Source: Paenibacillus polymyxa M1 (lineage in GTDB: Bacteria; Bacillota; Bacilli; Paenibacillales; Paenibacillaceae). From it: a DNA stretch of 64,000 nucleotides. The first letter of the stretch is position 1, and every line of letters begins with the position of its first letter. Location of the stretch: positions 5,388,501-5,452,500 of the forward strand of contig NC_017542.1 of NCBI RefSeq assembly GCF_000237325.1, in the 5' to 3' direction. This document shows, piece by piece, positions 1-64,000 of the stretch. Both the position numbers and the translations under genes were made by a program. The notes under the pieces were generated by a model that searched no databases, had not been told where the DNA came from, and saw only the letters and a program-made list of their open reading frames with translations.

Positions 1-263
1 ACCAGTGCTCGGTTCAAGTGCTCACAGCATTGAAACGCCACGTCAAAGCCATACTCTCTGCGAACGGATTCTACTCCAGACAGCACTTGCTGAGCCACAT
101 CGAGCGCTCCTGCTGTGCCGATCCGACTTCCAGCCACTTCACTCGTGCTTGCGCCAATAACCAGCAGGCGACCAGCTTTGAGACTGGCCGCTTCTGCAAT
201 TTCCCGCACGACAGAAGCGGTCTGTGCTTCGAGTGAAATCTCATGATCCAATTGTTCTACCAT
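1..263 (-). CDS. ywlG: YwlG family protein (DUF436/TIGR01440), N-terminal part
   Basis: Reading the minus strand from an ATG at 263 gives an open frame that runs off the window edge (about 87 codons), beginning MVEQLDHEISLEAQ and containing the segment LLVIGASTSEVAG. This matches the start of the YwlG family, a small cytosolic family of unknown function found next to glyA in Bacillus. A strong AAAGGAGG lies 5 nt before the ATG. In B. subtilis the order is ywlE-rpiB-ywlG; here ywlE is the next gene upstream, with no rpiB between. Family call by recall of the N-terminus and by synteny; the C-terminus is not visible. Confidence 0.75.
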   Translation of the reverse strand, partial: MVEQLDHEISLEAQTASVVREIAEAASLKAGRLLVIGASTSEVAGSRIGTAGALDVAQQVLSGVESVRREYGFDVAFQCCEHLNRAL

Positions 264-356
264 TGGAACCTCCTTTGGTTGAACAGCCTCTCAGAGACTA
301 GGCACGGTTTCATGCCCCAAGTTCAACACACTCTCTCCTGATCACAATCTGACTAT

Positions 357-362
357 ATTATA
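357..362 (-). promoter_or_regulatory. Possible -10 element for ywlG
   Basis: TATAAT on the minus strand, about 95 nt before the YwlG start and downstream of the ywlE terminator, so ywlG probably has its own promoter. No good -35 is seen 17 nt upstream. The rest of the 367-nt gap (264-630) shows no gene. Confidence 0.35.
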
Positions 363-439
363 GCCGATGTTTCAGATTCCGAGCAGAAAAAATGGAAGAA
401 CAAGAAGGCAGCAGAAGATCTGCTGTAGCTTGTATACGA

Positions 440-478
440 AAAAAGAGCAGTCCACACCTATGTGGAATTGCTCTTTTG
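440..478 (-). terminator. Rho-independent terminator after ywlE
   Basis: Outer stem AAAAGAGCA/TGCTCTTTT and inner stem TCCACA/TGTGGA with a small internal loop. On the minus strand it runs into TTTTTT. It separates the ywlE transcript from ywlG. Confidence 0.75.
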
Positions 479-630
479 CCCAGGCGACCGGCCGTATATC
501 CGATGCTCCATCGTGGTTGATCCCACTTTTGTCGCCAGTTACACCGGATTCTCATTTTTCCACCTTATCTTAACGGATTAACCGTCGAAAATCAACAGAT
601 TCCGTACAAAATAGAGGAACGGTACCGATT

Positions 631-1224
631 TTATTCGGAAGAACCTTTTAGCTTGTCCAACAACTTATGCAAAGCCGTACGGATTTCTGCCGCTGTGACA
701 TCGTAGTCCTCACGCGAACCACCAAATGGATCTGAGATATCGAAGCCCGGAATCCGTTGGTGTAATTCAATCATTCGTTCACGCTCCTGCGTCGATAGCT
801 CTTGTCCGAGTGAAGCCATCAACTGCTGTGAAGCATACAAGCCATCTAACTCCTGTACGTCATTCAGCACTGCGTCCCGGTCCTCCACATATTCCTTCAG
901 CGTAAATACTTTGCCTGCCGTTTGGGGGAACCGCTGTACGACATGCTGTTTATGTCCTTGTGTCAAGGTTAAGATCAGATGTGCCCACTCGGCAAGCCCG
1001 TCGCTTAAAGGAGTTGAAGTGATCTGATCGGATATATCGTGATCACGCAGAACCGCCTCTGCATGTCGGGATATCGGCGTGCCGTCCATCGCAGCTACTC
1101 CAGCGGAACGCACGTCCAGTTCCAGACCATGCTCAGCAGCCAGCTTACGCAGCATTCCCTCAGCCATTGGACTGCGACAGGTGTTCCCTGTGCATACAAA
1201 TAAAATATTCTTCAACGTCTTCAC
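631..1224 (-). CDS. ywlE: Protein-arginine phosphatase YwlE (low-molecular-weight phosphatase fold)
   Basis: A 197-residue LMW-PTP family protein. The P-loop CTGNTCRS has nucleophile Cys11 and Arg17. The Thr at residue 15 is the position that in B. subtilis YwlE favours phosphoarginine over phosphotyrosine, so it probably reverses McsB arginine phosphorylation that marks proteins for ClpCP. The DPF general-acid loop is near residue 165. B. subtilis YwlE is about 150 residues; the extra 45 or so lie between about 108 and 160, just before the acid loop, and are charged and helical. Third of a minus-strand set with mntP and sua5; terminator at 440-478. The call is firm; the role of the insert is unknown. 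Confidence 0.88.
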   Translation of the reverse strand: MKTLKNILFVCTGNTCRSPMAEGMLRKLAAEHGLELDVRSAGVAAMDGTPISRHAEAVLRDHDISDQITSTPLSDGLAEWAHLILTLTQGHKQHVVQRFPQTAGKVFTLKEYVEDRDAVLNDVQELDGLYASQQLMASLGQELSTQERERMIELHQRIPGFDISDPFGGSREDYDVTAAEIRTALHKLLDKLKGSSE

Positions 1225-1298
1225 CCCCCGTATGTTGAAAATATATAAACAGAGGATTACTCAAATCCTGTATTTATTTTACACTGTCTACGTTAAAA

Positions 1299-1859
1299 TC
1301 AAAACATAAACATAAAGCCGAATGCCAGCAAAATAGCACCGCCCACTGCTTCTCCATAATCCCCAAGATTACGGCTGACCTTGCGCCCCAGTAACAGCCC
1401 CAGCATCGCCATCGCTCCCCCGCAAAAACCAAAGGCCAGAACAGTCAGCACCAGGTCACTCTGGAACATTCCCAGTGACACTCCCACAGAAAATGAGTCA
1501 ATGCTCACCCCAAGCGCAAACAGCAAAAGACCCAAAGGCGACCGATGATCCAAAACGTGTACGCCGTCCCCCTTGAAGGAATTATATACCATATGCCCGC
1601 CCAAAAGGATGAGTAATCCCCCTGCGAAGTAGGTCGTCACATGGCCTAATAAAGAACTCATATAATGGCCTGTGAACATTCCCAGCAATGGCATCAGGAT
1701 GTGAAAAAAACCAATCACAGTGCTGATGCGCAGCACGTCTCGCAGGCGTATCCCCTTCATACCGATCCCTACGCCCAGCGATAGCGCATCCATCCCTAGC
1801 GCTACCGCCATGATCAGAATCGTTACAACCTGCCCAGCATCGGCAGAGGCTGCCAGCAT
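1299..1859 (-). CDS. mntP: Manganese exporter MntP (YwlD)
   Basis: A 186-residue hydrophobic protein with about six membrane helices and the family's paired repeats, each with a conserved acidic residue: ALGMDALSLGVGIG near the N-terminus and ALGVSIDSFSVGVSLG in the middle. MntP proteins pump Mn2+ out of the cell. I chose the ATG at 1859 because GGAGGG lies just upstream and the length then equals the family norm; an upstream alternative at 1895 adds 12 residues. It lies between sua5 and ywlE as in B. subtilis. No yybP-ykoY type Mn riboswitch was recognised in the 143 nt upstream. Confidence 0.88.
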   Translation of the reverse strand: MLAASADAGQVVTILIMAVALGMDALSLGVGIGMKGIRLRDVLRISTVIGFFHILMPLLGMFTGHYMSSLLGHVTTYFAGGLLILLGGHMVYNSFKGDGVHVLDHRSPLGLLLFALGVSIDSFSVGVSLGMFQSDLVLTVLAFGFCGGAMAMLGLLLGRKVSRNLGDYGEAVGGAILLAFGFMFMF

Positions 1860-2002
1860 ACTCCATCCCTCCATTATCCGTCTGTTCTTGTACACGTTAT
1901 GCGGACAAGGGGCAAATCAGTACAAGCAGGCACTGAAAATACCCAAAACAGAGACAAGGAGAGAGGAGAAATTAAAATAAGAGACTCAATTGTTTACAGA
2001 AG

Positions 2003-3286
2003 CTACAGACGGATGATTCGATGACCTGCCGCTTTAAGCAGTCGATTCATGACGGCGTCTCCCAATCCTTTCGGCGGACAGGCTTCCGCCAAAATGTAGG
2101 TGACGCCGTCCTCATCGCAGCGGCGCAGTACGCTGTATAGGCGCTGCGCCGCCTCATGAAGCGCGTCCAGCTTGCCCAGCGTGTAGACTCGTTCTCCGGC
2201 GTAGCCGGCGGCATGGTCGTCGAACGCGAGCACCGCCGTGCGCTCCCCGCGCGCGGTAGCCTCCGCCAACGCGGCGCGAATCCAGCCCGTCACTTCAACA
2301 GAAGACGGGCCTTGTACCACGCTCAAGCGCCCTCGTGGCGCGTAGTGCGTATACTTCATGCCCGGCGAGCGTGGCGCCAGGCTATCGGCGTCCTGCCCGG
2401 GTGTGTGAGCCAGCGCCGGGTCCAGTACGACAGAGCGGGCAACCGTAGCGAGCTGTTCAGCAGTCACACCGCCTGGGCGCAAAATGGTGACGGTTCCCTC
2501 GTCACCGACTTGTACTACTGTGGACTCCAGTCCCACCCCCGTGGGGCCTCCGTCCAAAATGCCGCCGATGCGGCCCTTCAGGTCCTCCAGCACATGCTGT
2601 GCTAGAGTCGGGCTGGGTCTTCCCGAGCGATTGGCGCTTGGTGCAGCCAGCGGGCAACCAGCTTCTGCGATTAAGCGTAGCGCTATCGGATGATCCGGCA
2701 TGCGCACACCGACCGTGTCCAGTCCTGCTGTCACACGCGATGAAAGTGCCTGCGACACTACTGGCAATACGAGAGTCAGCGGTCCTGGCCAAAATGTATT
2801 CATCAGCGCTCGGGCTGTATCGTTTATTTCCGCTACCATGCCTTTTAATTGAGCAGCATCGGAAATATGTACAATGAGCGGATTATCGGACGGACGCCCT
2901 TTAGCAGCGAATACCGCCTCTACCGCTTTAGTGCTGCGCGCATCAGCCCCCAGTCCGTACACGGTTTCCGTAGGAAAGGCTACCGTCTCTCCAGCCTGGA
3001 GAAGTACGGCGGCCTCCCGTATGCCCTTTTCCGCAGTGATTAGAGCCTGTCCAGCTGAAAGCTCGTCAGGATCATCCCCGTCTGTGTTGTTCACAGAACC
3101 AACGGAAGCCGCTTTTTCCACCTCAAAAGACAAGGTAGCAGGTATAGTCGTGTCCTCATCAGAAACCAGACATCTTACATCCCACCAGTGTGTATGCGAA
3201 GGCTGTAATGCCTGCTCCTGCTCTGCTATCTCTTTTTTCACAAAACCTGCGTGCAAGTCATGCATTTGATTCACCTTATCGCTCAT
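2003..3286 (-). CDS. L-threonylcarbamoyladenylate synthase (Sua5/YwlC family)
   Basis: A 427-residue cytosolic enzyme that makes threonylcarbamoyl-AMP from threonine, bicarbonate and ATP for t6A37 of ANN-decoding tRNAs. The YrdC domain spans about 85-270 with FPTETVYGLGADA, KGRPSDNPLIVHI and SANRSGRPSPT. The linker PRSPGMKYTHYAPRG leads to the C-terminal Sua5 domain, so it is the long form. It is about 80 residues longer than usual (about 346) at the N-terminus, where a low-similarity stretch precedes the YrdC domain. An ATG at 3265 with AAGGTG 6 nt upstream may be the true start. From about 2150 to 2960 the gene is much richer in GC than its neighbours. Confidence 0.88.
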   Translation of the reverse strand: MSDKVNQMHDLHAGFVKKEIAEQEQALQPSHTHWWDVRCLVSDEDTTIPATLSFEVEKAASVGSVNNTDGDDPDELSAGQALITAEKGIREAAVLLQAGETVAFPTETVYGLGADARSTKAVEAVFAAKGRPSDNPLIVHISDAAQLKGMVAEINDTARALMNTFWPGPLTLVLPVVSQALSSRVTAGLDTVGVRMPDHPIALRLIAEAGCPLAAPSANRSGRPSPTLAQHVLEDLKGRIGGILDGGPTGVGLESTVVQVGDEGTVTILRPGGVTAEQLATVARSVVLDPALAHTPGQDADSLAPRSPGMKYTHYAPRGRLSVVQGPSSVEVTGWIRAALAEATARGERTAVLAFDDHAAGYAGERVYTLGKLDALHEAAQRLYSVLRRCDEDGVTYILAEACPPKGLGDAVMNRLLKAAGHRIIRL

Positions 3287-3466
3287 ATCAGATCATCCCA
3301 TATCTTATTGTCATACAGGCCATTTCATTGCCCTGATCCCCAAAAACCCACTTTGACAAATCAGATCAATTTGGCTCTGCTATCTGTATATCTATCGTAA
3401 GTTCCATTATAACATATGGGGAAACTTACACTCGTTGTTCTCTTTTCCATAGCTCTGACGAGACGT

Positions 3467-4159
3467 TTAGGCAAACAAACCACTCACCCAGCTCCACAGA
3501 CCCGTAAGGGCATCCCACAGGAAAAAACGTACTTCCGGCTCTTTGTCAGCAGCATTCATTCGATTGTCTTCTTGACTCGTTTTTGCCGATACAGTTTGTG
3601 CTGTTGCTTCACCACTGCCTGCATCAATAAAGCACAACGGCGGGAACAGCACACACCACCAATTTTGTCCTTTTCCTTGCCCCAGTGTAACCCGAAGTGC
3701 CTCATAATTCCCTGCCGGGTAGACAAGACCACCGTACATTTTCGTCGGAAAAGGTACACTTGCCAGTTCCACCTGATGATCATACGCTATACCGCGTCGA
3801 GCTAGTTCCGAACCTACCAAGCGATCAATTTCAGGCAAATGTGCATCAATCAACACTCTGGCTTGATTTAGGCTTTGTGGATTGTCCAGCTCACCCACCC
3901 ACGCATTCATCTGCTGCACAATGGCATCCCGTATTTCGCGCTTAACCAACTGATCCTCTGGACGATCCGAATTAGCCAAAATGCGCAGTCGGATGGAATC
4001 GTGCGGAATTACCTTCAACCCTGTGGTGGCCACTCCAGACGCTAAAGTCTCTCTTGCTCCCGTGGTCATCGCAGCATCCGTTTTTTGACCTTCCCAAGAC
4101 ATCATTAATATCGATATACAAAAGAGTATCATTGCAGTTTGCTTCATCCAACTTCTCAT
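3467..4159 (-). CDS. spoIIR: Stage II sporulation protein R
   Basis: A secreted signalling protein of about 230 residues. It is made in the forespore under sigma-F and crosses to the intermembrane space to activate SpoIIGA, which cleaves pro-sigma-E in the mother cell. The N-terminal hydrophobic signal is followed by the family motif SIRLRILANSDRPEDQ and VKREIRDAI. The ATG at 4159 is preceded by GGGGGG at good spacing; an ATG 10 codons further up (4189) lacks a ribosome site. It sits between a SEDS gene and sua5. The conserved gene neighbourhood and the motif make the call firm and mark the host as an endospore former. Confidence 0.9.
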   Translation of the reverse strand: MRSWMKQTAMILFCISILMMSWEGQKTDAAMTTGARETLASGVATTGLKVIPHDSIRLRILANSDRPEDQLVKREIRDAIVQQMNAWVGELDNPQSLNQARVLIDAHLPEIDRLVGSELARRGIAYDHQVELASVPFPTKMYGGLVYPAGNYEALRVTLGQGKGQNWWCVLFPPLCFIDAGSGEATAQTVSAKTSQEDNRMNAADKEPEVRFFLWDALTGLWSWVSGLFA

Positions 4160-4195
4160 TTTCGTCCCCCCAAACCCAAACTCTATCATGTCTAT

Positions 4196-4224
4196 CAGTC
4201 TGTCCGGTTTGGGAGAGTCTAAAC
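4196..4224 (-). promoter_or_regulatory. Candidate sigma-F type promoter of spoIIR
   Basis: On the minus strand GTTTA (4220-4224) and GGACAGACTG (4196-4205) resemble the sigma-F/G pattern GYWTA and GGNRANANTR. The spacer is 14 nt, one or two short of the usual length. Position, about 30 nt before the spoIIR ATG, fits. Confidence 0.35.
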
Positions 4225-4281
4225 CTATGAATCTCGTAAAAAATTCAGGCTATTGCAAGCTTGATCGTCACCTAGGAATAT

Positions 4282-4313
4282 AAAAAAGCCCAGATTTCAC
4301 AATCTGGACTCTT
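4282..4313 (-). terminator. Terminator after the SEDS gene
   Basis: Stem CCAGATT/AATCTGG with a four-base loop and two further flanking pairs, followed on the minus strand by TTTTTT. It isolates the SEDS gene from spoIIR. Confidence 0.75.
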
Positions 4314-4373
4314 TCGTCGCACTGTTTCAACTCGCACAAATAACCATCAATATTTAGTCACAATCCGCCTGTA

Positions 4374-5567
4374 CTAGGCTTTTTTCGCCTTCGTCAAGCT
4401 TACTCTGGAAGGCTGTGGCAGGTCATCCTCTAACTCCTGGCCATGCACCTTAATACTCATAACCAAGCCAATACTAGCCATGTTAATAAGCAACGAGGTA
4501 CCGCCATAGCTTATGAATGGAAGCGTAATCCCCGTAAGTGGCATAATGCCCAGAAACGCACCAATGTTCTCAAAAATCTGATACAGCAACATGGACACAA
4601 TCCCGACAATTATATACGGGCCAGCCCGATCCCGACATTCCAGCGAAATCAGGATCATTCGGTGAATCAAAATAAAATATAGCAATAGCAGAATGGATGA
4701 GCCTACAAACCCAAACTCCTCTGCTACAACTACAAAAATAGAATCCGCATACGTATAGGGAACACGCCCGGACTGTACCGAGGTTCCTTGCAAAAAGCCC
4801 TTGCCCATCATCCCGCCAGAAGCTATGGCCAGTTTGGCATTTTTCGTATGATAAGATGCCTTCGCGGTTGCTTCTTCCGGTACCAGCCAAGGGTCCAAAC
4901 GCTCTACCCAGTGACTACGGCCAATACCTTTCATAAAGGAATCAATCTCATCGTGAAACGAGATATACGCTTTGATCCCTCCACCAACGGCGACTGCAAA
5001 TACGATAAATCCGATTAGCGCATGGGATGCCTTCACATTACCAATCCATAGCATACCAATGACGATGACAATGTAACCGAGCGCATTACCCAAGTCATTT
5101 TGTGCCATGACCATGGCAAACGGGACAAAGCTCACCAGAGCAACTGGAAGAACATCTTGAATAAAATACAGCTTGCTCTTGCGCTTTTTAATCAGCATAT
5201 ACGCCAAAAAAATGATAAGAACCAGCTTGAATACCTCGGCAGGCTGAAGATTTAAGCCACCAATTTTCAAAAAGCCTTGAGAGTTATTAACCGTCCCGCC
5301 AAAAAAGCCGAGAATCAACAGGAATATCCCGCCTCCATATACATACAAGGCTTTTTTAATGAATATCCGAAAATCGACTATCGCTAAACCCAAGATCGCT
5401 ACAAAGCCCAATATATAATACCCGATCATCTTCTGGTAGTCGTTGCCGTGCTCTGCCAAGTTCGTAGGACCCCTACCAGCACTGTATACCGTTATGATAC
5501 TAATCGCCATGAGCAAAACCAGAATAAAAATAACCGGACCATCAATTTTTTTCAATTTCTGAAGCAT
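4374..5567 (-). CDS. FtsW/RodA/SpoVE (SEDS) family peptidoglycan polymerase
   Basis: A 397-residue integral membrane protein with about ten helices. The family signature GGMMGKGFLQGTS is followed by TYADSIFVVVAEEFGF, which holds the Asp equivalent to the catalytic residue of RodA, and LPFISYGGTSLLINM near the C-terminus. SEDS proteins polymerise lipid II together with a class B PBP; no PBP is nearby. The sequence does not decide between RodA-, FtsW- and SpoVE-like roles. It is inserted between prmC and spoIIR, where B. subtilis has no SEDS gene, and ends in its own terminator, so it is probably transcribed separately. Confidence 0.85.
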   Translation of the reverse strand: MLQKLKKIDGPVIFILVLLMAISIITVYSAGRGPTNLAEHGNDYQKMIGYYILGFVAILGLAIVDFRIFIKKALYVYGGGIFLLILGFFGGTVNNSQGFLKIGGLNLQPAEVFKLVLIIFLAYMLIKKRKSKLYFIQDVLPVALVSFVPFAMVMAQNDLGNALGYIVIVIGMLWIGNVKASHALIGFIVFAVAVGGGIKAYISFHDEIDSFMKGIGRSHWVERLDPWLVPEEATAKASYHTKNAKLAIASGGMMGKGFLQGTSVQSGRVPYTYADSIFVVVAEEFGFVGSSILLLLYFILIHRMILISLECRDRAGPYIIVGIVSMLLYQIFENIGAFLGIMPLTGITLPFISYGGTSLLINMASIGLVMSIKVHGQELEDDLPQPSRVSLTKAKKA

Positions 5568-5642
5568 GATTTCCCCCTGAGCCGTTTCTCGGTCATACTC
5601 CTCTTATTCTAAAGGAAAGACTCGCAAAAAGAAAATGCAGCA

Positions 5643-6542
5643 CTACTCCGAGACGCCTAGGACATGTCGCTCGATCCCCGCAAGGTCAGGAATGATTAGA
5701 ATGTTCTTCCAATGACCTGCCTGTTCCAGCAGGCCAGCCACGTCTCTGGCCTGTCCCATCCCCAGCTCAAACCCGATTAGCCGGGGTGGGGCCTGAAGGA
5801 GCCCCAGTTGCTCCAGCATTGCCCGATACGGGCCAAGCCCGTCAGGACCTCCATCCAGTGCCATCCGCGGCTCATGGTCGCGCACCTCCGGCTGCAAGCC
5901 AGCGATGTCAGCAGCCGGGATATATGGCGGGTTGGACACGAGGATGTCTACCGCCGTTCCCGCAAACGGCGCCAGCAGATCGCCCTCGCGGAATTCTATG
6001 ACTGCGCCGTTCGCAGCGGCGTTCTGGGCCGCTATTTCGAGCGCAGCGGCTGAGATATCCCCTGCCGCCACGTGCCAGCGTGGCCGCTCAGCCGCCAGTG
6101 TCACGGCAATCGCGCCGCTGCCCGTACCGATGTCGAGCGCGTGCGGAGCACCGCTCGGCCACAGCCGGTCGCCGTGCTGGAGTATCGCCTCGACGAGCAG
6201 TTCCGTCTCGGGGCGCGGAATCAGCACCGACGGTGAAACCGCGAACGGGCGGCCGTAAAATTCCTGCTGTCCGATAATATACTGCGCCGGTTCACCCGCA
6301 GCTTTGCGGGCGATGATCCGTTCCCATGTGTCCTTGACGGAGGAAGGGAACGGATCGCCCAGAGCGGCGTAAAACCTCGTACCTTCCAGCCCAAGCACAT
6401 GTTCCAGCAGCAAGCGGGCATTATGCTGCGGCTCCAACACGCCGCAACTTCCTAAAAAAGAAGAAGCCTCAACTAAGGCTTCTCTGACACTCATGTTCCG
6501 TTCCGGCGGCATCCGATACACACAATCGCGTTCGTTCCCCAA
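5643..6542 (-). CDS. prmC: Release factor glutamine methyltransferase PrmC
   Basis: It methylates the Gln of the GGQ motif in peptide-release factors. From the most upstream start (TTG at 6542) it is 299 residues, with IPRPETE at 108-114, SAM motif DIGTGSG at 137-143 and catalytic NPPY at 204-207. That TTG lies 4 nt after the prfA stop with AGAGG about 10 nt before it. ATGs at 6512 and 6494 are alternatives; the last gives MSVREALVEAS, the usual family start, and about 283 residues. Co-transcribed with its substrate gene prfA. The central part (about 5780-6440) is strikingly GC-rich. Confidence 0.9.
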   Translation of the reverse strand: MGNERDCVYRMPPERNMSVREALVEASSFLGSCGVLEPQHNARLLLEHVLGLEGTRFYAALGDPFPSSVKDTWERIIARKAAGEPAQYIIGQQEFYGRPFAVSPSVLIPRPETELLVEAILQHGDRLWPSGAPHALDIGTGSGAIAVTLAAERPRWHVAAGDISAAALEIAAQNAAANGAVIEFREGDLLAPFAGTAVDILVSNPPYIPAADIAGLQPEVRDHEPRMALDGGPDGLGPYRAMLEQLGLLQAPPRLIGFELGMGQARDVAGLLEQAGHWKNILIIPDLAGIERHVLGVSE

Positions 6543-6545
6543 AAC

Positions 6546-7610
6546 TTAAACCTCTTGTTCCATCAAATCAGCCTGCTCTGCAATCGTGAGTGCTGATACG
6601 ATTTCTTCGATCTCTCCGTTCATCACCTGGTCCAGCTTGTGCATGGTTAAACCAATGCGATGATCCGTTACACGGCTTTGCGGGAAGTTGTAAGTACGTA
6701 TACGCTCACTGCGGTCTCCAGTACCTACTTTGCTCTTACGCTCGCCTGCATATTTGGCTTCCTCTTCCTGACGCATCATATCCGAAATACGGGCACGCAA
6801 AACTTGCAGCGCCTTCTCCTTGTTGGAGTTTTGGGACTTGCCGTCCTGGCAGGTTGCCACAATACCTGTTGGCATATGCGTTACACGCACCGCCGACTTG
6901 GTTGTATTAACGGACTGACCGCCCGCACCGCTGGAGCAGAAAGTATCCACGCGGATATCCTTGTCTAAAATTTCGATATCCACTTCCTCTGCCTCAGGCA
7001 TCACAGACACCGTGGAGGTAGACGTATGAATACGTCCGCCAGATTCAGTTGTCGGAATCCGCTGTACACGGTGCGCGCCACTTTCGAATTTCATTTTGCT
7101 GTATGCACCGCGTCCGTTAATCATGAAAATAACCTCTTTAAAGCCTCCAAGGTCATTCATGTTCGCATCCATCAACTCTACACGCCAGCCTTGGGTATCT
7201 GCATAACGGGTGTACATCCGGTACAAGTCCGCTGCAAACAGCGCGGCCTCGTCCCCACCCGCAGCACCACGAATTTCGATAATAACGTTCTTATCATCGT
7301 TCGGGTCCTTCGGCAGCAGCAAAATACGAATTTTCTCGTCCAGCTCCCGCTTACGGGCACTCAGCTCTTCAATCTCCATTTTGACCATTTCACGCATCTC
7401 GTCGTCCAGCTTTTCTGCCTGCATGGCTTTAGCAGCGTCCAGCTCCTCAACGACAGTTTTATATTCGGTATATGCTTCATAAGCAGGCTGTAAATCAGAC
7501 TGTTCTTTGGAATAATCTCTAAGTTTTTTGCTATCGTTCGCCACATCCGGATCGCAGAGCAGTTCGCTCAGTTTATCGTAGCGGTCCGCCAATGATTGCA
7601 ATCGGTCCAA
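6546..7610 (-). CDS. prfA: Peptide chain release factor 1
   Basis: RF1 reads UAA/UAG and triggers peptide release. Counting from the TTG at 7610, the PxT-type recognition motif (PTT) is at 186-188 in [15 protein letters not shown], and GGQ is at 230-232 in [16 protein letters not shown] chose the TTG at 7610 because AGAGGTG lies 9 nt before it and the product then starts MLDRLQ, like B. subtilis PrfA. A GTG four codons upstream overlaps the ribosome site itself. First gene of the prfA-prmC pair, 4 nt apart. Confidence 0.92.
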
Positions 7611-7678
7611 CAAGCGATTCACCTCTTCAGTTAAATTAATATGAAACCAGCTTTAAATTCACTGGCTACAGCTCTTTA

Positions 7679-7684
7679 TTATAA
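7679..7684 (-). promoter_or_regulatory. Extended -10 promoter for prfA
   Basis: TGTTATAAT on the minus strand, an extended -10 (TG-n-TATAAT) about 70 nt before the prfA start. No clear -35, which extended -10 promoters can lack. The rest of the 339-nt gap 7611-7949 holds the ychF terminator and AT-rich DNA. Confidence 0.5.
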
Positions 7685-7831
7685 CAACTATTCGATTAAT
7701 TAGCTACATAAAATACTTGCTAATTTAGGATTTTGCAAAAATCCGCAAATCAATTGAAGTCGAATAAACGAAATCCCGCTAAAGAGTTGAATAACAAACT
7801 CTCAACTAATAAAAGAAATGCGAATCAAATA

Positions 7832-7864
7832 TAAAAAGCCGCCGCCCGGGACAGGCAGCGACTA
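7832..7864 (-). terminator. Terminator after ychF
   Basis: On the minus strand GTCGCTGCC pairs with GGCGGCGGC (9 pairs including G-T), seven-base loop, followed by TTTTTATA. Confidence 0.75.
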
Positions 7865-7949
7865 CGTAATTGGTACATGCAGGCAACACATATATCATTA
7901 CTTAATATGTTTGTATATAAACTCTGTTTGTTATAGGCCGAGATGCATA

Positions 7950-9050
7950 CTAAACATTAAAACGGAAATGCATTACGTCTCCGTCCTGCACCACATATTC
8001 CTTGCCTTCCAAACGAAGCTGACCACGTTCCTTGGCCCCGTTCATAGATCCAGCAGCGACCAAATCATCATAGGATACAACCTCAGCGCGAATAAATCCG
8101 CGTTCAAAATCCGAGTGGATTACGCCCGCAGCGCCAGGTGCTTTTGTTCCTTTGTGAATAGTCCATGCGCGTACTTCCTGCACACCTGCTGTGAAATACG
8201 TATACAGTCCCAACAAGCGGTAAGCTGCTTTGATCAGACGGTTCAGACCGGATTCAGCCAGCCCCAGCTCCTCAAGGAACATTGCCTTGTCTTCGCCTTC
8301 CAGCTCAGCAATTTCAGCCTCTACTTTGGCGCTGATCGGTACCACTTCAGCATTTTCCGCCACTGCAAATTCACGTACCTTTTGCACATATGGATTGCTA
8401 TCAGCTTCCGTTACACCATCTTCGCTGACATTAGCCGCGTACAATACAGGCTTCATTGTAAGCAAATGAAGGTCGCGTATAATCAACTTTTCATCTTCTG
8501 ACAATTCTACGCTACGTGCAGGTTTGTCAGCATACAGCGATTCCTTGATCCGTTCCAGTACTTCAACCTCTTGGGCATACTGCTTGTTGCCGCCCTTCAT
8601 GTTTTTGCGGGAACGTTCAATGCGCTTGTCTACACTTTCGATATCCGCCAGAATCAATTCCAGATTAATCGTCTGAATATCGCTGATCGGATCAATTTTG
8701 CCGTCCACATGGGTAATATTCTCATCTTCAAAGCAGCGTACCACATGAACAATGGCATCTACTTCACGAATATGAGCCAAAAACTTGTTGCCCAAACCCT
8801 CGCCTTTGCTGGCACCTCGTACAAGTCCTGCAATATCAACAAATTCAAAAGCCGTTGGTACCGTTTTGTTCGGTACTACCAGTTCAGTCAGCTTATCCAG
8901 CCGCTCGTCCGGTACTTCAACGACCCCTACATTAGGGTCAATTGTACAAAATGGATAGTTTGCGGATTCCGCCCCCGCCTGCGTTATTGCGTTAAACAGT
9001 GTTGATTTGCCCACGTTCGGCAGACCCACGATCCCCGCTTTTAAAGCCAT
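7950..9050 (-). CDS. ychF: YchF/OLA1 family ATPase
   Basis: A 366-residue Obg-like P-loop protein that binds ribosomes and prefers ATP in characterised members. GLPNVGKST (residues 8-16) is the P-loop. The usual NKxD base-recognition motif is replaced by ANVSE, the YchF hallmark. DIAGLVRGASKGEGLGNKF is the switch II region, and the C-terminal TGS-like part ends VQDGDVMHFRFNV. Monocistronic, with its own terminator at 7832-7864. Confidence 0.93.
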   Translation of the reverse strand: MALKAGIVGLPNVGKSTLFNAITQAGAESANYPFCTIDPNVGVVEVPDERLDKLTELVVPNKTVPTAFEFVDIAGLVRGASKGEGLGNKFLAHIREVDAIVHVVRCFEDENITHVDGKIDPISDIQTINLELILADIESVDKRIERSRKNMKGGNKQYAQEVEVLERIKESLYADKPARSVELSEDEKLIIRDLHLLTMKPVLYAANVSEDGVTEADSNPYVQKVREFAVAENAEVVPISAKVEAEIAELEGEDKAMFLEELGLAESGLNRLIKAAYRLLGLYTYFTAGVQEVRAWTIHKGTKAPGAAGVIHSDFERGFIRAEVVSYDDLVAAGSMNGAKERGQLRLEGKEYVVQDGDVMHFRFNV

Positions 9051-9196
9051 AATCAGAACAACTCCCGTTTATATAAAATATGCGTTATACCATCTGTTAG
9101 TTTACCAACCCACATTATATAGGAGAACCTATACATGCGGCAAGCATATGACTGTGAATTTAGGGTTTTGCTGCATCCCTATTTAGATTTCTTTAT

Positions 9197-9688
9197 TTAG
9201 ATTTCCTTGCTCATCTGGATATCCGTAACCCGATAACCAGACTTGCGATATACATGTAAAGCCCGCTCATTATGCCCAAATACATGCAGACCGATGCGAA
9301 CCGCACCCAGCCTCCGAGCTTCTTGTTCCAACGCCTGCATCGTCAACGTACCCAGGCCTTGCCCCTGATATGAATCGTAAACGAGAATATCCAGCAAAAA
9401 AGCTTCTTTGCCTTGCGCACTTTCTGTAATGTTGAACCAGATATATCCCGCTTCCTTCGCACCCTGACCCGTACTATTTGAGTACTCAAGCATATACAGG
9501 TGAGCATGAGGTGTACCCAGTCTTTGCGGCAAGTATGTTGCGAAACTTTCCTTTGCCCGTTCCGGTGCTTCTTCCACCGTCCACGTGCCTGCCTGGATTT
9601 TTTCCTCCGCATAATCTGCGAGCGAGCGCTGCTCAAAGCGTTCATATTGCTCGGCGTTCATCGGAACCAACTTGATGAATCCACTCAT
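9197..9688 (-). CDS. GNAT family N-acetyltransferase
   Basis: A 163-residue GNAT protein. The acetyl-CoA binding motif QGQGLGTLTMQALEQEA is near residues 108-124, and the C-terminal beta-strand region IGLHVFGHNERALHVYRKSGY is typical. The substrate cannot be read from the sequence. Its ATG (9688) overlaps the stop of the IDI-2 gene (9685) by 4 nt, so the two are translationally coupled. Confidence 0.82.
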   Translation of the reverse strand: MSGFIKLVPMNAEQYERFEQRSLADYAEEKIQAGTWTVEEAPERAKESFATYLPQRLGTPHAHLYMLEYSNSTGQGAKEAGYIWFNITESAQGKEAFLLDILVYDSYQGQGLGTLTMQALEQEARRLGAVRIGLHVFGHNERALHVYRKSGYRVTDIQMSKEI

Positions 9689-10785
9689 CCGTTCACCTTC
9701 CTTCTTAGTCTGGTCGTATCTTTAAGACCTTCAATCTCTGCTACTCCGATGCCAAACATGACTGTGCGCAATTCCAGCTCTACTTGCTCCAATCGCGCTT
9801 CCAACGCCTCGCTGGAGGTAACCGCCGAGCCAAGCAAAGAGCGACCGAAGCCTGCCATGTCGGCGCCCAAAGCAAGTGCCTTCGCAGCATCGACACCATT
9901 TTTTAGTCCACCGCTGCCAATCAGAGTGCCATTAGGCTGGGCTGCTCTAACCTCCACGATACAATCAGCGGTCGAATTGCCCCAATCCGCAAATGCCTCT
10001 GCCGCTGCACGGCGTACAGGATCAGGATTACGAAATTTCTCCACCTGGCTCCAACTTGTCCCGCCCGCACCAGCCACATCAATAAAAGCGGCGCCTGCAT
10101 CGTACAATCTCGATGCCGTCTCACCATCTATGCCCCAGCCTACTTCCTTCACGCCTACTGGCACCGAAAGACGATGACACAACTCTTCGATGCGCTCAAG
10201 TAGCCCGCTGAAATCCAAATTCCCTTCAGGTTGGAATATCTCCTGCAATCCGTTCAAATGCAGCACCAACATATCCGCTCCGGCAATTTCCACTGCACGT
10301 TGGCAATCATCCACGCCAAATCCGTAGTTCAGCTGCACTGCACCCAGATTAGCAAGGATCGGGATGCTGGGTGCCAGACGGCGAACCGCAAAAGTTGAGG
10401 CCAATTCTTCTTTTTCCACCGCAGCTCGTACCGAGCCGACACCCAGCGCCCAGCCACGTCTCTCTGCTGTCTCTGCTAATCGCTCATTAATCGCTCCTGT
10501 CTCGGCGCTGCCGCCTGTCATCGAACTGATGAGCAGCGGTGTCCGTACAGTACGTCCCATAAATTTGGTATCCAGACGCACCTCGTCAAAGTGTAGCTCC
10601 GGCAATGCGCAATGCTTAAAGCTATATCGCTCCAGCCCACTGGTGATACCATGTCCGGCCACATCTTCTTGCAGACAAAGGCGGACATGCTCAATCTTCC
10701 GTTCACCTGTCTGTGCGGCAGGTAACAAAGAGCCGGATCTGTTCGAGCCGTCAGGTGATCCTTTTTTATTTTCTGTATTACTCAT
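9685..10785 (-). CDS. fni: Type 2 isopentenyl-diphosphate isomerase
   Basis: FMN- and NAD(P)H-dependent enzyme interconverting IPP and DMAPP, unrelated to the type 1 enzyme. A 366-residue TIM barrel with RKIEHVRLCL, SSMTGGSAETG, HLNGLQE, VKEVGWGI, DVAGAGGTSWSQVE and the glycine-rich phosphate site GSGGLKNG. Two usually conserved motifs differ slightly (HLNPLQE is the common form, VKEVGFG likewise). There is an extra polar segment of about 25 residues before the first motif. Start ATG is preceded by GAGGTG at 8 nt. First gene of a pair with the GNAT gene. Confidence 0.9.
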   Translation of the reverse strand: MSNTENKKGSPDGSNRSGSLLPAAQTGERKIEHVRLCLQEDVAGHGITSGLERYSFKHCALPELHFDEVRLDTKFMGRTVRTPLLISSMTGGSAETGAINERLAETAERRGWALGVGSVRAAVEKEELASTFAVRRLAPSIPILANLGAVQLNYGFGVDDCQRAVEIAGADMLVLHLNGLQEIFQPEGNLDFSGLLERIEELCHRLSVPVGVKEVGWGIDGETASRLYDAGAAFIDVAGAGGTSWSQVEKFRNPDPVRRAAAEAFADWGNSTADCIVEVRAAQPNGTLIGSGGLKNGVDAAKALALGADMAGFGRSLLGSAVTSSEALEARLEQVELELRTVMFGIGVAEIEGLKDTTRLRRKVNG

Positions 10786-11092
10786 CTATGTTCCACCTCA
10801 TCCAAAGTCACTCTGTTTACTCCATCAGGTTCGTGAAGCACAAATAAGACCGTTCCCGAACACGGTAACCGATCTATTTATCGTCTCATATATCAAATAT
10901 CTAAGCCCTTAAAGCACTATTTTAAGATATTTTCATTGTATCATGGATGGAAAAATATATACATGACTGTGAACATTTTTTCTTGCCTATGGGATGAAAA
11001 GCAGCACCTGCTTAAGATGCAGCTTTTCTACAAAATGCCCCTGCGAAAGCGGGACCCCAATCATAGCAGGATAAAGGTCATCACAACCTCCT
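10786..11092. other. 307-nt intergenic region
   Basis: Contains the fni 5' region and a hairpin at 10996-11028 (see that entry). No small gene with a ribosome site was found. Confidence 0.5.
10996..11028 (-). terminator. Probable terminator after YdcZ-type gene
   Basis: Stem GAAAAGC/GCTTTTC with a further GCA/TGC pair inside, across one mismatch; a short T run on either strand. It lies 64 nt beyond the stop at 11093. Confidence 0.4.
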
Positions 11093-11584
11093 TTAGCTCT
11101 TCATCGAATCAGGTATAGGTGTAATATTTTCTTGTGGCTCCTTCGTCCGCCCATGTCCAAATTTGAAAACGAGAATACCGCCAATAATGACGATTACACC
11201 GATCAACTTATTGAAGGTAAACGGAATCTTTTCTAATCCCAGCCATCCTAACGAATCCCACAACAGAGCGGTACCTAATTGTGCCGTCAATACGATGGAA
11301 ATCGCATAGGTTGGGCCCAGTCGCTTCATTCCTTGCACCAGACAGAACACAACGCCAACACCAATCATGCCACTGAACCAATACCATAGCTGCATATGAT
11401 GTAAAGCAAATGTATTTTTCCCTTCAAAAATAAGACTCCCGAGCAAGGAAGCCAAGAAGCCCGTTCCCAGTACCAATGTCGTTGTGGCCCATGAACCTGT
11501 CCGCTCATTCACCTTATTGTTGAATATCGTTTGCAGACTGACCAAAGCACCTGCGATAACTGCCAATATGAGCCCTAATAACAT
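11093..11584 (-). CDS. DMT superfamily small membrane protein (YdcZ/DUF606 type), copy B
   Basis: 163 residues with about five hydrophobic helices. The N-terminus GLILAVIAGALVSLQTIFNNKVNERTG and the C-terminal helix pair match the YdcZ (DUF606) family, half-size relatives of EamA carriers whose substrates are mostly unknown. It resembles the copy at 12403-12828, and the two flank a Crp/Fnr regulator; all three are on one strand with gaps of about 57 nt. Half-size members often occur in pairs, so the two may form a heterodimer (inference). Confidence 0.75.
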   Translation of the reverse strand: MLLGLILAVIAGALVSLQTIFNNKVNERTGSWATTTLVLGTGFLASLLGSLIFEGKNTFALHHMQLWYWFSGMIGVGVVFCLVQGMKRLGPTYAISIVLTAQLGTALLWDSLGWLGLEKIPFTFNKLIGVIVIIGGILVFKFGHGRTKEPQENITPIPDSMKS

Positions 11585-11641
11585 GTTTACCTCTCCCTTG
11601 ATAGTCCCTTTATTGTGCTGCTCTACTGCAAAGCACTATGA

Positions 11642-12346
11642 TTACAACGATTCATAAATATTATGGCCTGCCAGTTCACTCAAACCTTTTCTGTCCTTAA
11701 TGACAATATAGCCTTTTGCCCGTTCAACCAATCCCTCTTCAATCATTTTGCGAATGACACGATTAAGGTGTCTGTAACTGGTTCCGATCAAATTCGCCAC
11801 ATCCACCAGACTGGATGCCCGTAGTTCCTCATGAAAGGCAGAATTGGATTCGTCAAAAGAAACCGATAGCAGGTAGCTCGCCAGCCTGACTTCCACCGGA
11901 TACATAAGGTTGAAACTGGAGAAATCAGAGTCCAGACAAAACTTTCGTGTGACAATATCCAATAGAAATTGCAGCAAAGGAGCATAATCTCTGCCGTACT
12001 TATTCATCCATTGGTGATGGACACCAATCACATAGATCGGCGACACTGCCTCTACTGTATTGATGACGTGACTATTACGAATATATTCAACATCTCCTAT
12101 GACCTCGATCGGGGTTTTGAAGCAAAGGATCAGAGTCTTCCCTTCTGTAGAGCTGGTAAAAATTTTGACCTTGCCCTGCACCAGAATATACAGATGTTCA
12201 ATGGCGTCTCCCTGCAAACAGAGTTTTTCCCCTTGCTCCAAACGATACAGCGACAAATAGGGATGTAGTGGCTCGTAGAGTATGGATTCCAACTGATGCA
12301 GATGCAAAAAATACTTTAGCTGCTCTTGATCCTGTATTTCCCTCAT
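11642..12346 (-). CDS. Crp/Fnr family transcription regulator (YeiL-like)
   Basis: 234 residues. The N-terminal cyclic-nucleotide-binding-like beta barrel (about 20-135) includes LEQGEKLCLQGDAIEHLYILVQG, and the C-terminal winged helix (about 150-220) has LVDVANLIGTSYRHLNRVI as recognition helix. There is no N-terminal cysteine cluster of the Fnr type, so it is not an obvious Fe-S sensor. Its position between two YdcZ-type carriers suggests it controls them in response to a small ligand. Confidence 0.82.
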   Translation of the reverse strand: MREIQDQEQLKYFLHLHQLESILYEPLHPYLSLYRLEQGEKLCLQGDAIEHLYILVQGKVKIFTSSTEGKTLILCFKTPIEVIGDVEYIRNSHVINTVEAVSPIYVIGVHHQWMNKYGRDYAPLLQFLLDIVTRKFCLDSDFSSFNLMYPVEVRLASYLLSVSFDESNSAFHEELRASSLVDVANLIGTSYRHLNRVIRKMIEEGLVERAKGYIVIKDRKGLSELAGHNIYESL

Positions 12347-12402
12347 TCCTCAGCTCACCTTCAATTCTACGTTCTAAGCTTTTTCTATAATAATGTTTTA
12401 TT

Positions 12403-12828
12403 TTAGAGCTTTAGAATAATGACACCCGCAATCATCATACCAATACCTATAAATTGTGGCAGCTTCATCTTTTGCTTCACGATGCCAAACCATCCCTTGA
12501 TGTCTACCAGAAATGTTAAGCATAACTGAGCAATCAACAGCGCCGAGATCGTGAACGTGACCCCAATATGTTGAATGGCGGTGACTTCACTAAATATAAT
12601 GATAGCCGCAAAAGCACCACCCCAAAGATACATCGGCTTTACCTGTTTCATTTCAGACACACGGCCATCCTTTGTAAACATCCAAACTAATGCTGCCAAA
12701 ATAAAACCTATTAGCTGAGTAACGGCAGCCGCCTGCCATGTCCCGATATCCTGACTAATCCGTGTATTCGCTACCCCCTGTAGCGTAATACAAGCGCCTC
12801 CCAGAAAAGCAAACAAGATTCCTCTCAT
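12403..12828 (-). CDS. DMT superfamily small membrane protein (YdcZ/DUF606 type), copy A
   Basis: 141 residues, about five helices. It starts MRGILFAFLGGACITLQGVANTRIS, the classic first helix of the family with its small-residue and Gln/Asn pattern. First gene of the three-gene set with the Crp/Fnr regulator and copy B. Two inverted repeats lie directly upstream (see 12874-12908). Confidence 0.75.
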   Translation of the reverse strand: MRGILFAFLGGACITLQGVANTRISQDIGTWQAAAVTQLIGFILAALVWMFTKDGRVSEMKQVKPMYLWGGAFAAIIIFSEVTAIQHIGVTFTISALLIAQLCLTFLVDIKGWFGIVKQKMKLPQFIGIGMMIAGVIILKL

Positions 12829-12873
12829 AAATCGTTATTCTCCCCATGTAAATGACTTTTGTATCTATTTAAG

Positions 12874-12908
12874 TATAGGTCAGCCTGCCTATAAAGGACA
12901 TATGTCCT
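12874..12908. promoter_or_regulatory. Two operator-like inverted repeats before the YdcZ-Crp set
   Basis: A perfect 14-bp palindrome AGGACATATGTCCT (12895-12908) and TATAGG-N8-CCTATA (12874-12893), within 80 nt of the copy A start. The second overlaps a -10-like TATACT on the minus strand (12872-12877). Probably bound by the Crp/Fnr-type regulator encoded next door, though neither is a TGTGA-N6-TCACA box. Confidence 0.5.
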
Positions 12909-13064
12909 CAATTAATTAATAAAACGTTCTCCATTTCATTCTGTTCAGCATTCCGCTTCAATCCTGTGGACTTGCGGTAATAATTAGACAGTATCTATTT
13001 CATAATCTGCATGTTCGGACACGATAAGATGAATGCAGCATTTAATTAAGGAGCTGATCGTCGT

Positions 13065-14561
13065 ATGACTAAACAAAATCCGCTGCATTCTGTGCCGGAA
13101 TATCAAAGAAAAACCGTGCACAAGGGCCGTGCTCTTAAAATCGCTATTCTACTGCTTATCCTCTGGCTGATTGCCGTCATGCTGTATCAGACCCATAAAC
13201 CCTTGCCTCCGTTCGTCTCTTATGAAAGTCAGGAGTATTCAACAAACGAGGTAAACTTTTGGACGGATTTGACCTACCCTACTGGGGATGGAAGCACTGT
13301 ACAACATGAAGGGCAAATTTTGAATCGTATGCTCGGCATCATTGATGAAGCCCAGCAATTTATCGTCATTGACCTGTTTCTGTTCAACGATTATAAGCAC
13401 AAAGGCCAGCACTTCCCCGAAGTTAGCGCACAAATGACTAATCATCTTATCGCCAAAAAGAAAGCTTATCCTGAGATGCCTATCTTTTTCATTACAGATG
13501 AAGTCAATACCAACTATAATTCTGCTCCCAATCCTTTGTTGGAGAATATGAAGCAAGTAGGAATTCAGGTCGTACAGACCGATGTAGACCCGTTGCGGGA
13601 CTCCACGCCTATCTATTCAGCGGTGTGGCGTACCTTTTTCCAGTGGTTCGGGCAGCATGGCACAGGCTGGATTCCCAATCTGATGGCCAGTGACGGACCT
13701 GACGTTACGGCTCGCTCTTATTTAAAGCTGTTAAACGTCAAGGCCAATCACCGAAAATTGGTTGCCAACGAGCAAACTGCTCTCATTTCTACAGGTAATG
13801 TTCACGATGCAAGTGCCTATCATTCCAATGTTGCCCTAGAAGTGAAGGGACCGATCATCGGAGATATTTTACAAACAGAGCAGGCGGTATTGGACTTCTC
13901 GGGCGGAGGGCAACTTCCTGTCTACACACCTCAAGCAGAGCCCCTAGTCCCATCAGGTAAGGACAGCTACCGGATCAAATATCTCACGGAAGGCAAAGTG
14001 TATGCCTCCGTTCTGAATGGCATTAAGCAGACGAAGCAAGGTGACAGCATTCATATGGGCATGTTTTATTTGGCTGATCGCAAAATATTGAATAGCCTGC
14101 TGGATGCCTCGGCACGCGGCGTAAACATCCAATTGCTGCTAGACCCCAATGAAAACGCGTTCGGGCAGGAAAAAATAGGCATCCCTAATCGTCCTGTTGC
14201 CCAAGAGTTGTCCGATAAATCGGATGGAAACATTCAAATTCGTTGGTATCATACTACCCATGAGCAATTCCATACGAAGCTGATTTATATTGCCAAGGCA
14301 CAAGGAGAGCATTTGATTTGGGGTGGCTCTACCAATTTGACTCCCCGTAATTTGGATGATTTAAATCTGGAGAATGAACTGTGGGTGGCCGCTCCGGCGG
14401 ACAGCAAGCTGACCCGACAGGTGGCGGCCTATTTTGATAAGCTGTGGAATAACCGGGGAGCTGAATACAGTCTGGATCTGGCGGCTTACGAGGATCATTC
14501 AACATTTTGGAAAGATATTGTATACCGTCTCCAGGATATTTTGGGCTTTACTACATTTTGA
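13065..14561 (+). CDS. Membrane-anchored phospholipase D-like protein
   Basis: 498 residues; one N-terminal membrane helix (about 24-44), the rest probably outside the cell. Two PLD-type half-motifs are present: NHRKLVANE followed by LISTGN, and FHTKLIYIA followed by WGGSTN. In both, the Asp of HxK(x4)D is replaced (Glu in the first, Ala in the second), although His, Lys and the trailing G/S-x-N remain. PLD-family members cleave or transfer phosphodiesters; whether this one is active is open. It is convergent with the cardiolipin synthase at 14604-16115, which suggests a shared lipid context. Confidence 0.75.
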   Translation: MTKQNPLHSVPEYQRKTVHKGRALKIAILLLILWLIAVMLYQTHKPLPPFVSYESQEYSTNEVNFWTDLTYPTGDGSTVQHEGQILNRMLGIIDEAQQFIVIDLFLFNDYKHKGQHFPEVSAQMTNHLIAKKKAYPEMPIFFITDEVNTNYNSAPNPLLENMKQVGIQVVQTDVDPLRDSTPIYSAVWRTFFQWFGQHGTGWIPNLMASDGPDVTARSYLKLLNVKANHRKLVANEQTALISTGNVHDASAYHSNVALEVKGPIIGDILQTEQAVLDFSGGGQLPVYTPQAEPLVPSGKDSYRIKYLTEGKVYASVLNGIKQTKQGDSIHMGMFYLADRKILNSLLDASARGVNIQLLLDPNENAFGQEKIGIPNRPVAQELSDKSDGNIQIRWYHTTHEQFHTKLIYIAKAQGEHLIWGGSTNLTPRNLDDLNLENELWVAAPADSKLTRQVAAYFDKLWNNRGAEYSLDLAAYEDHSTFWKDIVYRLQDILGFTTF

Positions 14562-14603
14562 CTATAGGATCTGCTACCTTATCCACAGCTCTTCATTTGT
14601 GCA

Positions 14604-16115
14604 TTACAGCAGCGGTGAAAGCAGCCGAGCCAGCGATTCCATTAAACGTTTGAACAGACGTTTTTTCATGAATTCCTCGCGTACGATCAAACTGGCATTC
14701 TGCAAATCTCGCTCATAGTCGGTCACCATCTGCTGCACACTGTGTGTTTGAATCAACAGAGCGTTCACTTCAAAATTCAGATGGAAGCTGCGCATATCCA
14801 TATTGGCTGTCCCAATAGTCGCAACTTCCCCGTCAATAATGAGAAGCTTGGAGTGAAGAAATCCTTTTTCATATTCATATACCTTGACTCCCACCTCCAG
14901 CAACGATTGGAAATACGAGTGGGATGCGAGAAAAGGCAGCCATTTATCCGGTTTCGCGGGAAATAGAATACGCACATCCAACCCGGATAGAGCAGCCATC
15001 CGTAAAGCAGTCAGGATATCTTCATCCGGGATAAAATAAGGAGTGGCAATCCAGACGGATTTTCGAGCGGATGTGATCATGGAGAAGAATAGATTTTTAA
15101 GCACTCTCCGCTCATTGTCTGGTCCGCTGGCAATAATCTGTACGCCGCCATCCGTGATCGGTTCAATATCGGGAGACAGATATTCGCTATCCAGTACCGA
15201 TTCACCCGTCATATGAAGCCAATCCTGTAAAAATATAAGTTGCAACGTCCGCACAGCTTCGCCCTTCACAATCATATGCGTGTCACGCCAAAAGCCGTAG
15301 GCTTTGTTGCGGCTGAGATACTCATCTCCCACATTTAGGCCACCGATTAATCCAATATTACCGTCGATAACTACAATTTTACGGTGATTACGGTAGTTTA
15401 CCCGACTGGAGAAGAACAAAATCCGAGCGCCTCCGTATGCAACAACCTCTACTCCTGCATCTTTCATTTCCTTCAAAAATGCCTTCGATAACTGAATACT
15501 ACCGACTGCATCGTACATAAACCGAACCTTAACACCCGCTTTAGCCTTTTCAATCAAAATTTTCTGAATGCTGGTACCGATATCATCCGAGCGGAAAATG
15601 TAATATTCCATATGGATATGATGCTGCGCCTTGCGCAGTTCTTCGAGCAGCGTGGAGAAGGTTTCATCTCCATTATTCAGAATCTGGGTTTCTGTCGCAA
15701 AATAAATCGGGGAGCGGGCCAATCTCCGGGCCAGGCGCATTAACTGCTGCTGCTCATCTGTAAAGCAGGTCAGATCTCGTTTGACCCGCAAAGCATCCTT
15801 TTCGATACGCTCATACGCCTGTTGGTCACGCAATGCCTTTTTGTCATACTTACGGCGCTTGAATACATTTTGCCCAAATAAAAAATAAAGAGGAAGTCCA
15901 ACGACTGGCAACAACGCCAGCAGCAAAATCCATGACATGGTGGTGGAAGGATTACGATTCTCCGTGAAAATAATCAGACTTATGGAAATAACCGTCAAGG
16001 TAGAGAAAATACTGATGACAGTTCCTTCATTTTTACCGATGTAATTAAACAAGCCAAAATAATAAATAATAAACACCATAGCCGCGATCAATACGGCCAG
16101 TAAGCTTCGCCTCAT
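14604..16115 (-). CDS. cls: Cardiolipin synthase
   Basis: Condenses two phosphatidylglycerols into cardiolipin at the membrane. Two N-terminal helices (about the first 55 residues) precede two complete HKD motifs, NHRKIVVID followed by GGLN, and HSKLLIID followed by GTAN. About 503 residues, slightly longer than the family's usual 480-485. I chose the ATG at 16115 because GTGAGG lies 6 nt upstream; a TTG six codons earlier has no ribosome site. A YxK-type substrate would need experiment, but the architecture is standard. Confidence 0.9.
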   Translation of the reverse strand: MRRSLLAVLIAAMVFIIYYFGLFNYIGKNEGTVISIFSTLTVISISLIIFTENRNPSTTMSWILLLALLPVVGLPLYFLFGQNVFKRRKYDKKALRDQQAYERIEKDALRVKRDLTCFTDEQQQLMRLARRLARSPIYFATETQILNNGDETFSTLLEELRKAQHHIHMEYYIFRSDDIGTSIQKILIEKAKAGVKVRFMYDAVGSIQLSKAFLKEMKDAGVEVVAYGGARILFFSSRVNYRNHRKIVVIDGNIGLIGGLNVGDEYLSRNKAYGFWRDTHMIVKGEAVRTLQLIFLQDWLHMTGESVLDSEYLSPDIEPITDGGVQIIASGPDNERRVLKNLFFSMITSARKSVWIATPYFIPDEDILTALRMAALSGLDVRILFPAKPDKWLPFLASHSYFQSLLEVGVKVYEYEKGFLHSKLLIIDGEVATIGTANMDMRSFHLNFEVNALLIQTHSVQQMVTDYERDLQNASLIVREEFMKKRLFKRLMESLARLLSPLL

Positions 16116-16252
16116 AACTAACCTCACTTCCAATGGACTGCATTTGAACAGGTATTCCTCATTATATTGTACATGAGCCCCTTATTTCTTCCCACTTTTT
16201 TATTTAAATGTTGAATAAAAAAATCCAGAGTACATAATGAAATGTCGATGGG

Positions 16253-16281
16253 TTGACACTTACTTTTTTTCATGTGAAAAT
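16253..16281 (+). promoter_or_regulatory. Promoter of the TetR-SMR operon
   Basis: TTGACA (16253-16258), 17-nt spacer, GAAAAT (16276-16281), with TGT directly before the -10 (extended -10). Drives the gene set starting at 16312. Confidence 0.65.
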
Positions 16282-16284
16282 AAA

Positions 16285-16298
16285 CTAACGAACGTTAG
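16285..16298. promoter_or_regulatory. TetR-type operator
   Basis: Perfect palindrome CTAACGAACGTTAG, over the expected transcription start of the TetR-SMR operon. The likely target of the regulator encoded 14 nt downstream. Confidence 0.65.
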
Positions 16299-16311
16299 GT
16301 AGGTGATGATA

Positions 16312-16905
16312 ATGGGAATGGAAGAGATTCGAAAGGCCGCTCTTTTCCAATTTGCCGCCAATGGGTATGAGGGAGCATCCTTGAGCAGTATTGCCGCCGA
16401 GGTTGGAATCCGAAAACCGTCTATATATGCGCATTTTCAGGGTAAGGAGGATTTGTTTTTGCAGGTGGCAAGTTACGCGTTTCAAGAGCAGAATTTACGT
16501 ATTTTTGAATACTTTACGGAACGCAAAGAACAGTCGCTGGAGCATACACTGCATAATTTCTTGTTCTGGATGGAACAGGAATATGAGGGCAACAACTCAG
16601 CCAAGTTTATGCTTCGTTTTTCCTTTTTTCCACCTGTATCTTTATATAACGAGGTACTGAATATTGTGAATCCTTTCCTGGAACAAATGGAGCGAAAATT
16701 AACTCGTCGCCTCCGAAATGTACGGGATCGGGAACCCTTTGGACATATGAAGCCAGCGGATGTGGCTTTAGCCTACATGACGCTGGTGGATGGAATCATG
16801 GTAGAGCTGCTGTACAGCGGAAGCACCAACTACCACCGAAGGCTAAACGCTGCATGGCCTATTTTTTGGCGTGGAATTACGTTAACTTCACCTCGTGAAA
16901 GGTGA
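16312..16905 (+). CDS. TetR family repressor of the SMR pair
   Basis: About 197 residues. The N-terminal helix-turn-helix contains GASLSSIAAEVGIRKPSIYAHF, and the remaining helical part is the ligand/dimer domain. Gene order TetR-SMR-SMR is that of B. subtilis yvdT-yvdS-yvdR. The ATG at 16312 has AGGTG about 7 nt upstream; an ATG at 16318 and a GTG at 16303 are alternatives. A perfect operator-like palindrome overlaps its promoter. Its stop codon lies inside a long hairpin (16876-16917). Confidence 0.82.
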   Translation: MGMEEIRKAALFQFAANGYEGASLSSIAAEVGIRKPSIYAHFQGKEDLFLQVASYAFQEQNLRIFEYFTERKEQSLEHTLHNFLFWMEQEYEGNNSAKFMLRFSFFPPVSLYNEVLNIVNPFLEQMERKLTRRLRNVRDREPFGHMKPADVALAYMTLVDGIMVELLYSGSTNYHRRLNAAWPIFWRGITLTSPRER

Positions 16906-16917
16906 AGTTAATGTAAT
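16876..16917 (+). promoter_or_regulatory. Long inverted repeat spanning the TetR stop codon
   Basis: TTAACTTCACCT and AGGTGAAGTTAA form a perfect 12-bp stem with a six-base loop, and ATTAC/GTAAT extends it after one mismatch. No T run follows, so it is not a standard terminator. It ends 35 nt before the first SMR start and could be an mRNA processing or stability element, or a second operator. Confidence 0.5.
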
Positions 16918-16951
16918 TGTAAAATTATACTAAATTGAGGAGAAATTCATC

Positions 16952-17293
16952 ATGAATCGCAGTTGGATTTACGTTTTTGTTGGAGGCCTGATTGAGGTCG
17001 TATGGGTATCAGGCTTGAAGCATGCAGATTCTGTACTCACCTGGGCTGTAACTGTGCTGGCTGTGGTGGCCAGCTTTTATTTAATCATGAAGGCTGCAAA
17101 GCGTCTGCCTGTAGGCACGGTGTATGCTGTATTTACCGGATTGGGCACAGGGGGAACCGTCGTAGGCGAAATGCTGCTTTTCGGGGAACCGTTTCAATGG
17201 TCAAAAACGCTGTTAATCGCCCTTTTGCTAGCAGGTGTGATCGGCTTGAAGTTAGTTACCGATCGTGACGCTCAGGAAGGGAGTAGTGCATAA
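16952..17293 (+). CDS. Small multidrug resistance (SMR) protein, subunit 1
   Basis: 113 residues, four membrane helices, the EmrE-family essential Glu at residue 15 in [15 protein letters not shown], and the [16 protein letters not shown] helix. SMR proteins exchange protons for cationic drugs or guanidinium. Its TAA overlaps the next ATG by one base (TAATG), so the two chains are made together and probably form a heterodimer like YvdSR or YkkCD. Drug and guanidinium specificity cannot be decided here; no guanidine riboswitch was seen. Confidence 0.88.
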
Positions 17294-17607
17294 TGGCTTG
17301 GATTGCATTGGTTATCGCGGGATGCTCGGAAGTGCTTGGAGTCATCGGCATGAAGGGAGTTACGGTCGGTAAAGGGTGGAAGGCTTTAGCACTTATGATC
17401 TTATCCTTTATTCTTAGCTTCTCTCTGCTCAGCTACGCCATGAATAGTTTGCCTATGGGAACTTCCTATGCTGTATGGACAGGCATTGGGACCGTCGGCA
17501 GTACGATTACAGGCATGTTCTTGTATGGCGAGCAAAAAAGCGTACTGCGTGTTTTGTTCATCGCCATGATTCTTGCCGCAGCATTGGGCTTAAAGCTGAT
17601 TTCTTAA
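17293..17607 (+). CDS. Small multidrug resistance (SMR) protein, subunit 2
   Basis: 104 residues, four helices, essential Glu at residue 13 in AGCSEVLGVIGMK, and MGTSYAVWTGIGTVGS in the third helix. Partner of the preceding SMR protein, with which it overlaps by one base. The predicted short loops and fewer charges than subunit 1 fit the opposite-topology pairs of this family (inference). Confidence 0.88.
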   Translation: MAWIALVIAGCSEVLGVIGMKGVTVGKGWKALALMILSFILSFSLLSYAMNSLPMGTSYAVWTGIGTVGSTITGMFLYGEQKSVLRVLFIAMILAAALGLKLIS

Positions 17608-17620
17608 GGAGTGATGCCTT

Positions 17621-18553
17621 GTGATTACCACCGTAACGCTTAACGCAGCAGTGGATAAAATCTACACGGTTGCAGGCTTTGGATTGAATGCCGTCCACCG
17701 CATTGAAGGCGGCCTGACGGTGCCAGGCGGCAAGGGCGTGAATGCCGCTCGTGTCATTCGCACACTAGGTCAGCCTGTACGAGCGACCGGATTTGTGGCC
17801 GGACACACCGGACGGCTGCTCATCGACGGCTTGAGCGCGGAAGGCGTAAACGCCGATTTCATCGAAACGGCACACGGGGAAACCCGTCTCGCCATAACCG
17901 TGCTCGACCCGGCTGCCCGCACGCAGACCGAGCTAATTGAGAGCGGCCCGACCGTGGGGCCGCTTGAACTAGCCGCGCTGCGGCGCAAAATCGCGACCCT
18001 TGCTGAGGATTCGGCTTGGGTCGTTCTCTCCGGCAGTCTGCCACCCGGCTGCCCGCCCGATCTGTATGCCGAGCTGTGCACGCTGGCGAAGTCGCGCGGC
18101 GCGCGGGTGGCGCTGGACGCGAGCGGCGAGGCGCTGCGCTTGGGACTGCGCGGAAAGCCCGACCTCGTGAAGCCTAACGAGGACGAGGCCGCCCGCTTCG
18201 CGGGAATCGACGCAGCGCGCCCAGATGCCGCTGAAGCGGCAGCATCGCAGCTGCTGGAAGCAGGAGCGCAGCTGGCCGTCATCTCGCTCGGCGCGCGCGG
18301 GGCGCTGGCGGTAACGCGCGATGCGCGCTACCGTGTGAGCCTGCCGGAGGCGGACATTGTCAGCGCACTCGGCAGCGGTGACGCCATGGTCGCCGGAATG
18401 GTTACCGGCGCGGCGGCGGGGCTGGATCTCCCTGCCATGCTGCGGCAGGGAGCGGCCTGCGGCACAGCGGCGGCTCTGCACGCCATGGCCGGCAAGATCG
18501 AGCTCCAGGACGTGGAGCGTCTGGAGCAGGGAATTACGGTGACGCTGGTGTAA
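17621..18553 (+). CDS. PfkB family sugar kinase (1-phosphofructokinase-like)
   Basis: 310 residues of the ribokinase/PfkB fold. VPGGKGVNAARVIRTLG is the N-terminal signature and LGSGDAMVAGMVTG the C-terminal one, with the catalytic Asp in GSGDA (GAGDS is commoner). VKPNEDEA precedes the nucleotide site. The substrate is probably fructose-1-phosphate or tagatose-6-phosphate, but no fruR or PTS gene is near. The GTG start is 13 nt after the second SMR gene, with AAGGAG upstream, so it is in the SMR operon, an odd pairing. The gene is far richer in GC than its neighbours. Confidence 0.8.
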   Translation: MITTVTLNAAVDKIYTVAGFGLNAVHRIEGGLTVPGGKGVNAARVIRTLGQPVRATGFVAGHTGRLLIDGLSAEGVNADFIETAHGETRLAITVLDPAARTQTELIESGPTVGPLELAALRRKIATLAEDSAWVVLSGSLPPGCPPDLYAELCTLAKSRGARVALDASGEALRLGLRGKPDLVKPNEDEAARFAGIDAARPDAAEAAASQLLEAGAQLAVISLGARGALAVTRDARYRVSLPEADIVSALGSGDAMVAGMVTGAAAGLDLPAMLRQGAACGTAAALHAMAGKIELQDVERLEQGITVTLV

Positions 18554-18570
18554 TTCAGCGTCACCTTTTT
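18538..18570 (+). terminator. Terminator of the SMR-PfkB operon
   Basis: Perfect 10-bp stem GGTGACGCTG/CAGCGTCACC, eight-base loop containing the pfkB stop codon, then TTTTT. Confidence 0.85.
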
Positions 18571-18652
18571 CATCCAACCATTCACCTAATTTAATGTCAC
18601 GAATAACAGCTTTACTGAATGTTTTGTTCCAAATATGCGTTTCTCTGCTGAC

Positions 18653-19087
18653 CTACAACAAAACCCTGTTTTCCAGTATATTTTTCATACAAATATGCGA
18701 TTTCGAGGGGCCCAGCTTAACTAGAGAATCCTGAAACTCTGCAATTTCCTCTACAGACGAACTTTGTACCTTAATGAGATAATTAAATTCCCCACTGATG
18801 CGGAATAAATCGGTAACTTCCTTCGCCGCCTTACAAAAATCAATCAGCTCTTGGCAATGTTCTGTCTTTACCAGAATAAACGTTGTTGTCCCCCGATTCA
18901 GTTCCCGTAAATTAAATACAGCATTATATCCAGAAATAATCCCTCGTTCTTCAAGCTTGGTCATTCTTTCTTTAACGGACGGCTGTGACATTGAAATTTC
19001 TTTACTGATTTGGGAAATCGTTATTCGGGCATCATGCTGTAGCAATTTCATGATTTTGTGGTCTATATCGTCCATCTGATGCTGCAT
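18653..19087 (-). CDS. Lrp/AsnC family transcription regulator
   Basis: About 144 residues: N-terminal winged helix (ISKEISMSQPSVKERMTKLEERGIISGYNA) and C-terminal RAM ligand-binding domain. Such regulators respond to amino acids. ATG at 19087 is 8 nt after AGGAGG; a GTG three codons earlier falls inside that site. It is divergent from the VOC gene at 19245 across 157 nt of AT-rich DNA, which probably holds promoters for both. Confidence 0.85.
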   Translation of the reverse strand: MQHQMDDIDHKIMKLLQHDARITISQISKEISMSQPSVKERMTKLEERGIISGYNAVFNLRELNRGTTTFILVKTEHCQELIDFCKAAKEVTDLFRISGEFNYLIKVQSSSVEEIAEFQDSLVKLGPSKSHICMKNILENRVLL

Positions 19088-19244
19088 ATCAAGCACCTCC
19101 TGATCGAATTTAAAAAGTAATGCTTTTCATCCAAATTAGCTTTTATTTAATAACTAATATCGTATAAAAATCTTATTTTAAATATATATGTAGCACATAA
19201 TAATTCATATAATAAGGTTTACTTACATATAAGGAGGATCTGAA

Positions 19245-19706
19245 ATGAGTGTGAAGGGACTAGCTCATGTGGCTATCCAAGCCCGCGATTATCAAGCAAC
19301 CATTGTATTTTATACCGAAGTATTGGGATTTAAAAGAGGACATCACTGGAGTCTTCCGTCCTTTCGGATTCAAGAAGCTTCCATGCTGATCTCACCTGAC
19401 CAAAGAACCTGTCTCGAAATCTTTGATAACGATGCCGTCATCCCTGCCCAAGGAAAAAAAGCTGCATCTGAGCATGATGTTGCTCACGGGGCTTTATTAC
19501 ACTTTGCGTTTTACGTGGACAATGTGGATGAAATATATCAAAAAGCCCTTGCCCACGGAGCAAAAACCTTTGTGGAACCCAATCAGCTTACACTTGGAGA
19601 ACCACCTCTAGTTGTAACCAATGCATTAGTTCATAGCCCTAATGGTGAGGTTATCGAATTTATCGAGGATATTGATTTTGATATGTCTCTATTGAGCAAT
19701 AAGTAG
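19245..19706 (+). CDS. VOC (glyoxalase/dioxygenase) superfamily protein
   Basis: 153 residues, two beta-alpha-beta-beta-beta modules. Possible metal ligands are His8 (LAHVAIQ), Glu in CLEIFDN, His in LLHFAFYV and Glu in GEVIEFIED, the usual HEHE-like pattern. It could be a lyase, dioxygenase or resistance protein; the substrate is unknown. AAGGAGG precedes the ATG. Divergent from an Lrp-type regulator that may control it. Confidence 0.75.
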   Translation: MSVKGLAHVAIQARDYQATIVFYTEVLGFKRGHHWSLPSFRIQEASMLISPDQRTCLEIFDNDAVIPAQGKKAASEHDVAHGALLHFAFYVDNVDEIYQKALAHGAKTFVEPNQLTLGEPPLVVTNALVHSPNGEVIEFIEDIDFDMSLLSNK

Positions 19707-19721
19707 TCCAAGTAGCTATTG

Positions 19722-19756
19722 AAAAGATCCACTTCCCTGGAAAGTGGATCTTTTTT
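19722..19756 (+). terminator. Terminator after the VOC gene
   Basis: Stem AAGATCCACTT/AAGTGGATCTT, seven-base loop, then TTTTTT. Confidence 0.85.
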
Positions 19757-19874
19757 GTATTCCATTCCTCTGCGCCTTATTCCCTATGGAAAAATTAAAC
19801 TATTCGTAAGTATATCCGATATATTGTTTATCGCTTGGTTAAAGGAGTAGATTATCATTTCAATTGATTTCAAT

Positions 19875-20339
19875 GTGTACTGGTTTCATTTTAGCTCCGA
19901 TCTGCTCATGCCGTTGTTTAGCTTGATCGGTCTGTTGTTCATCTATTTTGGATTCAAAACGATCCGTCGCCATCGTTATCGTAAACGCCACTGGGTCCGT
20001 ACCAAAGGGCAAATCGTTGACGCGCATATCGAAGTAGATATCGATGTCGTTCCCTTTGACCGTGATGATCCGGTAGATACCAGCTACACCCGCCGATTAA
20101 AGGTACGCTTCTATACAGCTTCAGGTGAAGTCGTGGAATTCTGGAATCCTTATAGTACCAATCTCAGCCTTAACCGGGTTGGCAGCAAGACTAAGGTATT
20201 ATACAATCCGGCTAACCCTCGGGACGCCCGAATTGCAGGCGGCGTAAATGGTGCAGGCTGCCTGGCCTTTATGTTGTTTTTGATTGGTGTCCCCTTTGCT
20301 TTGAGCGGGGTATTCGCTTTATTGAAGTTTTTCTTCTAA
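19875..20339 (+). CDS. DUF3592-type membrane protein
   Basis: About 154 residues: a membrane helix at each end (about 10-27 and 128-150) and a central beta-rich soluble part with KGQIVDA and TKVLYNPANPRDARI, the typical DUF3592 pattern. Function unknown. The only ordinary start is GTG at 19875, but the only good ribosome site, AAAGGAG at 19841-19847, is 27 nt upstream. In-frame ATC/ATT codons at 19854 and 19857 sit at proper spacing, so the true start may be non-standard. Ends 11 nt from the convergent LysE gene. Confidence 0.65.
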   Translation: MYWFHFSSDLLMPLFSLIGLLFIYFGFKTIRRHRYRKRHWVRTKGQIVDAHIEVDIDVVPFDRDDPVDTSYTRRLKVRFYTASGEVVEFWNPYSTNLSLNRVGSKTKVLYNPANPRDARIAGGVNGAGCLAFMLFLIGVPFALSGVFALLKFFF

Positions 20340-20350
20340 CAAGGATCGGG

Positions 20351-20965
20351 TCACATACTGGTCATAAAATTTATCGCCATATAAATGGCCAGACCCAAAA
20401 TAATCAGTGCCGATATTTTGTTGAGCACAGTACCAAACTTTCCTTCTGAATCCATACGTCCTACAAGGCGTCCCGCCGTTGCCAGACCCACAAACCATAT
20501 CCACGATACTGACACAGCGGCCAGACCGAAGGCCCAACGTTCCACGCCGTTATATTGCAGGGAGCTGGTTCCAATTACACCAACCGTGTCAAGTATAGCA
20601 TGTGGATTCAGTAGCGATACCGAGGCGGCAAAAATCATCTGGCGTTTTGGCAGCATCGGCTGACTTTCTCCCGAGGAAGCAGCCTTCGATCTCCAAAGAG
20701 TCCAAGCCATATACAGCAAGAACAAACAGCCCGCTGCATAAAGCACATTCGTGAGCCATAGAAATTGCTGCAAAACAAGGGATACACCCCCAACAGCAAG
20801 CGTGATCAGAATGGTGTCACAGACACCCGCTGTAATGACAGCAGGCAGTGCATTGCGAAACCGCGACTGGGACGCCCCCTGATTAAACACAAATACATTT
20901 TGTACCCCTAAAGGCAAAATCAATCCCAATGCCAATAAAACGGCATGTATAATAGCTTCCAGCAT
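20351..20965 (-). CDS. LysE/ArgO family amino acid exporter
   Basis: 204 residues, about six helices. LPLGVQNVFVFNQG near the N-terminus and LLNPHAILDTVGVIG in the middle are the LysE/ArgO signatures, so basic amino acid export is likely. The ATG has GGGGGAG upstream. Convergent with the DUF3592 gene; downstream of mobA on the same strand but separated by 46 nt. Confidence 0.85.
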   Translation of the reverse strand: MLEAIIHAVLLALGLILPLGVQNVFVFNQGASQSRFRNALPAVITAGVCDTILITLAVGGVSLVLQQFLWLTNVLYAAGCLFLLYMAWTLWRSKAASSGESQPMLPKRQMIFAASVSLLNPHAILDTVGVIGTSSLQYNGVERWAFGLAAVSVSWIWFVGLATAGRLVGRMDSEGKFGTVLNKISALIILGLAIYMAINFMTSM

Positions 20966-21011
20966 GTTATGTACTCCCCCAAATTCATTGCTTAATATTC
21001 TCTAAATGCTT

Positions 21012-21641
21012 CTAATCCTTCCGGAACTGCTCTAACACAAACTTGTAATCCTGAGGATTATTCATGTTGAACACGGCATTGTGCCATATATTCTCAGTCA
21101 CTCCCGGCATATCCGCTATGGTTGCATACCGAACATTCAACGTTTCCAACCATTCGGTGAGACGAAGCCGTTTATTCCGCAAACGTTCCTCAGCAGATGG
21201 CAATACGCTCCGATGATACACTCCCAGCAAAGGATGCATACGTCCGGCCACAGAAGCAATTACCGCTTGCAGTGGTGATTCCGCTGCTCCTTTGGATGCC
21301 GCCCACTTCTCAGTTAAAACAAGCAAGGCTTGCAGCACTTCCAGCTGTACAAAAGGCATATCACAGGCCACGACTATTCCCCATTCCGTAGTAGATGCAG
21401 ATAATCCTGCATGAATACCACTCAAGGGCCCCATACCCGGATAGATATCAGATACAGCTTCCATACTGTCCTGTTCATATCCTTGATCGTCACGGGTGAC
21501 TACTATCACCCGTTGGGTCGCCTGCTGCAATGTAATATATGTCCGTTCAAGCATAGTAGCTCCTTCAATCTCTAGCAGAGCCTTATCCTGTCCCATTCGG
21601 CTGGAACGTCCTCCTGCAATGATAATACCAGTCACTTCCAC
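21012..21641 (-). CDS. mobA: Molybdenum cofactor guanylyltransferase MobA
   Basis: 209 residues. The N-terminal nucleotidyl-transferase motif GGRSSRMGQDKALLEIEG binds GTP, and VVACDMPFVQ carries the metal-binding Asp. MobA joins GMP to molybdopterin to make the MGD cofactor used by oxidoreductases such as the one at 28441-30573. GTG start with GGAGGAG 6 nt upstream. No other cofactor genes (moa, moe, modABC) are in the window. Confidence 0.85.
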   Translation of the reverse strand: MEVTGIIIAGGRSSRMGQDKALLEIEGATMLERTYITLQQATQRVIVVTRDDQGYEQDSMEAVSDIYPGMGPLSGIHAGLSASTTEWGIVVACDMPFVQLEVLQALLVLTEKWAASKGAAESPLQAVIASVAGRMHPLLGVYHRSVLPSAEERLRNKRLRLTEWLETLNVRYATIADMPGVTENIWHNAVFNMNNPQDYKFVLEQFRKD

Positions 21642-21835
21642 TAAAAACTCCTCCTTTTTTCAAAAAACAATCACAAATATGCATATGGAATTTTGGACAA
21701 AATTGAAATTTACATAATTGTAATTTTATTGGTTTGTTAACCCTTTCAACACATGATACATTGGAATAAAGAACATTCCCACAGATCGACATCGGTGCGT
21801 AGTTCTCTATCGGGCTAAGAAAGGAATGGCTTGTC

Positions 21836-23068
21836 TTGCAAAAGAGAGAAATTCAAGAGACTCCCCTATATTCCCTAAAGCTATATAACTTTTTTCTATA
21901 TGGAGCTATGGTCATCTTTTCCAGCTTCTTCCCGTTGTATTTGCAAGATATCGGTATGGACAAGCTGGAAATCGGGAGTCTGATGGCCATCGGACCTTTT
22001 GTATCTGTATTCGCGAACCCTTTTTGGGGATATACAAGCGACCGGAGCCGAAATCTCCGACGTATTCTACTATTTATGATTATAGGTACACTGTTACTGC
22101 TACAAGCTTTATTTCATGTTCACACGTATGTCATGATTTATGTGTCGATGATTGGCTTTTACTTTTTTCAAAGTCCGTTATTTGCCCAAAGCAATACCCT
22201 GATTCTCAGTTATATTGAGGGCACAGACCGGAAATTTGGTTCATTTCGCATATGGGGTTCCTTCGGTTGGGCTGTGACTGCGGCAGTTGCCGGCATCGTT
22301 GTTGACCACACAGGAGTATCCAGTATATCCACCATCTTTACGATACTTCTTCTGGCTGCATTGATCTGCACCTTGGCAATCCCACCACTAAAAAGCACTG
22401 TGGAGACGGCAACCATTCATTTACGTGGCTTTGGCAGTATTTTATTAAACGGATACTTTATTTCCTTCATTTTGTTAGGCATCCTTGTATCAATTCCTAA
22501 TTCAATCAACGGCGCCTTTATGTCCTTGTACATCACCGAACTGGGTGGGTCCAAGCTGATGCTTGGTTTTGCCGTTTTTATGTCATCGGTATTTGAAATT
22601 ATTGTCTTTTTAATGTTTGATCGCTTCTTGAAGAAAAAAATGACCGTGATGGTCGGCTGTTTGGCACTCGTCAGTTTGCTGTTTGCCTTACGTTGGGAAC
22701 TCATGGCTCTGGCTACAGACCCGATTCAGATCGTGTTCATTCAAGCACTTCATTGCGTCACCTTCGGTGGATATTTCTATGTAGGCACCCAGTTGACCGT
22801 CCTGTTCACGCCTGCAGCATATCGATCATCCGGACAGGCCGTATATACCTTGACCTGGAGTGGTATATCCGGTATCGTAGCAGGTTTTGCGGGAGGTTGG
22901 CTATTCCAGAACTTCGGTGGTGAAATGATGTACCATGCAGGTGTCTTCTTCGCCCTGCTTGGCTCCGCGGGATTTGCTATCATGTGGTATATGCTGTACA
23001 AGAACGGTTACCAGCCAGGACATGGCGGCGAGCACAAACCAATAGATGAAGCACCACAACGACAATAG
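21836..23068 (+). CDS. MFS transporter (MFS_1-like, sugar/phenylpropionate permease type)
   Basis: 410 residues, twelve helices. The loop between helices 2 and 3 is GYTSDRSRNLRR, and GSFRIWGSFGWAVTA resembles the LacY/HcaT-type branch. Substrate unknown. The TTG start at 21836 has AAAGGAA about 9 nt upstream; an ATG at 21826 is out of frame. Divergent from mobA. Confidence 0.8.
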   Translation: MQKREIQETPLYSLKLYNFFLYGAMVIFSSFFPLYLQDIGMDKLEIGSLMAIGPFVSVFANPFWGYTSDRSRNLRRILLFMIIGTLLLLQALFHVHTYVMIYVSMIGFYFFQSPLFAQSNTLILSYIEGTDRKFGSFRIWGSFGWAVTAAVAGIVVDHTGVSSISTIFTILLLAALICTLAIPPLKSTVETATIHLRGFGSILLNGYFISFILLGILVSIPNSINGAFMSLYITELGGSKLMLGFAVFMSSVFEIIVFLMFDRFLKKKMTVMVGCLALVSLLFALRWELMALATDPIQIVFIQALHCVTFGGYFYVGTQLTVLFTPAAYRSSGQAVYTLTWSGISGIVAGFAGGWLFQNFGGEMMYHAGVFFALLGSAGFAIMWYMLYKNGYQPGHGGEHKPIDEAPQRQ

Positions 23069-23118
23069 AGTGTCTTCACGTCAATGGTCATGTTCTGAAG
23101 AACGGGTATGCGTAAAAT

Positions 23119-23149
23119 AAAGGAGTCTGCCGTTGGCAGACTCCTTTTT
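23119..23149 (+). terminator. Terminator between the MFS gene and glnS
   Basis: Perfect 13-bp stem AAAGGAGTCTGCC/GGCAGACTCCTTT, three-base loop, T run on the plus strand and a shorter one on the minus strand. Serves both convergent genes. Confidence 0.85.
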
Positions 23150-23194
23150 CACTTGGCCGCACGAAGCAACCATCCGTCCCACTTTTCCAACATC

Positions 23195-24874
23195 TTATTG
23201 CTTAGGCAATTGGAAAGAGCTTTTCAATGATACCACACGGTTAAATACAGGCTCACCCGGTTTGGAAAGCTTCGGATCTACACTGAAATAACCATGACGG
23301 AAAAATTGGAACTTGTCCTGCGATTGTGCTTCTTTCATATTCCGCTCCACATAGCCATGAGCAATTTCCAAAGAGTTCGGATTTAATTGATCAAGGAATG
23401 TTTTTTCCGATCCATCCTCTTCCAGCACCTCTGGTTCCTCTGCGTTAATCAATGGCTCATACAAACGGAATTCGGCCGGAACAGCCTGAGTAGCCTCTAC
23501 CCAATGGATTGTCCCTTTCACTTTACGTCCCGTAAAGCCTGATCCGCTCTTGGTTTCTATATCATAGGTACAGTGAATCTCCGTTACATTACCTTCCGCA
23601 TCCTTAATGACATCGTTGCATTTAATGAAGTAGGCGTGTTTGAGACGCACCTCATTACCAGGGAACAAGCGGAAGTATTTGCTCGGTGGATTCTCCATGA
23701 AGTCCTCACGCTCGATATAAATTTCACGAGAAAACGGAATTTGGCGTGTTCCAAGCTCCGGATTTTCTGTATTGTTCTCCGCCTCCAGCATTTCCACTTG
23801 TCCTTCAGGATAGTTCGTAATAACCACTTTCAGCGGATCTATAACTGCCATCGTACGGGGTGCCTTAAGCTTCAGATCCTCACGTGCAAAATGTTCCAGC
23901 ACCTGCAAATCAATGACTCCGTAGGCTTTGGAAATGCCTGTTTCATATACAAAACTGCGAATGGCCTCTGGCGTATAGCCGCGACGACGCAAACCAGAAA
24001 TGGTCGGCATCCGCGGATCATCCCAGCCATCTACGTGTTTTTCATCAACCAGAAGCTTGAGCTTACGTTTGCTGGTTACCGTTTGAGCTAGATTTAGCCG
24101 TCCAAATTCATATTGATGAGGTACGTTTTCCATCTCGCATTCAGCTACAACCCAATCGTACAGTGGGCGTTGATCTTCGAACTCCAGCGAACAAAGCGAA
24201 TGCGTTACGCCCTCAATCGCATCTTCCAGCGGATGCGCATAGGAATACATCGGATAGATGCACCAGGTATCGCCTGTATTGTGATGGGCTGTGTGTGAAA
24301 TGCGGTAAATAACCGGGTCACGCAAATTGATGTTTGGCGAAGCCATATCAATCTTGGCACGCAGCACCTTTTCACCATTCTGGTATTTGCCTGCACGCAT
24401 CTCTTCAAACAGCTTCAAATTGTCTTCCACGCTGCGATCCCGATAGGGGCTGTTTTGTCCCGGTTCTGTCAGTGTTCCGCGTGTTTCACGAATTTGGTCC
24501 GCGCTTTGGTCATCTACGTAGGCTTTCCCCTTTTGAATCAGCAGGATAGCACGCTTGTACATCTCTTCAAAGTAATTGGAGGCAAAATGTTTTTCCTCCC
24601 ATTCATAACCAAGCCACTTCACGTCCTCCTGAATGGAGTTCACGTATTCCGTGTCTTCCTTCGCCGGATTGGTGTCATCAAAACGCAGGTTCGTGCGTCC
24701 TCCGAATTCATCTCCCAACGAGAAATTGATCCAGATGGCTTTAGCATGTCCAATATGCAAATATCCGTTTGGTTCAGGTGGAAAGCGTGTAACAACTTCC
24801 TTTACCTTACCCGTACGTAAATCCTCTTCAATAACATTTTTAATAAAATTGGGGGGAGTAATCGGCTTCTCCAC
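23195..24874 (-). CDS. glnS: Glutaminyl-tRNA synthetase
   Basis: About 559 residues, class I synthetase. HIGH box GYLHIGH at about 38-43 after PPEPN, and a KMSKS-equivalent VTSKRKL. The C-terminal anticodon-binding beta barrels include [20 protein letters not shown]. It charges tRNA-Gln directly, whereas most Bacillota use GatCAB on Glu-tRNA-Gln. GTG at 24874 is preferred because GAAAGG lies 9 nt upstream; a TTG three codons earlier abuts that site. Length is close to that of E. coli GlnRS (554). Confidence 0.92.
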
Positions 24875-25080
24875 GCTAATCAACCTTTCTTCCGTATAAT
24901 CTGTGTATAACCTGTTCCCTTAAATATACCCTTTCACACCGCATAACTCAATAAAATGAAAATCGGGATGCTCTCTTCAGCAAAAAAAGATGCAAGTTAT
25001 GAAAAAGAGTTAACATTTTCGGCAAATAAATTCGTTATAGTGTATATATCTTTTATTTTACCGGAAAAGGAGACCCACCC

Positions 25081-25806
25081 GTGTTTAAGCTGTTGATCGT
25101 CATCCTGCTGTCTATGCTGCTGTCCTCTTCCGTTATGACTTCCGATCATCCTTCTTCAAGCATGGTGACCGAAACTGCATTATCTCATGCGCTGGCTAGC
25201 GCACCAGAAGACTCAACTGTCCGCCTATACGCCGTGAGCCCGTCCCAGGGACTCTTTCATTCAGCCGTACTGGAAATCGGCCAGCAGCGCCGCACATTCC
25301 AGTGGTCGGGCTCAGCGGATATTTCCACCGCACCACAGTTATTTTACAGAGATGTAAACGAAGATGGGGTCCGTGAAGCTGTTGTAATTCTCACACGTGC
25401 CTCGGGAACGGGTGTGGAATTGCAGGAGTTGCATATTGTTAACGTACAAACAATGGAGGAATATGCAGTTGAATCAGCAGCAAATGCTGTATCTCAGCGA
25501 GTACATAGCTCCGTGGAGCTACGTGACCACAACCGCCAGGTGCATATCGCTGTTATAATTGACGGTACTACACACACGATGGACCCCAAAGCGTCCGTAT
25601 TTTATGATGATCCAGCCCAATTTACAAAGCATCTCGATTTTAGCTCTGTTGTAATGTATGACGCCGAACAGTTCCCACTGCATGCCACTGTATCTGGTAG
25701 CGTATCGCCAAGCGAATTTGTAGGGGATTTGGATCTGAAATATGTATATGAGCAGGGGCGGTTCCGGGTGGGACCTATAAAATTTGAAGCTTCCTCTCCC
25801 TTTTGA
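25081..25806 (+). CDS. Secreted protein of unknown function with an FG-GAP-like segment
   Basis: 241 residues. A short N-terminal hydrophobic segment (about 2-19) looks like a signal peptide or anchor, without a lipobox Cys. FYRDVNEDGVREAVVIL resembles the D-x-N-x-D-G loop of FG-GAP/VCBS repeats, which bind Ca2+ in other proteins. No family recognised. GTG start with GGAG 8 nt upstream. It stands alone between glnS and an acetyltransferase. Confidence 0.6.
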   Translation: MFKLLIVILLSMLLSSSVMTSDHPSSSMVTETALSHALASAPEDSTVRLYAVSPSQGLFHSAVLEIGQQRRTFQWSGSADISTAPQLFYRDVNEDGVREAVVILTRASGTGVELQELHIVNVQTMEEYAVESAANAVSQRVHSSVELRDHNRQVHIAVIIDGTTHTMDPKASVFYDDPAQFTKHLDFSSVVMYDAEQFPLHATVSGSVSPSEFVGDLDLKYVYEQGRFRVGPIKFEASSPF

Positions 25807-25890
25807 CGACTCTCGCAGAATAAGGTAGCATGGGATTAAATGCTAGACTGGCTGGTTTAGCGATTTTCCGAGTGAAAGAGGGGATTAATC

Positions 25891-26439
25891 ATGTTTACAT
25901 ATGCGTTGGACGAACGCACAGTCCTTCGGCCGCTCACCAAGGAGCATGTGCAGCCTCTGTTTGAGCTGATCGAAATGTCCCGTGACCGTCTGCGTCAATG
26001 GCTTCCATGGGTAGACTCCACCACGGAAATCAGCCATACAGAGCAGTTCGTGCAAGGCGCCTTGAAACAAGCCGCAGAGAACGGTAGCCTGACCGCTGGA
26101 ATTTGGATAGACAACGAGCTCGCTGGCATCATCAGCTACCATGAGATCAATTGGGCCCACCGGTCGGTTAGCATCGGATACTGGCTTGGGCACGGTTACG
26201 AAGGACAGGGTCTCATGACCAGTGCCTGCCGCGTATTCGTCGAATATGCGTTGATGGAGTTGGACTTGCATCGGGTCGAAATCCGTTGTGCAACGACGAA
26301 CCGCCGCAGCCGCGGTATTCCAGAACGCCTGGGCTTTGTGCTCGAAGGCATTGTACGCGAAGCAGAGTTGCTGCCAGATGGCTATATGAACCACGCAGTG
26401 TATGGTATGCTCCAGAATGAATGGAAGCAACTTCGATAA
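25891..26439 (+). CDS. RimJ/RimL-type N-acetyltransferase (YdaF-like)
   Basis: 182 residues. LRPLTKEHVQPLFELI at the N-terminus, IGYWLGHGYEGQGLMTSACR as the acetyl-CoA motif region, and VEIRCATTNRRSRGIPERLGF are typical of the ribosomal-protein N-acetyltransferase group that includes B. subtilis YdaF. The actual substrate is not proven. An AAAGAGGGG ribosome site precedes the ATG. Confidence 0.82.
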   Translation: MFTYALDERTVLRPLTKEHVQPLFELIEMSRDRLRQWLPWVDSTTEISHTEQFVQGALKQAAENGSLTAGIWIDNELAGIISYHEINWAHRSVSIGYWLGHGYEGQGLMTSACRVFVEYALMELDLHRVEIRCATTNRRSRGIPERLGFVLEGIVREAELLPDGYMNHAVYGMLQNEWKQLR

Positions 26440-26452
26440 CATAGTACTGCAC

Positions 26453-26490
26453 AACAACGCCGCAGGCCTGATCAGGTCTGCGGCGTTGTT
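26453..26490. terminator. Hairpin between convergent acetyltransferase genes
   Basis: Perfect 13-bp stem AACAACGCCGCAG/CTGCGGCGTTGTT with a smaller palindrome CCTGATCAGG in the loop. The T run is interrupted, so it may terminate weakly in both directions. Confidence 0.6.
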
Positions 26491-26544
26491 GGTTATGAGC
26501 TGGACATCACAACCGAATGTTGCTGCCTGTCTGGAGCCTCCGGT

Positions 26545-27039
26545 CTATTTTAAGAAATAGGCCATTAGAACATCATCCACGAATTGGCCTGCGATATAAA
26601 ACTCGTCATGCAGGCGCCCTTCAATTGCAAAACCGCACTTTTCATAAAACATAAGGGCTTCCGTGTTACAGGAGAGTACACGCAAACTTAACTTGCGTAT
26701 GCCCTCCGCAGCTGCAATCTCCTTCATGGAGTTCATGAGCGCCGTCCCAATACCTTTGCGATGATAGTCTGGACGTACAGCTATATTTATTTCGAGTACA
26801 TGACAATTACTAGCCAACAGTGTTGGAGGACGAAATCCAATATACCCGCAGAGCACTTCCTGTTCGATGGCGACCAGTTGAGAGCCTGGAGGCGTGTTGC
26901 GCAGAAACTCTCCGCGCGACTTCCATGACAGCGAAGCAGGAGCCGTGCGTTCATTCCATACCAGTTCATCCAGCGCAATCAGATCAGGAGCATCCTTCAT
27001 CTCCGAATGACGTATCGTCAAAGATTGACTTGTAAACAA
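26545..27039 (-). CDS. GNAT family N-acetyltransferase
   Basis: 164 residues. RPDYHRKGIGTALMNSMKEIAA is the acetyl-CoA motif, and LRVLSCNTEALMFYEKCGF is the typical C-terminal segment. The TTG at 27039 is the only start after an in-frame stop, yet AAAGGA lies nearly against it. Substrate unknown. Confidence 0.78.
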   Translation of the reverse strand: MFTSQSLTIRHSEMKDAPDLIALDELVWNERTAPASLSWKSRGEFLRNTPPGSQLVAIEQEVLCGYIGFRPPTLLASNCHVLEINIAVRPDYHRKGIGTALMNSMKEIAAAEGIRKLSLRVLSCNTEALMFYEKCGFAIEGRLHDEFYIAGQFVDDVLMAYFLK

Positions 27040-27164
27040 TTCCTTTCAATCCTTCCTGTGAAGGCTTTCCTGAAGCAATAACTGCAACCAGCTGTCACCT
27101 ATTGTACCATAATAAAAGCTCATTATTGAACTTTTATCGGGACTTAAGGACTGGGAACATCCAC

Positions 27165-28394
27165 CTAAGAAGGAGTAGTATCCAAATTATCCAAATCATG
27201 CCGAAAACGGTTCAACCAGCTATGCAGAATGAAAAACAGAATGGATAATACGGCTACGCCTAATGCCAGCCAAAGTGTGGGCGGTAACCCACCGCCATCA
27301 TATAACTTCCCCATAATATAAGGTCCCATCACCCGTCCGGCTGCGCCAATGCCCCCTACAAGTCCAATGTAAAAAGGTGCACCCCGACCTCCATGATCAG
27401 ACAGGAATGCTGGAACCGCAGGTGCGATCAGCATTTCTCCTAGAGTCGCCAGTACCATAGCGAATATCATCCCAGTATAGTTCTGTGTGCCCAGTATGAC
27501 TATATAAGCTGCCAAATAAAATCCTCCAGCCCATGTCATTTGCGCCGAAGCGTGATGAGCGTACAGCCGTTTGATCCAGAAAATAATAGGTTGTGCGGCA
27601 AAAATAAGAACACCATTCAACGTCCATAGTAGCCCATACATCGTTTTAGGCAAGCCCTGCTCAATAATATAGGGAGAGACTCCCGTATTCCAGATCGAAT
27701 TACCGAACCACAAAAAAAGTGAACCTAACCCCACAAAGAGATACAGCCTGGTATCACGAAACAGCAACCGAGCTGGTATTTCTTCTCTTTTCATCACAGA
27801 CTTGCTGAGCTGAACTTCCCCCTCTTCCCGATCTACTCTGCTTAGATACGACCAGAAGAATCCGGCAAATACCGCAGAAGTCACTCCGTTCATGACAAAG
27901 CTGAGCTGATAGGAAAGGTCGGCCAGAACGCCGCTCAGTCCCGTTCCGAGTGCCACCCCAATATTGTTCGCGACATAAATGATATTAAACAGCTCTCCAC
28001 GTCGGTCAGCAAAACGAAAACCTACAAAGGCCTGAATCGCAGGCACAGATACCACATTAAAAAAGCCGATAAAGCCCATCATGATGACAAAAGCTACCCA
28101 ATGACCACTGGTAAATGGAAGCGAGAGAAGTCCCAACGCATTCATGGCCAGTGAGCCGACAATCAGTTTCTTGGCTCCAATACGATGATAAAGGGCTCCG
28201 CCCAGCACTTGACCAAATATTCCGCCTAAAGACTGCACTAAAATCGCAATCCCCGCATCTCCCATACTACGGTTTAGTTCGTCGAATACATACATGCTAA
28301 CGAGCGGCCACATGAGGGAACTTCCTGCGGAATTAATCAGGCTGGCAATGAGAAATACTTTTACTTCTTTCGGATAAGACTCCAACCATTTCAT
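27165..28394 (-). CDS. MFS transporter (multidrug-type)
   Basis: About 409 residues, twelve helices. GGALYHRIGAKKLIVG is the family's helix 2-3 loop, and several small-residue-rich helices fit drug:proton antiporters such as YttB. The ATG at 28394 follows AAAGGAG; an ATG 14 codons upstream (28436) would leave only 4 nt after the preceding gene and lacks a ribosome site. Downstream of the Mo oxidoreductase on the same strand, possibly co-transcribed. Confidence 0.78.
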   Translation of the reverse strand: MKWLESYPKEVKVFLIASLINSAGSSLMWPLVSMYVFDELNRSMGDAGIAILVQSLGGIFGQVLGGALYHRIGAKKLIVGSLAMNALGLLSLPFTSGHWVAFVIMMGFIGFFNVVSVPAIQAFVGFRFADRRGELFNIIYVANNIGVALGTGLSGVLADLSYQLSFVMNGVTSAVFAGFFWSYLSRVDREEGEVQLSKSVMKREEIPARLLFRDTRLYLFVGLGSLFLWFGNSIWNTGVSPYIIEQGLPKTMYGLLWTLNGVLIFAAQPIIFWIKRLYAHHASAQMTWAGGFYLAAYIVILGTQNYTGMIFAMVLATLGEMLIAPAVPAFLSDHGGRGAPFYIGLVGGIGAAGRVMGPYIMGKLYDGGGLPPTLWLALGVAVLSILFFILHSWLNRFRHDLDNLDTTPS

Positions 28395-28440
28395 ATATTT
28401 TGCTTCTCCTTTTGCACCTGACGCCATTAAAGGCATATTC

Positions 28441-30573
28441 TCATTGGCGCTTCACATTCACCACCGTTGAGAAAAAAGTAGCCCCCTGCCCCATATCCGA
28501 CAGCCGGTCAGAGGTTAACGCATTGGCACGCTGTCTGCGTCCTTTGCCTTTCCACCATAATCCTTGGCTAATCACCGTGCCGGGCAGCATCAGATCGGTA
28601 ACCTTGGCTTTCAATTCATACATTCCCCTGTCATTCCAGACGGTAACCGGATCACCATCTGCGATGTCTCTTGCCTGAGCATCCTCCGGGTGAATTTGCA
28701 ACAAAGGCTCCCGCTCCAATCGCTGATGCTTGGGCAAATTAGCAAATGTAGAATTCAAAAAATTATGGTTTGGCGGTGAAACAAACATCAATGGAAAACG
28801 GTCATCCGCTTGCGGCCGATGCTCTCCGTCATACCCTTCAATCAGCGGTACATAGGAGGGCAATGCGGGCAGACCTGCTTGTTTCATTTTTTCCGAATAC
28901 AACTCAATCTTGCCTGAAGGCGTAGTTAGACGCTCCAAATAAGTAGCCTTTGGCGTCATATCAAGCTTTACAAAAGGCGACTTTTTTAAGGCATCCAAGG
29001 TTACACCATTGAGATAAGGGTTCGTTGGATTATCAAGCGCGCCTGCGATCATATCTTCTTCACTTTCTGTAAAGGCAGCTTCATCAAAGCCCATTGCCTG
29101 TCCGAGCAGGCTAAATAGCTCATAATTGCTTTTGCTTTCCCCAAGCGGATCAATGACAGGCTTCTGCATCTGGATATAGTGGTGCCAGTACGATTTGTAT
29201 AAGTCTGTTCCTTCAAAAGAAGACGCAGCAGGCAGCACAATATCTGCATAGCAGGCCGTATCGGTAAGGAACAGGTCATGAACAACCGTAAACAGATCCT
29301 CTCGTTCAAATCCCTCCGTCACCCGTTCCGAATCGGGTGCTACAACTACCGGGTTACTACAATATACAAATAACGCCTTAATCGGTTGTTCCTTCTGTAG
29401 CAGCGCCTCTCCAATCCGGTTCATGTTGATCACCCGGGCATCCGGGTTCTGTCGCAGATCAGGACGCTCCAGATGGGCGCTGTTAATCTTGGCATAAGCA
29501 CCATTGGAGCGCGACGCTCCCCCGCCGTGTTTCAACCATTGTCCAGTGAGTGCAGGCAAGCATGTAACTGCACGTACGTTCATACCGCCATTATCATGAT
29601 GCTGAAGCCCATTTCCGATATTGATATAGGCCGCTCGCGCCTTCCCGTACATTTCCGCCAAACGGATAATATCCTCTTTCGGCACGCCGGTAATCTGCGA
29701 AACCCGCTCTGGTGTATAGGTCTTAACATGCTCGCGCAGTTCCTCGTGACCTACGGTATAGCGACGTAAAAATTCGTCGTCTGTCAGCCCCTGATCAAAC
29801 AGCACATGCATAACCCCCAGCGCAAGCGCCGTATCCGTTCCCGGATATAAGGGAATGAACCAATCCGCCCATTGTGCCGTCCGGTTGCGATGGACATCAA
29901 TAACGACCACCTTAGCACCTTTTTTACGTGCTTTCTCAGCCAATACGACCTGATGCATGTTGGTGCTGATGACGTTTCCGCCCCATACAATAATGAGCTC
30001 TGCATCCTCTGTGTCCTCCGGGCTTGTGCCGCCCTTAAATCCCATAACGGATGCCCAGCCTTCATTCCCAGCCACACTGCAAATCGTCTGATCCAGTTGG
30101 CTTGAACCCAGCGCATTGAAAAAGCGACGATCCATTCCATCCACACTCAATACACCCATATTGCCATAAAAGCTGTAGGGGAGAATGGATTCCGGTCCAT
30201 CCGTACGTATCAGCTCCTTGAACCGACCTGTAATGGTATCGACCGCCTCCTCCCAGCTAATTCGTTCAAACTTCCCTTCCCCTTTGGCGCCTACACGCTT
30301 CAACGGATAAAGCACCCGATCCGGATCATATACTCGCTCGGTCATATTCCGGACTTTGTTGCATATAGCCCCTTTGGTAATGGGATGATCCGGATTACCA
30401 GTCACCTTGACTATCTTTCCATTTTCCTTGTGAAGCAGGAGCCCACACGTATCCGGGCAATCCAACGGGCATACGGCCGGAAAAATACCGTTCTGCTGCT
30501 CCGTCATCCGCTGTCCTCTGTGTAAGTTGTGTTGAAGTGTGGCCTCAAGAGGCGCGCTATTGCGATGATCCAT
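28441..30573 (-). CDS. Molybdopterin oxidoreductase (YoaE-like, formate dehydrogenase/DMSO reductase family)
   Basis: About 710 residues. The N-terminal [4Fe-4S] motif is CPLDCPDTC followed by GAIC about 27 residues on. Further along come the MGD-binding domains (IVWGGNVISTNMHQ, INIGNGLQHHDNGG) and the C-terminal molydopterin-dinucleotide-binding barrel (NHNFLNSTFANLPKHQRLE). Cytoplasmic, no Tat signal. In vivo substrate unknown. ATG at 30573 is preferred (AAAGGAG 10 nt upstream); a TTG at 30606 overlaps the ribosome site. Its cofactor could be finished by MobA (21012-21641). Confidence 0.85.
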   Translation of the reverse strand: MDHRNSAPLEATLQHNLHRGQRMTEQQNGIFPAVCPLDCPDTCGLLLHKENGKIVKVTGNPDHPITKGAICNKVRNMTERVYDPDRVLYPLKRVGAKGEGKFERISWEEAVDTITGRFKELIRTDGPESILPYSFYGNMGVLSVDGMDRRFFNALGSSQLDQTICSVAGNEGWASVMGFKGGTSPEDTEDAELIIVWGGNVISTNMHQVVLAEKARKKGAKVVVIDVHRNRTAQWADWFIPLYPGTDTALALGVMHVLFDQGLTDDEFLRRYTVGHEELREHVKTYTPERVSQITGVPKEDIIRLAEMYGKARAAYINIGNGLQHHDNGGMNVRAVTCLPALTGQWLKHGGGASRSNGAYAKINSAHLERPDLRQNPDARVINMNRIGEALLQKEQPIKALFVYCSNPVVVAPDSERVTEGFEREDLFTVVHDLFLTDTACYADIVLPAASSFEGTDLYKSYWHHYIQMQKPVIDPLGESKSNYELFSLLGQAMGFDEAAFTESEEDMIAGALDNPTNPYLNGVTLDALKKSPFVKLDMTPKATYLERLTTPSGKIELYSEKMKQAGLPALPSYVPLIEGYDGEHRPQADDRFPLMFVSPPNHNFLNSTFANLPKHQRLEREPLLQIHPEDAQARDIADGDPVTVWNDRGMYELKAKVTDLMLPGTVISQGLWWKGKGRRQRANALTSDRLSDMGQGATFFSTVVNVKRQ

Positions 30574-30844
30574 GGTGTTAATGCTCCTTTCCGTTACCGT
30601 TTCCAAAAATTACACTGTTCTTATCATATCTACAGCTTTGGCCTATGGCAAGAGAAGGATTTTACCACACAGCATCTCTCCAAAATATATAAAAATCCGC
30701 CTGCTGTTTAGAGCAAAACGGATTTTAAAAATCATAATTATTTTTTTATCATCCTGTTTCATCATTACATACCCAGGGTAAAAGAGATCAAGGCATTATG
30801 GACGAGAGCACACTCATCCTCCATGCCAAATCATGGACCACTCC

Positions 30845-30898
30845 CAAAAAAATCCGCCATGACAGGTTTCGTTCCCCCGGGCCTGTCATGGCGGATTT
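30845..30898 (-). terminator. Terminator after the formate/nitrite channel gene
   Basis: Perfect 17-bp stem AAATCCGCCATGACAGG with its complement, 15-base loop, and TTTTTTT on the minus strand. Between this and the oxidoreductase start (30574-30844) only a weaker AAAATCCG/CGGATTTT hairpin (30692-30726) was seen. Confidence 0.85.
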
Positions 30899-30929
30899 GC
30901 TTTGTTCATTGCTTCATAAAGTAACGTGA

Positions 30930-31775
30930 TTATGCATGATCACTCAACGGATTGGATGCAACGGAAGGAGTAATTTGAGATTCATTCACGGAATGTGTGT
31001 TGGTTTGAGTTTTTTTCAGATAGGCCAGCCAGTAGGCTCCAGCCACAAACAGACTGCCTCCTACCAAATTCCCCAACCAAACCGGAATGAAATTCATAAC
31101 ATACTCTGCCCACGAAAAATGACCTGCAAAAATAGCCGCCGGAATGAGAAACATATTGGCTACAACGTGCTGAAATCCGATAGCAACAAAGGCCATGGTC
31201 GGGAACCAAATTCCCATAATTTTGCCGCCGATGGAGTCTGTGCTATAAGCCATCCATACAGCCAGTGCTACGAGCCAGTTACATCCTATACCTGATATAA
31301 AAGACTGCAAAAAGCTTTCATGCAGCTTATGTCCTGCCATATCCACCACTTTATCCAGGTAAGGACCCGTTTCGGTCAAGCCCAGAACATGACCGAAGAA
31401 AAATGCAACAAATAATGCACCTGCAAAATTACTGAGCGTAATAATCGCCAAATTACGAAGCATGGCTCCTGTCTTAATTCGTCCTGCCCATCTCGCCAAA
31501 GGCACTGCCATCATATTACCGGTCAGCAATTCCCCACCAGCGATCAAAACTAACACCAGACCTACAGGGAACACCGCAGCTCCAATAAAGGTAGCAATGC
31601 TCCCCCATTCTTTAGGTGCACTTGCAATAACGCGTATATCCAGCAAAAACCCGAGTGCAATAAATGCACCTGCTAAAAATCCCAATACTACCGCCACAGT
31701 CCACGGGTTGTTCGCCTTGGCCACTCCTGTTTCCACCGTCTTTTCGGCAATTTGCCCCGGTTTATAGCTTGCCAT
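30930..31775 (-). CDS. Formate/nitrite channel (FocA/NirC family)
   Basis: 281 residues, six helices. GGELLTGNMM and GFQHVVANMFLIP are the two FNT signatures around the pore. Members move formate, nitrite or hydrosulfide across the membrane. The neighbouring Mo oxidoreductase of the formate dehydrogenase family suggests formate, but nitrite is not excluded. AAAGGAGCGG precedes the ATG. The promoter carries an FNR-type box at -41.5 (31824-31866). Confidence 0.88.
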   Translation of the reverse strand: MASYKPGQIAEKTVETGVAKANNPWTVAVVLGFLAGAFIALGFLLDIRVIASAPKEWGSIATFIGAAVFPVGLVLVLIAGGELLTGNMMAVPLARWAGRIKTGAMLRNLAIITLSNFAGALFVAFFFGHVLGLTETGPYLDKVVDMAGHKLHESFLQSFISGIGCNWLVALAVWMAYSTDSIGGKIMGIWFPTMAFVAIGFQHVVANMFLIPAAIFAGHFSWAEYVMNFIPVWLGNLVGGSLFVAGAYWLAYLKKTQTNTHSVNESQITPSVASNPLSDHA

Positions 31776-31823
31776 CTGCCCCCGCTCCTTTAATATCTTT
31801 TAAACAAAATATTCTTCTTTTAT

Positions 31824-31866
31824 ATTTTATTTAAAATCAGTGATTTTGTTTGTGAAAAAAATCACT
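31824..31866 (-). promoter_or_regulatory. FNR/Rex-type promoter of the formate/nitrite channel gene
   Basis: TGTGA-N6-TCACT at 31851-31866 and -10 TAAAAT at 31824-31829 on the minus strand. If transcription starts at 31817, the box centre is exactly at -41.5, the class II activator position of FNR/CRP. A perfect palindrome CACTTTATAAAGTG (31863-31876) overlaps the box. No good -35 is present, as expected for an activated promoter. Confidence 0.65.
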
Positions 31867-31877
31867 TTATAAAGTGT

Positions 31878-31911
31878 AAAAAAAACAGCCCTTGGATAAA
31901 GGACTGTTTTT
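31878..31911 (-). terminator. Terminator after the 33-residue membrane protein gene
   Basis: CAG-x-CCTT pairs with AAGG-x-CTG, flanked by A and T runs; on the minus strand it is followed by seven or more T. It works in either direction and separates this gene from the channel gene. Confidence 0.6.
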
Positions 31912-31951
31912 CTATTTTATTACATCTACTGCGCTACTACGCGCTTTACAT

Positions 31952-32053
31952 TTAATTGTATTCTTCCTTTTCAACAGCTCTCAAGAACCAAAGAACTCCG
32001 CCCAGACCGACGGCTGCAACAACTACAAGAAAAAGGATATAAAACAAATCCAT
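31952..32053 (-). CDS. Small single-pass membrane protein, 33 residues
   Basis: An ATG at 32053, GGGGGAG 8 nt upstream, opens a 33-codon frame ending TAA. The product has one strongly hydrophobic helix (about residues 2-23, MDLFYILFLVVVAAVG...) and a charged tail ending RAVEKEEYN, so it is probably a one-pass membrane peptide with the tail inside. Its tail and size loosely recall small oxidase-assembly proteins such as CcoS, but the likeness is too slight to name. A terminator follows at 31878-31911. It lies between the NADH oxidase and the formate/nitrite channel. Confidence 0.65.
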   Translation of the reverse strand: MDLFYILFLVVVAAVGLGGVLWFLRAVEKEEYN

Positions 32054-32161
32054 TATAAAGTCTCCCCCTAATCCTTATGCTCTCTATATTGTACTATAAG
32101 GATTCATCCGTACGCTTCAGATTGTTGACAAACTTATGAACAATGTCACAGACAAATCGAA

Positions 32162-33523
32162 TTATACAGTAACTGGGTTCCGTTCGGATATTGTAGGCAA
32201 TGCTTGCAAACCTGCCGCGTTCAGGAAATTCCAAGGCTTGTTATAGTGCGGCTGGAAGAAGAAATCGACAAAAGCCAACTGGTCAATGGTCATATGATTT
32301 TGAATGGCTACAGACAGCGTGTTAATGGATTGCGTCAAATCGACCTTCGACATAATTTGTGCCCCAACAATTCTCCGTGTCTCCTGCTCATATACAACCT
32401 TCAGCAATACCTTTTCAGAGGTTGGCATAAACTCAGGACGGTAGCTATCTTCAATGGTTACAGCTTCTACAGTCATCCCCTCGTCGGTTGCTGCGGCTTC
32501 TGTCATTCCTGTTCCCGCAATATTATCTTCGTAAATTTTGATACCCGAGGTTCCTTGTGTTCCCATGTAGGCAATGGTCGGCTGTACCAGATTGCGTGCC
32601 ACCAGCGTCCCCATTCGAACCGCATTCGTCGCCAATGGGATATACGCTGTTTTGCCAGTCGGATTATAACGAATTGCACAACTGTCGCCTGCTGCAAACA
32701 CATCCGGGCAGCTACTTTGCATATAATTGTCCACAATGATCGCACCGTTAGGCAACATATCTACCTGACCTTTGAGCAGATCCGTTTGAGGTCGGAAACC
32801 GATACAGAGTATAACAAGCTCTGTTTCATACTCTCCTTTAGAGGTCACGACCTTACTTACTTTACCGTTAGTCCCCTCAAAACGACTTACTGTCTCGCCA
32901 AGTACCAGCTTAATGCCATGTTCTCTCAGGGAATTCTCAATCCGGTCTGTAAACTCATGGTCTAAATACTTATTCAATATACGATCAGCACTGTCGATCA
33001 GCGTTACGTTCTTACCGTTCATTTGAAAAGCTTCTACCAGTTCAACACCAATGTATCCAGCTCCGACGACTGTAATGTTCTGTACGTGCTGGGCTTTCTC
33101 AATGATTTCATTCGAATGATTATAGTTTTTGCAGAGCAAAATATGATCAAGTTCAATGCCTTCCAGCTTCGGAATAATTGGCCACGATCCAGTAGTCACA
33201 ATCAATTTATCAAATGTGTCCGTAAATTCCTCACCTGTTTGGAGATTACGTGCATGCAGCGTTTTGCCGGCTGTATCCACACTCGTTACCTCATGAAGCA
33301 TCTTGGTCACTACACCCATATCAGCCAGTTGATCTGGGGACGAATAAAACAATCCGTGCGGATCTTTGACGACACCACCTACGTACAGTGCAATACCACA
33401 AGATAAAAATGAAATATTGTCATTACGCTCATAAACCGTAATTTCGGCATCTGGATAACATTTAGCTGTGTTGACTATGGCTGCTGTACCTGCGTGTGTA
33501 CATCCGATAACTGCTACTTTCAT
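32162..33523 (-). CDS. NADH oxidase / CoA-disulfide reductase family flavoprotein
   Basis: 453 residues of the FAD-dependent pyridine nucleotide-disulfide family. VIGCTHAGTAAI is the N-terminal FAD motif, with the redox Cys in FLSCGIALYVGG near residue 43, the NADH motif VVGAGYIGVELVEAF near 155, and DVFAAGDSCAI near 275. The pattern, single active Cys and C-terminal dimer domain fit water-forming NADH oxidase (Nox); a CoA-disulfide reductase is the alternative. It would regenerate NAD+ when oxygen is present. The promoter region carries three FNR/Rex-type boxes. Confidence 0.82.
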   Translation of the reverse strand: MKVAVIGCTHAGTAAIVNTAKCYPDAEITVYERNDNISFLSCGIALYVGGVVKDPHGLFYSSPDQLADMGVVTKMLHEVTSVDTAGKTLHARNLQTGEEFTDTFDKLIVTTGSWPIIPKLEGIELDHILLCKNYNHSNEIIEKAQHVQNITVVGAGYIGVELVEAFQMNGKNVTLIDSADRILNKYLDHEFTDRIENSLREHGIKLVLGETVSRFEGTNGKVSKVVTSKGEYETELVILCIGFRPQTDLLKGQVDMLPNGAIIVDNYMQSSCPDVFAAGDSCAIRYNPTGKTAYIPLATNAVRMGTLVARNLVQPTIAYMGTQGTSGIKIYEDNIAGTGMTEAAATDEGMTVEAVTIEDSYRPEFMPTSEKVLLKVVYEQETRRIVGAQIMSKVDLTQSINTLSVAIQNHMTIDQLAFVDFFFQPHYNKPWNFLNAAGLQALPTISERNPVTV

Positions 33524-33566
33524 GTTGAATTCCTCCTTGGTGTGTGGGCATAAAATGTATAATAAT

Positions 33567-33650
33567 TGTGAATACTTTCACTTAGGCAACTCGTTACTTC
33601 TTGTGATTTATTTCACTTCATGCGCTTATTATAGTGTGATATTTTTCACA
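33567..33650 (-). promoter_or_regulatory. Three tandem FNR/Rex-type boxes before the NADH oxidase gene
   Basis: TGTGA-N6-TCACA at 33635-33650 (perfect), TGTGA-N6-TCACT at 33602-33617 and TGTGA-N6-TCACT at 33567-33582. Centres are 33 and 35 bp apart, about three helix turns. The most proximal also reads TTGTGAA-N4-TTCACTT, close to the Rex consensus. A -10 TATACA (33556-33561) would put the start near 33549 and the boxes near -25, -60 and -93. The rest of the gap (33651-33836) has no supported gene. Confidence 0.65.
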
Positions 33651-33836
33651 TTACAATAGCTTTTTATGATATTCACAGTTTGTCCACATTTAAAAAGGTA
33701 AGGATGTCTGAGATCAGCCGTTTGCTGAAATCTTTTTTTGCTCCATTCAGTTTTCCCTGTCTGCCCCCTGATTATGCCCTTGGAACAGACTTTCCACACG
33801 ATGCGTCAATTCTTAGGTAAATGCTCATTTAGAGAA

Positions 33837-33881
33837 TAAAAAAAGGTCTGTTTCCCCTGAGACAGGCAGAAATCAGACCTT
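33837..33881 (-). terminator. Terminator after the glutathione peroxidase gene
   Basis: Stem AAGGTCTG/CAGACCTT with a structured loop; on the minus strand followed by TTTTTTT. Confidence 0.75.
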
Positions 33882-33915
33882 GTTTATACATATGCTTTGG
33901 AATTACACGAAGCTA

Positions 33916-34392
33916 TTATAACAACTGCTCAATGGCAGCTTTCATCGCTTCCGGTGACTCCTTAGGCTCAAAACGCCCCACAGGCACACCTTCACGATTC
34001 ACAATGAATTTCGTAAAATTCCACTGAATTGTACCATCTTCCTGTTCTCCAGGCTGCTGCTTCTTCAAATATTCAAACAGAGCTGCTGTATCCGGTCCGT
34101 TCACATCCACTTTGGCGAATACCGGGAAATTAACCCCGTAATTCAATTGGCAAAATTCAGCCGCTTCCTCGCTGCTGCCCGGCTCCTGACCGCCAAATTG
34201 GTTGCAAGGGAAGCCTAAAACAACGAGCCCTCGATCCTTATATTCGTCATAAAGCTTCTGCAAATCCCCATATTGCGGGGTAAGTCCGCACTTACTGGCG
34301 GTATTCACAATAACCAGCACTTTACCTGTGTAAGTTTCCAGAGAAACCTCCTGATTGGCTGGTGTTACAGCATTATATGAATAGACAGACAT
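33916..34392 (-). CDS. Glutathione peroxidase family thiol peroxidase
   Basis: 158 residues. Peroxidatic Cys35 in NTASKCGLTPQ, GFPCNQFGGQEPG at 61-73, and WNFTKF with the conserved Trp and Asn. In Bacillota these enzymes usually take electrons from thioredoxin rather than glutathione. Reduces hydrogen and lipid peroxides in the cytosol. Single gene with its own terminator. B. subtilis BsaA is the likely counterpart. Confidence 0.9.
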   Translation of the reverse strand: MSVYSYNAVTPANQEVSLETYTGKVLVIVNTASKCGLTPQYGDLQKLYDEYKDRGLVVLGFPCNQFGGQEPGSSEEAAEFCQLNYGVNFPVFAKVDVNGPDTAALFEYLKKQQPGEQEDGTIQWNFTKFIVNREGVPVGRFEPKESPEAMKAAIEQLL

Positions 34393-34508
34393 ACAGCATC
34401 CTCCTTCATGTCGCTTGGTTTAGGTTCTTAACCTATTTTACCCAAAACGTGACGGACATGCCAATATCCACAGACCCTTTACCGTTGATGCTGCCACTTG
34501 ATGACCCT

Positions 34509-35402
34509 CTAACCTCTTGCTGCTACTTGTGGTCTAGCATCACGCCGCTCGGCAACAGAACCCACCGTTTGCTTCTCTTCTACATTCATTCCCTTTACTG
34601 CTTGGCTTACCGCAGGCTGACCAGCCAAAGCATACGGAAGACAGAGTGGTACCCCTGTACGAGGATCAGTAACAATATCCGCCTCGATCCCGAACACCTC
34701 ACGCAGCACATCGGGGGTCATAACCTCAGTCGGGGCTCCTACCGCCTTCGCTTTCCCTTTTTTGATCGCAATCATATGCTGAGCATACCGGGCTGCATGG
34801 TTCAAGTCATGCACGACCATAACAATGGTGCGTTCTGCCGAAGTATTCAGATACTCTAACAGATGCAGCACTTCCAGTTGATGCGCCATATCCAAAAATG
34901 TAGTCGGCTCATCCAAAAACAATATATCCGTATCTTGCGCAAGCGCCATAGCAATCCAGGCACGCTGACGCTGACCACCAGAAAGCTGATCAATCGGACG
35001 ATCGTGAAATTCGCTCATTCCCGTTACTTGGATGGCCCACTCTACCATTTTGCGATCTTCCGCTTTCATGGAACCAAAACCTTTTTGATAGGGGAAACGT
35101 CCGTAAGATACCAGTTCCGTCACGGTCAACCCTTCCGGCGCAGTCGGATTCTGCGGCAAAATAGCCAACTGCTTCGCTACCTCCCGGGTGGATTGCTTAT
35201 GAATGGATTTACCATCCAGCAGAACGCTACCGCCTTTAGGATTCATGATGCGAGCCATCGTTTTCAGAATGGTTGACTTACCGGAGCCATTTGCCCCCAC
35301 CAATGCTGTGATTTTTCCCTGCGGTATTTCTACGTTCAGATCTTCTACGATTAATCGATCCTCATAAGCAATATCCAGATTTGCCGTTTTCAGACGAAAC
35401 AT
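34509..35402 (-). CDS. Iron-siderophore ABC transporter ATPase (FecE/FhuC/YusV type)
   Basis: 297 residues. Walker A GANGSGKST at 36-44, signature LSGGQRQRAWIAMALAQ, Walker B LFLDEP, and the FecE-type TTFLDMAHQLEVL. After about residue 260 there is a polar tail of about 35 residues beyond the usual end. No permease or binding protein is adjacent, so it probably serves several siderophore systems encoded elsewhere, as YusV does in B. subtilis. Controlled by a Fur box overlapping the -35. Confidence 0.88.
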   Translation of the reverse strand: MFRLKTANLDIAYEDRLIVEDLNVEIPQGKITALVGANGSGKSTILKTMARIMNPKGGSVLLDGKSIHKQSTREVAKQLAILPQNPTAPEGLTVTELVSYGRFPYQKGFGSMKAEDRKMVEWAIQVTGMSEFHDRPIDQLSGGQRQRAWIAMALAQDTDILFLDEPTTFLDMAHQLEVLHLLEYLNTSAERTIVMVVHDLNHAARYAQHMIAIKKGKAKAVGAPTEVMTPDVLREVFGIEADIVTDPRTGVPLCLPYALAGQPAVSQAVKGMNVEEKQTVGSVAERRDARPQVAARG

Positions 35403-35486
35403 TTGGAATCATCCCTTTCCCTAATCCAATATATATAGTCACGGGCTTAACGCACGACATTCATCAAAACTTCATTCTATCTTTAT

Positions 35487-35515
35487 ATAATAAAGATATT
35501 GATAATCATTATCAA
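35487..35515 (-). promoter_or_regulatory. Fur-controlled promoter of the siderophore ATPase gene
   Basis: Perfect 7-1-7 Fur box TGATAATCATTATCA (35500-35514). On the minus strand -35 TTGATA (35510-35515) overlaps it, then a 17-nt spacer and -10 TATTAT (35487-35492). Repression by Fe-Fur is expected. Confidence 0.85.
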
Positions 35516-35577
35516 GTGTTAACTGGCATATTCCTTCTAATTTACAATGCGTAACGTTCAATATTTCCTCAAAAGTC

Positions 35578-35611
35578 AAAAAAAATCACAGCCCTAAAGC
35601 TGTGATCTTTT
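35578..35611 (-). terminator. Terminator after the luciferase-like gene
   Basis: Stem ATCACAGC/GCTGTGAT, six-base loop, followed by a run of seven or more T on the minus strand. Confidence 0.85.
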
Positions 35612-35628
35612 AATTCTGGCCATTCGCA

Positions 35629-36648
35629 TTAAGCCTGTACAGAGGACAGTCCAAATGCTTCAGCCATGAGGCGTATTGATTTCATTTTGGCATCAAAGTC
35701 GTGAATGATGCTCGCAACCATGATCTCCTGTGCATTATAGTTCTTGCATAATTGCTCAAGCTGACGCTTCACCTGTTCGGGTGAACCGACCACCATACGC
35801 TTGCGATTCTCACGAATGCGCATCCGATCATATGGCGTATACGGATACGCAAGCGCCTTTTCGACAGAAGGTGTCCCTGCGGAACGCGTGCCCTGCTCTA
35901 AAAGCACCAGGGACAAGTCCATGCTGGATGCCAAACGATTGGCCTCCTCCTCGGTATCCGCGCAGATCGCAAATACGGCAACAAGCGAACGCGGTTGCTC
36001 ACTATGCTGGGAAGGCTGGAAGCTTTCCTGATATCCCTTCATAGCACCTGTGCCGCCTTCACCATTAATAAACTGCGCGAACGCAAAGCCTACGCCACGC
36101 TCGGCGGCCAGACCTGCGCTATCGCCGCTGGAGCCAAGCAGCCACATTTCCGGCACGGTCTCTACGAGCGGCATCGCCTGTAGCGAACCGAAGCGATGCT
36201 GGTTGCCTGTGCTATCGTGCAAATAGGCTAGCAGATCATCCAGCTGCTCGGGGTACAGATCAACGCCGCCCCGCATTTTCCCCTCCTGCAAAGCTCTGGT
36301 AGCAATCGGCATTCCTCCAGGCGCTCGCCCCAGACCCAGATCAATGCGTCCCGGATACAATCCCTCCAGTACCCGGAAGTTTTCCGCTACTTTATAAGCG
36401 CTGTAATGAGGCAGCATCACACCACCCGACCCCACTCGAATGGTAGAGGTACGGGCAGCCAGGTGTGAAATCAATACCTCCGGGCTGGAGCCTGCAAGGT
36501 TAGAGGCTGCATGATGCTCGGATACCCAGAAGCGATGATAACCCAGGCGTTCCGCCTCTATAGCAAGCTCAGCAGTCTTTTGTAATGCCTGTGCATGCGT
36601 CATGCCTTCCGATACCGGAGATTGGTCAAGAATGCTGAGTTTTATCAT
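35629..36648 (-). CDS. LLM class flavin-dependent oxidoreductase (luciferase-like)
   Basis: 339 residues, bacterial luciferase-like TIM barrel. LSILDQSPVSEG at the N-terminus, FWVSEHHA, GSGGVMLPHYSAYKVAENF and LGLGRAPGG are typical of the group holding B. subtilis YceB and MsnO8. Uses reduced flavin; substrate unknown. Single gene with its own terminator. Confidence 0.85.
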   Translation of the reverse strand: MIKLSILDQSPVSEGMTHAQALQKTAELAIEAERLGYHRFWVSEHHAASNLAGSSPEVLISHLAARTSTIRVGSGGVMLPHYSAYKVAENFRVLEGLYPGRIDLGLGRAPGGMPIATRALQEGKMRGGVDLYPEQLDDLLAYLHDSTGNQHRFGSLQAMPLVETVPEMWLLGSSGDSAGLAAERGVGFAFAQFINGEGGTGAMKGYQESFQPSQHSEQPRSLVAVFAICADTEEEANRLASSMDLSLVLLEQGTRSAGTPSVEKALAYPYTPYDRMRIRENRKRMVVGSPEQVKRQLEQLCKNYNAQEIMVASIIHDFDAKMKSIRLMAEAFGLSSVQA

Positions 36649-36786
36649 AAAAAGTCTGACCTTTCTATTTTGGAATACGAATAGGCATTAATTATAGCAC
36701 GTAAAGCCACAGTTAACCAAGAGGGGCAAAATAGCAGATTTACCGCACATATTTAGCCATGTTTACTTTTTATAGAGACTTGCTTT

Positions 36787-37932
36787 TTACTTTACTTTAT
36801 CTGCTTCATAAAGATGTGAACGCTTTTGAAAGAAACTAAACAGATGGGTCACGATTACTTTCAAGACGGCATAACCTGGAACAGCCAGTACAATTCCTAC
36901 CACACCAAACAAATTGCCTGCTGTCAAAATAACAAAGATAATCGTGATCGGATGTACTCGAAGAGATTTACCCATAATTTGTGGTGAAATAAATTTACCC
37001 TCAATAAGCTGGACGACTGTCCATACGATAACCATTTTGAGCAGCATGATCGGTGAGGTAACTATAGCTACGATTAACGCGGGTGTAATGGCAATTACAG
37101 GACCTAAGTAGGGAACCACGCTCGTAAAGGACGCAATGACCGCAAGTGTCAAAGAGTAGTCCAATCCAATAATCAGATAACCAATATACAGCAGCACTCC
37201 AATACAGAAGCTGACAATAATCTGTCCACGAATATACGAGCTGACCTGATGATTCATTTCGGTCATGATACGATCTGTCTCTTTACGAAACATAGGTGGA
37301 AGCATTTTTAGAATCCACTGCGGCAGCTTGTGTCCATCTTTCAGCAAATAGAACAGAATGAACGGAACCGTAGCGATCGCAAGCACAGTTTCCGTAATCA
37401 CACCCAAAAAGCTTCCCACACCCGTCCATGCATTATTGATAAAGCCAGATAACTTTTCAGAAGCTTTGGAGGCCAGTTCAGATGGATCTATTTGAATGGT
37501 GTTCTGGAATTGGTTGACAAAGTTACTGCCAATCAGTCGCTCAAACTGTTGTTTGACTTGCTCGGTATAGGCAGGGACATTTTGGATAAGGCCCTGTATC
37601 TGATCACGGATCACAGGTACCACCGATGTAATCACAATAGCGATAATCCCTATAATGAGCAAAAACAGGACAACAATGGAGTATACCCGCTTTACCTTAT
37701 TTCGCTCCAGTACATCTACCAGCGGATTGAGCAGATAGTACAATACACCGGACAAAATGACCGGGAGAATGATCGTTTTCAGCAACACGATGACAGGCGT
37801 AAATATGTATGAAATTTTGGTAAGCACTAAGATATTCAAACCGATCAGCAGCAATACCAACAGGAATAACACAAACTTGTTGTTCAGGAAAAACTTCTTA
37901 AACCGGTCTTTCCATGCCGGAGTTATTTCCAC
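36787..37932 (-). CDS. AI-2E/PerM family transporter
   Basis: 381 residues with six to eight helices. The family pattern includes a long soluble segment after the first two helix pairs (about 100-190), then [19 protein letters not shown] and [11 protein letters not shown], and [23 protein letters not shown]. Members export small molecules or act in Na+/H+ exchange; the quorum signal role is not general. GTG start with GAAGGGG upstream. Upstream of an LCP gene's end by about 150 nt. Confidence 0.8.
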
Positions 37933-38082
37933 ATGACATTCCCCTTCTCTTTAGACAGATGAGTATACGTTCTTCATAATTACGATATATTTTTGCAACA
38001 AAATATACAAGGTTATACCCAAATAAACACAAAAGCAAACAAAGTTGTACGTTATTGTACGAACTTCGCTTGCTTTGAAGGG

Positions 38083-39096
38083 TTATGGAGTATCATTTGT
38101 CGTGGTGGCAGCCTCCACCGTCGTAGTCACCGGTTTGTTTTCTTGTTCAAAAAGATTCTGTATGAATCGCTTGAGCTTCCGCTCGTCCACACCCAACACC
38201 TGCGCACCTTTGATGGTTTCCCCGCGCACCAGTTCGTTTGGCGGGATTTGCTGCTTCGCTACTGTTTTAGCATCGATATTAAAACCCAATGAAGCCAACT
38301 GCAGCATTTCCGTTGTACTCAGATTCGTTTCAATATAAGGAGATATGCTATTTAAAATACTTGGCAGTTTAATGAGCGACGAGGTCGATTGTATTTTACT
38401 GCCCAGTTCGGTAATGAATTTGCGCTGTCGCTCCGTACGTGTAAAATCGGAAGTCGCATCATGACGGAAACGTACATATTGCAAGGCTGTTTTGCCGTCC
38501 ATGTGCTGCATTCCCTTTTTCAAGTCAATATCAAACTGGTGTTTGTCTGCCTTGGACGTATAATGCATATCTTTTTCGACATCCAGGTCAATACCACCTA
38601 CAGAATCAACCAACGCAATGAAACCATTAAAATCAGTATATACATAATATTGAATTGGTATCCCCAGGAGGTCGCTCACAGTCTGTCTGGTCAAATCAGG
38701 CCCACCGTAGGAAAAGGCTGCATTCAATCGACTTTGCCCATGACCCGGGATCTTGACGTACGTATCACGAAGAATCGACATCAGGGTAGCCTTTTTCGTA
38801 ACCGGATCAACAGAAGCAACCATAACCGAGTCAGAGCGCCCTGAATCTTCTCCACGAGAATCGCCGCCAAGCAGCAGAATATTCACTCTCTCTGTTCCAT
38901 CCCATTCCGGTGGGAGTGATACCTCTACAGGTTGTACATTGGTTGATGTTTGGGTTTGCGGTTTAAATTTCGAGTCCTGGCCGGAAGCAACCGAAATTTG
39001 ATTCGTAAAATGATATATAGAATAAGCATAATATCCGCCCACTAAAAGGACTGTAGCAGTCACAGAAATACCTAGCCATTTTAAAAATTTTCGCAT
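38083..39096 (-). CDS. LytR-CpsA-Psr family glycopolymer-peptidoglycan ligase
   Basis: 337 residues. One N-terminal membrane helix (about 7-27), then an extracellular LCP domain: LLLGGDSRGEDSGRSDSVM, SILRDTYVKIPG with the lipid-phosphate-binding Arg, and VRFRHDATSDFTRTERQR. LCP proteins attach teichoic acids or capsule to peptidoglycan. The C-terminal about 30 residues are Thr/Ala-rich and low in complexity. TagU-like by architecture; the polymer is not known. Confidence 0.88.
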   Translation of the reverse strand: MRKFLKWLGISVTATVLLVGGYYAYSIYHFTNQISVASGQDSKFKPQTQTSTNVQPVEVSLPPEWDGTERVNILLLGGDSRGEDSGRSDSVMVASVDPVTKKATLMSILRDTYVKIPGHGQSRLNAAFSYGGPDLTRQTVSDLLGIPIQYYVYTDFNGFIALVDSVGGIDLDVEKDMHYTSKADKHQFDIDLKKGMQHMDGKTALQYVRFRHDATSDFTRTERQRKFITELGSKIQSTSSLIKLPSILNSISPYIETNLSTTEMLQLASLGFNIDAKTVAKQQIPPNELVRGETIKGAQVLGVDERKLKRFIQNLFEQENKPVTTTVEAATTTNDTP

Positions 39097-39209
39097 ATTT
39101 TCGGGTAACCTCGCTTTTATTCATCATCGTTCGGCTTTTAAAAGCATACCCTTCCGGCAAGTTATCTGTCAATTCGAGGCGTTTGTTCTAGGGGCGTTAT
39201 TCGTATCGG

Positions 39210-40154
39210 TTACACCTTATCTTCAGGCTCTTTTTCTGTTGATTTTACAGCATGGAGGTCGTCTGCATACCACGGATTCAAATGGACAAGCACCTCATAA
39301 ACCCGTGGCTCCCGCTTCATGACGGCCCTCTTGATCAGCCGGATAATATCGTGTCCCTGCTGAATCGTCAAAGAGGCATCCACTGAAGCTCGGATATCTA
39401 CAATAATATAATGACCGTGCTCACGGGCACGGATACGGTCAATACGCTGAACCTCGGCTACACTCAGTGCGGCTGCTGCGTAGCTTTCGATTTCCTCGGT
39501 TGCAATAGCCTTCTCCATGAGCACATCTATAGATTCGCGGCCCATTTCCCATGCCAATTTCAGAACCAGCAACGCCACTACAAACCCCGCAATGGGGTCG
39601 CCGTAAGATAAAATCGGAATATCCCAGTGTTCCCCGATCAGTCCTAATCCGATGCCCAATACAGCCGCTCCAGAGGCATATACATCAGCGAGGTGATCTT
39701 TTGCCGTCGCAATGAGGCCCTGACTATTGGCCGCTCTGCCAATACGAATTGTGTAGAGATACAGCCACTGTTTCCAGAGCAAGGAAATAATGGCTGCCAC
39801 TAAGGCTAGTATATGCTCCTGTGGCATCGGTTCGAACAGCGCAGCAATGGAATGATAGCCGATAAATATACCTGCCCCGAACAATATGACCGCCACCACA
39901 CTAGCACCAATGACTTCTGCCTTGCCGTGACCATAAGGATGATCCTCATCCGGAGGCTGGCTGGATATTCTCATCGCTCCCAGTGCGGTTGCAGAAGCAA
40001 TCACGTCCCCGGCGTTATGCACACCATCGGCCACCAGCACCTTACTGTTGAACATGAGTCCTGCGATGATTTTGATGCCGGTTAAGAGGATGTTGCTAAT
40101 CAGGCTGATCCATGCTGAGACCATGGCACGCTTGCCCATATCCTGTTCCTGCAT
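39210..40154 (-). CDS. Cation diffusion facilitator family metal exporter
   Basis: About 314 residues. Six helices with the metal-site Asp pairs in ADGVHNAGDVIAS, and DHPYGHGKAEVIG in the loop between helices 2 and 3. The C-terminal cytoplasmic domain (about 205-300) binds metal for gating. Exports Zn, Fe, Mn or Co/Cd in exchange for protons; the ion is not decided. ATG at 40154 has GGAGGGG 9 nt upstream; a TTG six codons earlier abuts that site. Confidence 0.87.
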   Translation of the reverse strand: MQEQDMGKRAMVSAWISLISNILLTGIKIIAGLMFNSKVLVADGVHNAGDVIASATALGAMRISSQPPDEDHPYGHGKAEVIGASVVAVILFGAGIFIGYHSIAALFEPMPQEHILALVAAIISLLWKQWLYLYTIRIGRAANSQGLIATAKDHLADVYASGAAVLGIGLGLIGEHWDIPILSYGDPIAGFVVALLVLKLAWEMGRESIDVLMEKAIATEEIESYAAAALSVAEVQRIDRIRAREHGHYIIVDIRASVDASLTIQQGHDIIRLIKRAVMKREPRVYEVLVHLNPWYADDLHAVKSTEKEPEDKV

Positions 40155-40276
40155 GATGTATAACCCCTCCAAATTATCTTTTAAAAAATGTCCTACCCGC
40201 TATTCGGTTATCTCAAGGCATCTTTCGCTGCTCTTTATCTTATGATGCTGTTCTTGCAGCGGCATAGTTGAAGATT

Positions 40277-40315
40277 ATAATAGCCCCGGAAGATGAGCCT
40301 CCCCGGGGCTATTAT
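40277..40315. terminator. Terminator after the DEAD-box helicase gene
   Basis: Perfect 13-bp stem ATAATAGCCCCGG/CCGGGGCTATTAT, thirteen-base loop, no long T run. Very stable. Confidence 0.65.
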
Positions 40316-40358
40316 GATAACCATAGTGGAGCATTCTATGAGAATACCCCTATTTTAT

Positions 40359-41936
40359 CTACCTGGACCGTCCGCGTCGGCCTCCTTGACCTTGACCCCC
40401 ACGCGGACCGCCTTTGGCTTGTCCACCGCGTCCACCTTGGCCTCCACGTGCGGAACCGCCGCTGCTGCGGTCATATCCGCCACGTCCGCTGCTTTGTCCT
40501 GCCGAGCGGCCTTGACCTCCGCGTTCAGAACCACTGCTGCCGCGATCATATCCGCCGCGTCCGCTGCTTTGCCCCGCCGAGCGGCCTTGACCTCCGCGTG
40601 TGGAACCGCCGTTGCTGCGATCGCGATCATATCCGCCGCGTTCACTACTGCTACGGTTGGAGCGACGCTCGCCGTTTGCGCCGTCACGACGACCGGACTG
40701 TTCGCGGCCGCTACGGCGTCCACCGCCAGCATCGTTGCCACCAAAGGAACGGCGGTCGTTTCTGCCTGAGCGGTCGTTTCTACCCTGCCGCTCAGCCGTA
40801 TCGGGAGCAGGTCTACGCTGCCCGCCGCCCTCACTGCTGGTGAATGTGACACCAGCAACTCTTTGGATGTTCCGAAGCTCCGGAACATCCCTCGGCGTGG
40901 CGAGCGTCACCGCAACGCCTTTGCCTCCGGCACGGCCGGTACGCCCGATGCGATGGATGTAGCTTTCGGCATCCTGTGGCATGTCATAGTTGAAGACATG
41001 CGTGACGCCTTCTACATCCAAGCCGCGTGCGGCTACATCTGTCGCTACGAGCAATTGAAGTTTCGCCTCACGGAACGCCTTCATCACTTGCTCCCGCTTG
41101 TTCTGGGACAAGTCCCCGTGCAGCTCACCGCTCTCGAACCCCATCTCCTGGAGCTCCTCATTCAGTTTAGAAGCCCGACGCTTAGTACGGCAGAAAATAA
41201 CAGCCAAATACGGACGATCCGTATTCAGCATATCTACCAATGCCTGTTGCTTACCACGGTCTGTTGTTTGTACAACGACCTGACGGATTTGGCTCACTGG
41301 AACGGAAGAAGCCGATTTCACTTTGACATCAACGGGTTCGTTCATATAGACACGAGCCAGCTTACGAATACCAGCTGGCATCGTAGCGGAAAACAGCATT
41401 GTTTGTCTCCGGTAAGGAACCTCCTGCAGAATCGTCTCCACGTCGTTCAAGAAGCCCATGTGTAACATTTGGTCAGCCTCATCCAGGACCAGCATTTTAA
41501 TGCCGCCTAGATCGAGCGTGCCACGTCTCAGGTGATCCAGCAGTCGCCCAGGTGTACCAATAATCAGTTGTGCGCCGCCTTTTAGTTTACGAAGCTGACG
41601 CTCCACGTCCTGTCCTCCGTAAACAGCTAGTAGAGATAAACTTGGCTCCGCAGCAGCCAAGCATTTAGCTTCCTCTGTAATCTGGAGTGCCAATTCACGC
41701 GTAGGTGCAATCACAAGCGCCTGCGGGTGCCGCTTGTCCAAATTCAGCTTTTGTAAAATCGGCAGTAAAAACGCAAGCGTCTTCCCTGTCCCCGTATGTG
41801 CCTCGGCAATCACATCCTGACCTTCCATCAACAGTGGAATGGACTCCTGCTGTACAGGTGTTGGCGCTGAGATGCCCTGCTCTTTCAAGGCTTCTACCCA
41901 ATGTTGCTCCACGCCTAATGCTGTAAAATTCTTCAA
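40359..41936 (-). CDS. DEAD-box RNA helicase with an RG-rich tail
   Basis: About 525 residues. Motif I AHTGTGKT, Ia PTRELALQ, II DEAD in VLDEADQML, III SAT, IV IFCRTKRRA, V VATDVAARGLDV and VI HRIGRTGRAG are all present. After about 375 the tail is rich in Arg, Gly, Ser and Gln and ends in near-identical 25-residue repeats. CshA/DeaD-like, for ribosome assembly and mRNA decay, often cold-induced. TTG at 41936 is preferred (GGGAAGTG 8 nt upstream, product MKNFTALGV); a TTG ten codons earlier has no ribosome site. Confidence 0.88.
   Translation of the reverse strand: MKNFTALGVEQHWVEALKEQGISAPTPVQQESIPLLMEGQDVIAEAHTGTGKTLAFLLPILQKLNLDKRHPQALVIAPTRELALQITEEAKCLAAAEPSLSLLAVYGGQDVERQLRKLKGGAQLIIGTPGRLLDHLRRGTLDLGGIKMLVLDEADQMLHMGFLNDVETILQEVPYRRQTMLFSATMPAGIRKLARVYMNEPVDVKVKSASSVPVSQIRQVVVQTTDRGKQQALVDMLNTDRPYLAVIFCRTKRRASKLNEELQEMGFESGELHGDLSQNKREQVMKAFREAKLQLLVATDVAARGLDVEGVTHVFNYDMPQDAESYIHRIGRTGRAGGKGVAVTLATPRDVPELRNIQRVAGVTFTSSEGGGQRRPAPDTAERQGRNDRSGRNDRRSFGGNDAGGGRRSGREQSGRRDGANGERRSNRSSSERGGYDRDRSNGGSTRGGQGRSAGQSSGRGGYDRGSSGSERGGQGRSAGQSSGRGGYDRSSGGSARGGQGGRGGQAKGGPRGGQGQGGRRGRSR
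40420..40660. repeat. 75-bp tandem repeats in the helicase tail
   Basis: About three in-frame copies of a 75-bp unit encoding GGYDRxSSGSxRGGQGRSAGQSSGR-type 25-residue repeats. For example, CGTCCGCTGCTTT recurs at 40483 and 40558. Copy number could vary between strains. Confidence 0.75.
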
Positions 41937-42259
41937 GTTGTATTCACTTCCCTTATCTGTATTCAATATGTGTCACGTAAAATAGGTTCATGTGCCATAT
42001 GACATCTATCGTTCCATAGTTCAGAATTCCCATTTTTGTATCGGTTCTCATTCTCCCCTTTTCAGGAAGGGAGCATATCCGTTATCGTTGAATCTGTTCA
42101 TGTAACTCAACATACGGCCGCAAGGCGGCTCAGGCCGTTCCATATATGACTTTCCTAGTATACGCGAAGTTGAACTGGTTTCCAAACGATTTTAACGAAT
42201 AACGCAAAAGGTGAATTCAATCACCATGTCATATATTATGGTAGGAGAATTGGTAATTC
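41937..42259. other. Divergent control region between helicase and the unknown operon
   Basis: 323 nt. It holds a minus-strand promoter (42157-42185) about 215 nt before the helicase start, hence a long leader with a CGGCC/GGCCG hairpin around 42115-42137. On the plus side is a dyad GGTGA-N6-TCACC (42210-42225), just upstream of TATATT/TATTAT-like -10 sequences (42232-42239) for the operon beginning at 42260. No gene inside. Confidence 0.55.
42157..42185 (-). promoter_or_regulatory. Promoter of the DEAD-box helicase gene
   Basis: On the minus strand TTGGAA (42180-42185), 17-nt spacer, TATACT (42157-42162). Expected start near 42150, so the 5' leader is about 215 nt. Confidence 0.55.
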
Positions 42260-42877
42260 ATGAATAAAGGATGGATGCTTGTGGTTAACAATCTACATTA
42301 TAATTTCATAATGACAGGTTCCTTATCGGAGAAGCACACTTTGTTTGCCGAAGAGTGCTTTACTAACCTGTTCGATTGTTTTGAAACATTCCTGAACATA
42401 TCAGGAATCCGCAATACCCGTGTGTCTGTCTATCAATCCAAGAAAGCCAAACACGCTAAGATCCGCTGGGACAAGCAGGAGTTGCTCCGCATTGTAACCG
42501 ATAATGAATTGACTCCATTGATGCTGGTTATCGAGGCTCCCAGTATCAAATCGTCCTATAACAAAGGGACAACGCCGGAAGTCTACATTCTTTTGTCCAA
42601 TGACCCTATGGGTCAATCTCCCAACAATTGCGGGATGCTTGTTTCGATCCGTCAGGACATTTATGAACGTATCGACCAAACAATCGTCGAAGACGTTATG
42701 ATGCAGCTGAGCCAGTGGATAAAGGCAACCAAACTGTTACACAGCTCGCGCAACTTTTATGCTGGTAGTAAAGCACGTGCCATTATGGATATTCTTCCAT
42801 TTATGCTCGAAAAGGATACTCCGGATATGAAGTATGTTTTTCAATCGTGGACTCCGTATCCTTTACCACACACTTAA
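42260..42877 (+). CDS. Unrecognised cytosolic protein, gene 1 of the seven-gene operon
   Basis: 205 residues, no signal peptide or membrane helix. It contains LTPLMLVIEAPSIKSS and EVYILLSNDPMGQSP (mixed alpha/beta), a helical segment from about 140 on, and an unusual C-terminus rich in aromatic and Pro residues. No family recognised. AGGAGA lies 11 nt before the ATG. First gene of a same-strand run up to 46203 with gaps of 2-49 nt, so it is probably co-transcribed with the HEAT and Imm26-like genes. Confidence 0.6.
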   Translation: MNKGWMLVVNNLHYNFIMTGSLSEKHTLFAEECFTNLFDCFETFLNISGIRNTRVSVYQSKKAKHAKIRWDKQELLRIVTDNELTPLMLVIEAPSIKSSYNKGTTPEVYILLSNDPMGQSPNNCGMLVSIRQDIYERIDQTIVEDVMMQLSQWIKATKLLHSSRNFYAGSKARAIMDILPFMLEKDTPDMKYVFQSWTPYPLPHT

Positions 42878-42916
42878 ACAATCCGTCATCCCATTAACCC
42901 TAGGAGGCTGCAATTT

Positions 42917-43561
42917 ATGCAAATTCAAGTTCAAAAGGCTGAAAAAAAAGAAAACGAATATCTCATTCATTATCAAGCGGGAGGAGCTCTGCCGTTCGTT
43001 CCGCATGATGTTGTTCTGATCCATGGCAAACAGTATTTTATAGGTACGATTTTGAAGGTAGAGTCGGAACAGGTCCTTATCCGTATCAATCCAGAATATG
43101 AAGACCAACTGACAGGGTCCATCGGACTGGAACTGGCTTTCTCTCCAACCGTTTCTATTCAAGGTGCAGACAGCATTGTAGAAAAGCTCGGCTATTTTCC
43201 ACCTTTTCACTATGACCGAATCACGGCTGCCAATATGACGAAAGACCAGATTACACTGACAATTGAGCTATCCCCCGCTAGCGTGCTAGTTCCTAAATCA
43301 CCGGATCTGGAACCTTCGGCTGATGCACCAGTGATCCCTGAGGCTCCAGCCAAAGATATTCCACGCTATGCAGTGACTTTTACATTTCTGGAAACCAAAG
43401 AGCATGTATTAACCCCTGTAGAAACAGAAAATATCATCTTGCAGCTCGATTTCCGCTATGAAGAAGCAGACATGGTCGTTGACATCGATGCCTTGTCAGG
43501 GCTGTCAGGCAGCTTTCTGTGCAGAGGCATCCGTGCAGAGATTACGGAACTTCATGAATAA
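42917..43561 (+). CDS. Unrecognised beta-rich protein, gene 2 of the operon
   Basis: 214 residues, cytosolic. The N-terminal half (about 1-115) is beta-rich and short-looped (DVVLIHGKQYFIGTILKVES). A Pro/Ala-rich linker (about 125-150) leads to a second beta-rich part ending FLCRGIRAEITELHE, so two domains are likely. No family recognised. AGGAGG 9 nt before the ATG. Overlaps the next gene by 8 nt. Confidence 0.6.
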   Translation: MQIQVQKAEKKENEYLIHYQAGGALPFVPHDVVLIHGKQYFIGTILKVESEQVLIRINPEYEDQLTGSIGLELAFSPTVSIQGADSIVEKLGYFPPFHYDRITAANMTKDQITLTIELSPASVLVPKSPDLEPSADAPVIPEAPAKDIPRYAVTFTFLETKEHVLTPVETENIILQLDFRYEEADMVVDIDALSGLSGSFLCRGIRAEITELHE

Positions 43562-43961
43562 ACATGAAGCCCGTGAGCTGTTGCGCTGTCATTCTTTTAT
43601 TCATGATGATCTGGAGCATCCCAAAATGCGAAGCGGGTTTCTAGGGATGCTTCGTCCCTTCCAGGGAGAACTGATCGAGGATAATTTTCATGAGCTCATG
43701 ACTATCATTGAAGTTCTGGCAGATGAGTTGGAGAAACCGTCCGTAGAACGGGAGCTTATATCCGCTCTGTGGGGGATTTGCCAATATACACGGGCATGGG
43801 CGTTGCATCCTGATGGTATGCTGCAGCGAAATCACCTGCTGACCGTAGAGCAGATTAGTACGCTTGACGATTGGATTGATACAATCTCCTATGCGGTTAT
43901 GGTGCTGCTAGAGGGTGGCGGAACGGAAGAAGCTTTATCGAACTACAGACAACGAGAGTAG
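43554..43961 (+). CDS. Unrecognised small helical protein, gene 3 of the operon
   Basis: 135 residues, acidic, almost entirely helical (HELMTIIEVLADELEK, LISALWGICQYTRAW). No family recognised; size, acidity and all-helical make-up are common among immunity proteins, which is only suggestive. The ATG at 43554 lies inside the last codons of gene 2, so it is translationally coupled. A longer frame from 43458 overlaps gene 2 too far to be likely. Confidence 0.55.
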   Translation: MNKHEARELLRCHSFIHDDLEHPKMRSGFLGMLRPFQGELIEDNFHELMTIIEVLADELEKPSVERELISALWGICQYTRAWALHPDGMLQRNHLLTVEQISTLDDWIDTISYAVMVLLEGGGTEEALSNYRQRE

Positions 43962-44010
43962 GTAATACACAATGTCAAAAAGTAATCTGGCTAAGAAATG
44001 AGGGGGGTAT

Positions 44011-44517
44011 ATGTCCATACAAACTGATGATGACGGAAAGACGTTCTTATCTATTTTCCCTACACTATCGTATGAAGATCGATTAGTCTCATTACGCGAA
44101 TTAACAGCTATACCCCAGCCCATGGGGGACACCATCGCATTCCTTTTGCAGCTTGTGCAGCAATCATCTGAGGATGATCTGCTTCGTATAGAAGCGCTGA
44201 AGGTCATCGGGCTATATGCGGATCAGAGCCAGCAGCCGATGATCATGCGAGGAATTCGCGAGCTGCTGTCCAAGCCTGATGAAGATGATGATGTACGAAA
44301 CGCAGCTTTACAAACTTTGGCATGGATGCCTTGTTCAGAAGCAGAGCTACATATAGCTTTGGACTTAATCCGCAGTGATACATATATCTTAGTCAAGGGG
44401 GCCGCTTTTGCACTGCTCCGCGCACATAAAGCCCACCCTTTCGCACAACATGCGCTGAAGCAATTATTGCAACATGAGGAATTCGGTGCATCTGCCCAGC
44501 GTGAGCTGTCCACATAA
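44011..44517 (+). CDS. HEAT-repeat protein, gene 4 of the operon
   Basis: 168 residues made of paired helices with the HEAT pattern: LLRIEALKVIGLYAD, VRNAALQTLAWMPCS, VKGAAFALLRAHKAHPFA. About four repeats give a small curved solenoid, a protein-binding scaffold. GAGGGGGG sits a few nt before the ATG. No catalytic motif. Its place between unknown genes suggests it binds one of their products. Confidence 0.65.
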   Translation: MSIQTDDDGKTFLSIFPTLSYEDRLVSLRELTAIPQPMGDTIAFLLQLVQQSSEDDLLRIEALKVIGLYADQSQQPMIMRGIRELLSKPDEDDDVRNAALQTLAWMPCSEAELHIALDLIRSDTYILVKGAAFALLRAHKAHPFAQHALKQLLQHEEFGASAQRELST

Positions 44518-44546
44518 TCGACAACCAAAGGAGAATCACTCTACTT

Positions 44547-45176
44547 ATGCGTGTAAGAATATTTATATTCATATTGATTATCGGAATTATTTGTGTGCCT
44601 GCCTATTTCATTATGAGCAGCTTTGGATTATTCCAAAATGAGAAGGTGCTTGTACATTACAAGCTGGCCCTTGAGGTAAAGGGTAAAAAATATGATGCCT
44701 GGCCTTTAATCAGCAGTTATACCGCAATAGATAAAAATGGGGACCATCGTCAGCTCTACTATCAGGCGGAGGGCTCAGGCATAGAGTATCTGTTTCAACT
44801 TGCCTATGGACAGTATGAACTCAAGCCCTCCAAAGAAAATCCTTTTCTGGATGGGGGAATCCACTATACCATGGACCATCCTGAGTATGTACGTGAGGAA
44901 AAACAGTATGAGAATGCCAACGACTATACGGAATTAACCCATTATTACAACCAACAGGAACAGGTTATTTATACTTACAATCCTGAAGCCAGCCTCGACA
45001 AAACCTACGTGCGCTCCATCATCACCGCTGGAATGACTCGCACCACTGGTAATTCAAGTAGGCCGGTGAAGGATGATTATATTAATATCAGTAAGCTGTT
45101 TAAGGACAAGCTCGGAGTAAATGTGAAGGTAGATGTGGATGAGGACAACAAAATCGTTACCCTGTCCATGTCATAA
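44547..45176 (+). CDS. Membrane-anchored unknown protein, gene 5 of the operon
   Basis: 209 residues. An N-terminal hydrophobic helix (about 4-24), not followed by a lipobox Cys, puts the remaining beta-rich 180 residues probably outside. Tyr and acidic residues are frequent (GIEYLFQLAYGQYELKPS). No family recognised. The only gene of the operon with a membrane segment, so it may link the others to the envelope. Confidence 0.6.
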   Translation: MRVRIFIFILIIGIICVPAYFIMSSFGLFQNEKVLVHYKLALEVKGKKYDAWPLISSYTAIDKNGDHRQLYYQAEGSGIEYLFQLAYGQYELKPSKENPFLDGGIHYTMDHPEYVREEKQYENANDYTELTHYYNQQEQVIYTYNPEASLDKTYVRSIITAGMTRTTGNSSRPVKDDYINISKLFKDKLGVNVKVDVDEDNKIVTLSMS

Positions 45177-45205
45177 TAAAACGAAAAGAAAGGAAGACGC
45201 TATAA

Positions 45206-45766
45206 ATGACAGAAACACAGCATACTAAATTAGGGCCTGCTTATTTGGAGGATTGGGTTGTACCCGAAAACCCGGAGGCATGGGTTGAACAAGAATGGAC
45301 AGGTAAGCTCCGTTCACAGGCCGGAAATACGAAATTTCACATTTTTTACTATGGAGAATTCATGGATGAGCTGATCGCTGTAACAGAGTTTGCGCCCCAG
45401 CTCATTATTGCAGAAGATGCAGTCACAGGTGAGCAGATCGTCATTTTTGATGGAACTCGCCATGGTTACGATGCACTACTGTGTGAAGTATATACAGAAG
45501 AACAGCAGAACAATCGCACTCCCCTGCTACCTTATCTGGACGATGACGGTGAGGATACCTTTGAGGTGACCGTGACTGCTTTTTATAATGTTGATTGGGA
45601 TGACGAGTTTGCAGATGATGTGGACGAGAACGGACAGCTGGAGCTGATCAGCGGCGAACGGTGCGATTTTGAAGAGGCCAAGCGAAACGGTTTTGATGCG
45701 ATTAGCATTACAATTACCAGCGCTAAAGGTCTAAAAACAGAGATCCTTCAGGAAGAGCTGGCCTGA
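45206..45766 (+). CDS. Unrecognised acidic protein, gene 6 of the operon
   Basis: 186 residues, strongly acidic (DWDDEFADDVDENG, LDDDGED), cytosolic, beta-rich. No family recognised. AAAGGAAG ribosome site. Stop codon 2 nt before the next ATG, so it is tightly coupled to the Imm26-like gene. The high acidity fits a binder of a basic partner such as a nuclease toxin, an inference only. Confidence 0.58.
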   Translation: MTETQHTKLGPAYLEDWVVPENPEAWVEQEWTGKLRSQAGNTKFHIFYYGEFMDELIAVTEFAPQLIIAEDAVTGEQIVIFDGTRHGYDALLCEVYTEEQQNNRTPLLPYLDDDGEDTFEVTVTAFYNVDWDDEFADDVDENGQLELISGERCDFEEAKRNGFDAISITITSAKGLKTEILQEELA

Positions 45767-45768
45767 CG

Positions 45769-46203
45769 ATGGTATTTAAGAGAATCAAACATCAGGAAGG
45801 CGATATTTTTGTTATCCCTCTGCATGACGGCCGATTTGCGGTATGTCAGGTGATCTGCGCACTGTATGGTCGATTCAAAAAAGCGTTCTCCTTTGGTGTT
45901 CTATCCATAGGTCAGAATCAAGCGTACGAGGGTGAAGCTACATATCTCTCATTCACAGATTACCGGGGCAGGTTCGAGGTTATATTCACCGCCACCCAAA
46001 ATCTGACGAAGGGAGTATGGCCCATTATCGATCATCGCCTTCTATCTGAGGAACAACAGCAGCTAAAATATTTTAATTGCGCGGGCCATCTGTATTACGG
46101 AGATGAATATGTACGCAACCTGGAACTAAAAGAATATAATCAATATCCTGTAATGGGCGTGGCTGGATATGAACTGGTACAGCAATATTTAGCCCAAGCA
46201 TAA
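45769..46203 (+). CDS. Imm26-like immunity protein, gene 7 of the operon
   Basis: 144 residues. The opening EGDIFVIPLHDGRFAVCQVI matches the Imm26 family (EGDIFxIPLxDGxFxxxxVI), an immunity family found next to polymorphic toxins. The remainder is beta-rich with IDHRLLSEEQ. No toxin gene (LXG, WXG, Rhs or nuclease domain) was found nearby. Translation is coupled to gene 6 (2-nt gap). Family call from memory of the motif. Confidence 0.65.
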   Translation: MVFKRIKHQEGDIFVIPLHDGRFAVCQVICALYGRFKKAFSFGVLSIGQNQAYEGEATYLSFTDYRGRFEVIFTATQNLTKGVWPIIDHRLLSEEQQQLKYFNCAGHLYYGDEYVRNLELKEYNQYPVMGVAGYELVQQYLAQA

Positions 46204-46225
46204 AGAACAAAAAGAATAGCAACTT

Positions 46226-46265
46226 AAAGAGCCACCTTAAAGTTCGAAAACCAGGGTGGCTCTTT
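46226..46265. terminator. Bidirectional terminator between the operon and a SUKH gene
   Basis: Perfect 11-bp stem AAAGAGCCACC/GGTGGCTCTTT with an eighteen-base loop. It ends the plus-strand operon and the convergent gene at 46272. Short T runs only. Confidence 0.65.
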
Positions 46266-46271
46266 AACGAT

Positions 46272-46811
46272 TTAAAAGGGTTCAAATGTATAAGGGAATG
46301 GTGTACGATGTGTTCCCAAAATCGACTTTACGCGTTCTCTATCCAGCAGCGCTTCGACGAAGCTATACAAATCCGGGGCTGCATACCGAAAGTTGCCCCA
46401 TGTGCGCAGATTCAAAGCATAAATCGGGAATTCCCCCCGTTTATCAGGCGATTGAATATCCCAGACCAGCAGGTCATCCTCTTCACTGGAAGCGAAGGGA
46501 ACGGCATGTTCCAATAATTGCGGGAAACCATCTGGCTCCAACGCCGCTTCTTGTAAGACCTCCTCCGATTCCAGTACATCATCAAACCAAGCTCGCCAGT
46601 CATGGTAACGATGAAGCCATGAATCCGGATGATCCCCGAGAGGAATATGGATGTTCCATACGCCACATAACCGCCCGTAGCCAAGAGTCTTGACGTAATC
46701 TATATAGGAAGGCGGAAAGCCCCGTCCATTTGAAAAACGATGCTCTATAAGAAATTCTTCATCATAATAAGCCTGAATCTGCAAACGTTGCAGCCCTGTA
46801 AAAATACTCAT
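46272..46811 (-). CDS. SMI1/KNR4 (SUKH) family protein
   Basis: About 179 residues. The SUKH pattern is visible as FPPSYIDYVKTLGYGRLCG near residues 32-50, GFPQLLEHAVPFASSEEDDLLVWD, and SFVEALLD near the C-terminus. SUKH proteins are widespread immunity proteins that bind toxins of contact-dependent or secreted systems. ATG at 46811 has AAAGGAG upstream. Convergent with the seven-gene operon. Confidence 0.75.
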   Translation of the reverse strand: MSIFTGLQRLQIQAYYDEEFLIEHRFSNGRGFPPSYIDYVKTLGYGRLCGVWNIHIPLGDHPDSWLHRYHDWRAWFDDVLESEEVLQEAALEPDGFPQLLEHAVPFASSEEDDLLVWDIQSPDKRGEFPIYALNLRTWGNFRYAAPDLYSFVEALLDRERVKSILGTHRTPFPYTFEPF

Positions 46812-46911
46812 GCTCGCCCTCTCCTTTTGCACATCCTATTCGCCTTTTCACCCTTCGGCACATTGAAAAGGCCATTTTCAAGTGTTAAAATGGGAATAAT
46901 ATGTATATTCT

Positions 46912-46948
46912 AAAAAAGAGTGAAGATGCGTCAACATCCTCACTCTTT
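46912..46948 (-). terminator. Terminator of the collapsed toxin transcript
   Basis: Stem AAAGAGTGAAGATG/CATCCTCACTCTTT, 14 positions with one mismatch, six-base loop, TTTTTT on the minus strand. A second stem-loop, CAGCC/GGCTG, lies at 46953-46979. Confidence 0.7.
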
Positions 46949-46994
46949 GGCAACAGCCGCTTTTAAGGGCGGTGGCTGCAAGTTCACGGTATTC

Positions 46995-47035
46995 GAAATA
47001 GACCGGTTCCTACCACGGGCGGTCTATTTCTTTTT
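46995..47035 (+). terminator. Hairpin and plus-strand terminator inside the toxin remnant
   Basis: Perfect 10-bp stem GAAATAGACC/GGTCTATTTC, sixteen-base loop, then TTTTT on the plus strand. It could end an antisense RNA against the remnant. The stem carries the stop codon of the minus-strand mini-frame. Confidence 0.6.
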
Positions 47036-47068
47036 ATGGAAGGAAAGAATCAGGGCCTCACCTCCTTT
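47024..47068 (-). pseudogene. Probable remnant of a holin-like type I toxin gene
   Basis: On the minus strand a strong AAAGGAGGTGAG (47057-47068) is followed within 4 nt by a mini-frame reading LILSFHKKK and stop (47024-47053). In Bacillota holin-like (Fst/TxpA-type) toxins the same ribosome site precedes a 25-40 residue membrane peptide that ends in Lys residues. Here only the tail is left, as if the coding middle was deleted. An extended -10 (TG-T-TATAAT, minus strand, about 47119-47124) lies upstream, and several stem-loops follow, as in type I toxin mRNAs. Assignment by pattern recall. Confidence 0.4.
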
Positions 47069-47179
47069 ACAGGAGACTAGCCGACCGCCCATCTAAGCCA
47101 TTCTGTTGTTAAGGAATATTATAACATATGATATATAAAAAGTACGTTTTTACGCTCTTTCCGAAAAGGAGGAACGAAC

Positions 47180-47839
47180 ATGGAGCAAAAACGCTTCAAA
47201 GATGAATATGGATATAAATATGACTTTGCCGCCGTGATCCGGAGAGGAGAACAGGTAGCTGTTCACTGTCCTCGCTGTCAGGGCCAAGCTTTTATTTCCA
47301 GATCTAAAGAAGACTGTTATTACGTTGTTCGCTGCTCTCATTGTTACTACACATTTCAGCAGCCAGAATCGTATAAATTCTATGCACGCGGTGTATGCAG
47401 CCATTGCGAGCGATATTTTAATATTGAAATCCATGATGACCGAACGGTTACTCATAAAAATACGAATATACACTGTCCGCACTGTGAGACACGTAATCAA
47501 GTTCCGGTGCATCGTATGCAGTCACGTGAATGGCATACAGACGTGATCCAAAATGGGAAAGATCCTATTTTCCAGCTCCAACTGTATTTCCTTGATTACT
47601 ATCGTGGGAAACCGGTGTGGGCTCTTAACCGGATACACCTGAATTATTTGCTCTCCTATATCTCTGCCGAGTTGCGGGAAAAACCCACATCCGGTATGAT
47701 GCGCACGGCTTCCCATTCCATTCCAAAGTACATTAAGGATGCGAAAAATCGCCAGGCCATCTTAAAAATATTACAAAAACTACAGCATAAACAAGCGTCT
47801 AAGGGTGAGCATTCCAAACATGAGTATACAAACTTTTGA
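47180..47839 (+). CDS. Zinc-ribbon protein with four CxxC knuckles
   Basis: 219 residues. Four CxxC pairs, C30/C33, C52/C55, C73/C76 and C99/C102, make two treble-clef zinc ribbons in the N-terminal half. The C-terminal half is helical and basic (SIPKYIKDAKNRQAILKILQ), perhaps binding nucleic acid. No family recognised. AAAAGGAGG precedes the ATG. Its last codons overlap the start of a small downstream gene (47820). Confidence 0.65.
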   Translation: MEQKRFKDEYGYKYDFAAVIRRGEQVAVHCPRCQGQAFISRSKEDCYYVVRCSHCYYTFQQPESYKFYARGVCSHCERYFNIEIHDDRTVTHKNTNIHCPHCETRNQVPVHRMQSREWHTDVIQNGKDPIFQLQLYFLDYYRGKPVWALNRIHLNYLLSYISAELREKPTSGMMRTASHSIPKYIKDAKNRQAILKILQKLQHKQASKGEHSKHEYTNF

Positions 47840-48015
47840 CAGCCTAGAAGCACTGGTCCAGGCCGTCTGTCAGACCACCACGTGCAATCTCGGCTGGAGA
47901 TAGCGACTGTACAGATGTTATTGAAGTACTACGCCGCAGTGGAAGCGAGCCGGATGTTCAACGCATTGCGCAGGGACTGCAATATGATCATGAATACAAT
48001 GCTTTTATGGAATAA
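47820..48015 (+). pseudogene. Frameshifted small gene after the zinc-ribbon gene
   Basis: An ATG at 47820, overlapping the zinc-ribbon stop, reads MSIQTFDSLEALVQAV and stops at 47901-47903. The +1 frame continues from about 47896 as GDSDCTDVIEVLRRSG to a stop at 48013-48015, with coding-like composition. Joined, they give a protein of about 65 residues. A one- or two-base indel near 47890-47900, a sequencing error or programmed frameshifting would each explain it. It runs 11 nt into the convergent gene at 48005. Confidence 0.45.
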
Positions 48016-49639
48016 GCGTCTCCAGTATCTCTTTTACCTCAGGGACAGCCTGCTTCAGGCTGTTTTTTAGTTTCTTTGCACCACCCCATATACGATAAAC
48101 GATCATCTCTTGTTCGTAGTCTTCCAACTTCTCAAGTACATTTACTAGCGCCTTCGCCTGTTCTGCACTTTCAATGCCAGCCGATTTCAGAGGTTTGGCA
48201 GAATCATTACCTGCCAAAAGAATCCTCACCCATACGGGAATCGTATCCGGTGTCAGTCCATGTGCCTCAGCAAACACAGCGGCGTAACCGTCCTGCACCG
48301 ACTGGTGCTCACTATCCACTAGCTTCATATAACGACTCACTAACGGAAAATATTCCGTTCCTTTAAGTCCTAATCCCATCACCGCATAGGTTCCAGGCAT
48401 TGCTGACTTCTCCCCCGGCTCTACATCGTTGTACCACTTGAATTCTTCCATCACAGTCTCGGCATATTCCGCCAGCAACGGGTGCAGCGAAGGGTATTCA
48501 AGTGCATTGGCAAAGAAACGATGTAATGCAGATTTGGCTAACTTGGGTATGGGTAGATAGTTTTTCACTTTGCTTTTGAACTTCATCCCATATTCCTTAG
48601 TAAAGCCTTTTCGTAATATATCACATAGATATACGAGTGCTTCTCTATAGCTCTCTTCTTCCTCAGAACGAATCTGAACCTCCAGTGTTTGCAAAATATC
48701 ATTCGCTTGGCAGGTGACTCGTTCACTTGTATATGACGCTGGAATGCTGCCTGATCCACTCTTAAGCCACTCGGCTGCCTGATTTGAACCCAGTTGTGCA
48801 GCAATCTCCAAATAACTCTGCCGTGCATCGGCATCGGTCGAACCCACACGCATCGCGGTGAGCAGGAACATCTCCATGGCGGGGGCAGGAATATCTGAAG
48901 GAAGAATATCGGGCCTCACCGTATACTCCAGCCCGTAGTTTTTTTCCCGATCTGCGTATTTGGCCAAAAATTCATCTTCAGCCCAATGCATTAAGCCTCT
49001 GCTCAGCTGATGCCTCCATGCTTCTTCTCGCTTACGGCTAACCTGCACTTTTGCATCCATTCGATTCAACAGCTCATTCACCCACTGGGCGTCTATAGGG
49101 TACAAATGAGGATCAAGCAAGTGCCTTACTAAGAAAAAATCGTCCTCTTCCTTCGGGATAGCTTTACTGGCAGGGTCAAGCTTTTGCTCCACAAACTGTT
49201 CGATAGTGGCTAACAGATGCTGCCGCTTATCTTCGTTCAACAGCGAGAATGTAAAATGACTGGCCTTATTCTCCAAGACCACCTCTAGATGAAATTCCAG
49301 CCGATAACGAAAAAACATAGGACTAAATTCTTCAGAATTATACAGGGCCGCTATCCGTTCTTTGAACACAGGCATCCATTCATCCTGCACCTGCTGGAGC
49401 GTCACTTCTTCCGTAAAACCGGAAATATCCATATCTGGTCTACGATGATCCCAATCAAACGGTTCGTAGGTATCCACCCATAACCCGTCGCTCTTACAGG
49501 TAACTTTTAAGTATTCATGAATCCCTTCGTGAAGGACGCTTTTGGTCTTGAATTCCGCGATGCGTTTTTGCTCAGAAGCGTATCTCTGGTCAATCTCCTC
49601 AAAAATTGGATCTATGTAGGCCTGTACCCCCGATGTCAT
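48005..49639 (-). CDS. Large unrecognised protein, 544 residues
   Basis: 544 residues, acidic, soluble, largely helical. The first 120 residues look like a separate alpha/beta domain (GIHEYLKVTCKSDGLWVDTYE); the rest is helical with several YLEIAAQLGSNQAAEWL-type stretches resembling Sel1/TPR repeats, and ends in an Arg/Lys-rich helix. No family recognised with confidence; it may belong to a Paenibacillus DUF. Own promoter presumed in the 158-nt divergent gap to the SUKH pair at 49798. Convergent overlap of 11 nt with the frameshifted small gene. Confidence 0.6.
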   Translation of the reverse strand: MTSGVQAYIDPIFEEIDQRYASEQKRIAEFKTKSVLHEGIHEYLKVTCKSDGLWVDTYEPFDWDHRRPDMDISGFTEEVTLQQVQDEWMPVFKERIAALYNSEEFSPMFFRYRLEFHLEVVLENKASHFTFSLLNEDKRQHLLATIEQFVEQKLDPASKAIPKEEDDFFLVRHLLDPHLYPIDAQWVNELLNRMDAKVQVSRKREEAWRHQLSRGLMHWAEDEFLAKYADREKNYGLEYTVRPDILPSDIPAPAMEMFLLTAMRVGSTDADARQSYLEIAAQLGSNQAAEWLKSGSGSIPASYTSERVTCQANDILQTLEVQIRSEEEESYREALVYLCDILRKGFTKEYGMKFKSKVKNYLPIPKLAKSALHRFFANALEYPSLHPLLAEYAETVMEEFKWYNDVEPGEKSAMPGTYAVMGLGLKGTEYFPLVSRYMKLVDSEHQSVQDGYAAVFAEAHGLTPDTIPVWVRILLAGNDSAKPLKSAGIESAEQAKALVNVLEKLEDYEQEMIVYRIWGGAKKLKNSLKQAVPEVKEILETLIP

Positions 49640-49797
49640 ACGATGTGCTCCCCTTTCATACCCTCACAAATTGTAGTTCTTACATAATTGAGATAGACTA
49701 ATATTTAACTATTTTATTTCCTGATTATAGCATATCTCTCATTTACATTTGGACTCCATCCCTATAGATAGAGTGCCAGAAAGCAGGTGTATTCTAC

Positions 49798-50574
49798 ATG
49801 TATTGGGTTTCCACACAGCACACGCCAGTAGCTGCCGATGAACTGACAAATTTCGAACATACCTATGGCATAACTTTACCAATTCCCTATGCTTCATTTC
49901 TCACCCAATACGGGCCAGGTACCTATTGCGGCCTGCTGGTGATTGAACGACCTGATCCTCAACTTTTGCAATCCTATGCGGATTACGAACTGTGGACGCA
50001 TAATGATAACTGTCCGATCACCGCGCAACAGCTGGGCGAGTGCGTGTTCATCGGCAGCTCCATAGATGGTGATTTTCTAGCGGTGCATCCTCAGGTCGAA
50101 GGCTTGCTTTGGCTACCGCGACATTCGGAGGTCATTACTATGAAGCCATTAGATGTTCAAGCCCCATTTATAGATACACTAGAGCATATACTACGGGATG
50201 AATTCGGAAGAATAGAGCCATTCCCCCGTTATTTCGAGCCTGTCAGTCTGGATAGAGTTGCAACATTTCTACAATTTAATCCACCGGAGACGGCGGAAGC
50301 TTACGGTTCAGCCAATCCGAACGATCAAGCCTTGCAAGTAGCTCCAGCATCTATACAGGTATTGGCTCAGCGTTTTAAACAGCATTTTGACTCAAATCTA
50401 TGGATTGAAAACGAGCATATCTGCTTGGCTTTTCTTCAGTCTCTTGGCGGATACGTACGTTTCAATTATGCATATGGACGCGAAGTGGCGATCATTTATG
50501 AATCTAAAGCGATAGCACTTCATGATGAAGTTCTATCATTCCTGCAAAAAGAACATTGCCAGGTTGTAGAGTAA
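49798..50574 (+). CDS. SMI1/KNR4 (SUKH) family protein with a C-terminal extension
   Basis: 258 residues. SUKH domain at about 10-135: TNFEHTYGITLPIPYASFLTQYGPG, CVFIGSSIDGDFLAVHP, and LEHILRDEFG. From about 140 on, an extra mixed domain includes IQVLAQRFKQHFDSNLWIENEHIC. Likely an immunity or protein-binding role. 17 nt before the next SUKH-containing gene, so the two form an operon. Confidence 0.72.
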   Translation: MYWVSTQHTPVAADELTNFEHTYGITLPIPYASFLTQYGPGTYCGLLVIERPDPQLLQSYADYELWTHNDNCPITAQQLGECVFIGSSIDGDFLAVHPQVEGLLWLPRHSEVITMKPLDVQAPFIDTLEHILRDEFGRIEPFPRYFEPVSLDRVATFLQFNPPETAEAYGSANPNDQALQVAPASIQVLAQRFKQHFDSNLWIENEHICLAFLQSLGGYVRFNYAYGREVAIIYESKAIALHDEVLSFLQKEHCQVVE

Positions 50575-50591
50575 GAGGAGGACGAATACAA

Positions 50592-52010
50592 ATGACAGTA
50601 CATTTTGCACATATCTTAGAAAAGCTCGGAGGGATCGCTAAGCGCCTGAGACAAGGTGGGATGCCTGACGTAGTATACCAATGGACGAAGGGGATTTCCG
50701 AAGAGGAACTGACTGAGTTGGAGGAACGGCTGCAAATCCCTTTGCCTGCCTCCCTGTCTGAATTGATAAAGCGGTGTGGCAGCTTACATTTGCTATGGTG
50801 CCTCCCTCAACACTGTATTGTAGCCGATGAACCGGCTTGTTCATATGAAAGCAGTAATGGCCTTAAACAAAAACCGAATATGCTTGACGATATTACAGGA
50901 GAATTTGGCTGGAATCATGAGTATATAAGCTATTTTACATCCTATGGAGAAAACACCGACTCAGCAGCGGACGAACAACGATATCTAATTTTAAACTATA
51001 ACGGTGCCGGTGATCCGATCCTGCTTGATAGAGCGACATCCGCAACAGAGCCAGCAGTGTTCTGTTATGAGCATGAGTTGGATCGGTTCATGCTGCTCGC
51101 AGAAAGTCTACCTACCTATATAGAAACCATGCTTGCCTTACACGGGTTATGGCTGTGGGATTGGTCTAACGTGTCAGACGAGCTTGGTATTCAACTAGAC
51201 AGCCCACCGCTGCAGTTGTGGCAGCGCTGGTTGAACACGTTCTGTACGATGAAGCTGGAGGATGCCGCCCGGTCGCTGGAAACACTGATCCATTACACCA
51301 CCATGCATGGCGCAGATCATCCTGCTGTACTGCAGGCTTTTCAGGCCTATGATCCAAAGGATATTTTTCTTGCCTGGGAGCAGCGCATTCAGCGTAACCC
51401 GGCCCAATTCGCTACATGGGCATTTTTTATTGGGGAGACCGCAGGTATTGGGGCTGCTGACTGGGTTCGCTCCTTATGGGAGCCGGACACGGATATCACG
51501 CAAGCATGGAATTCATCCGCTTCAAATAACATACATGCTGAGAGAGCATTTGTCTCGACACGTGCCTATCTATCCGCCCGCTGTCTGCCCGAACAGGAAG
51601 GATTAGAAAATGTTTATAATGATCTGATGCAGCATACGGCAAAGGATGGCAAATTAGAAGGGTACACCGTTAGCGGGCAGTTACAGCATTTTCATTCACC
51701 GCAGGTCATTGACTGGATGCGGGATAAGGTCAATCATCCGGTCGATGGCTGGGCAGTACTTTTCGCCTACTCTCGTCCTACAGCTGAGCAGGTGATTGAA
51801 TGGCTATCCAGTAACGAGCTTCATCAGAAAATTGCAACCGAGGCGCTGGATATCATGATTCAGCGCGATCTTCTGCCCGGTCTAGAAGCAGACGTTTGGG
51901 CTAGCATCTCAAACCTGCTTCATGCTTCTTTACAACTCGTGATGCTCAAAAAAGATAAACGTCGCATTGAAGCCGTGCTGGAGCAGCTTTCAGATTTGAA
52001 ACTTCGTTAA
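50592..52010 (+). CDS. SMI1/KNR4 (SUKH) domain fused to a long helical region
   Basis: About 472 residues. SUKH domain at about 25-185 (GISEEELTELEERLQIPLPASLSELIKRCG, YLILNYNGAGDPILLD). Then about 280 residues of helices without a recognised family (WAVLFAYSRPTAEQVIEWLSS), perhaps ARM/HEAT-like. ATG at 50592 follows AAGAGGAGG; a frame from 50556 would overlap the preceding gene. Second gene of the SUKH pair. Such fusions are larger than the usual SUKH immunity proteins of 130-200 residues. Confidence 0.68.
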   Translation: MTVHFAHILEKLGGIAKRLRQGGMPDVVYQWTKGISEEELTELEERLQIPLPASLSELIKRCGSLHLLWCLPQHCIVADEPACSYESSNGLKQKPNMLDDITGEFGWNHEYISYFTSYGENTDSAADEQRYLILNYNGAGDPILLDRATSATEPAVFCYEHELDRFMLLAESLPTYIETMLALHGLWLWDWSNVSDELGIQLDSPPLQLWQRWLNTFCTMKLEDAARSLETLIHYTTMHGADHPAVLQAFQAYDPKDIFLAWEQRIQRNPAQFATWAFFIGETAGIGAADWVRSLWEPDTDITQAWNSSASNNIHAERAFVSTRAYLSARCLPEQEGLENVYNDLMQHTAKDGKLEGYTVSGQLQHFHSPQVIDWMRDKVNHPVDGWAVLFAYSRPTAEQVIEWLSSNELHQKIATEALDIMIQRDLLPGLEADVWASISNLLHASLQLVMLKKDKRRIEAVLEQLSDLKLR

Positions 52011-52056
52011 CACAGGAGCCGGCGTATGCAGACTTGCCTGTACGGGGTGGGAGCAC

Positions 52057-52085
52057 AAAAAAATGAGCCGCTGCATCAGCGGCTT
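52057..52085 (-). terminator. Terminator of the CrtI-TetR operon
   Basis: Stem AGCCGCTG/CAGCGGCT with a three-base loop, containing the stop of the TetR gene, followed by TTTTTTT on the minus strand. Confidence 0.8.
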
Positions 52086-52690
52086 AATCCTCGAAAAAAA
52101 GTATCTATAGTAAATGAAATCAATTCATTATTTGCTTTGGCCATAGGAAGCTCAAAATTCAGGAGAAGAGAAGTTAGTCCGTGTAACATACTCCATACGG
52201 ATCTAGCCATCAGGTGCTCATCCCCTTGAATGATGCCCCCTTCCTCCATAGCGACTTTGAGTCCGCCCTCAAGCAACTCAAACCCTTTAAAACTCCCACT
52301 GTCTATAAGGCTAACCGAGCTTACAGATTCAAGGTTGCTGATAAACAGGATGTTGTAGTATTCGGGATTAGCCATGCCAAAACGGACATAAGCATCGGAC
52401 ACTGTTTTCAGTGTGTCCAGAGCGTTCAGTCCGGCTGCCTGTGCTTCATCCACGCGCTGCTGAAGAGCCTTCAGGAACAAAGCATTCCCTTCTAACAGCA
52501 GTTCACGAACAACCGCTTCCTTATTGGAGAAATAATGATAAATAGTCGTTGGTGAATATTCGATCTGATCCGCAATTTTACGCATAGAGACCTCGGCATA
52601 CCCTTGGTTCAAGAAGAGTGATCGGGCGGCCTCAATGATTTTGCGGCGAATCTCACTGCTCTCACGTTCTCGGCGTTTGATATGTTTCAT
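52076..52690 (-). CDS. TetR family regulator
   Basis: 204 residues. The helix-turn-helix YAEVSMRKIADQIEYSPTTIYHYFSNKEAVVREL is typical, with a helical C-terminal domain of the WHG type. It follows a CrtI-like oxidoreductase gene by 25 nt on the same strand and probably controls it: TTAACA-G-TGTTAA lies in their joint promoter. The stop codon is in the terminator stem. Confidence 0.85.
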   Translation of the reverse strand: MKHIKRRERESSEIRRKIIEAARSLFLNQGYAEVSMRKIADQIEYSPTTIYHYFSNKEAVVRELLLEGNALFLKALQQRVDEAQAAGLNALDTLKTVSDAYVRFGMANPEYYNILFISNLESVSSVSLIDSGSFKGFELLEGGLKVAMEEGGIIQGDEHLMARSVWSMLHGLTSLLLNFELPMAKANNELISFTIDTFFRGLSR

Positions 52691-52715
52691 GAATAGATAT
52701 ACGTGCCCTTTCTGC

Positions 52716-54200
52716 CTATCTCAATTTGGCGGCGATACGATCAGCTTCCATTATACCCGAGTTCATAGCTCCTTGAAACCCGCCCCCAGGCTGTGTCCAG
52801 GCCCCTACCAATGACAGACGGTTCACTGCTGATTTGTGCTTCAGTCTGTGTATACCGGACTGCCGCACCGTTTGCGCAAAGCCGTAAACAGCCCCGCCGG
52901 GATTAGCGGTATACCGCTGCATTGTGCGTGGTGTGCCCAACTCTGCCACTACCACTTTACTGCTAAAACCAGGGTATAGCTGTTCAAGGCGTTCCAGTAT
53001 CTGCTGTTTTACTGCTTCTTTTTTGGCTTTATATTCGGGACGTGCGCTAGGCCAGTTCTCCAATCTGTCCAAAAATGTAACGGTGATGACACCCTTTCCC
53101 GCTTCATTGAGTGTAGGGTCCATGGCGTTATAATTTGTGAACATCCAGTTGCCTTTCGTATACTGGCCGCTCATCATGACTTCATAATCCGTCTCCGAAT
53201 CCGGCTCGTTACATAGGATTAAGTCTTCTTCGGTGATCCCAAGCTCGCGAGGCTCGCATGATAGCCCTAGGTATAGCTGAGTAAGAGATGTGCCAGTCTC
53301 CATTTTGGTGACAGCCTCCAGCTCACGACGGGCGGCATGATGATTTTCCAGCAGACGACCATAGGTATGATGAGGACTGATACCAGACACAACCCAGTTG
53401 GCTTTATATACATCCCCTTTGTTCAGACGAACACCAGCTGCCTTACCACGTTCAAGTATAATTTCAGACACCTGACTGCGCAGGTGAACTTCTCCTCCAG
53501 CTGATTGAATAGCTTCGACCAGCGCATTGGACAAGGCCTGTGCACCTCCCTGAATGTAATACGTCCCCTCCAGATGATAGCCCATCCAAGGAATGAAAAA
53601 ATACAAGGCCGCAAGCCTCTTCGGGGGCAAACCATAATAAGCCCATAGGGCGGTGAAAAATTCCGTGAATCGGTCAGACAAGCCAAACTGGCTTACAGCC
53701 TCCCAGGTAGTCATTTGCGTCCAGCGGAAGAAGGTGCCTGCTTTGAGCAGGCCCGCCATCTTACGCCAGGAAGTACGGGAAGAAAAAGCAGAAAAGCCTG
53801 CCTCAAAACGGCGAATACCTGCGAAAAGCTTGTCAATGGCTGCTGTCTCAGCAGGAAACATGCCTTTGAGGAGCTGCGTGTACTCCCGCACATCAGATGG
53901 GATATCAATGGTCTGTCCTTCCCAGCGAATGGAGTAAGGATGCTTTTTGCGTAGAGGGACGATTTGCTGGTCCACATGGCAGTCCTTTAACATCCGGCCG
54001 AAGCTGCCTTCTTCGAGTCCGCCGACGCCGTGCAAGGAGACATCAAAGGTATATCCCTTTCTTGTGAATTCAGTAGCAAAGCCGCCAGCCAAAGTATGAC
54101 TTTCAAACACAGCTGTCCGGTAACCCAACGCAGAAAGTCTGGCTGCACAAGACAAACCACCCAGCCCGGCACCAATGACAATAACATCATATTGGTTCAT
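52716..54200 (-). CDS. CrtI-like FAD-dependent oxidoreductase
   Basis: 494 residues of the phytoene desaturase/carotenoid isomerase-like family (COG1233). VIGAGLGGLSCAARLSALG at residues 7-25 is the FAD motif, GGFATEFTRKGYTFDVSLHGVGG follows, and SLVGAWTQPGGGFQGAMNSG closes the flavin site. No carotenoid genes are near, so the substrate is probably another lipid or polyene. First gene of a two-gene operon with a TetR regulator. Confidence 0.78.
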   Translation of the reverse strand: MNQYDVIVIGAGLGGLSCAARLSALGYRTAVFESHTLAGGFATEFTRKGYTFDVSLHGVGGLEEGSFGRMLKDCHVDQQIVPLRKKHPYSIRWEGQTIDIPSDVREYTQLLKGMFPAETAAIDKLFAGIRRFEAGFSAFSSRTSWRKMAGLLKAGTFFRWTQMTTWEAVSQFGLSDRFTEFFTALWAYYGLPPKRLAALYFFIPWMGYHLEGTYYIQGGAQALSNALVEAIQSAGGEVHLRSQVSEIILERGKAAGVRLNKGDVYKANWVVSGISPHHTYGRLLENHHAARRELEAVTKMETGTSLTQLYLGLSCEPRELGITEEDLILCNEPDSETDYEVMMSGQYTKGNWMFTNYNAMDPTLNEAGKGVITVTFLDRLENWPSARPEYKAKKEAVKQQILERLEQLYPGFSSKVVVAELGTPRTMQRYTANPGGAVYGFAQTVRQSGIHRLKHKSAVNRLSLVGAWTQPGGGFQGAMNSGIMEADRIAAKLR

Positions 54201-54224
54201 GATTTCATCTCCCTTGTTAACGTC

Positions 54225-54252
54225 GTTATATAAGTTAACAGTGTTAAGTTAA
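54225..54252 (-). promoter_or_regulatory. Promoter and TetR-type operator of the CrtI-TetR operon
   Basis: On the minus strand -35 TTAACT (54247-54252), 16-nt spacer, -10 TATAAC (54225-54230). The spacer holds the inverted repeat TTAACA-G-TGTTAA (54235-54247); a further GTTAAC occurs at 54216-54221. Confidence 0.6.
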
Positions 54253-54413
54253 GGAGATTATATACTACCGTATCCCCGTTGAAAAGCTCTATTTTCTTGT
54301 TTCCTGCTATAGAACAATGAGCACAATCTTCATATTGCTCAGCACAAGTCACTCAAGAGATTTTAGTAGTCTCCCGTTGCGAGGGTAAATATATATTATA
54401 AAAACATCCAAAA

Positions 54414-54427
54414 TTGTAGCGCTTTCA
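54414..54427 (+). promoter_or_regulatory. cre-like site 1 (CcpA)
   Basis: TTGTAGCGCTTTCA; its right half AGCGCTTTCA matches the cre consensus, the left is degenerate (about 11 of 14). It lies just downstream of a -10-like stretch. Confidence 0.4.
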
Positions 54428-54440
54428 CTTGTCAGATTCC

Positions 54441-54526
54441 AAGGAGGATGCTATTCTTCAAGTGGGATTGTTACTGAAAAGGCAAAACCCGAGTACACTT
54501 GTGTACCCGGAGTTTGCCTTTTTTTG
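54441..54526 (+). other. Ribosome site running straight into a terminator
   Basis: AAGGAGG at 54441-54447 is followed by only tiny frames (nine codons from 54448, with no proper spacing), then by a strong hairpin at 54477-54526 whose arms GGCAAA...GTACAC pair with GTGTAC...GTTTGCC and lead into TTTTTTT. It looks like a leader or deletion scar ahead of the esterase gene. The rest of the 408-nt gap 54201-54608 holds the CrtI promoter and two cre-like sites. Confidence 0.4.
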
Positions 54527-54571
54527 ATTTGTATGAGTTCCACAGCATACAGTCAAGCATCCTGAGCATAT

Positions 54572-54585
54572 AGTAAGCGCTTTAA
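54572..54585 (+). promoter_or_regulatory. cre-like site 2 (CcpA) before the esterase gene
   Basis: AGTAAGCGCTTTAA, about 12 of 14 positions of cre, 24 nt before the esterase ATG. Carbon catabolite control of the secreted enzyme is likely. Confidence 0.5.
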
Positions 54586-54608
54586 AAAAAACCAAAGGAG
54601 ATTATCTT

Positions 54609-55844
54609 ATGCAAAAAAGACGTTTCGCCCTTGTTCTACTATCTTTCGTGCTCTTGCTTACGATCTTTTATCCATCCTCCAGCTCTGCCGCGGCAGCAGC
54701 CGATGTTCCAGCACCACAGGCTACTCTGTTTACTCAAGTACAGCCTCTGGGTGAGGTTGTTTCTGCCGTTGTACTGAAATACAGCACCAATATTGACGGA
54801 GCATCCCTGTCCACATCCAGCTTTCAGGTTCAATCTGTACTCAATGATGTATACACGGACAGAACCGTGACCGGCGTATATACCAACGATACTGGCGCCA
54901 TCACCAACCGAAGTACTCATGGCAAATATGTCGTGATCGAGCTGGATACACAGGATAAAAATGCAAGCACTCTCACTTACGATTCCACAAGCGCAGTCAA
55001 CCGCATCAATCCATTGAACTATTACATTAGCCAAAAGAAAGATATTGCAACTTCAAAGAAAACAGTCATTCCAGCTTCTACACAGACTGTAAAAGCAACC
55101 GATAAAGTGACACCCATTGTAGACGATTTCCAAAAAAACACCTTTGAAAATAAAGATGGCTTCAAACTGAACTACTTTACATTTGAACCTAAAGTAGAGC
55201 CTGGCAAAACCTACCCATTGGTTGTATTCCTACACGGAAACGGCGAACGTGGTGATGGAAATGGAGTCAACCTGTTAGCAAATGCTGGTGCTGTCACTTG
55301 GGCTTCCCCTGAGCAGCAAGCCAAACACCCATCCTTCGTCATCGCTCCTCAAAGCCCAATTGACCTGGAGCACAAATTTATTTGGGCAGATGAACCACGC
55401 AACAGCGCTGTTGCCGATTTGGTACGTGAAACGGCCTTGAAATATCCGATCGACACCAACCGCATCTATATCGTAGGTATTTCTCAAGGTGCCATGGGGA
55501 CATGGAGATTGTTAGAAAAAAATCTTGATCTGTTCGCTGCGGGCGTGCCGATTGCCGGTCTGACCAACTATGAAAAAGCTGTGAACATGTATGCCCCTGT
55601 TGACCCTGCACACGTTGAAGTGTTGAAAAACGTTCCGATTTGGGCATTTCATGCTGCAGACGATACGACAGTAAGTCCTAAGAACTCGGAAGAAATGGTT
55701 GCTGCCATTAAAGTACAGAGCGGAAACCTCATTCACTTCACTGAATACGAAGCAGGGATTATCAAACCTACAGGACACTTTTCCTGGGTTCCGGCTCTAC
55801 AAAATCAGGACATGATTGAATGGCTATTTGCACAAAAGAAATAA
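54609..55844 (+). CDS. Secreted alpha/beta-hydrolase esterase
   Basis: 411 residues. Sec signal peptide (KRR then a hydrophobic core, cleavage near residue 29 after an Ala run). An N-terminal beta-rich domain (about 35-150) precedes a hydrolase domain with oxyanion motif VVFLHGNGERGDG, nucleophile Ser292 in GISQGAMG, acid Asp in AADDTTVS and His in GHFSWVPAL. Like PHB-depolymerase/feruloyl-esterase-type enzymes (CE1-like); the exact ester is not known. CAAAGGAG precedes the ATG. Confidence 0.8.
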   Translation: MQKRRFALVLLSFVLLLTIFYPSSSSAAAAADVPAPQATLFTQVQPLGEVVSAVVLKYSTNIDGASLSTSSFQVQSVLNDVYTDRTVTGVYTNDTGAITNRSTHGKYVVIELDTQDKNASTLTYDSTSAVNRINPLNYYISQKKDIATSKKTVIPASTQTVKATDKVTPIVDDFQKNTFENKDGFKLNYFTFEPKVEPGKTYPLVVFLHGNGERGDGNGVNLLANAGAVTWASPEQQAKHPSFVIAPQSPIDLEHKFIWADEPRNSAVADLVRETALKYPIDTNRIYIVGISQGAMGTWRLLEKNLDLFAAGVPIAGLTNYEKAVNMYAPVDPAHVEVLKNVPIWAFHAADDTTVSPKNSEEMVAAIKVQSGNLIHFTEYEAGIIKPTGHFSWVPALQNQDMIEWLFAQKK

Positions 55845-55892
55845 AAAAAGGGCACCTGCCTTCCTGTGTACCACCATCAGGAAAGCAGGTGC
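55845..55892. terminator. Bidirectional terminator between the esterase and the small basic protein
   Basis: GCACCTGC-x-TTCCTG pairs with CAGGAA-x-GCAGGTGC, eleven-base loop. The T run (TTTTTTT) is on the minus strand, so it mainly serves the minus-strand small gene. Confidence 0.8.
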
Positions 55893-55958
55893 AATATCAA
55901 AACGAGGAGACTAAAAATTTTGACACTGGTATTGCATTTGCAGTTAACTTGAAGCTTG

Positions 55959-56066
55959 TTACTTCGCGCGCTTCGCAGCTTTGATCGTTCTCAAAGCCCG
56001 TCTGCGCGTTACCTTGTTCGGACTGCTGAGCTGTCTTCTGGCAGTAGCCACATCCGTTTTAGCCAT
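55959..56066 (-). CDS. Small basic protein, 35 residues (possible metal-homeostasis peptide)
   Basis: ATG at 56066 opens a 35-codon frame to a TAA. The product begins MAKTDVATARRQLSSPN and has a highly basic tail (KVTRRRALRTIKAAKRAK), with about 40% Lys, Arg and Thr. I recall short proteins of this shape annotated as putative metal homeostasis proteins in Bacillota, but cannot verify. GGATGGTG precedes the start. A Fur box 63 nt upstream (56129-56147) and a terminator downstream (55845-55892) make it a complete single-gene unit. It also resembles in concept the Fur-regulated basic proteins FbpA-C of B. subtilis. Confidence 0.68.
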   Translation of the reverse strand: MAKTDVATARRQLSSPNKVTRRRALRTIKAAKRAK

Positions 56067-56128
56067 GTGTAAAGCACCATCCTATTCACTTAGGCTCATA
56101 TTGGGAGTTTGTGCCTAAAGACTTAAAT

Positions 56129-56147
56129 GATAATGAGAATCATAATC
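56129..56147 (-). promoter_or_regulatory. Fur box before the small basic protein gene
   Basis: GATAATGAGAATCATAATC matches the 19-bp Fur consensus GATAATGATAATCATTATC at 17 positions. Confidence 0.8.
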
Positions 56148-56248
56148 ATTTAAAATTATATAATGAAATCTACTAGCATGCAAGAGCATTTGGGGAAGTA
56201 TGTGCCTCGATTAAGTAGTTGCCAGTGCTCCCTTTTCCCCATATGAAA

Positions 56249-56278
56249 GAAGCGTTGGGACAGCAAGCCCAACGCTTC
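56249..56278 (-). terminator. Terminator of the amino acid ABC operon
   Basis: Perfect 11-bp stem GAAGCGTTGGG/CCCAACGCTTC, eight-base loop, short T runs on both strands. Confidence 0.7.
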
Positions 56279-56307
56279 TTTATGCTTAATAGCAACTTAT
56301 ACGATGA

Positions 56308-57186
56308 TTAATTAACCTTTCCGCCCTCTACAACCAATTGATCCGTAAAGCCTTCTCCGTAAACGGAGGTCAGTGTGTCCTTATAGGCTTGATGGACAAA
56401 ATTCTCCTTGCCCAACGTAGCCAGTTCGTTGTTGATCCAGTCCAACAGTTCCTTATTTCCCTTCGCTACTGCGGGAGCAATCGTATCTTGACCACCGAAG
56501 GCTGGAATGCTTACAGTGAAGCCGGGATTGGCCTTGGCCCAAGCGATCAGCTCTGTATTATCGTTGGCAATGGCGGCACCGCGTTTGTCTTTGAGAGCCG
56601 AGAAAATTTCGGTGTATTGATCGAATTTGAGCAGCTTGATGTCAGGATAATTTTTTGTAAAATAGGTCTCTGCCGTCGTTCCCTTGGCAACAATCAGCTT
56701 TTGATCCGATCCCTTCAATTGGTCAATCGTGGTGATTGGAGCGCTGTCGGGTGACACAATGCCAAAGGATAATTTCATATAAGGGTTAGCAAAATCGACT
56801 TTTTCTTTACGCTCATCGGTCACAGTAAAGTTAGCCATGATGATATCTACCTTGTTGGATTCCAAATAGGCAACCCGGCTGGCAGCATCCACCAGGACGA
56901 ATTCCACCTTGGACTCGTCGCCCAAGAGATCTTTGGCAAACCGTTTCGCAATATACACATCAAAGCCCTGATTTTTCCCTTCTGAATCTACGTAGCCAAA
57001 AGGCGGCTTATCCGCAAAAACACCAATTCGAATCTTGCCATTCTTTTTAATGTCCTCAATTGAAGCAAATTTAGCCGAACCCGAACTACTACCGTTGGTA
57101 TTACCAGCCCCTGCACATCCTGCCAAGCCGATGAGCAGCAAGCTCAAAGCCAGTAATAACGTTGTGAACTTCATTCCTTTTCTCAT
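56308..57186 (-). CDS. Polar amino acid ABC transporter, substrate-binding lipoprotein
   Basis: 292 residues. Lipoprotein signal with lipobox LAGC (Cys24), then a Ser/Gly linker and a class II binding protein fold: IRIGVFADKPPFGYVDSEGKNQGFDVYIAKR, VEFVLVDAASRVAYLESNKVDIIMANFTVTDER. The pattern (RxAYLxSxKVD, NFTxTxER) resembles PEB1/GltI glutamate-aspartate and cystine binders. Last gene of the four-gene operon. GGGGGAT ribosome site. Confidence 0.85.
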   Translation of the reverse strand: MRKGMKFTTLLLALSLLLIGLAGCAGAGNTNGSSSGSAKFASIEDIKKNGKIRIGVFADKPPFGYVDSEGKNQGFDVYIAKRFAKDLLGDESKVEFVLVDAASRVAYLESNKVDIIMANFTVTDERKEKVDFANPYMKLSFGIVSPDSAPITTIDQLKGSDQKLIVAKGTTAETYFTKNYPDIKLLKFDQYTEIFSALKDKRGAAIANDNTELIAWAKANPGFTVSIPAFGGQDTIAPAVAKGNKELLDWINNELATLGKENFVHQAYKDTLTSVYGEGFTDQLVVEGGKVN

Positions 57187-57204
57187 CTGTATTCATCCCC
57201 CTGT

Positions 57205-57960
57205 TTATATCGTTTCGTACTGAAATATATCCAGAAAGTGCTGGGCACGCTCTGTTTCCGGTTGGGTAAAAAATTGCTGTGGTGTAGTCATTTCACATAT
57301 CTGTCCTTGATCCATAAAAACGATACGATCTCCTACCGACTTGGCAAATCCCATTTCATGCGTCACGATAATCATCGTCATCCCCTGTTGGGCCAGCTCT
57401 CGCATGACATCCAGCACCTCTCGGACCATTTCCGGGTCCAAGGATGCGGTGACCTCATCAAAAAGCATAATTTCAGGGTTCATACACAGGGCGCGCACAA
57501 TCGCAATCCGTTGCTTTTGCCCGCCTGATAATTGTCTCGGATACGCATCCTTGCGATCTAGCAGACCGACTCGCTCCAATAGCTGCTCCGCTTGCGCAAG
57601 CGCCTCTTGCCTGTTTCGCCGCTGAACTTTAAGCGGACCAAGCAATATATTTTCCAAGACGGTCATATGTGGAAACAACTCATAGTTTTGGAACACCATT
57701 CCGATATGCTGCCGCACCTCACGCCAATTCACTTTTGTATCCGTCAGATCCTGTCCTCTGTAACGGATATCTCCCCCCTGGACGGGCTCTAGACCATTAA
57801 GACATCGGAGGAGCGTACTTTTACCACATCCTGAAGGGCCGAGAATAACCACAACTTCCCCTTTCCTTACGTCCAGACTAATCTGCTGCAGTACTTTTCG
57901 GTCGCCAAAGCTTTTGTCCAGTCCTCGAATTTCCAATAAAACCTCAACAGCCTCTCCCAT
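57205..57960 (-). CDS. Polar amino acid ABC transporter, ATPase
   Basis: About 251 residues. Walker [10 protein letters not shown], signature [15 protein letters not shown], Walker [16 protein letters not shown]-loop VTHEM. The PAAT/GlnQ type. ATG at 57960 (GGGGTGG upstream) gives the usual length; an ATG ten codons earlier (57990) would overlap the preceding gene. Couples ATP hydrolysis to the two permeases upstream. Confidence 0.9.
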
Positions 57961-57977
57961 GACACCACCCCATCCTG

Positions 57978-58655
57978 CTAATTTTGCCATCTGCGTTCAA
58001 ATCTTTTGGAAAGTCTGGATAACGGATAACATACAAGAAAATACAATATAAAAATAAAACCATACACCCAAAAGGATGCCGAAGGCGCCTTGATTACACC
58101 AAGTTCAATAATCTGCTGCCCGACCTTGACCACTTCCACAACACCGATCAGCACCACTAATGATGTGGTTTTGATCATCCGTGTCGCTAGATTAATAGAA
58201 CCCGGGAGCATGCGGCGCACCGCCTGGGGAATAAGCACATGACGGTATAATTGCCAATAGGTCAGCCCCAATGCCTGCCCGGATTCCACCTGATGCTTGG
58301 GCAGTGATTCCAATGCACCTCGTACGATGTCGCCAATTTCCGCCGCTCCCCACAGACTGAATACGATTACTGCCGTCAACTCTCCGCTGATATCCACATT
58401 CAGTAAAGGAGTAAATCCAAAATACACGACATACAACCATACCAAAATCGGAATAATGCGGAATGTCTCCAAATAGAATCTCAGCACAAATCGAATCGGT
58501 TTTGATTGTAAGGTGCGCAGCAGACCCATCAGAATGCCTAGCAGCGTACCAATAATAATGGAAAGTAATGCAATCTCCAGTGTAACGAGCAATCCCCCTA
58601 ACAGACGCTCGAAATTCGATCCCTCAAACAGCACATTAATCCCCGAACTCAGCAT
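57978..58655 (-). CDS. Polar amino acid ABC transporter, permease 2
   Basis: 225 residues, five helices. The His/Glu/Gln/Arg/opine family signature is [23 protein letters not shown], and the coupling EAA loop reads [22 protein letters not shown]. Overlaps permease 1 by 20 nt with AGGAAGG before its ATG. Forms a heterodimer with permease 1. Confidence 0.88.
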
Positions 58656-59301
58656 ATCGCACCTTCCTTTCCACCCACGTCAGCAGCATCGACAAAGGTA
58701 AAAGCAGCACGAGATATGCCAATACCAGCAAAATCAACGATTCTGTCGTTTTGTAGTACATGCCGATCAGGTCTTTGGCCACATTCATCAGATCCAATAA
58801 AGCAATGGCACCCACAATGGAGGTCTCCTTGAGTAGAAAGATCGCGTTCGCTCCCAAGGACGGAATACTAATGCTAAATGCTTGCGGCAAAATAACATAT
58901 CTCGCCAGTTGTATTTTGGACAGTCCGAGGCTCAACCCGGATTCCGTTTGGGTTTTACTCACGGCTTCAATTCCACCGCGGAACGCCTCAGCCATATAGC
59001 CCCCGCCCAAAAAGGTCATCCCCACAATGGCACACGTCATTTCGCTCATGTGCAGACCAATTTTCGTAAACCCGTAATACAGAAAATATAACTGTACAAG
59101 CAGCGGCGTATTCCGGGAAAGCTCGATATAAGCTACAATGATTCCGCTAATTCCTTTCACCCTGTAATACAGCACGATGCTGCACAGCAAACCAACGACT
59201 AGTGAAAACAGAATAGCAAAAAAGGCAATCTTCAACGTCAGCCACATGGCTTCTCCATACAGCGGCAAGCTTTCTACAATAAACTCCCAGTCTAAGTTCA
59301 T
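58636..59301 (-). CDS. Polar amino acid ABC transporter, permease 1
   Basis: About 221 residues, five helices. RNTPLLVQLYFLYYGF and TESGLSLGLSKIQLARYVILPQA (EAA loop) mark the family. First gene of the four-gene operon. ATG at 59301 has AAAGG 9 nt upstream; a TTG eight codons earlier abuts that site. No T-box, S-box or other riboswitch was seen in the 219 nt upstream. Confidence 0.88.
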   Translation of the reverse strand: MNLDWEFIVESLPLYGEAMWLTLKIAFFAILFSLVVGLLCSIVLYYRVKGISGIIVAYIELSRNTPLLVQLYFLYYGFTKIGLHMSEMTCAIVGMTFLGGGYMAEAFRGGIEAVSKTQTESGLSLGLSKIQLARYVILPQAFSISIPSLGANAIFLLKETSIVGAIALLDLMNVAKDLIGMYYKTTESLILLVLAYLVLLLPLSMLLTWVERKVRYAEFGD

Positions 59302-59461
59302 ATGCGTATACCTTTCAATTTTCAATTATTCCTATGTATTTGCTTTGCTTAATAACAATGATTGTATTCCTGCCCATTTATTACGTCAATACTTTGATGA
59401 AAATTTGTCATATTTATCTATGATTAAGAAAGAAAACCGTTATTTTTTTTCAGAAATAAAT

Positions 59462-59504
59462 AAAAAAAGCCCAAAATGGATAAGTTCCATTTCAGACTTT
59501 GCTT
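59462..59504 (-). terminator. Terminator after the SulP gene
   Basis: Stem AAATGGA/TCCATTT with a five-base loop and an outer AAAG/CTTT pairing, then TTTTTTT on the minus strand. Confidence 0.75.
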
Positions 59505-59520
59505 TATGCTATATGATTCA

Positions 59521-60969
59521 TCACATGATCGGCTCTGTAACGACAGGACCACCGAGCTTCTCCACAATTAAACGGCTTTCCTCATTTAGCCCTTGCAGGA
59601 TAATGGATTTACCTGAGTTTCTGTATTTTTGCAGCACCTTGCCAATGGCAGTAACCGCCGAGTGATCCCACACATGTGAATGGCTAAAGTCGACTACAAC
59701 GCGCTCCGGATCATCCGAAGGTTCAAAATGATCGACAAAATGAGTCGTTGAGGCGAAAAACATCGGCCCCCTGACATGGTACACCTTTGCTTCATGATCC
59801 TCAGTCGTACTGATACGGATTTTAGCCATTTTCCAGCCAAAATGCAGGGCACTCAACAGTACACCTACGATCACACCCTTGGACAAATCATGCGTAGCCA
59901 TCACGATAATGACCGTGATTACCATAATAAACGTATCTGCTTTGGGTACCTTGGCGATGTTTCGGAGTGACTTCCAATCTACGGTTCCGATACACACCAT
60001 GAACATGACTCCCACCAATGCGCCCATAGGCACTTCCTTTACAACACCACCAAGCACGAGCAGCAGAAAGGCCAAGAACACCCCAGCCGTGAAAGTGGAT
60101 AGACGTCCTCTTCCGCCTGAGCTGACATTAATGACGGATTGTCCAATCATAGCACAGCCACCCATGCCCCCAAAAAAGCCATTTACAAAGTTGGCAATCC
60201 CTTGCCCACGGGCTTCCCGGTTTTTATTGCTTTTCGTTTCGGTCATTTCATCCAAAATACTGGCTGTCAGCAGTGATTCCAGCAGTCCAACTAGCGCCAT
60301 CGTAAAGGAATACGGCAGCAAAATCCGCAACGTGTGCCACGACCACTCAATTTGCGGCAGATGGAATGAAGGCAGCGAGCTGGTTAGCGTACCGATATCT
60401 CCTACCGTTTTGACATTCAATTCAAATACATACGTAATGATCGTCATGATAATAATTGCTGTCAATGGAGCGGGAACGCTTTTCACAAACCTCGGTAAAA
60501 TATACACAATGAGCAATGTTCCCGCTACCATCGCGTACATGATCCAATTCGCTCCATGAAAGTGGGTGAGCTGCGCCATAAAGACGAGGATCGCCAGCGC
60601 ATTCACAAACCCGGTCATGACCGGCTGCGAAATAAAGCTTATAAAGCGACCTATTTTCAAAACACCCAGCAGCACCTGAATGATCCCAGCCAAAATAGTA
60701 GCTGCAAATAAATATTCCACGCCATAATCCTTGACCAGACCCACAACCAGTACAGCTACAGCCCCGGTTGCTGCCGAGATCATCGCCGGACGTCCGCCTG
60801 CAAAAGAAATGACAATGGCCATCGAGATGGAGGCATACAGTCCGACCATGGGGTTGACACCTGCAATGATTGAGAAGGCAATCGCCTCCGGAATCAATGC
60901 CAGCGCCACGGTCATGCCCGCAAGTATATCAGCCCGGATATTACCGAACCATTGTTGTTTAAGATTCAT
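59521..60969 (-). CDS. SulP family anion transporter with STAS domain
   Basis: 482 residues. Ten to twelve helices: [23 protein letters not shown] in the first, then [33 protein letters not shown], then a cytoplasmic STAS domain (about 395-475) with [21 protein letters not shown]. Moves sulfate, bicarbonate or other anions; substrate undecided (B. subtilis YbaR is similar in layout). The 272-nt region upstream has TATAAT at 61127-61132 (minus) as a likely -10. Confidence 0.85.
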
Positions 60970-61126
60970 ACTGTTTCGTTCCAGCCTCCTATATTCACAG
61001 AGAACAGCATCTTGACCTGCAACCCGATATTGCTTTGGGCATCCGTCCAGCGGTCAATCGCCAAGGCTCTCCTATCATTCAGCTCGTCTCTCTCAAACGA
61101 ACCCGTTCCGTTACATCCAGTCCATC

Positions 61127-61132
61127 ATTATA
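61127..61132 (-). promoter_or_regulatory. Likely -10 of the SulP gene
   Basis: TATAAT on the minus strand, about 158 nt before the SulP ATG. The -35 region (TTCGTC) is weak. No gene in 60970-61241. Confidence 0.35.
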
Positions 61133-61241
61133 ACGCAAGGGAATTGTAGAGACGAATGAGTTAAAAGGCTGTTTACAGAAAGAAAACATATATTTACTTG
61201 AAATATCGCCCGTTTTCTTTATCTGGTTCGTTTTCTTATAT

Positions 61242-61814
61242 TTAAAATTTTTGCAATTGCTGCACAAGCTCCGATAGGGATTCAGCAATCTCAGAGTCTG
61301 CATAGCGCTGGAGCAAGCTCTCAAAATCAGGGAGCGCTTGCTTTAGTAGCCGACAGCTCCAGTCATAATAGCTCCAAAAAGCTACCGGATCATAGCCACG
61401 TGCTTCTTCCTCTTCCCACTCCAGTTCATCTTCTTCTGGGTCACTGTCTGCCGGCCATAAATATTTCTCATCTAGCAGCATGGTCAAGGATTCCACAGAC
61501 TCCTGTGAGTCTGCTTGTAGATTTTCTATGTCCAATGCTTGAACAACCGTATGGTACAACTCCAACTCACTCAGCGTGATATCCTCCGGTCTTCTCGCAT
61601 GCATATTCCGCAATAAGAATAGTAGCGCCCATGGGGTAACCTGCCACAATGTACCTTGATGTTCTATCAGATCAGCGATGGCTGCATACTCCCCATTGAA
61701 TATTAAATGCGGCAAGTCCGTCCCCCTACCATAAGGAGTAGTCAGGCGGTGCCACGGTACATCTGTAATTTCAAGAGTATTCATTAAGGCTGTGTTCATC
61801 TTATGAGTATCCAT
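61242..61814 (-). CDS. Unrecognised acidic protein
   Basis: 190 residues, cytosolic. Very acidic in the middle (WPADSDPEEDELEWEEEEARG), helical, ending LSELVQQLQKF. No family recognised. It follows the UbiB-kinase gene by 23 nt on the same strand and is probably co-transcribed. Several Met codons near the start (61814, 61799, 61784) leave the exact start open. Confidence 0.55.
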   Translation of the reverse strand: MDTHKMNTALMNTLEITDVPWHRLTTPYGRGTDLPHLIFNGEYAAIADLIEHQGTLWQVTPWALLFLLRNMHARRPEDITLSELELYHTVVQALDIENLQADSQESVESLTMLLDEKYLWPADSDPEEDELEWEEEEARGYDPVAFWSYYDWSCRLLKQALPDFESLLQRYADSEIAESLSELVQQLQKF

Positions 61815-61837
61815 GACGCCTCCTTTGTAGTCGGTAT

Positions 61838-63508
61838 CTAGAATCTTCCTGATTTAAAAATAGAATATAGTAAAAAGGCAACCATTAAGAGCGCTACGAC
61901 AAAACCAATTTCAATCGCAGGTACGTTCCACAGCATGGTCGCCTGATGGTTTAATGATGAACCGATAATCAGTCCGACCATAATGATGCTGAACGCCAAC
62001 AGCACAATACTGAATGACAAGCGATTGCTGATCTGATCCAGCTTGCGCAAAAGCTGTTCCAGCTCTGGTACAGTAACTTCCAGTTTGAGCTTACCCTTGC
62101 TGATAATTGAGGCCAGATGCCTCGTCTGTCTCGGCAGTTCCATCAGTGTCTCCACCAGCTCGGTCGCACCACCCAACAGCTTGCCCCGAATCCGACGACC
62201 GCTGAAGCGTTCCTTCAGCAGCTTGTTGCCAAAAGGCTCGGCCAAAGCAATAATACTGAGATCGGGGTCCAAATGCTCTACGACCCCTTCCAGTGTCAGC
62301 AGCGCTTTGCCAAGCAGCAGGACATCCGATGGCAAACCAATCCGATGGCGCTGTGCTGCGCCAAACAGGTCGTTCAAGGCATCGCCAATACTGACCTGTG
62401 AGAAAGGAACATCCGAGTAATCTTCGCGTATTTTGTCCAGATCAGCTCGCAGCGCATTCAGGTCAGCATCCGGGTCGACCAGCCCCAGTCGTTCGATGGC
62501 CCGAACCATAGCATCGGTATTTTTGCGCATCAGGGCGATCATGAGGGAAGCGAGATGATTCTTCATCTCTTCGCTCAGCCTACCCGCCATGCCAAAATCC
62601 AAGTAGGCGAGACTTCCATTTCTCAGGACGAGCAAATTGCCCGGATGGGGATCGGCATGAAAAAAGCCCTCTATAAAAATTTGATGCAGCATGCTGTTGA
62701 CCAGCCGCTGCGCCAGTTCTTTCAAGTTGTAACCACGGTGTAATAACTCTTCACGACTCCCCAAGTGAGTCCCGTCCAGAAACTCCATGGTCAGTATACG
62801 TGAGGAGGTATGATCCCAGTATATTTTCGGAATATAGATATGTGGGTCCTGCTCAAATTGGAGCGCAATCTTCTCTGTGTTACGGGCTTCATGGTTGTAA
62901 TCCAGCTCCTGAATGAGCGATCTCCCCAGCTCTTCCACCATCTGGCGAAGCTGATAACGCTCCACCCATTCCCAGCGCTTGGCTGCCATTGCGGTCAGTT
63001 CCCGTAAAATGTCCAAATCCCGCCGGATGATGCGATTAACGCCTGGACGCTGGATTTTAATGGCGACCATTTCGCCGCTGTGCAGCTTGCCCAGGTGCAC
63101 TTGCCCGATCGAAGCAGCCGCCAGCGGATCATCGTCAAAACGAACCAGTATGTTCTCTAATGACGTATCCAGCTCCTGTTCCAGAATGCCACGCGCTGTT
63201 TCAGGCGAAAAAGGCGGTACCTGATCCTGGAGCTTAACCAGTTCGCGAATAATAGGCTCTGGCAGCAGGTCAGCACGTGTACTTGCCAACTGTCCAAGCT
63301 TGATGAATGCAGGCCCCAGGTCCTCCAGCACAAGCCGAATCCGTTCACCTAGCGTTTTCGACTCGGGGGTTTCTCTCGTCAGCCACTTGCGGGGCAGGGA
63401 TAGCAGCTGGAACAGTCCCATTTCTTCCACCATATAACCAAAGCCATGACGCGCCAGCGCCATGGCAATTTCCCGGTAACGACCGGCGTGCTTCATGCGA
63501 ACGGCCAT
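61838..63508 (-). CDS. ABC1/AarF/UbiB family atypical kinase
   Basis: About 556 residues. Kinase-like core with the family's Ala-rich/KxGQ motif in PAFIKLGQLASTRADLLP, MVAIKIQRPGV, catalytic-loop FFHADPHPGNLLV and LDFGMAGRL, then two C-terminal membrane helices (about 505-555). UbiB proteins support isoprenoid-lipid or quinone metabolism; Bacillus members are poorly characterised. ATG at 63508 lies one base after the stop of the phasin-like gene; the upstream frame (63541) overlaps it. Confidence 0.87.
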   Translation of the reverse strand: MAVRMKHAGRYREIAMALARHGFGYMVEEMGLFQLLSLPRKWLTRETPESKTLGERIRLVLEDLGPAFIKLGQLASTRADLLPEPIIRELVKLQDQVPPFSPETARGILEQELDTSLENILVRFDDDPLAAASIGQVHLGKLHSGEMVAIKIQRPGVNRIIRRDLDILRELTAMAAKRWEWVERYQLRQMVEELGRSLIQELDYNHEARNTEKIALQFEQDPHIYIPKIYWDHTSSRILTMEFLDGTHLGSREELLHRGYNLKELAQRLVNSMLHQIFIEGFFHADPHPGNLLVLRNGSLAYLDFGMAGRLSEEMKNHLASLMIALMRKNTDAMVRAIERLGLVDPDADLNALRADLDKIREDYSDVPFSQVSIGDALNDLFGAAQRHRIGLPSDVLLLGKALLTLEGVVEHLDPDLSIIALAEPFGNKLLKERFSGRRIRGKLLGGATELVETLMELPRQTRHLASIISKGKLKLEVTVPELEQLLRKLDQISNRLSFSIVLLAFSIIMVGLIIGSSLNHQATMLWNVPAIEIGFVVALLMVAFLLYSIFKSGRF

Positions 63509-63509
63509 T

Positions 63510-63869
63510 TTAATCCAACCGGTTCGCTTCTTCAGCGTCACTCGAACCCGTAAGCGCCGCCTTTTCTTTTTCCAGCTCCGCTACCTGTTTTTCCAACAAT
63601 GCCACACGCTGCTCCAAACTTGTGACATCATTTTCGGTAGGCACTTCCAGTTCCTGCAAAATGCGGCTAACCTGCTCGCGGATCATGGTTTTGAATTGTC
63701 CCTGCTCCTCTGCTCCTCGTTCGATCAGACGATCGACCAGCGCTTTGGATTCCGAGGGCGCAAGTTCTCCCCGATTTACAAGATCCTCGACGGCTTTCTC
63801 CACCTTTTCTTTGCTGACAACGGTGAGGCCCCACCCCAATGAGATGGCTTTTTTGAACAAATCGCTCAT
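63510..63869 (-). CDS. Phasin-like/PhaF-type coiled-coil protein
   Basis: 119 residues. An N-terminal amphipathic part (FKKAISLGWGLTVVSKEKVEKAVEDLV) and a C-terminal coiled coil (VTSLEQRVALLEKQVAELEKEK) match COG3937, polyhydroxyalkanoate granule-associated/phasin-like proteins. It is immediately before the UbiB-kinase gene (1 nt apart), a pairing known from other Bacillota and Cyanobacteria by recollection. It may bind membranes or lipid bodies. Confidence 0.72.
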   Translation of the reverse strand: MSDLFKKAISLGWGLTVVSKEKVEKAVEDLVNRGELAPSESKALVDRLIERGAEEQGQFKTMIREQVSRILQELEVPTENDVTSLEQRVALLEKQVAELEKEKAALTGSSDAEEANRLD

Positions 63870-63911
63870 AATATATCCTCCCCTACCTGTGATTACCTAT
63901 AGTATAACCTG

Positions 63912-63945
63912 AAAAGGGGAGCCGCATAAAGCTCGCAGCTCCCCT
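63912..63945 (-). terminator. Terminator upstream of the phasin-like gene
   Basis: Perfect 8-bp stem AGGGGAGC/GCTCCCCT, fifteen-base loop, then TTTT on the minus strand. It would end a minus-strand transcript entering from the right. Confidence 0.65.
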
Positions 63946-63974
63946 CTCATAATGGTTGGAATGAATGATTATAC

Positions 63975-64000
63975 TTAACCCGGAAAGCGTCCGGCCCACT
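63975..64000 (-). CDS. C-terminal end of a minus-strand gene at the right edge (tentative)
   Basis: Frame reading WAGRFPG and TAA at 63975-63977, 30 nt before a terminator for that strand. Only seven codons are visible, so this is a guess from the terminator's position. Confidence 0.25.

Follow-up and report, generated by a model that had tools for sequence, protein, structure and literature searches.

The coding question at this locus

Seven closely spaced genes at 42260–46203 of a 64,000-nucleotide stretch of the Paenibacillus polymyxa M1 chromosome (the window; NC_017542.1, positions 5,388,501 to 5,452,500) raise the question of whether their products act together as one unit or are immunity proteins held against foreign toxins, the two readings offered in a preliminary description of the sequence. 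The P. polymyxa group is known for plant-growth-promoting soil bacteria. Literature searches found no publication on the locus, which is no proof of absence.

Layout of the run and its borders

Recomputation confirmed seven open reading frames at 42260–46203, all on the + strand, with intergenic gaps of 39, −8, 49, 29, 29 and 2 nt; the negative gap reflects the start of gene 3 at 43554, which overlaps the 3′ end of gene 2. From this layout the seven genes are predicted to be read from one transcript. In a consensus scan of the + strand, no sigma-70-like site was listed ahead of gene 1. The dyad GGTGA-N6-TCACC previously placed in the promoter is present at 42210–42225, but it is intact in only two of the 14 genomes read (our own window included) and is therefore not a conserved operator. 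The run is closed by a hairpin at 46224–46267 with a 15-pair outer stem (−22.5 kcal/mol, z −6.05), which is likely to be a bidirectional terminator between convergent genes. The array itself does not end there: gene 7 had been taken as its cap at 46203, and it runs on to 52010.

Members of the run and of its extension

The members of the run had been presented as uncharacterized proteins. This does not hold for gene 2 (42917–43561, 214 aa), in which residues 84–212 match the Imm50 domain (PF15594, 94.3 bits; cut-off 27.1), besides the HEAT and Imm26-like members already suspected. Gene 4 (44011–44517, 168 aa) matches HEAT_2 at 40.9 bits and the last gene, gene 7 (45769–46203, 144 aa), matches Imm26 (PF15428) at 88.0 bits (cut-off 23.3), in agreement with those earlier assignments. 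Genes 1, 3, 5 and 6 gave no match to immunity families. Gene 1 (42260–42877, 205 aa), a candidate immunity protein, has no Pfam or NCBIfam match. Gene 5 (44547–45176, 209 aa) matches no known family in Pfam; by eye and in alignment A1 its N-terminus is one hydrophobic segment, a predicted membrane anchor, as had been claimed for one member of the run. Gene 6 (45206–45766, 186 aa) belongs to no known family, and fold comparison of its model (pLDDT 82.1) gave no clear match; it has 36 homologues, and those with a named source come from Paenibacillus, one Bacillota MAG and one compost metagenome.

Gene 3 (43554–43961, 135 aa; model pLDDT 96.5) is predicted to be all-helical. It has 76 homologues, and its relatives occupy 38 loci, including loci from Bacteroidota, Actinomycetota and Pseudomonadota. 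One homologue is fused to SUKH (L165), and in eight other loci an Imm33-type gene lies downstream: an Imm33-like gene in all seven Saccharibacillus loci, and an Imm33 plus DUF2314 gene in P. algorifonticola (L186). Gene 3, which has relatives in several phyla, is therefore a candidate for a new immunity family. No Imm family was found among the 25 commonest of the 93 families of 80 neighbours in 20 other gene 3 loci (seven from Paenibacillus and 13 from other groups).

The extension at 46272–52010 has genes on both strands. Three are SUKH-like, one above the Pfam cut-off and two below it. SUKH-like gene (a) (46272–46832, − strand) matches SUKH_6 at 23.4 bits (cut-off 27) and SMI1_KNR4 at 22.9 bits (cut-off 25.4), and gene (b) (49798–50574, + strand) reaches 19.3 bits with SMI1_KNR4, although a wider-genus relative that is 42% identical to it passes the cut-off at 28.3 bits. 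Gene (c) (50556–52010, + strand), which carries a C-terminal extension, matches SMI1_KNR4 at 46.2 bits (cut-off 25.4). Between (a) and (b) lie a putative zinc-ribbon gene, znR (47180–47839, + strand; weak zinc-ribbon matches, below cut-offs), the broken remnant of a DUF7716 gene (47820–48012, + strand; tblastn pieces in three frames) and a DUF6138 gene (48005–49639, − strand; PF19635, 641 bits). The DUF7716 family was named through a related locus (L141; PF24832, 43.5 bits).

Comparison with known immunity loci

Heterogeneous polyimmunity loci were described in 2012 (Zhang et al., 2012; PMC3482391, section 39) as clusters of unrelated immunity families in the same orientation, with small gaps, no interruption by toxins and likely a single transcript. 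According to that account, even strains of a single species vary in the number and type of their immunity genes, the products neutralize toxins and there is usually one locus per genome. The array in the window is like these loci in its structurally unrelated immunity families (Imm50 and Imm26 above cut-off, HEAT and, downstream, SUKH gene (c)), in the single strand and short gaps of its seven-gene part, in its content, which varies between relatives, and in having no recognized toxin. It is unlike the loci of the sections cited in that four of the seven proteins have no described immunity family, no recombinase was found beside it, wrecks of lost genes lie in place and the variation has been observed between species only (15 species-level genomes).

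A scan of the 12 proteins of the array and of ten that flank it turned up no toxin family; as a test by family, it cannot judge genes without a family match. Within that scope, the earlier statement that no toxin adjoins the run stands. The ten flanking proteins scanned within 34.5–57.2 kb (ABC, luciferase-like, AI-2E, LytR, cation efflux, DEAD, TetR, amine oxidoreductase, esterase-type and solute-binding) also include no recombinase. This separates the array from rAID, the recombinase-associated orphan immunity arrays of Bacteroidales (PMC12247911), as do its Gram-positive host and the lack of a type VI secretion partner known here; from what that source describes, the two are alike as orphan immunity arrays that include SUKH domains. 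P. polymyxa is named among the soil bacilli with an excess of immunity proteins (PMC3482391, section 46), for which the same section gives a toxin number that is median or higher. In contrast, our own genome has no match to LXG or RHS, the toxin classes searched, and the controls were detected.

We thus consider that the operon is probably a heterogeneous polyimmunity locus, that is, a set of separate antidotes against the toxins of rivals. Of the two original readings, the immunity array is the one supported by the known immunity families, the absence of a recognized toxin and the gene-by-gene turnover between related species.

A steadier core across the wider genus

Some observations speak against polyimmunity. 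In searches of 75 genus genomes per gene (any match at E ≤ 0.001 counted, remnants included), homologues of genes 5 and 6 were found in 60 and 64 genomes, respectively, and the two genes overlap by 4 nt in nine of ten wider-genus loci, which is steadier than fast-changing antidotes should be. Gene 2 is intact in all 15 genomes of the P. polymyxa-group clade, the part of the genus that holds the site. In 13 of the 15 wider-genus loci read the Imm26 homologues are located in a purine operon, a siting of which immunity gives no account.

Elsewhere in Paenibacillus, znR heads related arrays (znR, gene 5, gene 6, SUKH, a 433-aa gene, gene 3, SUKH). They are like the array in the window in holding homologues of znR, SUKH (b) and genes 3, 5 and 6, and unlike it in gene order, in chromosomal neighbours and in having no match to its Imm50, Imm26 or HEAT genes. 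One reading of these arrays, which we find unlikely, is a modular Paenibacillaceae antidote island in which the constant znR head would be the working centre or a recruiter, the genes that follow would be exchanged (gene 5–gene 6–SUKH, gene 3–Imm33, DUF7716 and the 433-aa propeller-like gene) and genes 1, 3, 5 and 6 and DUF7716 would be new immunity families, that of gene 3 being spread across phyla.

A smaller core of znR, gene 5 and gene 6, steadier across the wider genus than the seven, could also be a unit in itself. The order znR–gene 5–gene 6 is kept in all ten tabulated wider-genus loci that hold both gene 5 and gene 6, and znR adjoins gene 5 in six loci of another genus (L227–L232). 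However, four of these six (L227–L229 and L231) have no gene 6 match, gene 6 occurs without an intact gene 5 in five genomes (G008, G016, G017, G023 and G036) and gene 5 is accompanied by a broken gene 6 in four (G045 and G061–G063). Within the clade znR is intact in just six of the 15 genomes and is separated from gene 5, and four relatives carry an additional SUKH gene that parts gene 5 from gene 6 (two copies are intact and two broken, and the other 11 genomes lack it). It is therefore rather doubtful that znR, the membrane-anchored gene 5 and gene 6, perhaps joined by the 433-aa propeller-like gene, form a conserved core that is a functional unit and around which immunity genes were inserted.

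Loss and selection within the clade

Genes 1–7 were matched in 8, 25, 45, 41, 60, 64 and 32 of the 75 genus genomes, respectively; all eight matches to gene 1 lie within the 15-genome clade, the only place where it was found. Intact copies of genes 1–7 number 5, 15, 7, 3, 14, 11 and 5 among the 15 clade genomes. Gene 4 is a remnant in ten of the others and absent from two, gene 7 is a remnant in three and absent from seven, and the DUF7716 gene is intact in eight of the 15. Three of the 15 clade genomes have all seven genes intact; none of the 60 others, which lack gene 1, does. Nine combinations of intact genes occur in the clade, with wrecks of lost members still in place. On a tree from two flanking genes, in which several nodes are weakly supported, and with one gain assumed, the intact state was lost separately at least 6, 0, 5, 5, 1, 3 and 3 times for genes 1–7. 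The parts are therefore separately dispensable. Co-occurrence of the seven, the check set for them in the preliminary description, fails, and with it, for these seven genes, the reading as one unit. One multi-subunit complex or pathway, which the tight operon and its single strong terminator-like hairpin might have suggested, is thus highly improbable: the loss pattern already contradicts it, and the domain types are unrelated.

The intact copies look to be under purifying selection, with pairwise dN/dS values against our own window of 0.03–0.20 for genes 1–7. The corresponding values for SUKH genes (b) and (c) are 0.18–0.48 and these two therefore look less constrained. That the array is what remains of a former toxin locus of the lineage, with the toxin lost and the antidotes lingering, would suit the many wrecks and the genome left with no LXG or RHS match, but is very hard to credit given the low dN/dS of the intact genes 1–7, the absence of toxin families from the scanned proteins of the array and its neighbourhood and the many unrelated antidotes, which one toxin would hardly need.

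Proposed function and meaning

As a polyimmunity locus, the array would encode proteins with separate targets: each would bind, and block, another of the toxins that rival bacteria deliver. Going by the family table of PMC3482391, the targets would be URI-type nuclease domains for Imm26, Tox-HHH or Ntox24 domains for Imm50 and a domain of the restriction-endonuclease type for the HEAT protein. Genes 1, 3, 5 and 6 would, by the company that they keep, be additional immunity families. The product of gene 5 has a predicted membrane anchor and appears by eye to face outwards; it may guard against an envelope-acting toxin. Gene insertion would enlarge the array, and local deletion would trim it, in step with changes in the repertoire of toxins met locally.

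This reading turns a run of hypothetical proteins of the P. polymyxa group into testable antidotes. It also puts forward as many as four candidates for new immunity families, of which that of gene 3 is found across phyla, and provides a readable record of array members lost one by one.

Gene content of the array

Genes 1–7 are seven open reading frames on the forward strand at 42260–46203, with gaps of 39, −8, 49, 29, 29 and 2 nt between them, just as the preliminary description had it. In the Pfam profile search gene 4 is HEAT_2 (40.9 bits against a cut-off of 27.7) and gene 7 is Imm26 (88.0 bits; cut-off 23.3), both as described; the view that the others were unknown proteins has to be amended for gene 2, which is Imm50 (94.3 bits; cut-off 27.1). 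Gene 6 gave only DUF5704, at a sub-threshold 12 bits, and genes 1, 3 and 5 gave no match in this search. A hairpin with an outer stem of 15 pairs (z = −6.05) lies 3′ of the run.

The array runs on past 46203, the end first given for it. The hairpin is followed by a SUKH-like gene on the opposite strand (match below the cut-off); farther downstream are the zinc-ribbon gene znR (47180–47839, forward strand), a DUF6138 gene and two more SUKH-like genes, the last of them above the cut-off. A DUF7716 gene, intact in 8 of the 15 genomes of the P. polymyxa-group clade, is wrecked in the window, where a remnant is found at 47820–48012. All ten flanking proteins scanned are ordinary, and a search of the organism's own genome (6.2 Mb, the window being part of contig 1) for LXG and RHS toxins gave no match to these two classes.

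Loss and constraint

A search of 75 Paenibacillus genomes, counting any match with E ≤ 0.001, remnants included, found genes 1–7 in 8, 25, 45, 41, 60, 64 and 32 genomes, respectively. The 15 clade genomes with the same chromosomal site, identified through the flanking cation-efflux gene, were scored from tblastn pieces (E ≤ 0.01, identity ≥ 55%); a copy was called intact if at least 90% covered in a single frame with no stop, and otherwise a remnant or absent. Intact copies of genes 1–7 number 5, 15, 7, 3, 14, 11 and 5, remnants 8, 0, 1, 10, 1, 4 and 3 (part of the gene 1 remnants being very short) and absences 2, 0, 7, 2, 0, 0 and 7. All seven are intact in three genomes (G000, G019 and G025) and nine combinations of intact genes occur, which speaks against the earlier proposal of a unit whose parts act together.

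On a tree from two flanking genes (support of 45, 55 and 61 at nodes among others), the minimum numbers of separate losses are 6, 0, 5, 5, 1, 3 and 3, assuming one gain each; transfer between relatives may also have contributed. Four relatives carry an extra SUKH gene between genes 5 and 6, intact in two and broken in two, and G013 and G008 have almost lost the downstream half, with a branched-chain amino-acid transporter gene in its place. Intact copies of genes 1–7 have dN/dS values of 0.03–0.20 relative to the window copy; the values are 0.02–0.10 for the flanking CDF and DEAD genes and 0.18–0.48 for SUKH (b) (49798–50574) and SUKH (c) (50556–52010). Judged from sequence, this pattern of loss and constraint indicates genes that are dispensable one by one and useful one by one.

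In G060 an open frame (L146:4801–5265) starts like gene 3 and goes on as gene 4 (HEAT); it is apparently a fusion made by deletion.

Arrays headed by znR

At another location in the wider genus an array reads znR, gene 5, gene 6, SUKH (b), a 433-residue gene with weak β-propeller matches, gene 3 and SUKH. znR and genes 5 and 6 occur together in ten of the 12 loci tabulated there, in identical order in all ten, with genes 5 and 6 overlapping by 4 nt in nine and by 1 nt in one; gene 3 as a separate gene is missing from some of the 12. In another genus znR adjoins gene 5 in six loci (L227–L232), with gene 6 in two of them (L230 and L232). znR and gene 6 are side by side at L234, and none of znR, gene 5 and gene 6 was seen on reading L233. 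The order in Saccharibacillus sp. O23 (L181) is znR, gene 3 and an Imm33-like gene; DUF7716 follows znR at L266 and L269 (Pfam) and L270 (BLAST), and at L267 the 433-residue gene is the next frame of at least 70 residues. At class level, 34 of the 398 genomes searched gave a znR match, 20 of them with E < 1e-20 and the others through weak partial matches. With its partners differing across loci and genera, znR is a recurring head gene with exchangeable neighbours.

Gene 3 and relatives outside the array

Gene 3 has 76 homologues (41–95% identity), and 38 loci that carry it are scattered over Bacillota, Bacteroidota, Actinomycetota, Pseudomonadota and further groups, a patchy spread that suggests transfer. 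Gene 3 is fused to a SUKH domain in G069 (L165; 361 residues), is followed by an Imm33-like gene in all seven Saccharibacillus loci (family assigned from L182 and L184) and precedes an Imm33 + DUF2314 protein in P. algorifonticola; passages of Zhang et al. (PMC3482391) equate DUF2185 with Imm33 and DUF2314 with Imm34 and term such fusions polyimmunity proteins. At 20 other gene 3 loci (seven of Paenibacillus, L186 included, and 13 of other groups) immunity families are absent from the 25 commonest of the 93 families among 80 neighbours, which counts against an immunity role for gene 3.

The eight clade genomes with an Imm26 match have one apiece, always in this array. Between purF and purM of the purine operon, a housekeeping operon, 13 of the 15 wider-genus loci read (L006, L008 and L010–L020; the exceptions are L007 and L009) carry a gene of Imm26 type that shares about 50% identity with gene 7. 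A gene 4 homologue (about 40% identical) lies outside the array at L160:5984–6499, adjoining a 135-residue gene of no family, with a formate/nitrite transporter gene nearby.

Relation to described loci

The relevant passages of Zhang et al. (2012; PMC3482391) describe heterogeneous polyimmunity loci as unrelated immunity proteins in a single orientation with short gaps, a toxin-free interior and variable content. Among the immunity families that they list are HEAT, paired with the toxin Tox-REase-7, Imm26, paired with Tox-URI1, and Imm50, paired with Tox-HHH/Ntox24; they also place P. polymyxa among the soil bacilli with an excess of immunity proteins. In gut bacteria, orphan SUKH immunity proteins are described as guarding against T6SS effectors (PMC12247911). 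These features, families and excess, with the orphan SUKH precedent, argue that the window locus is a member of an already described kind, to which the present analysis adds candidate families, znR as a head gene and the record of losses.
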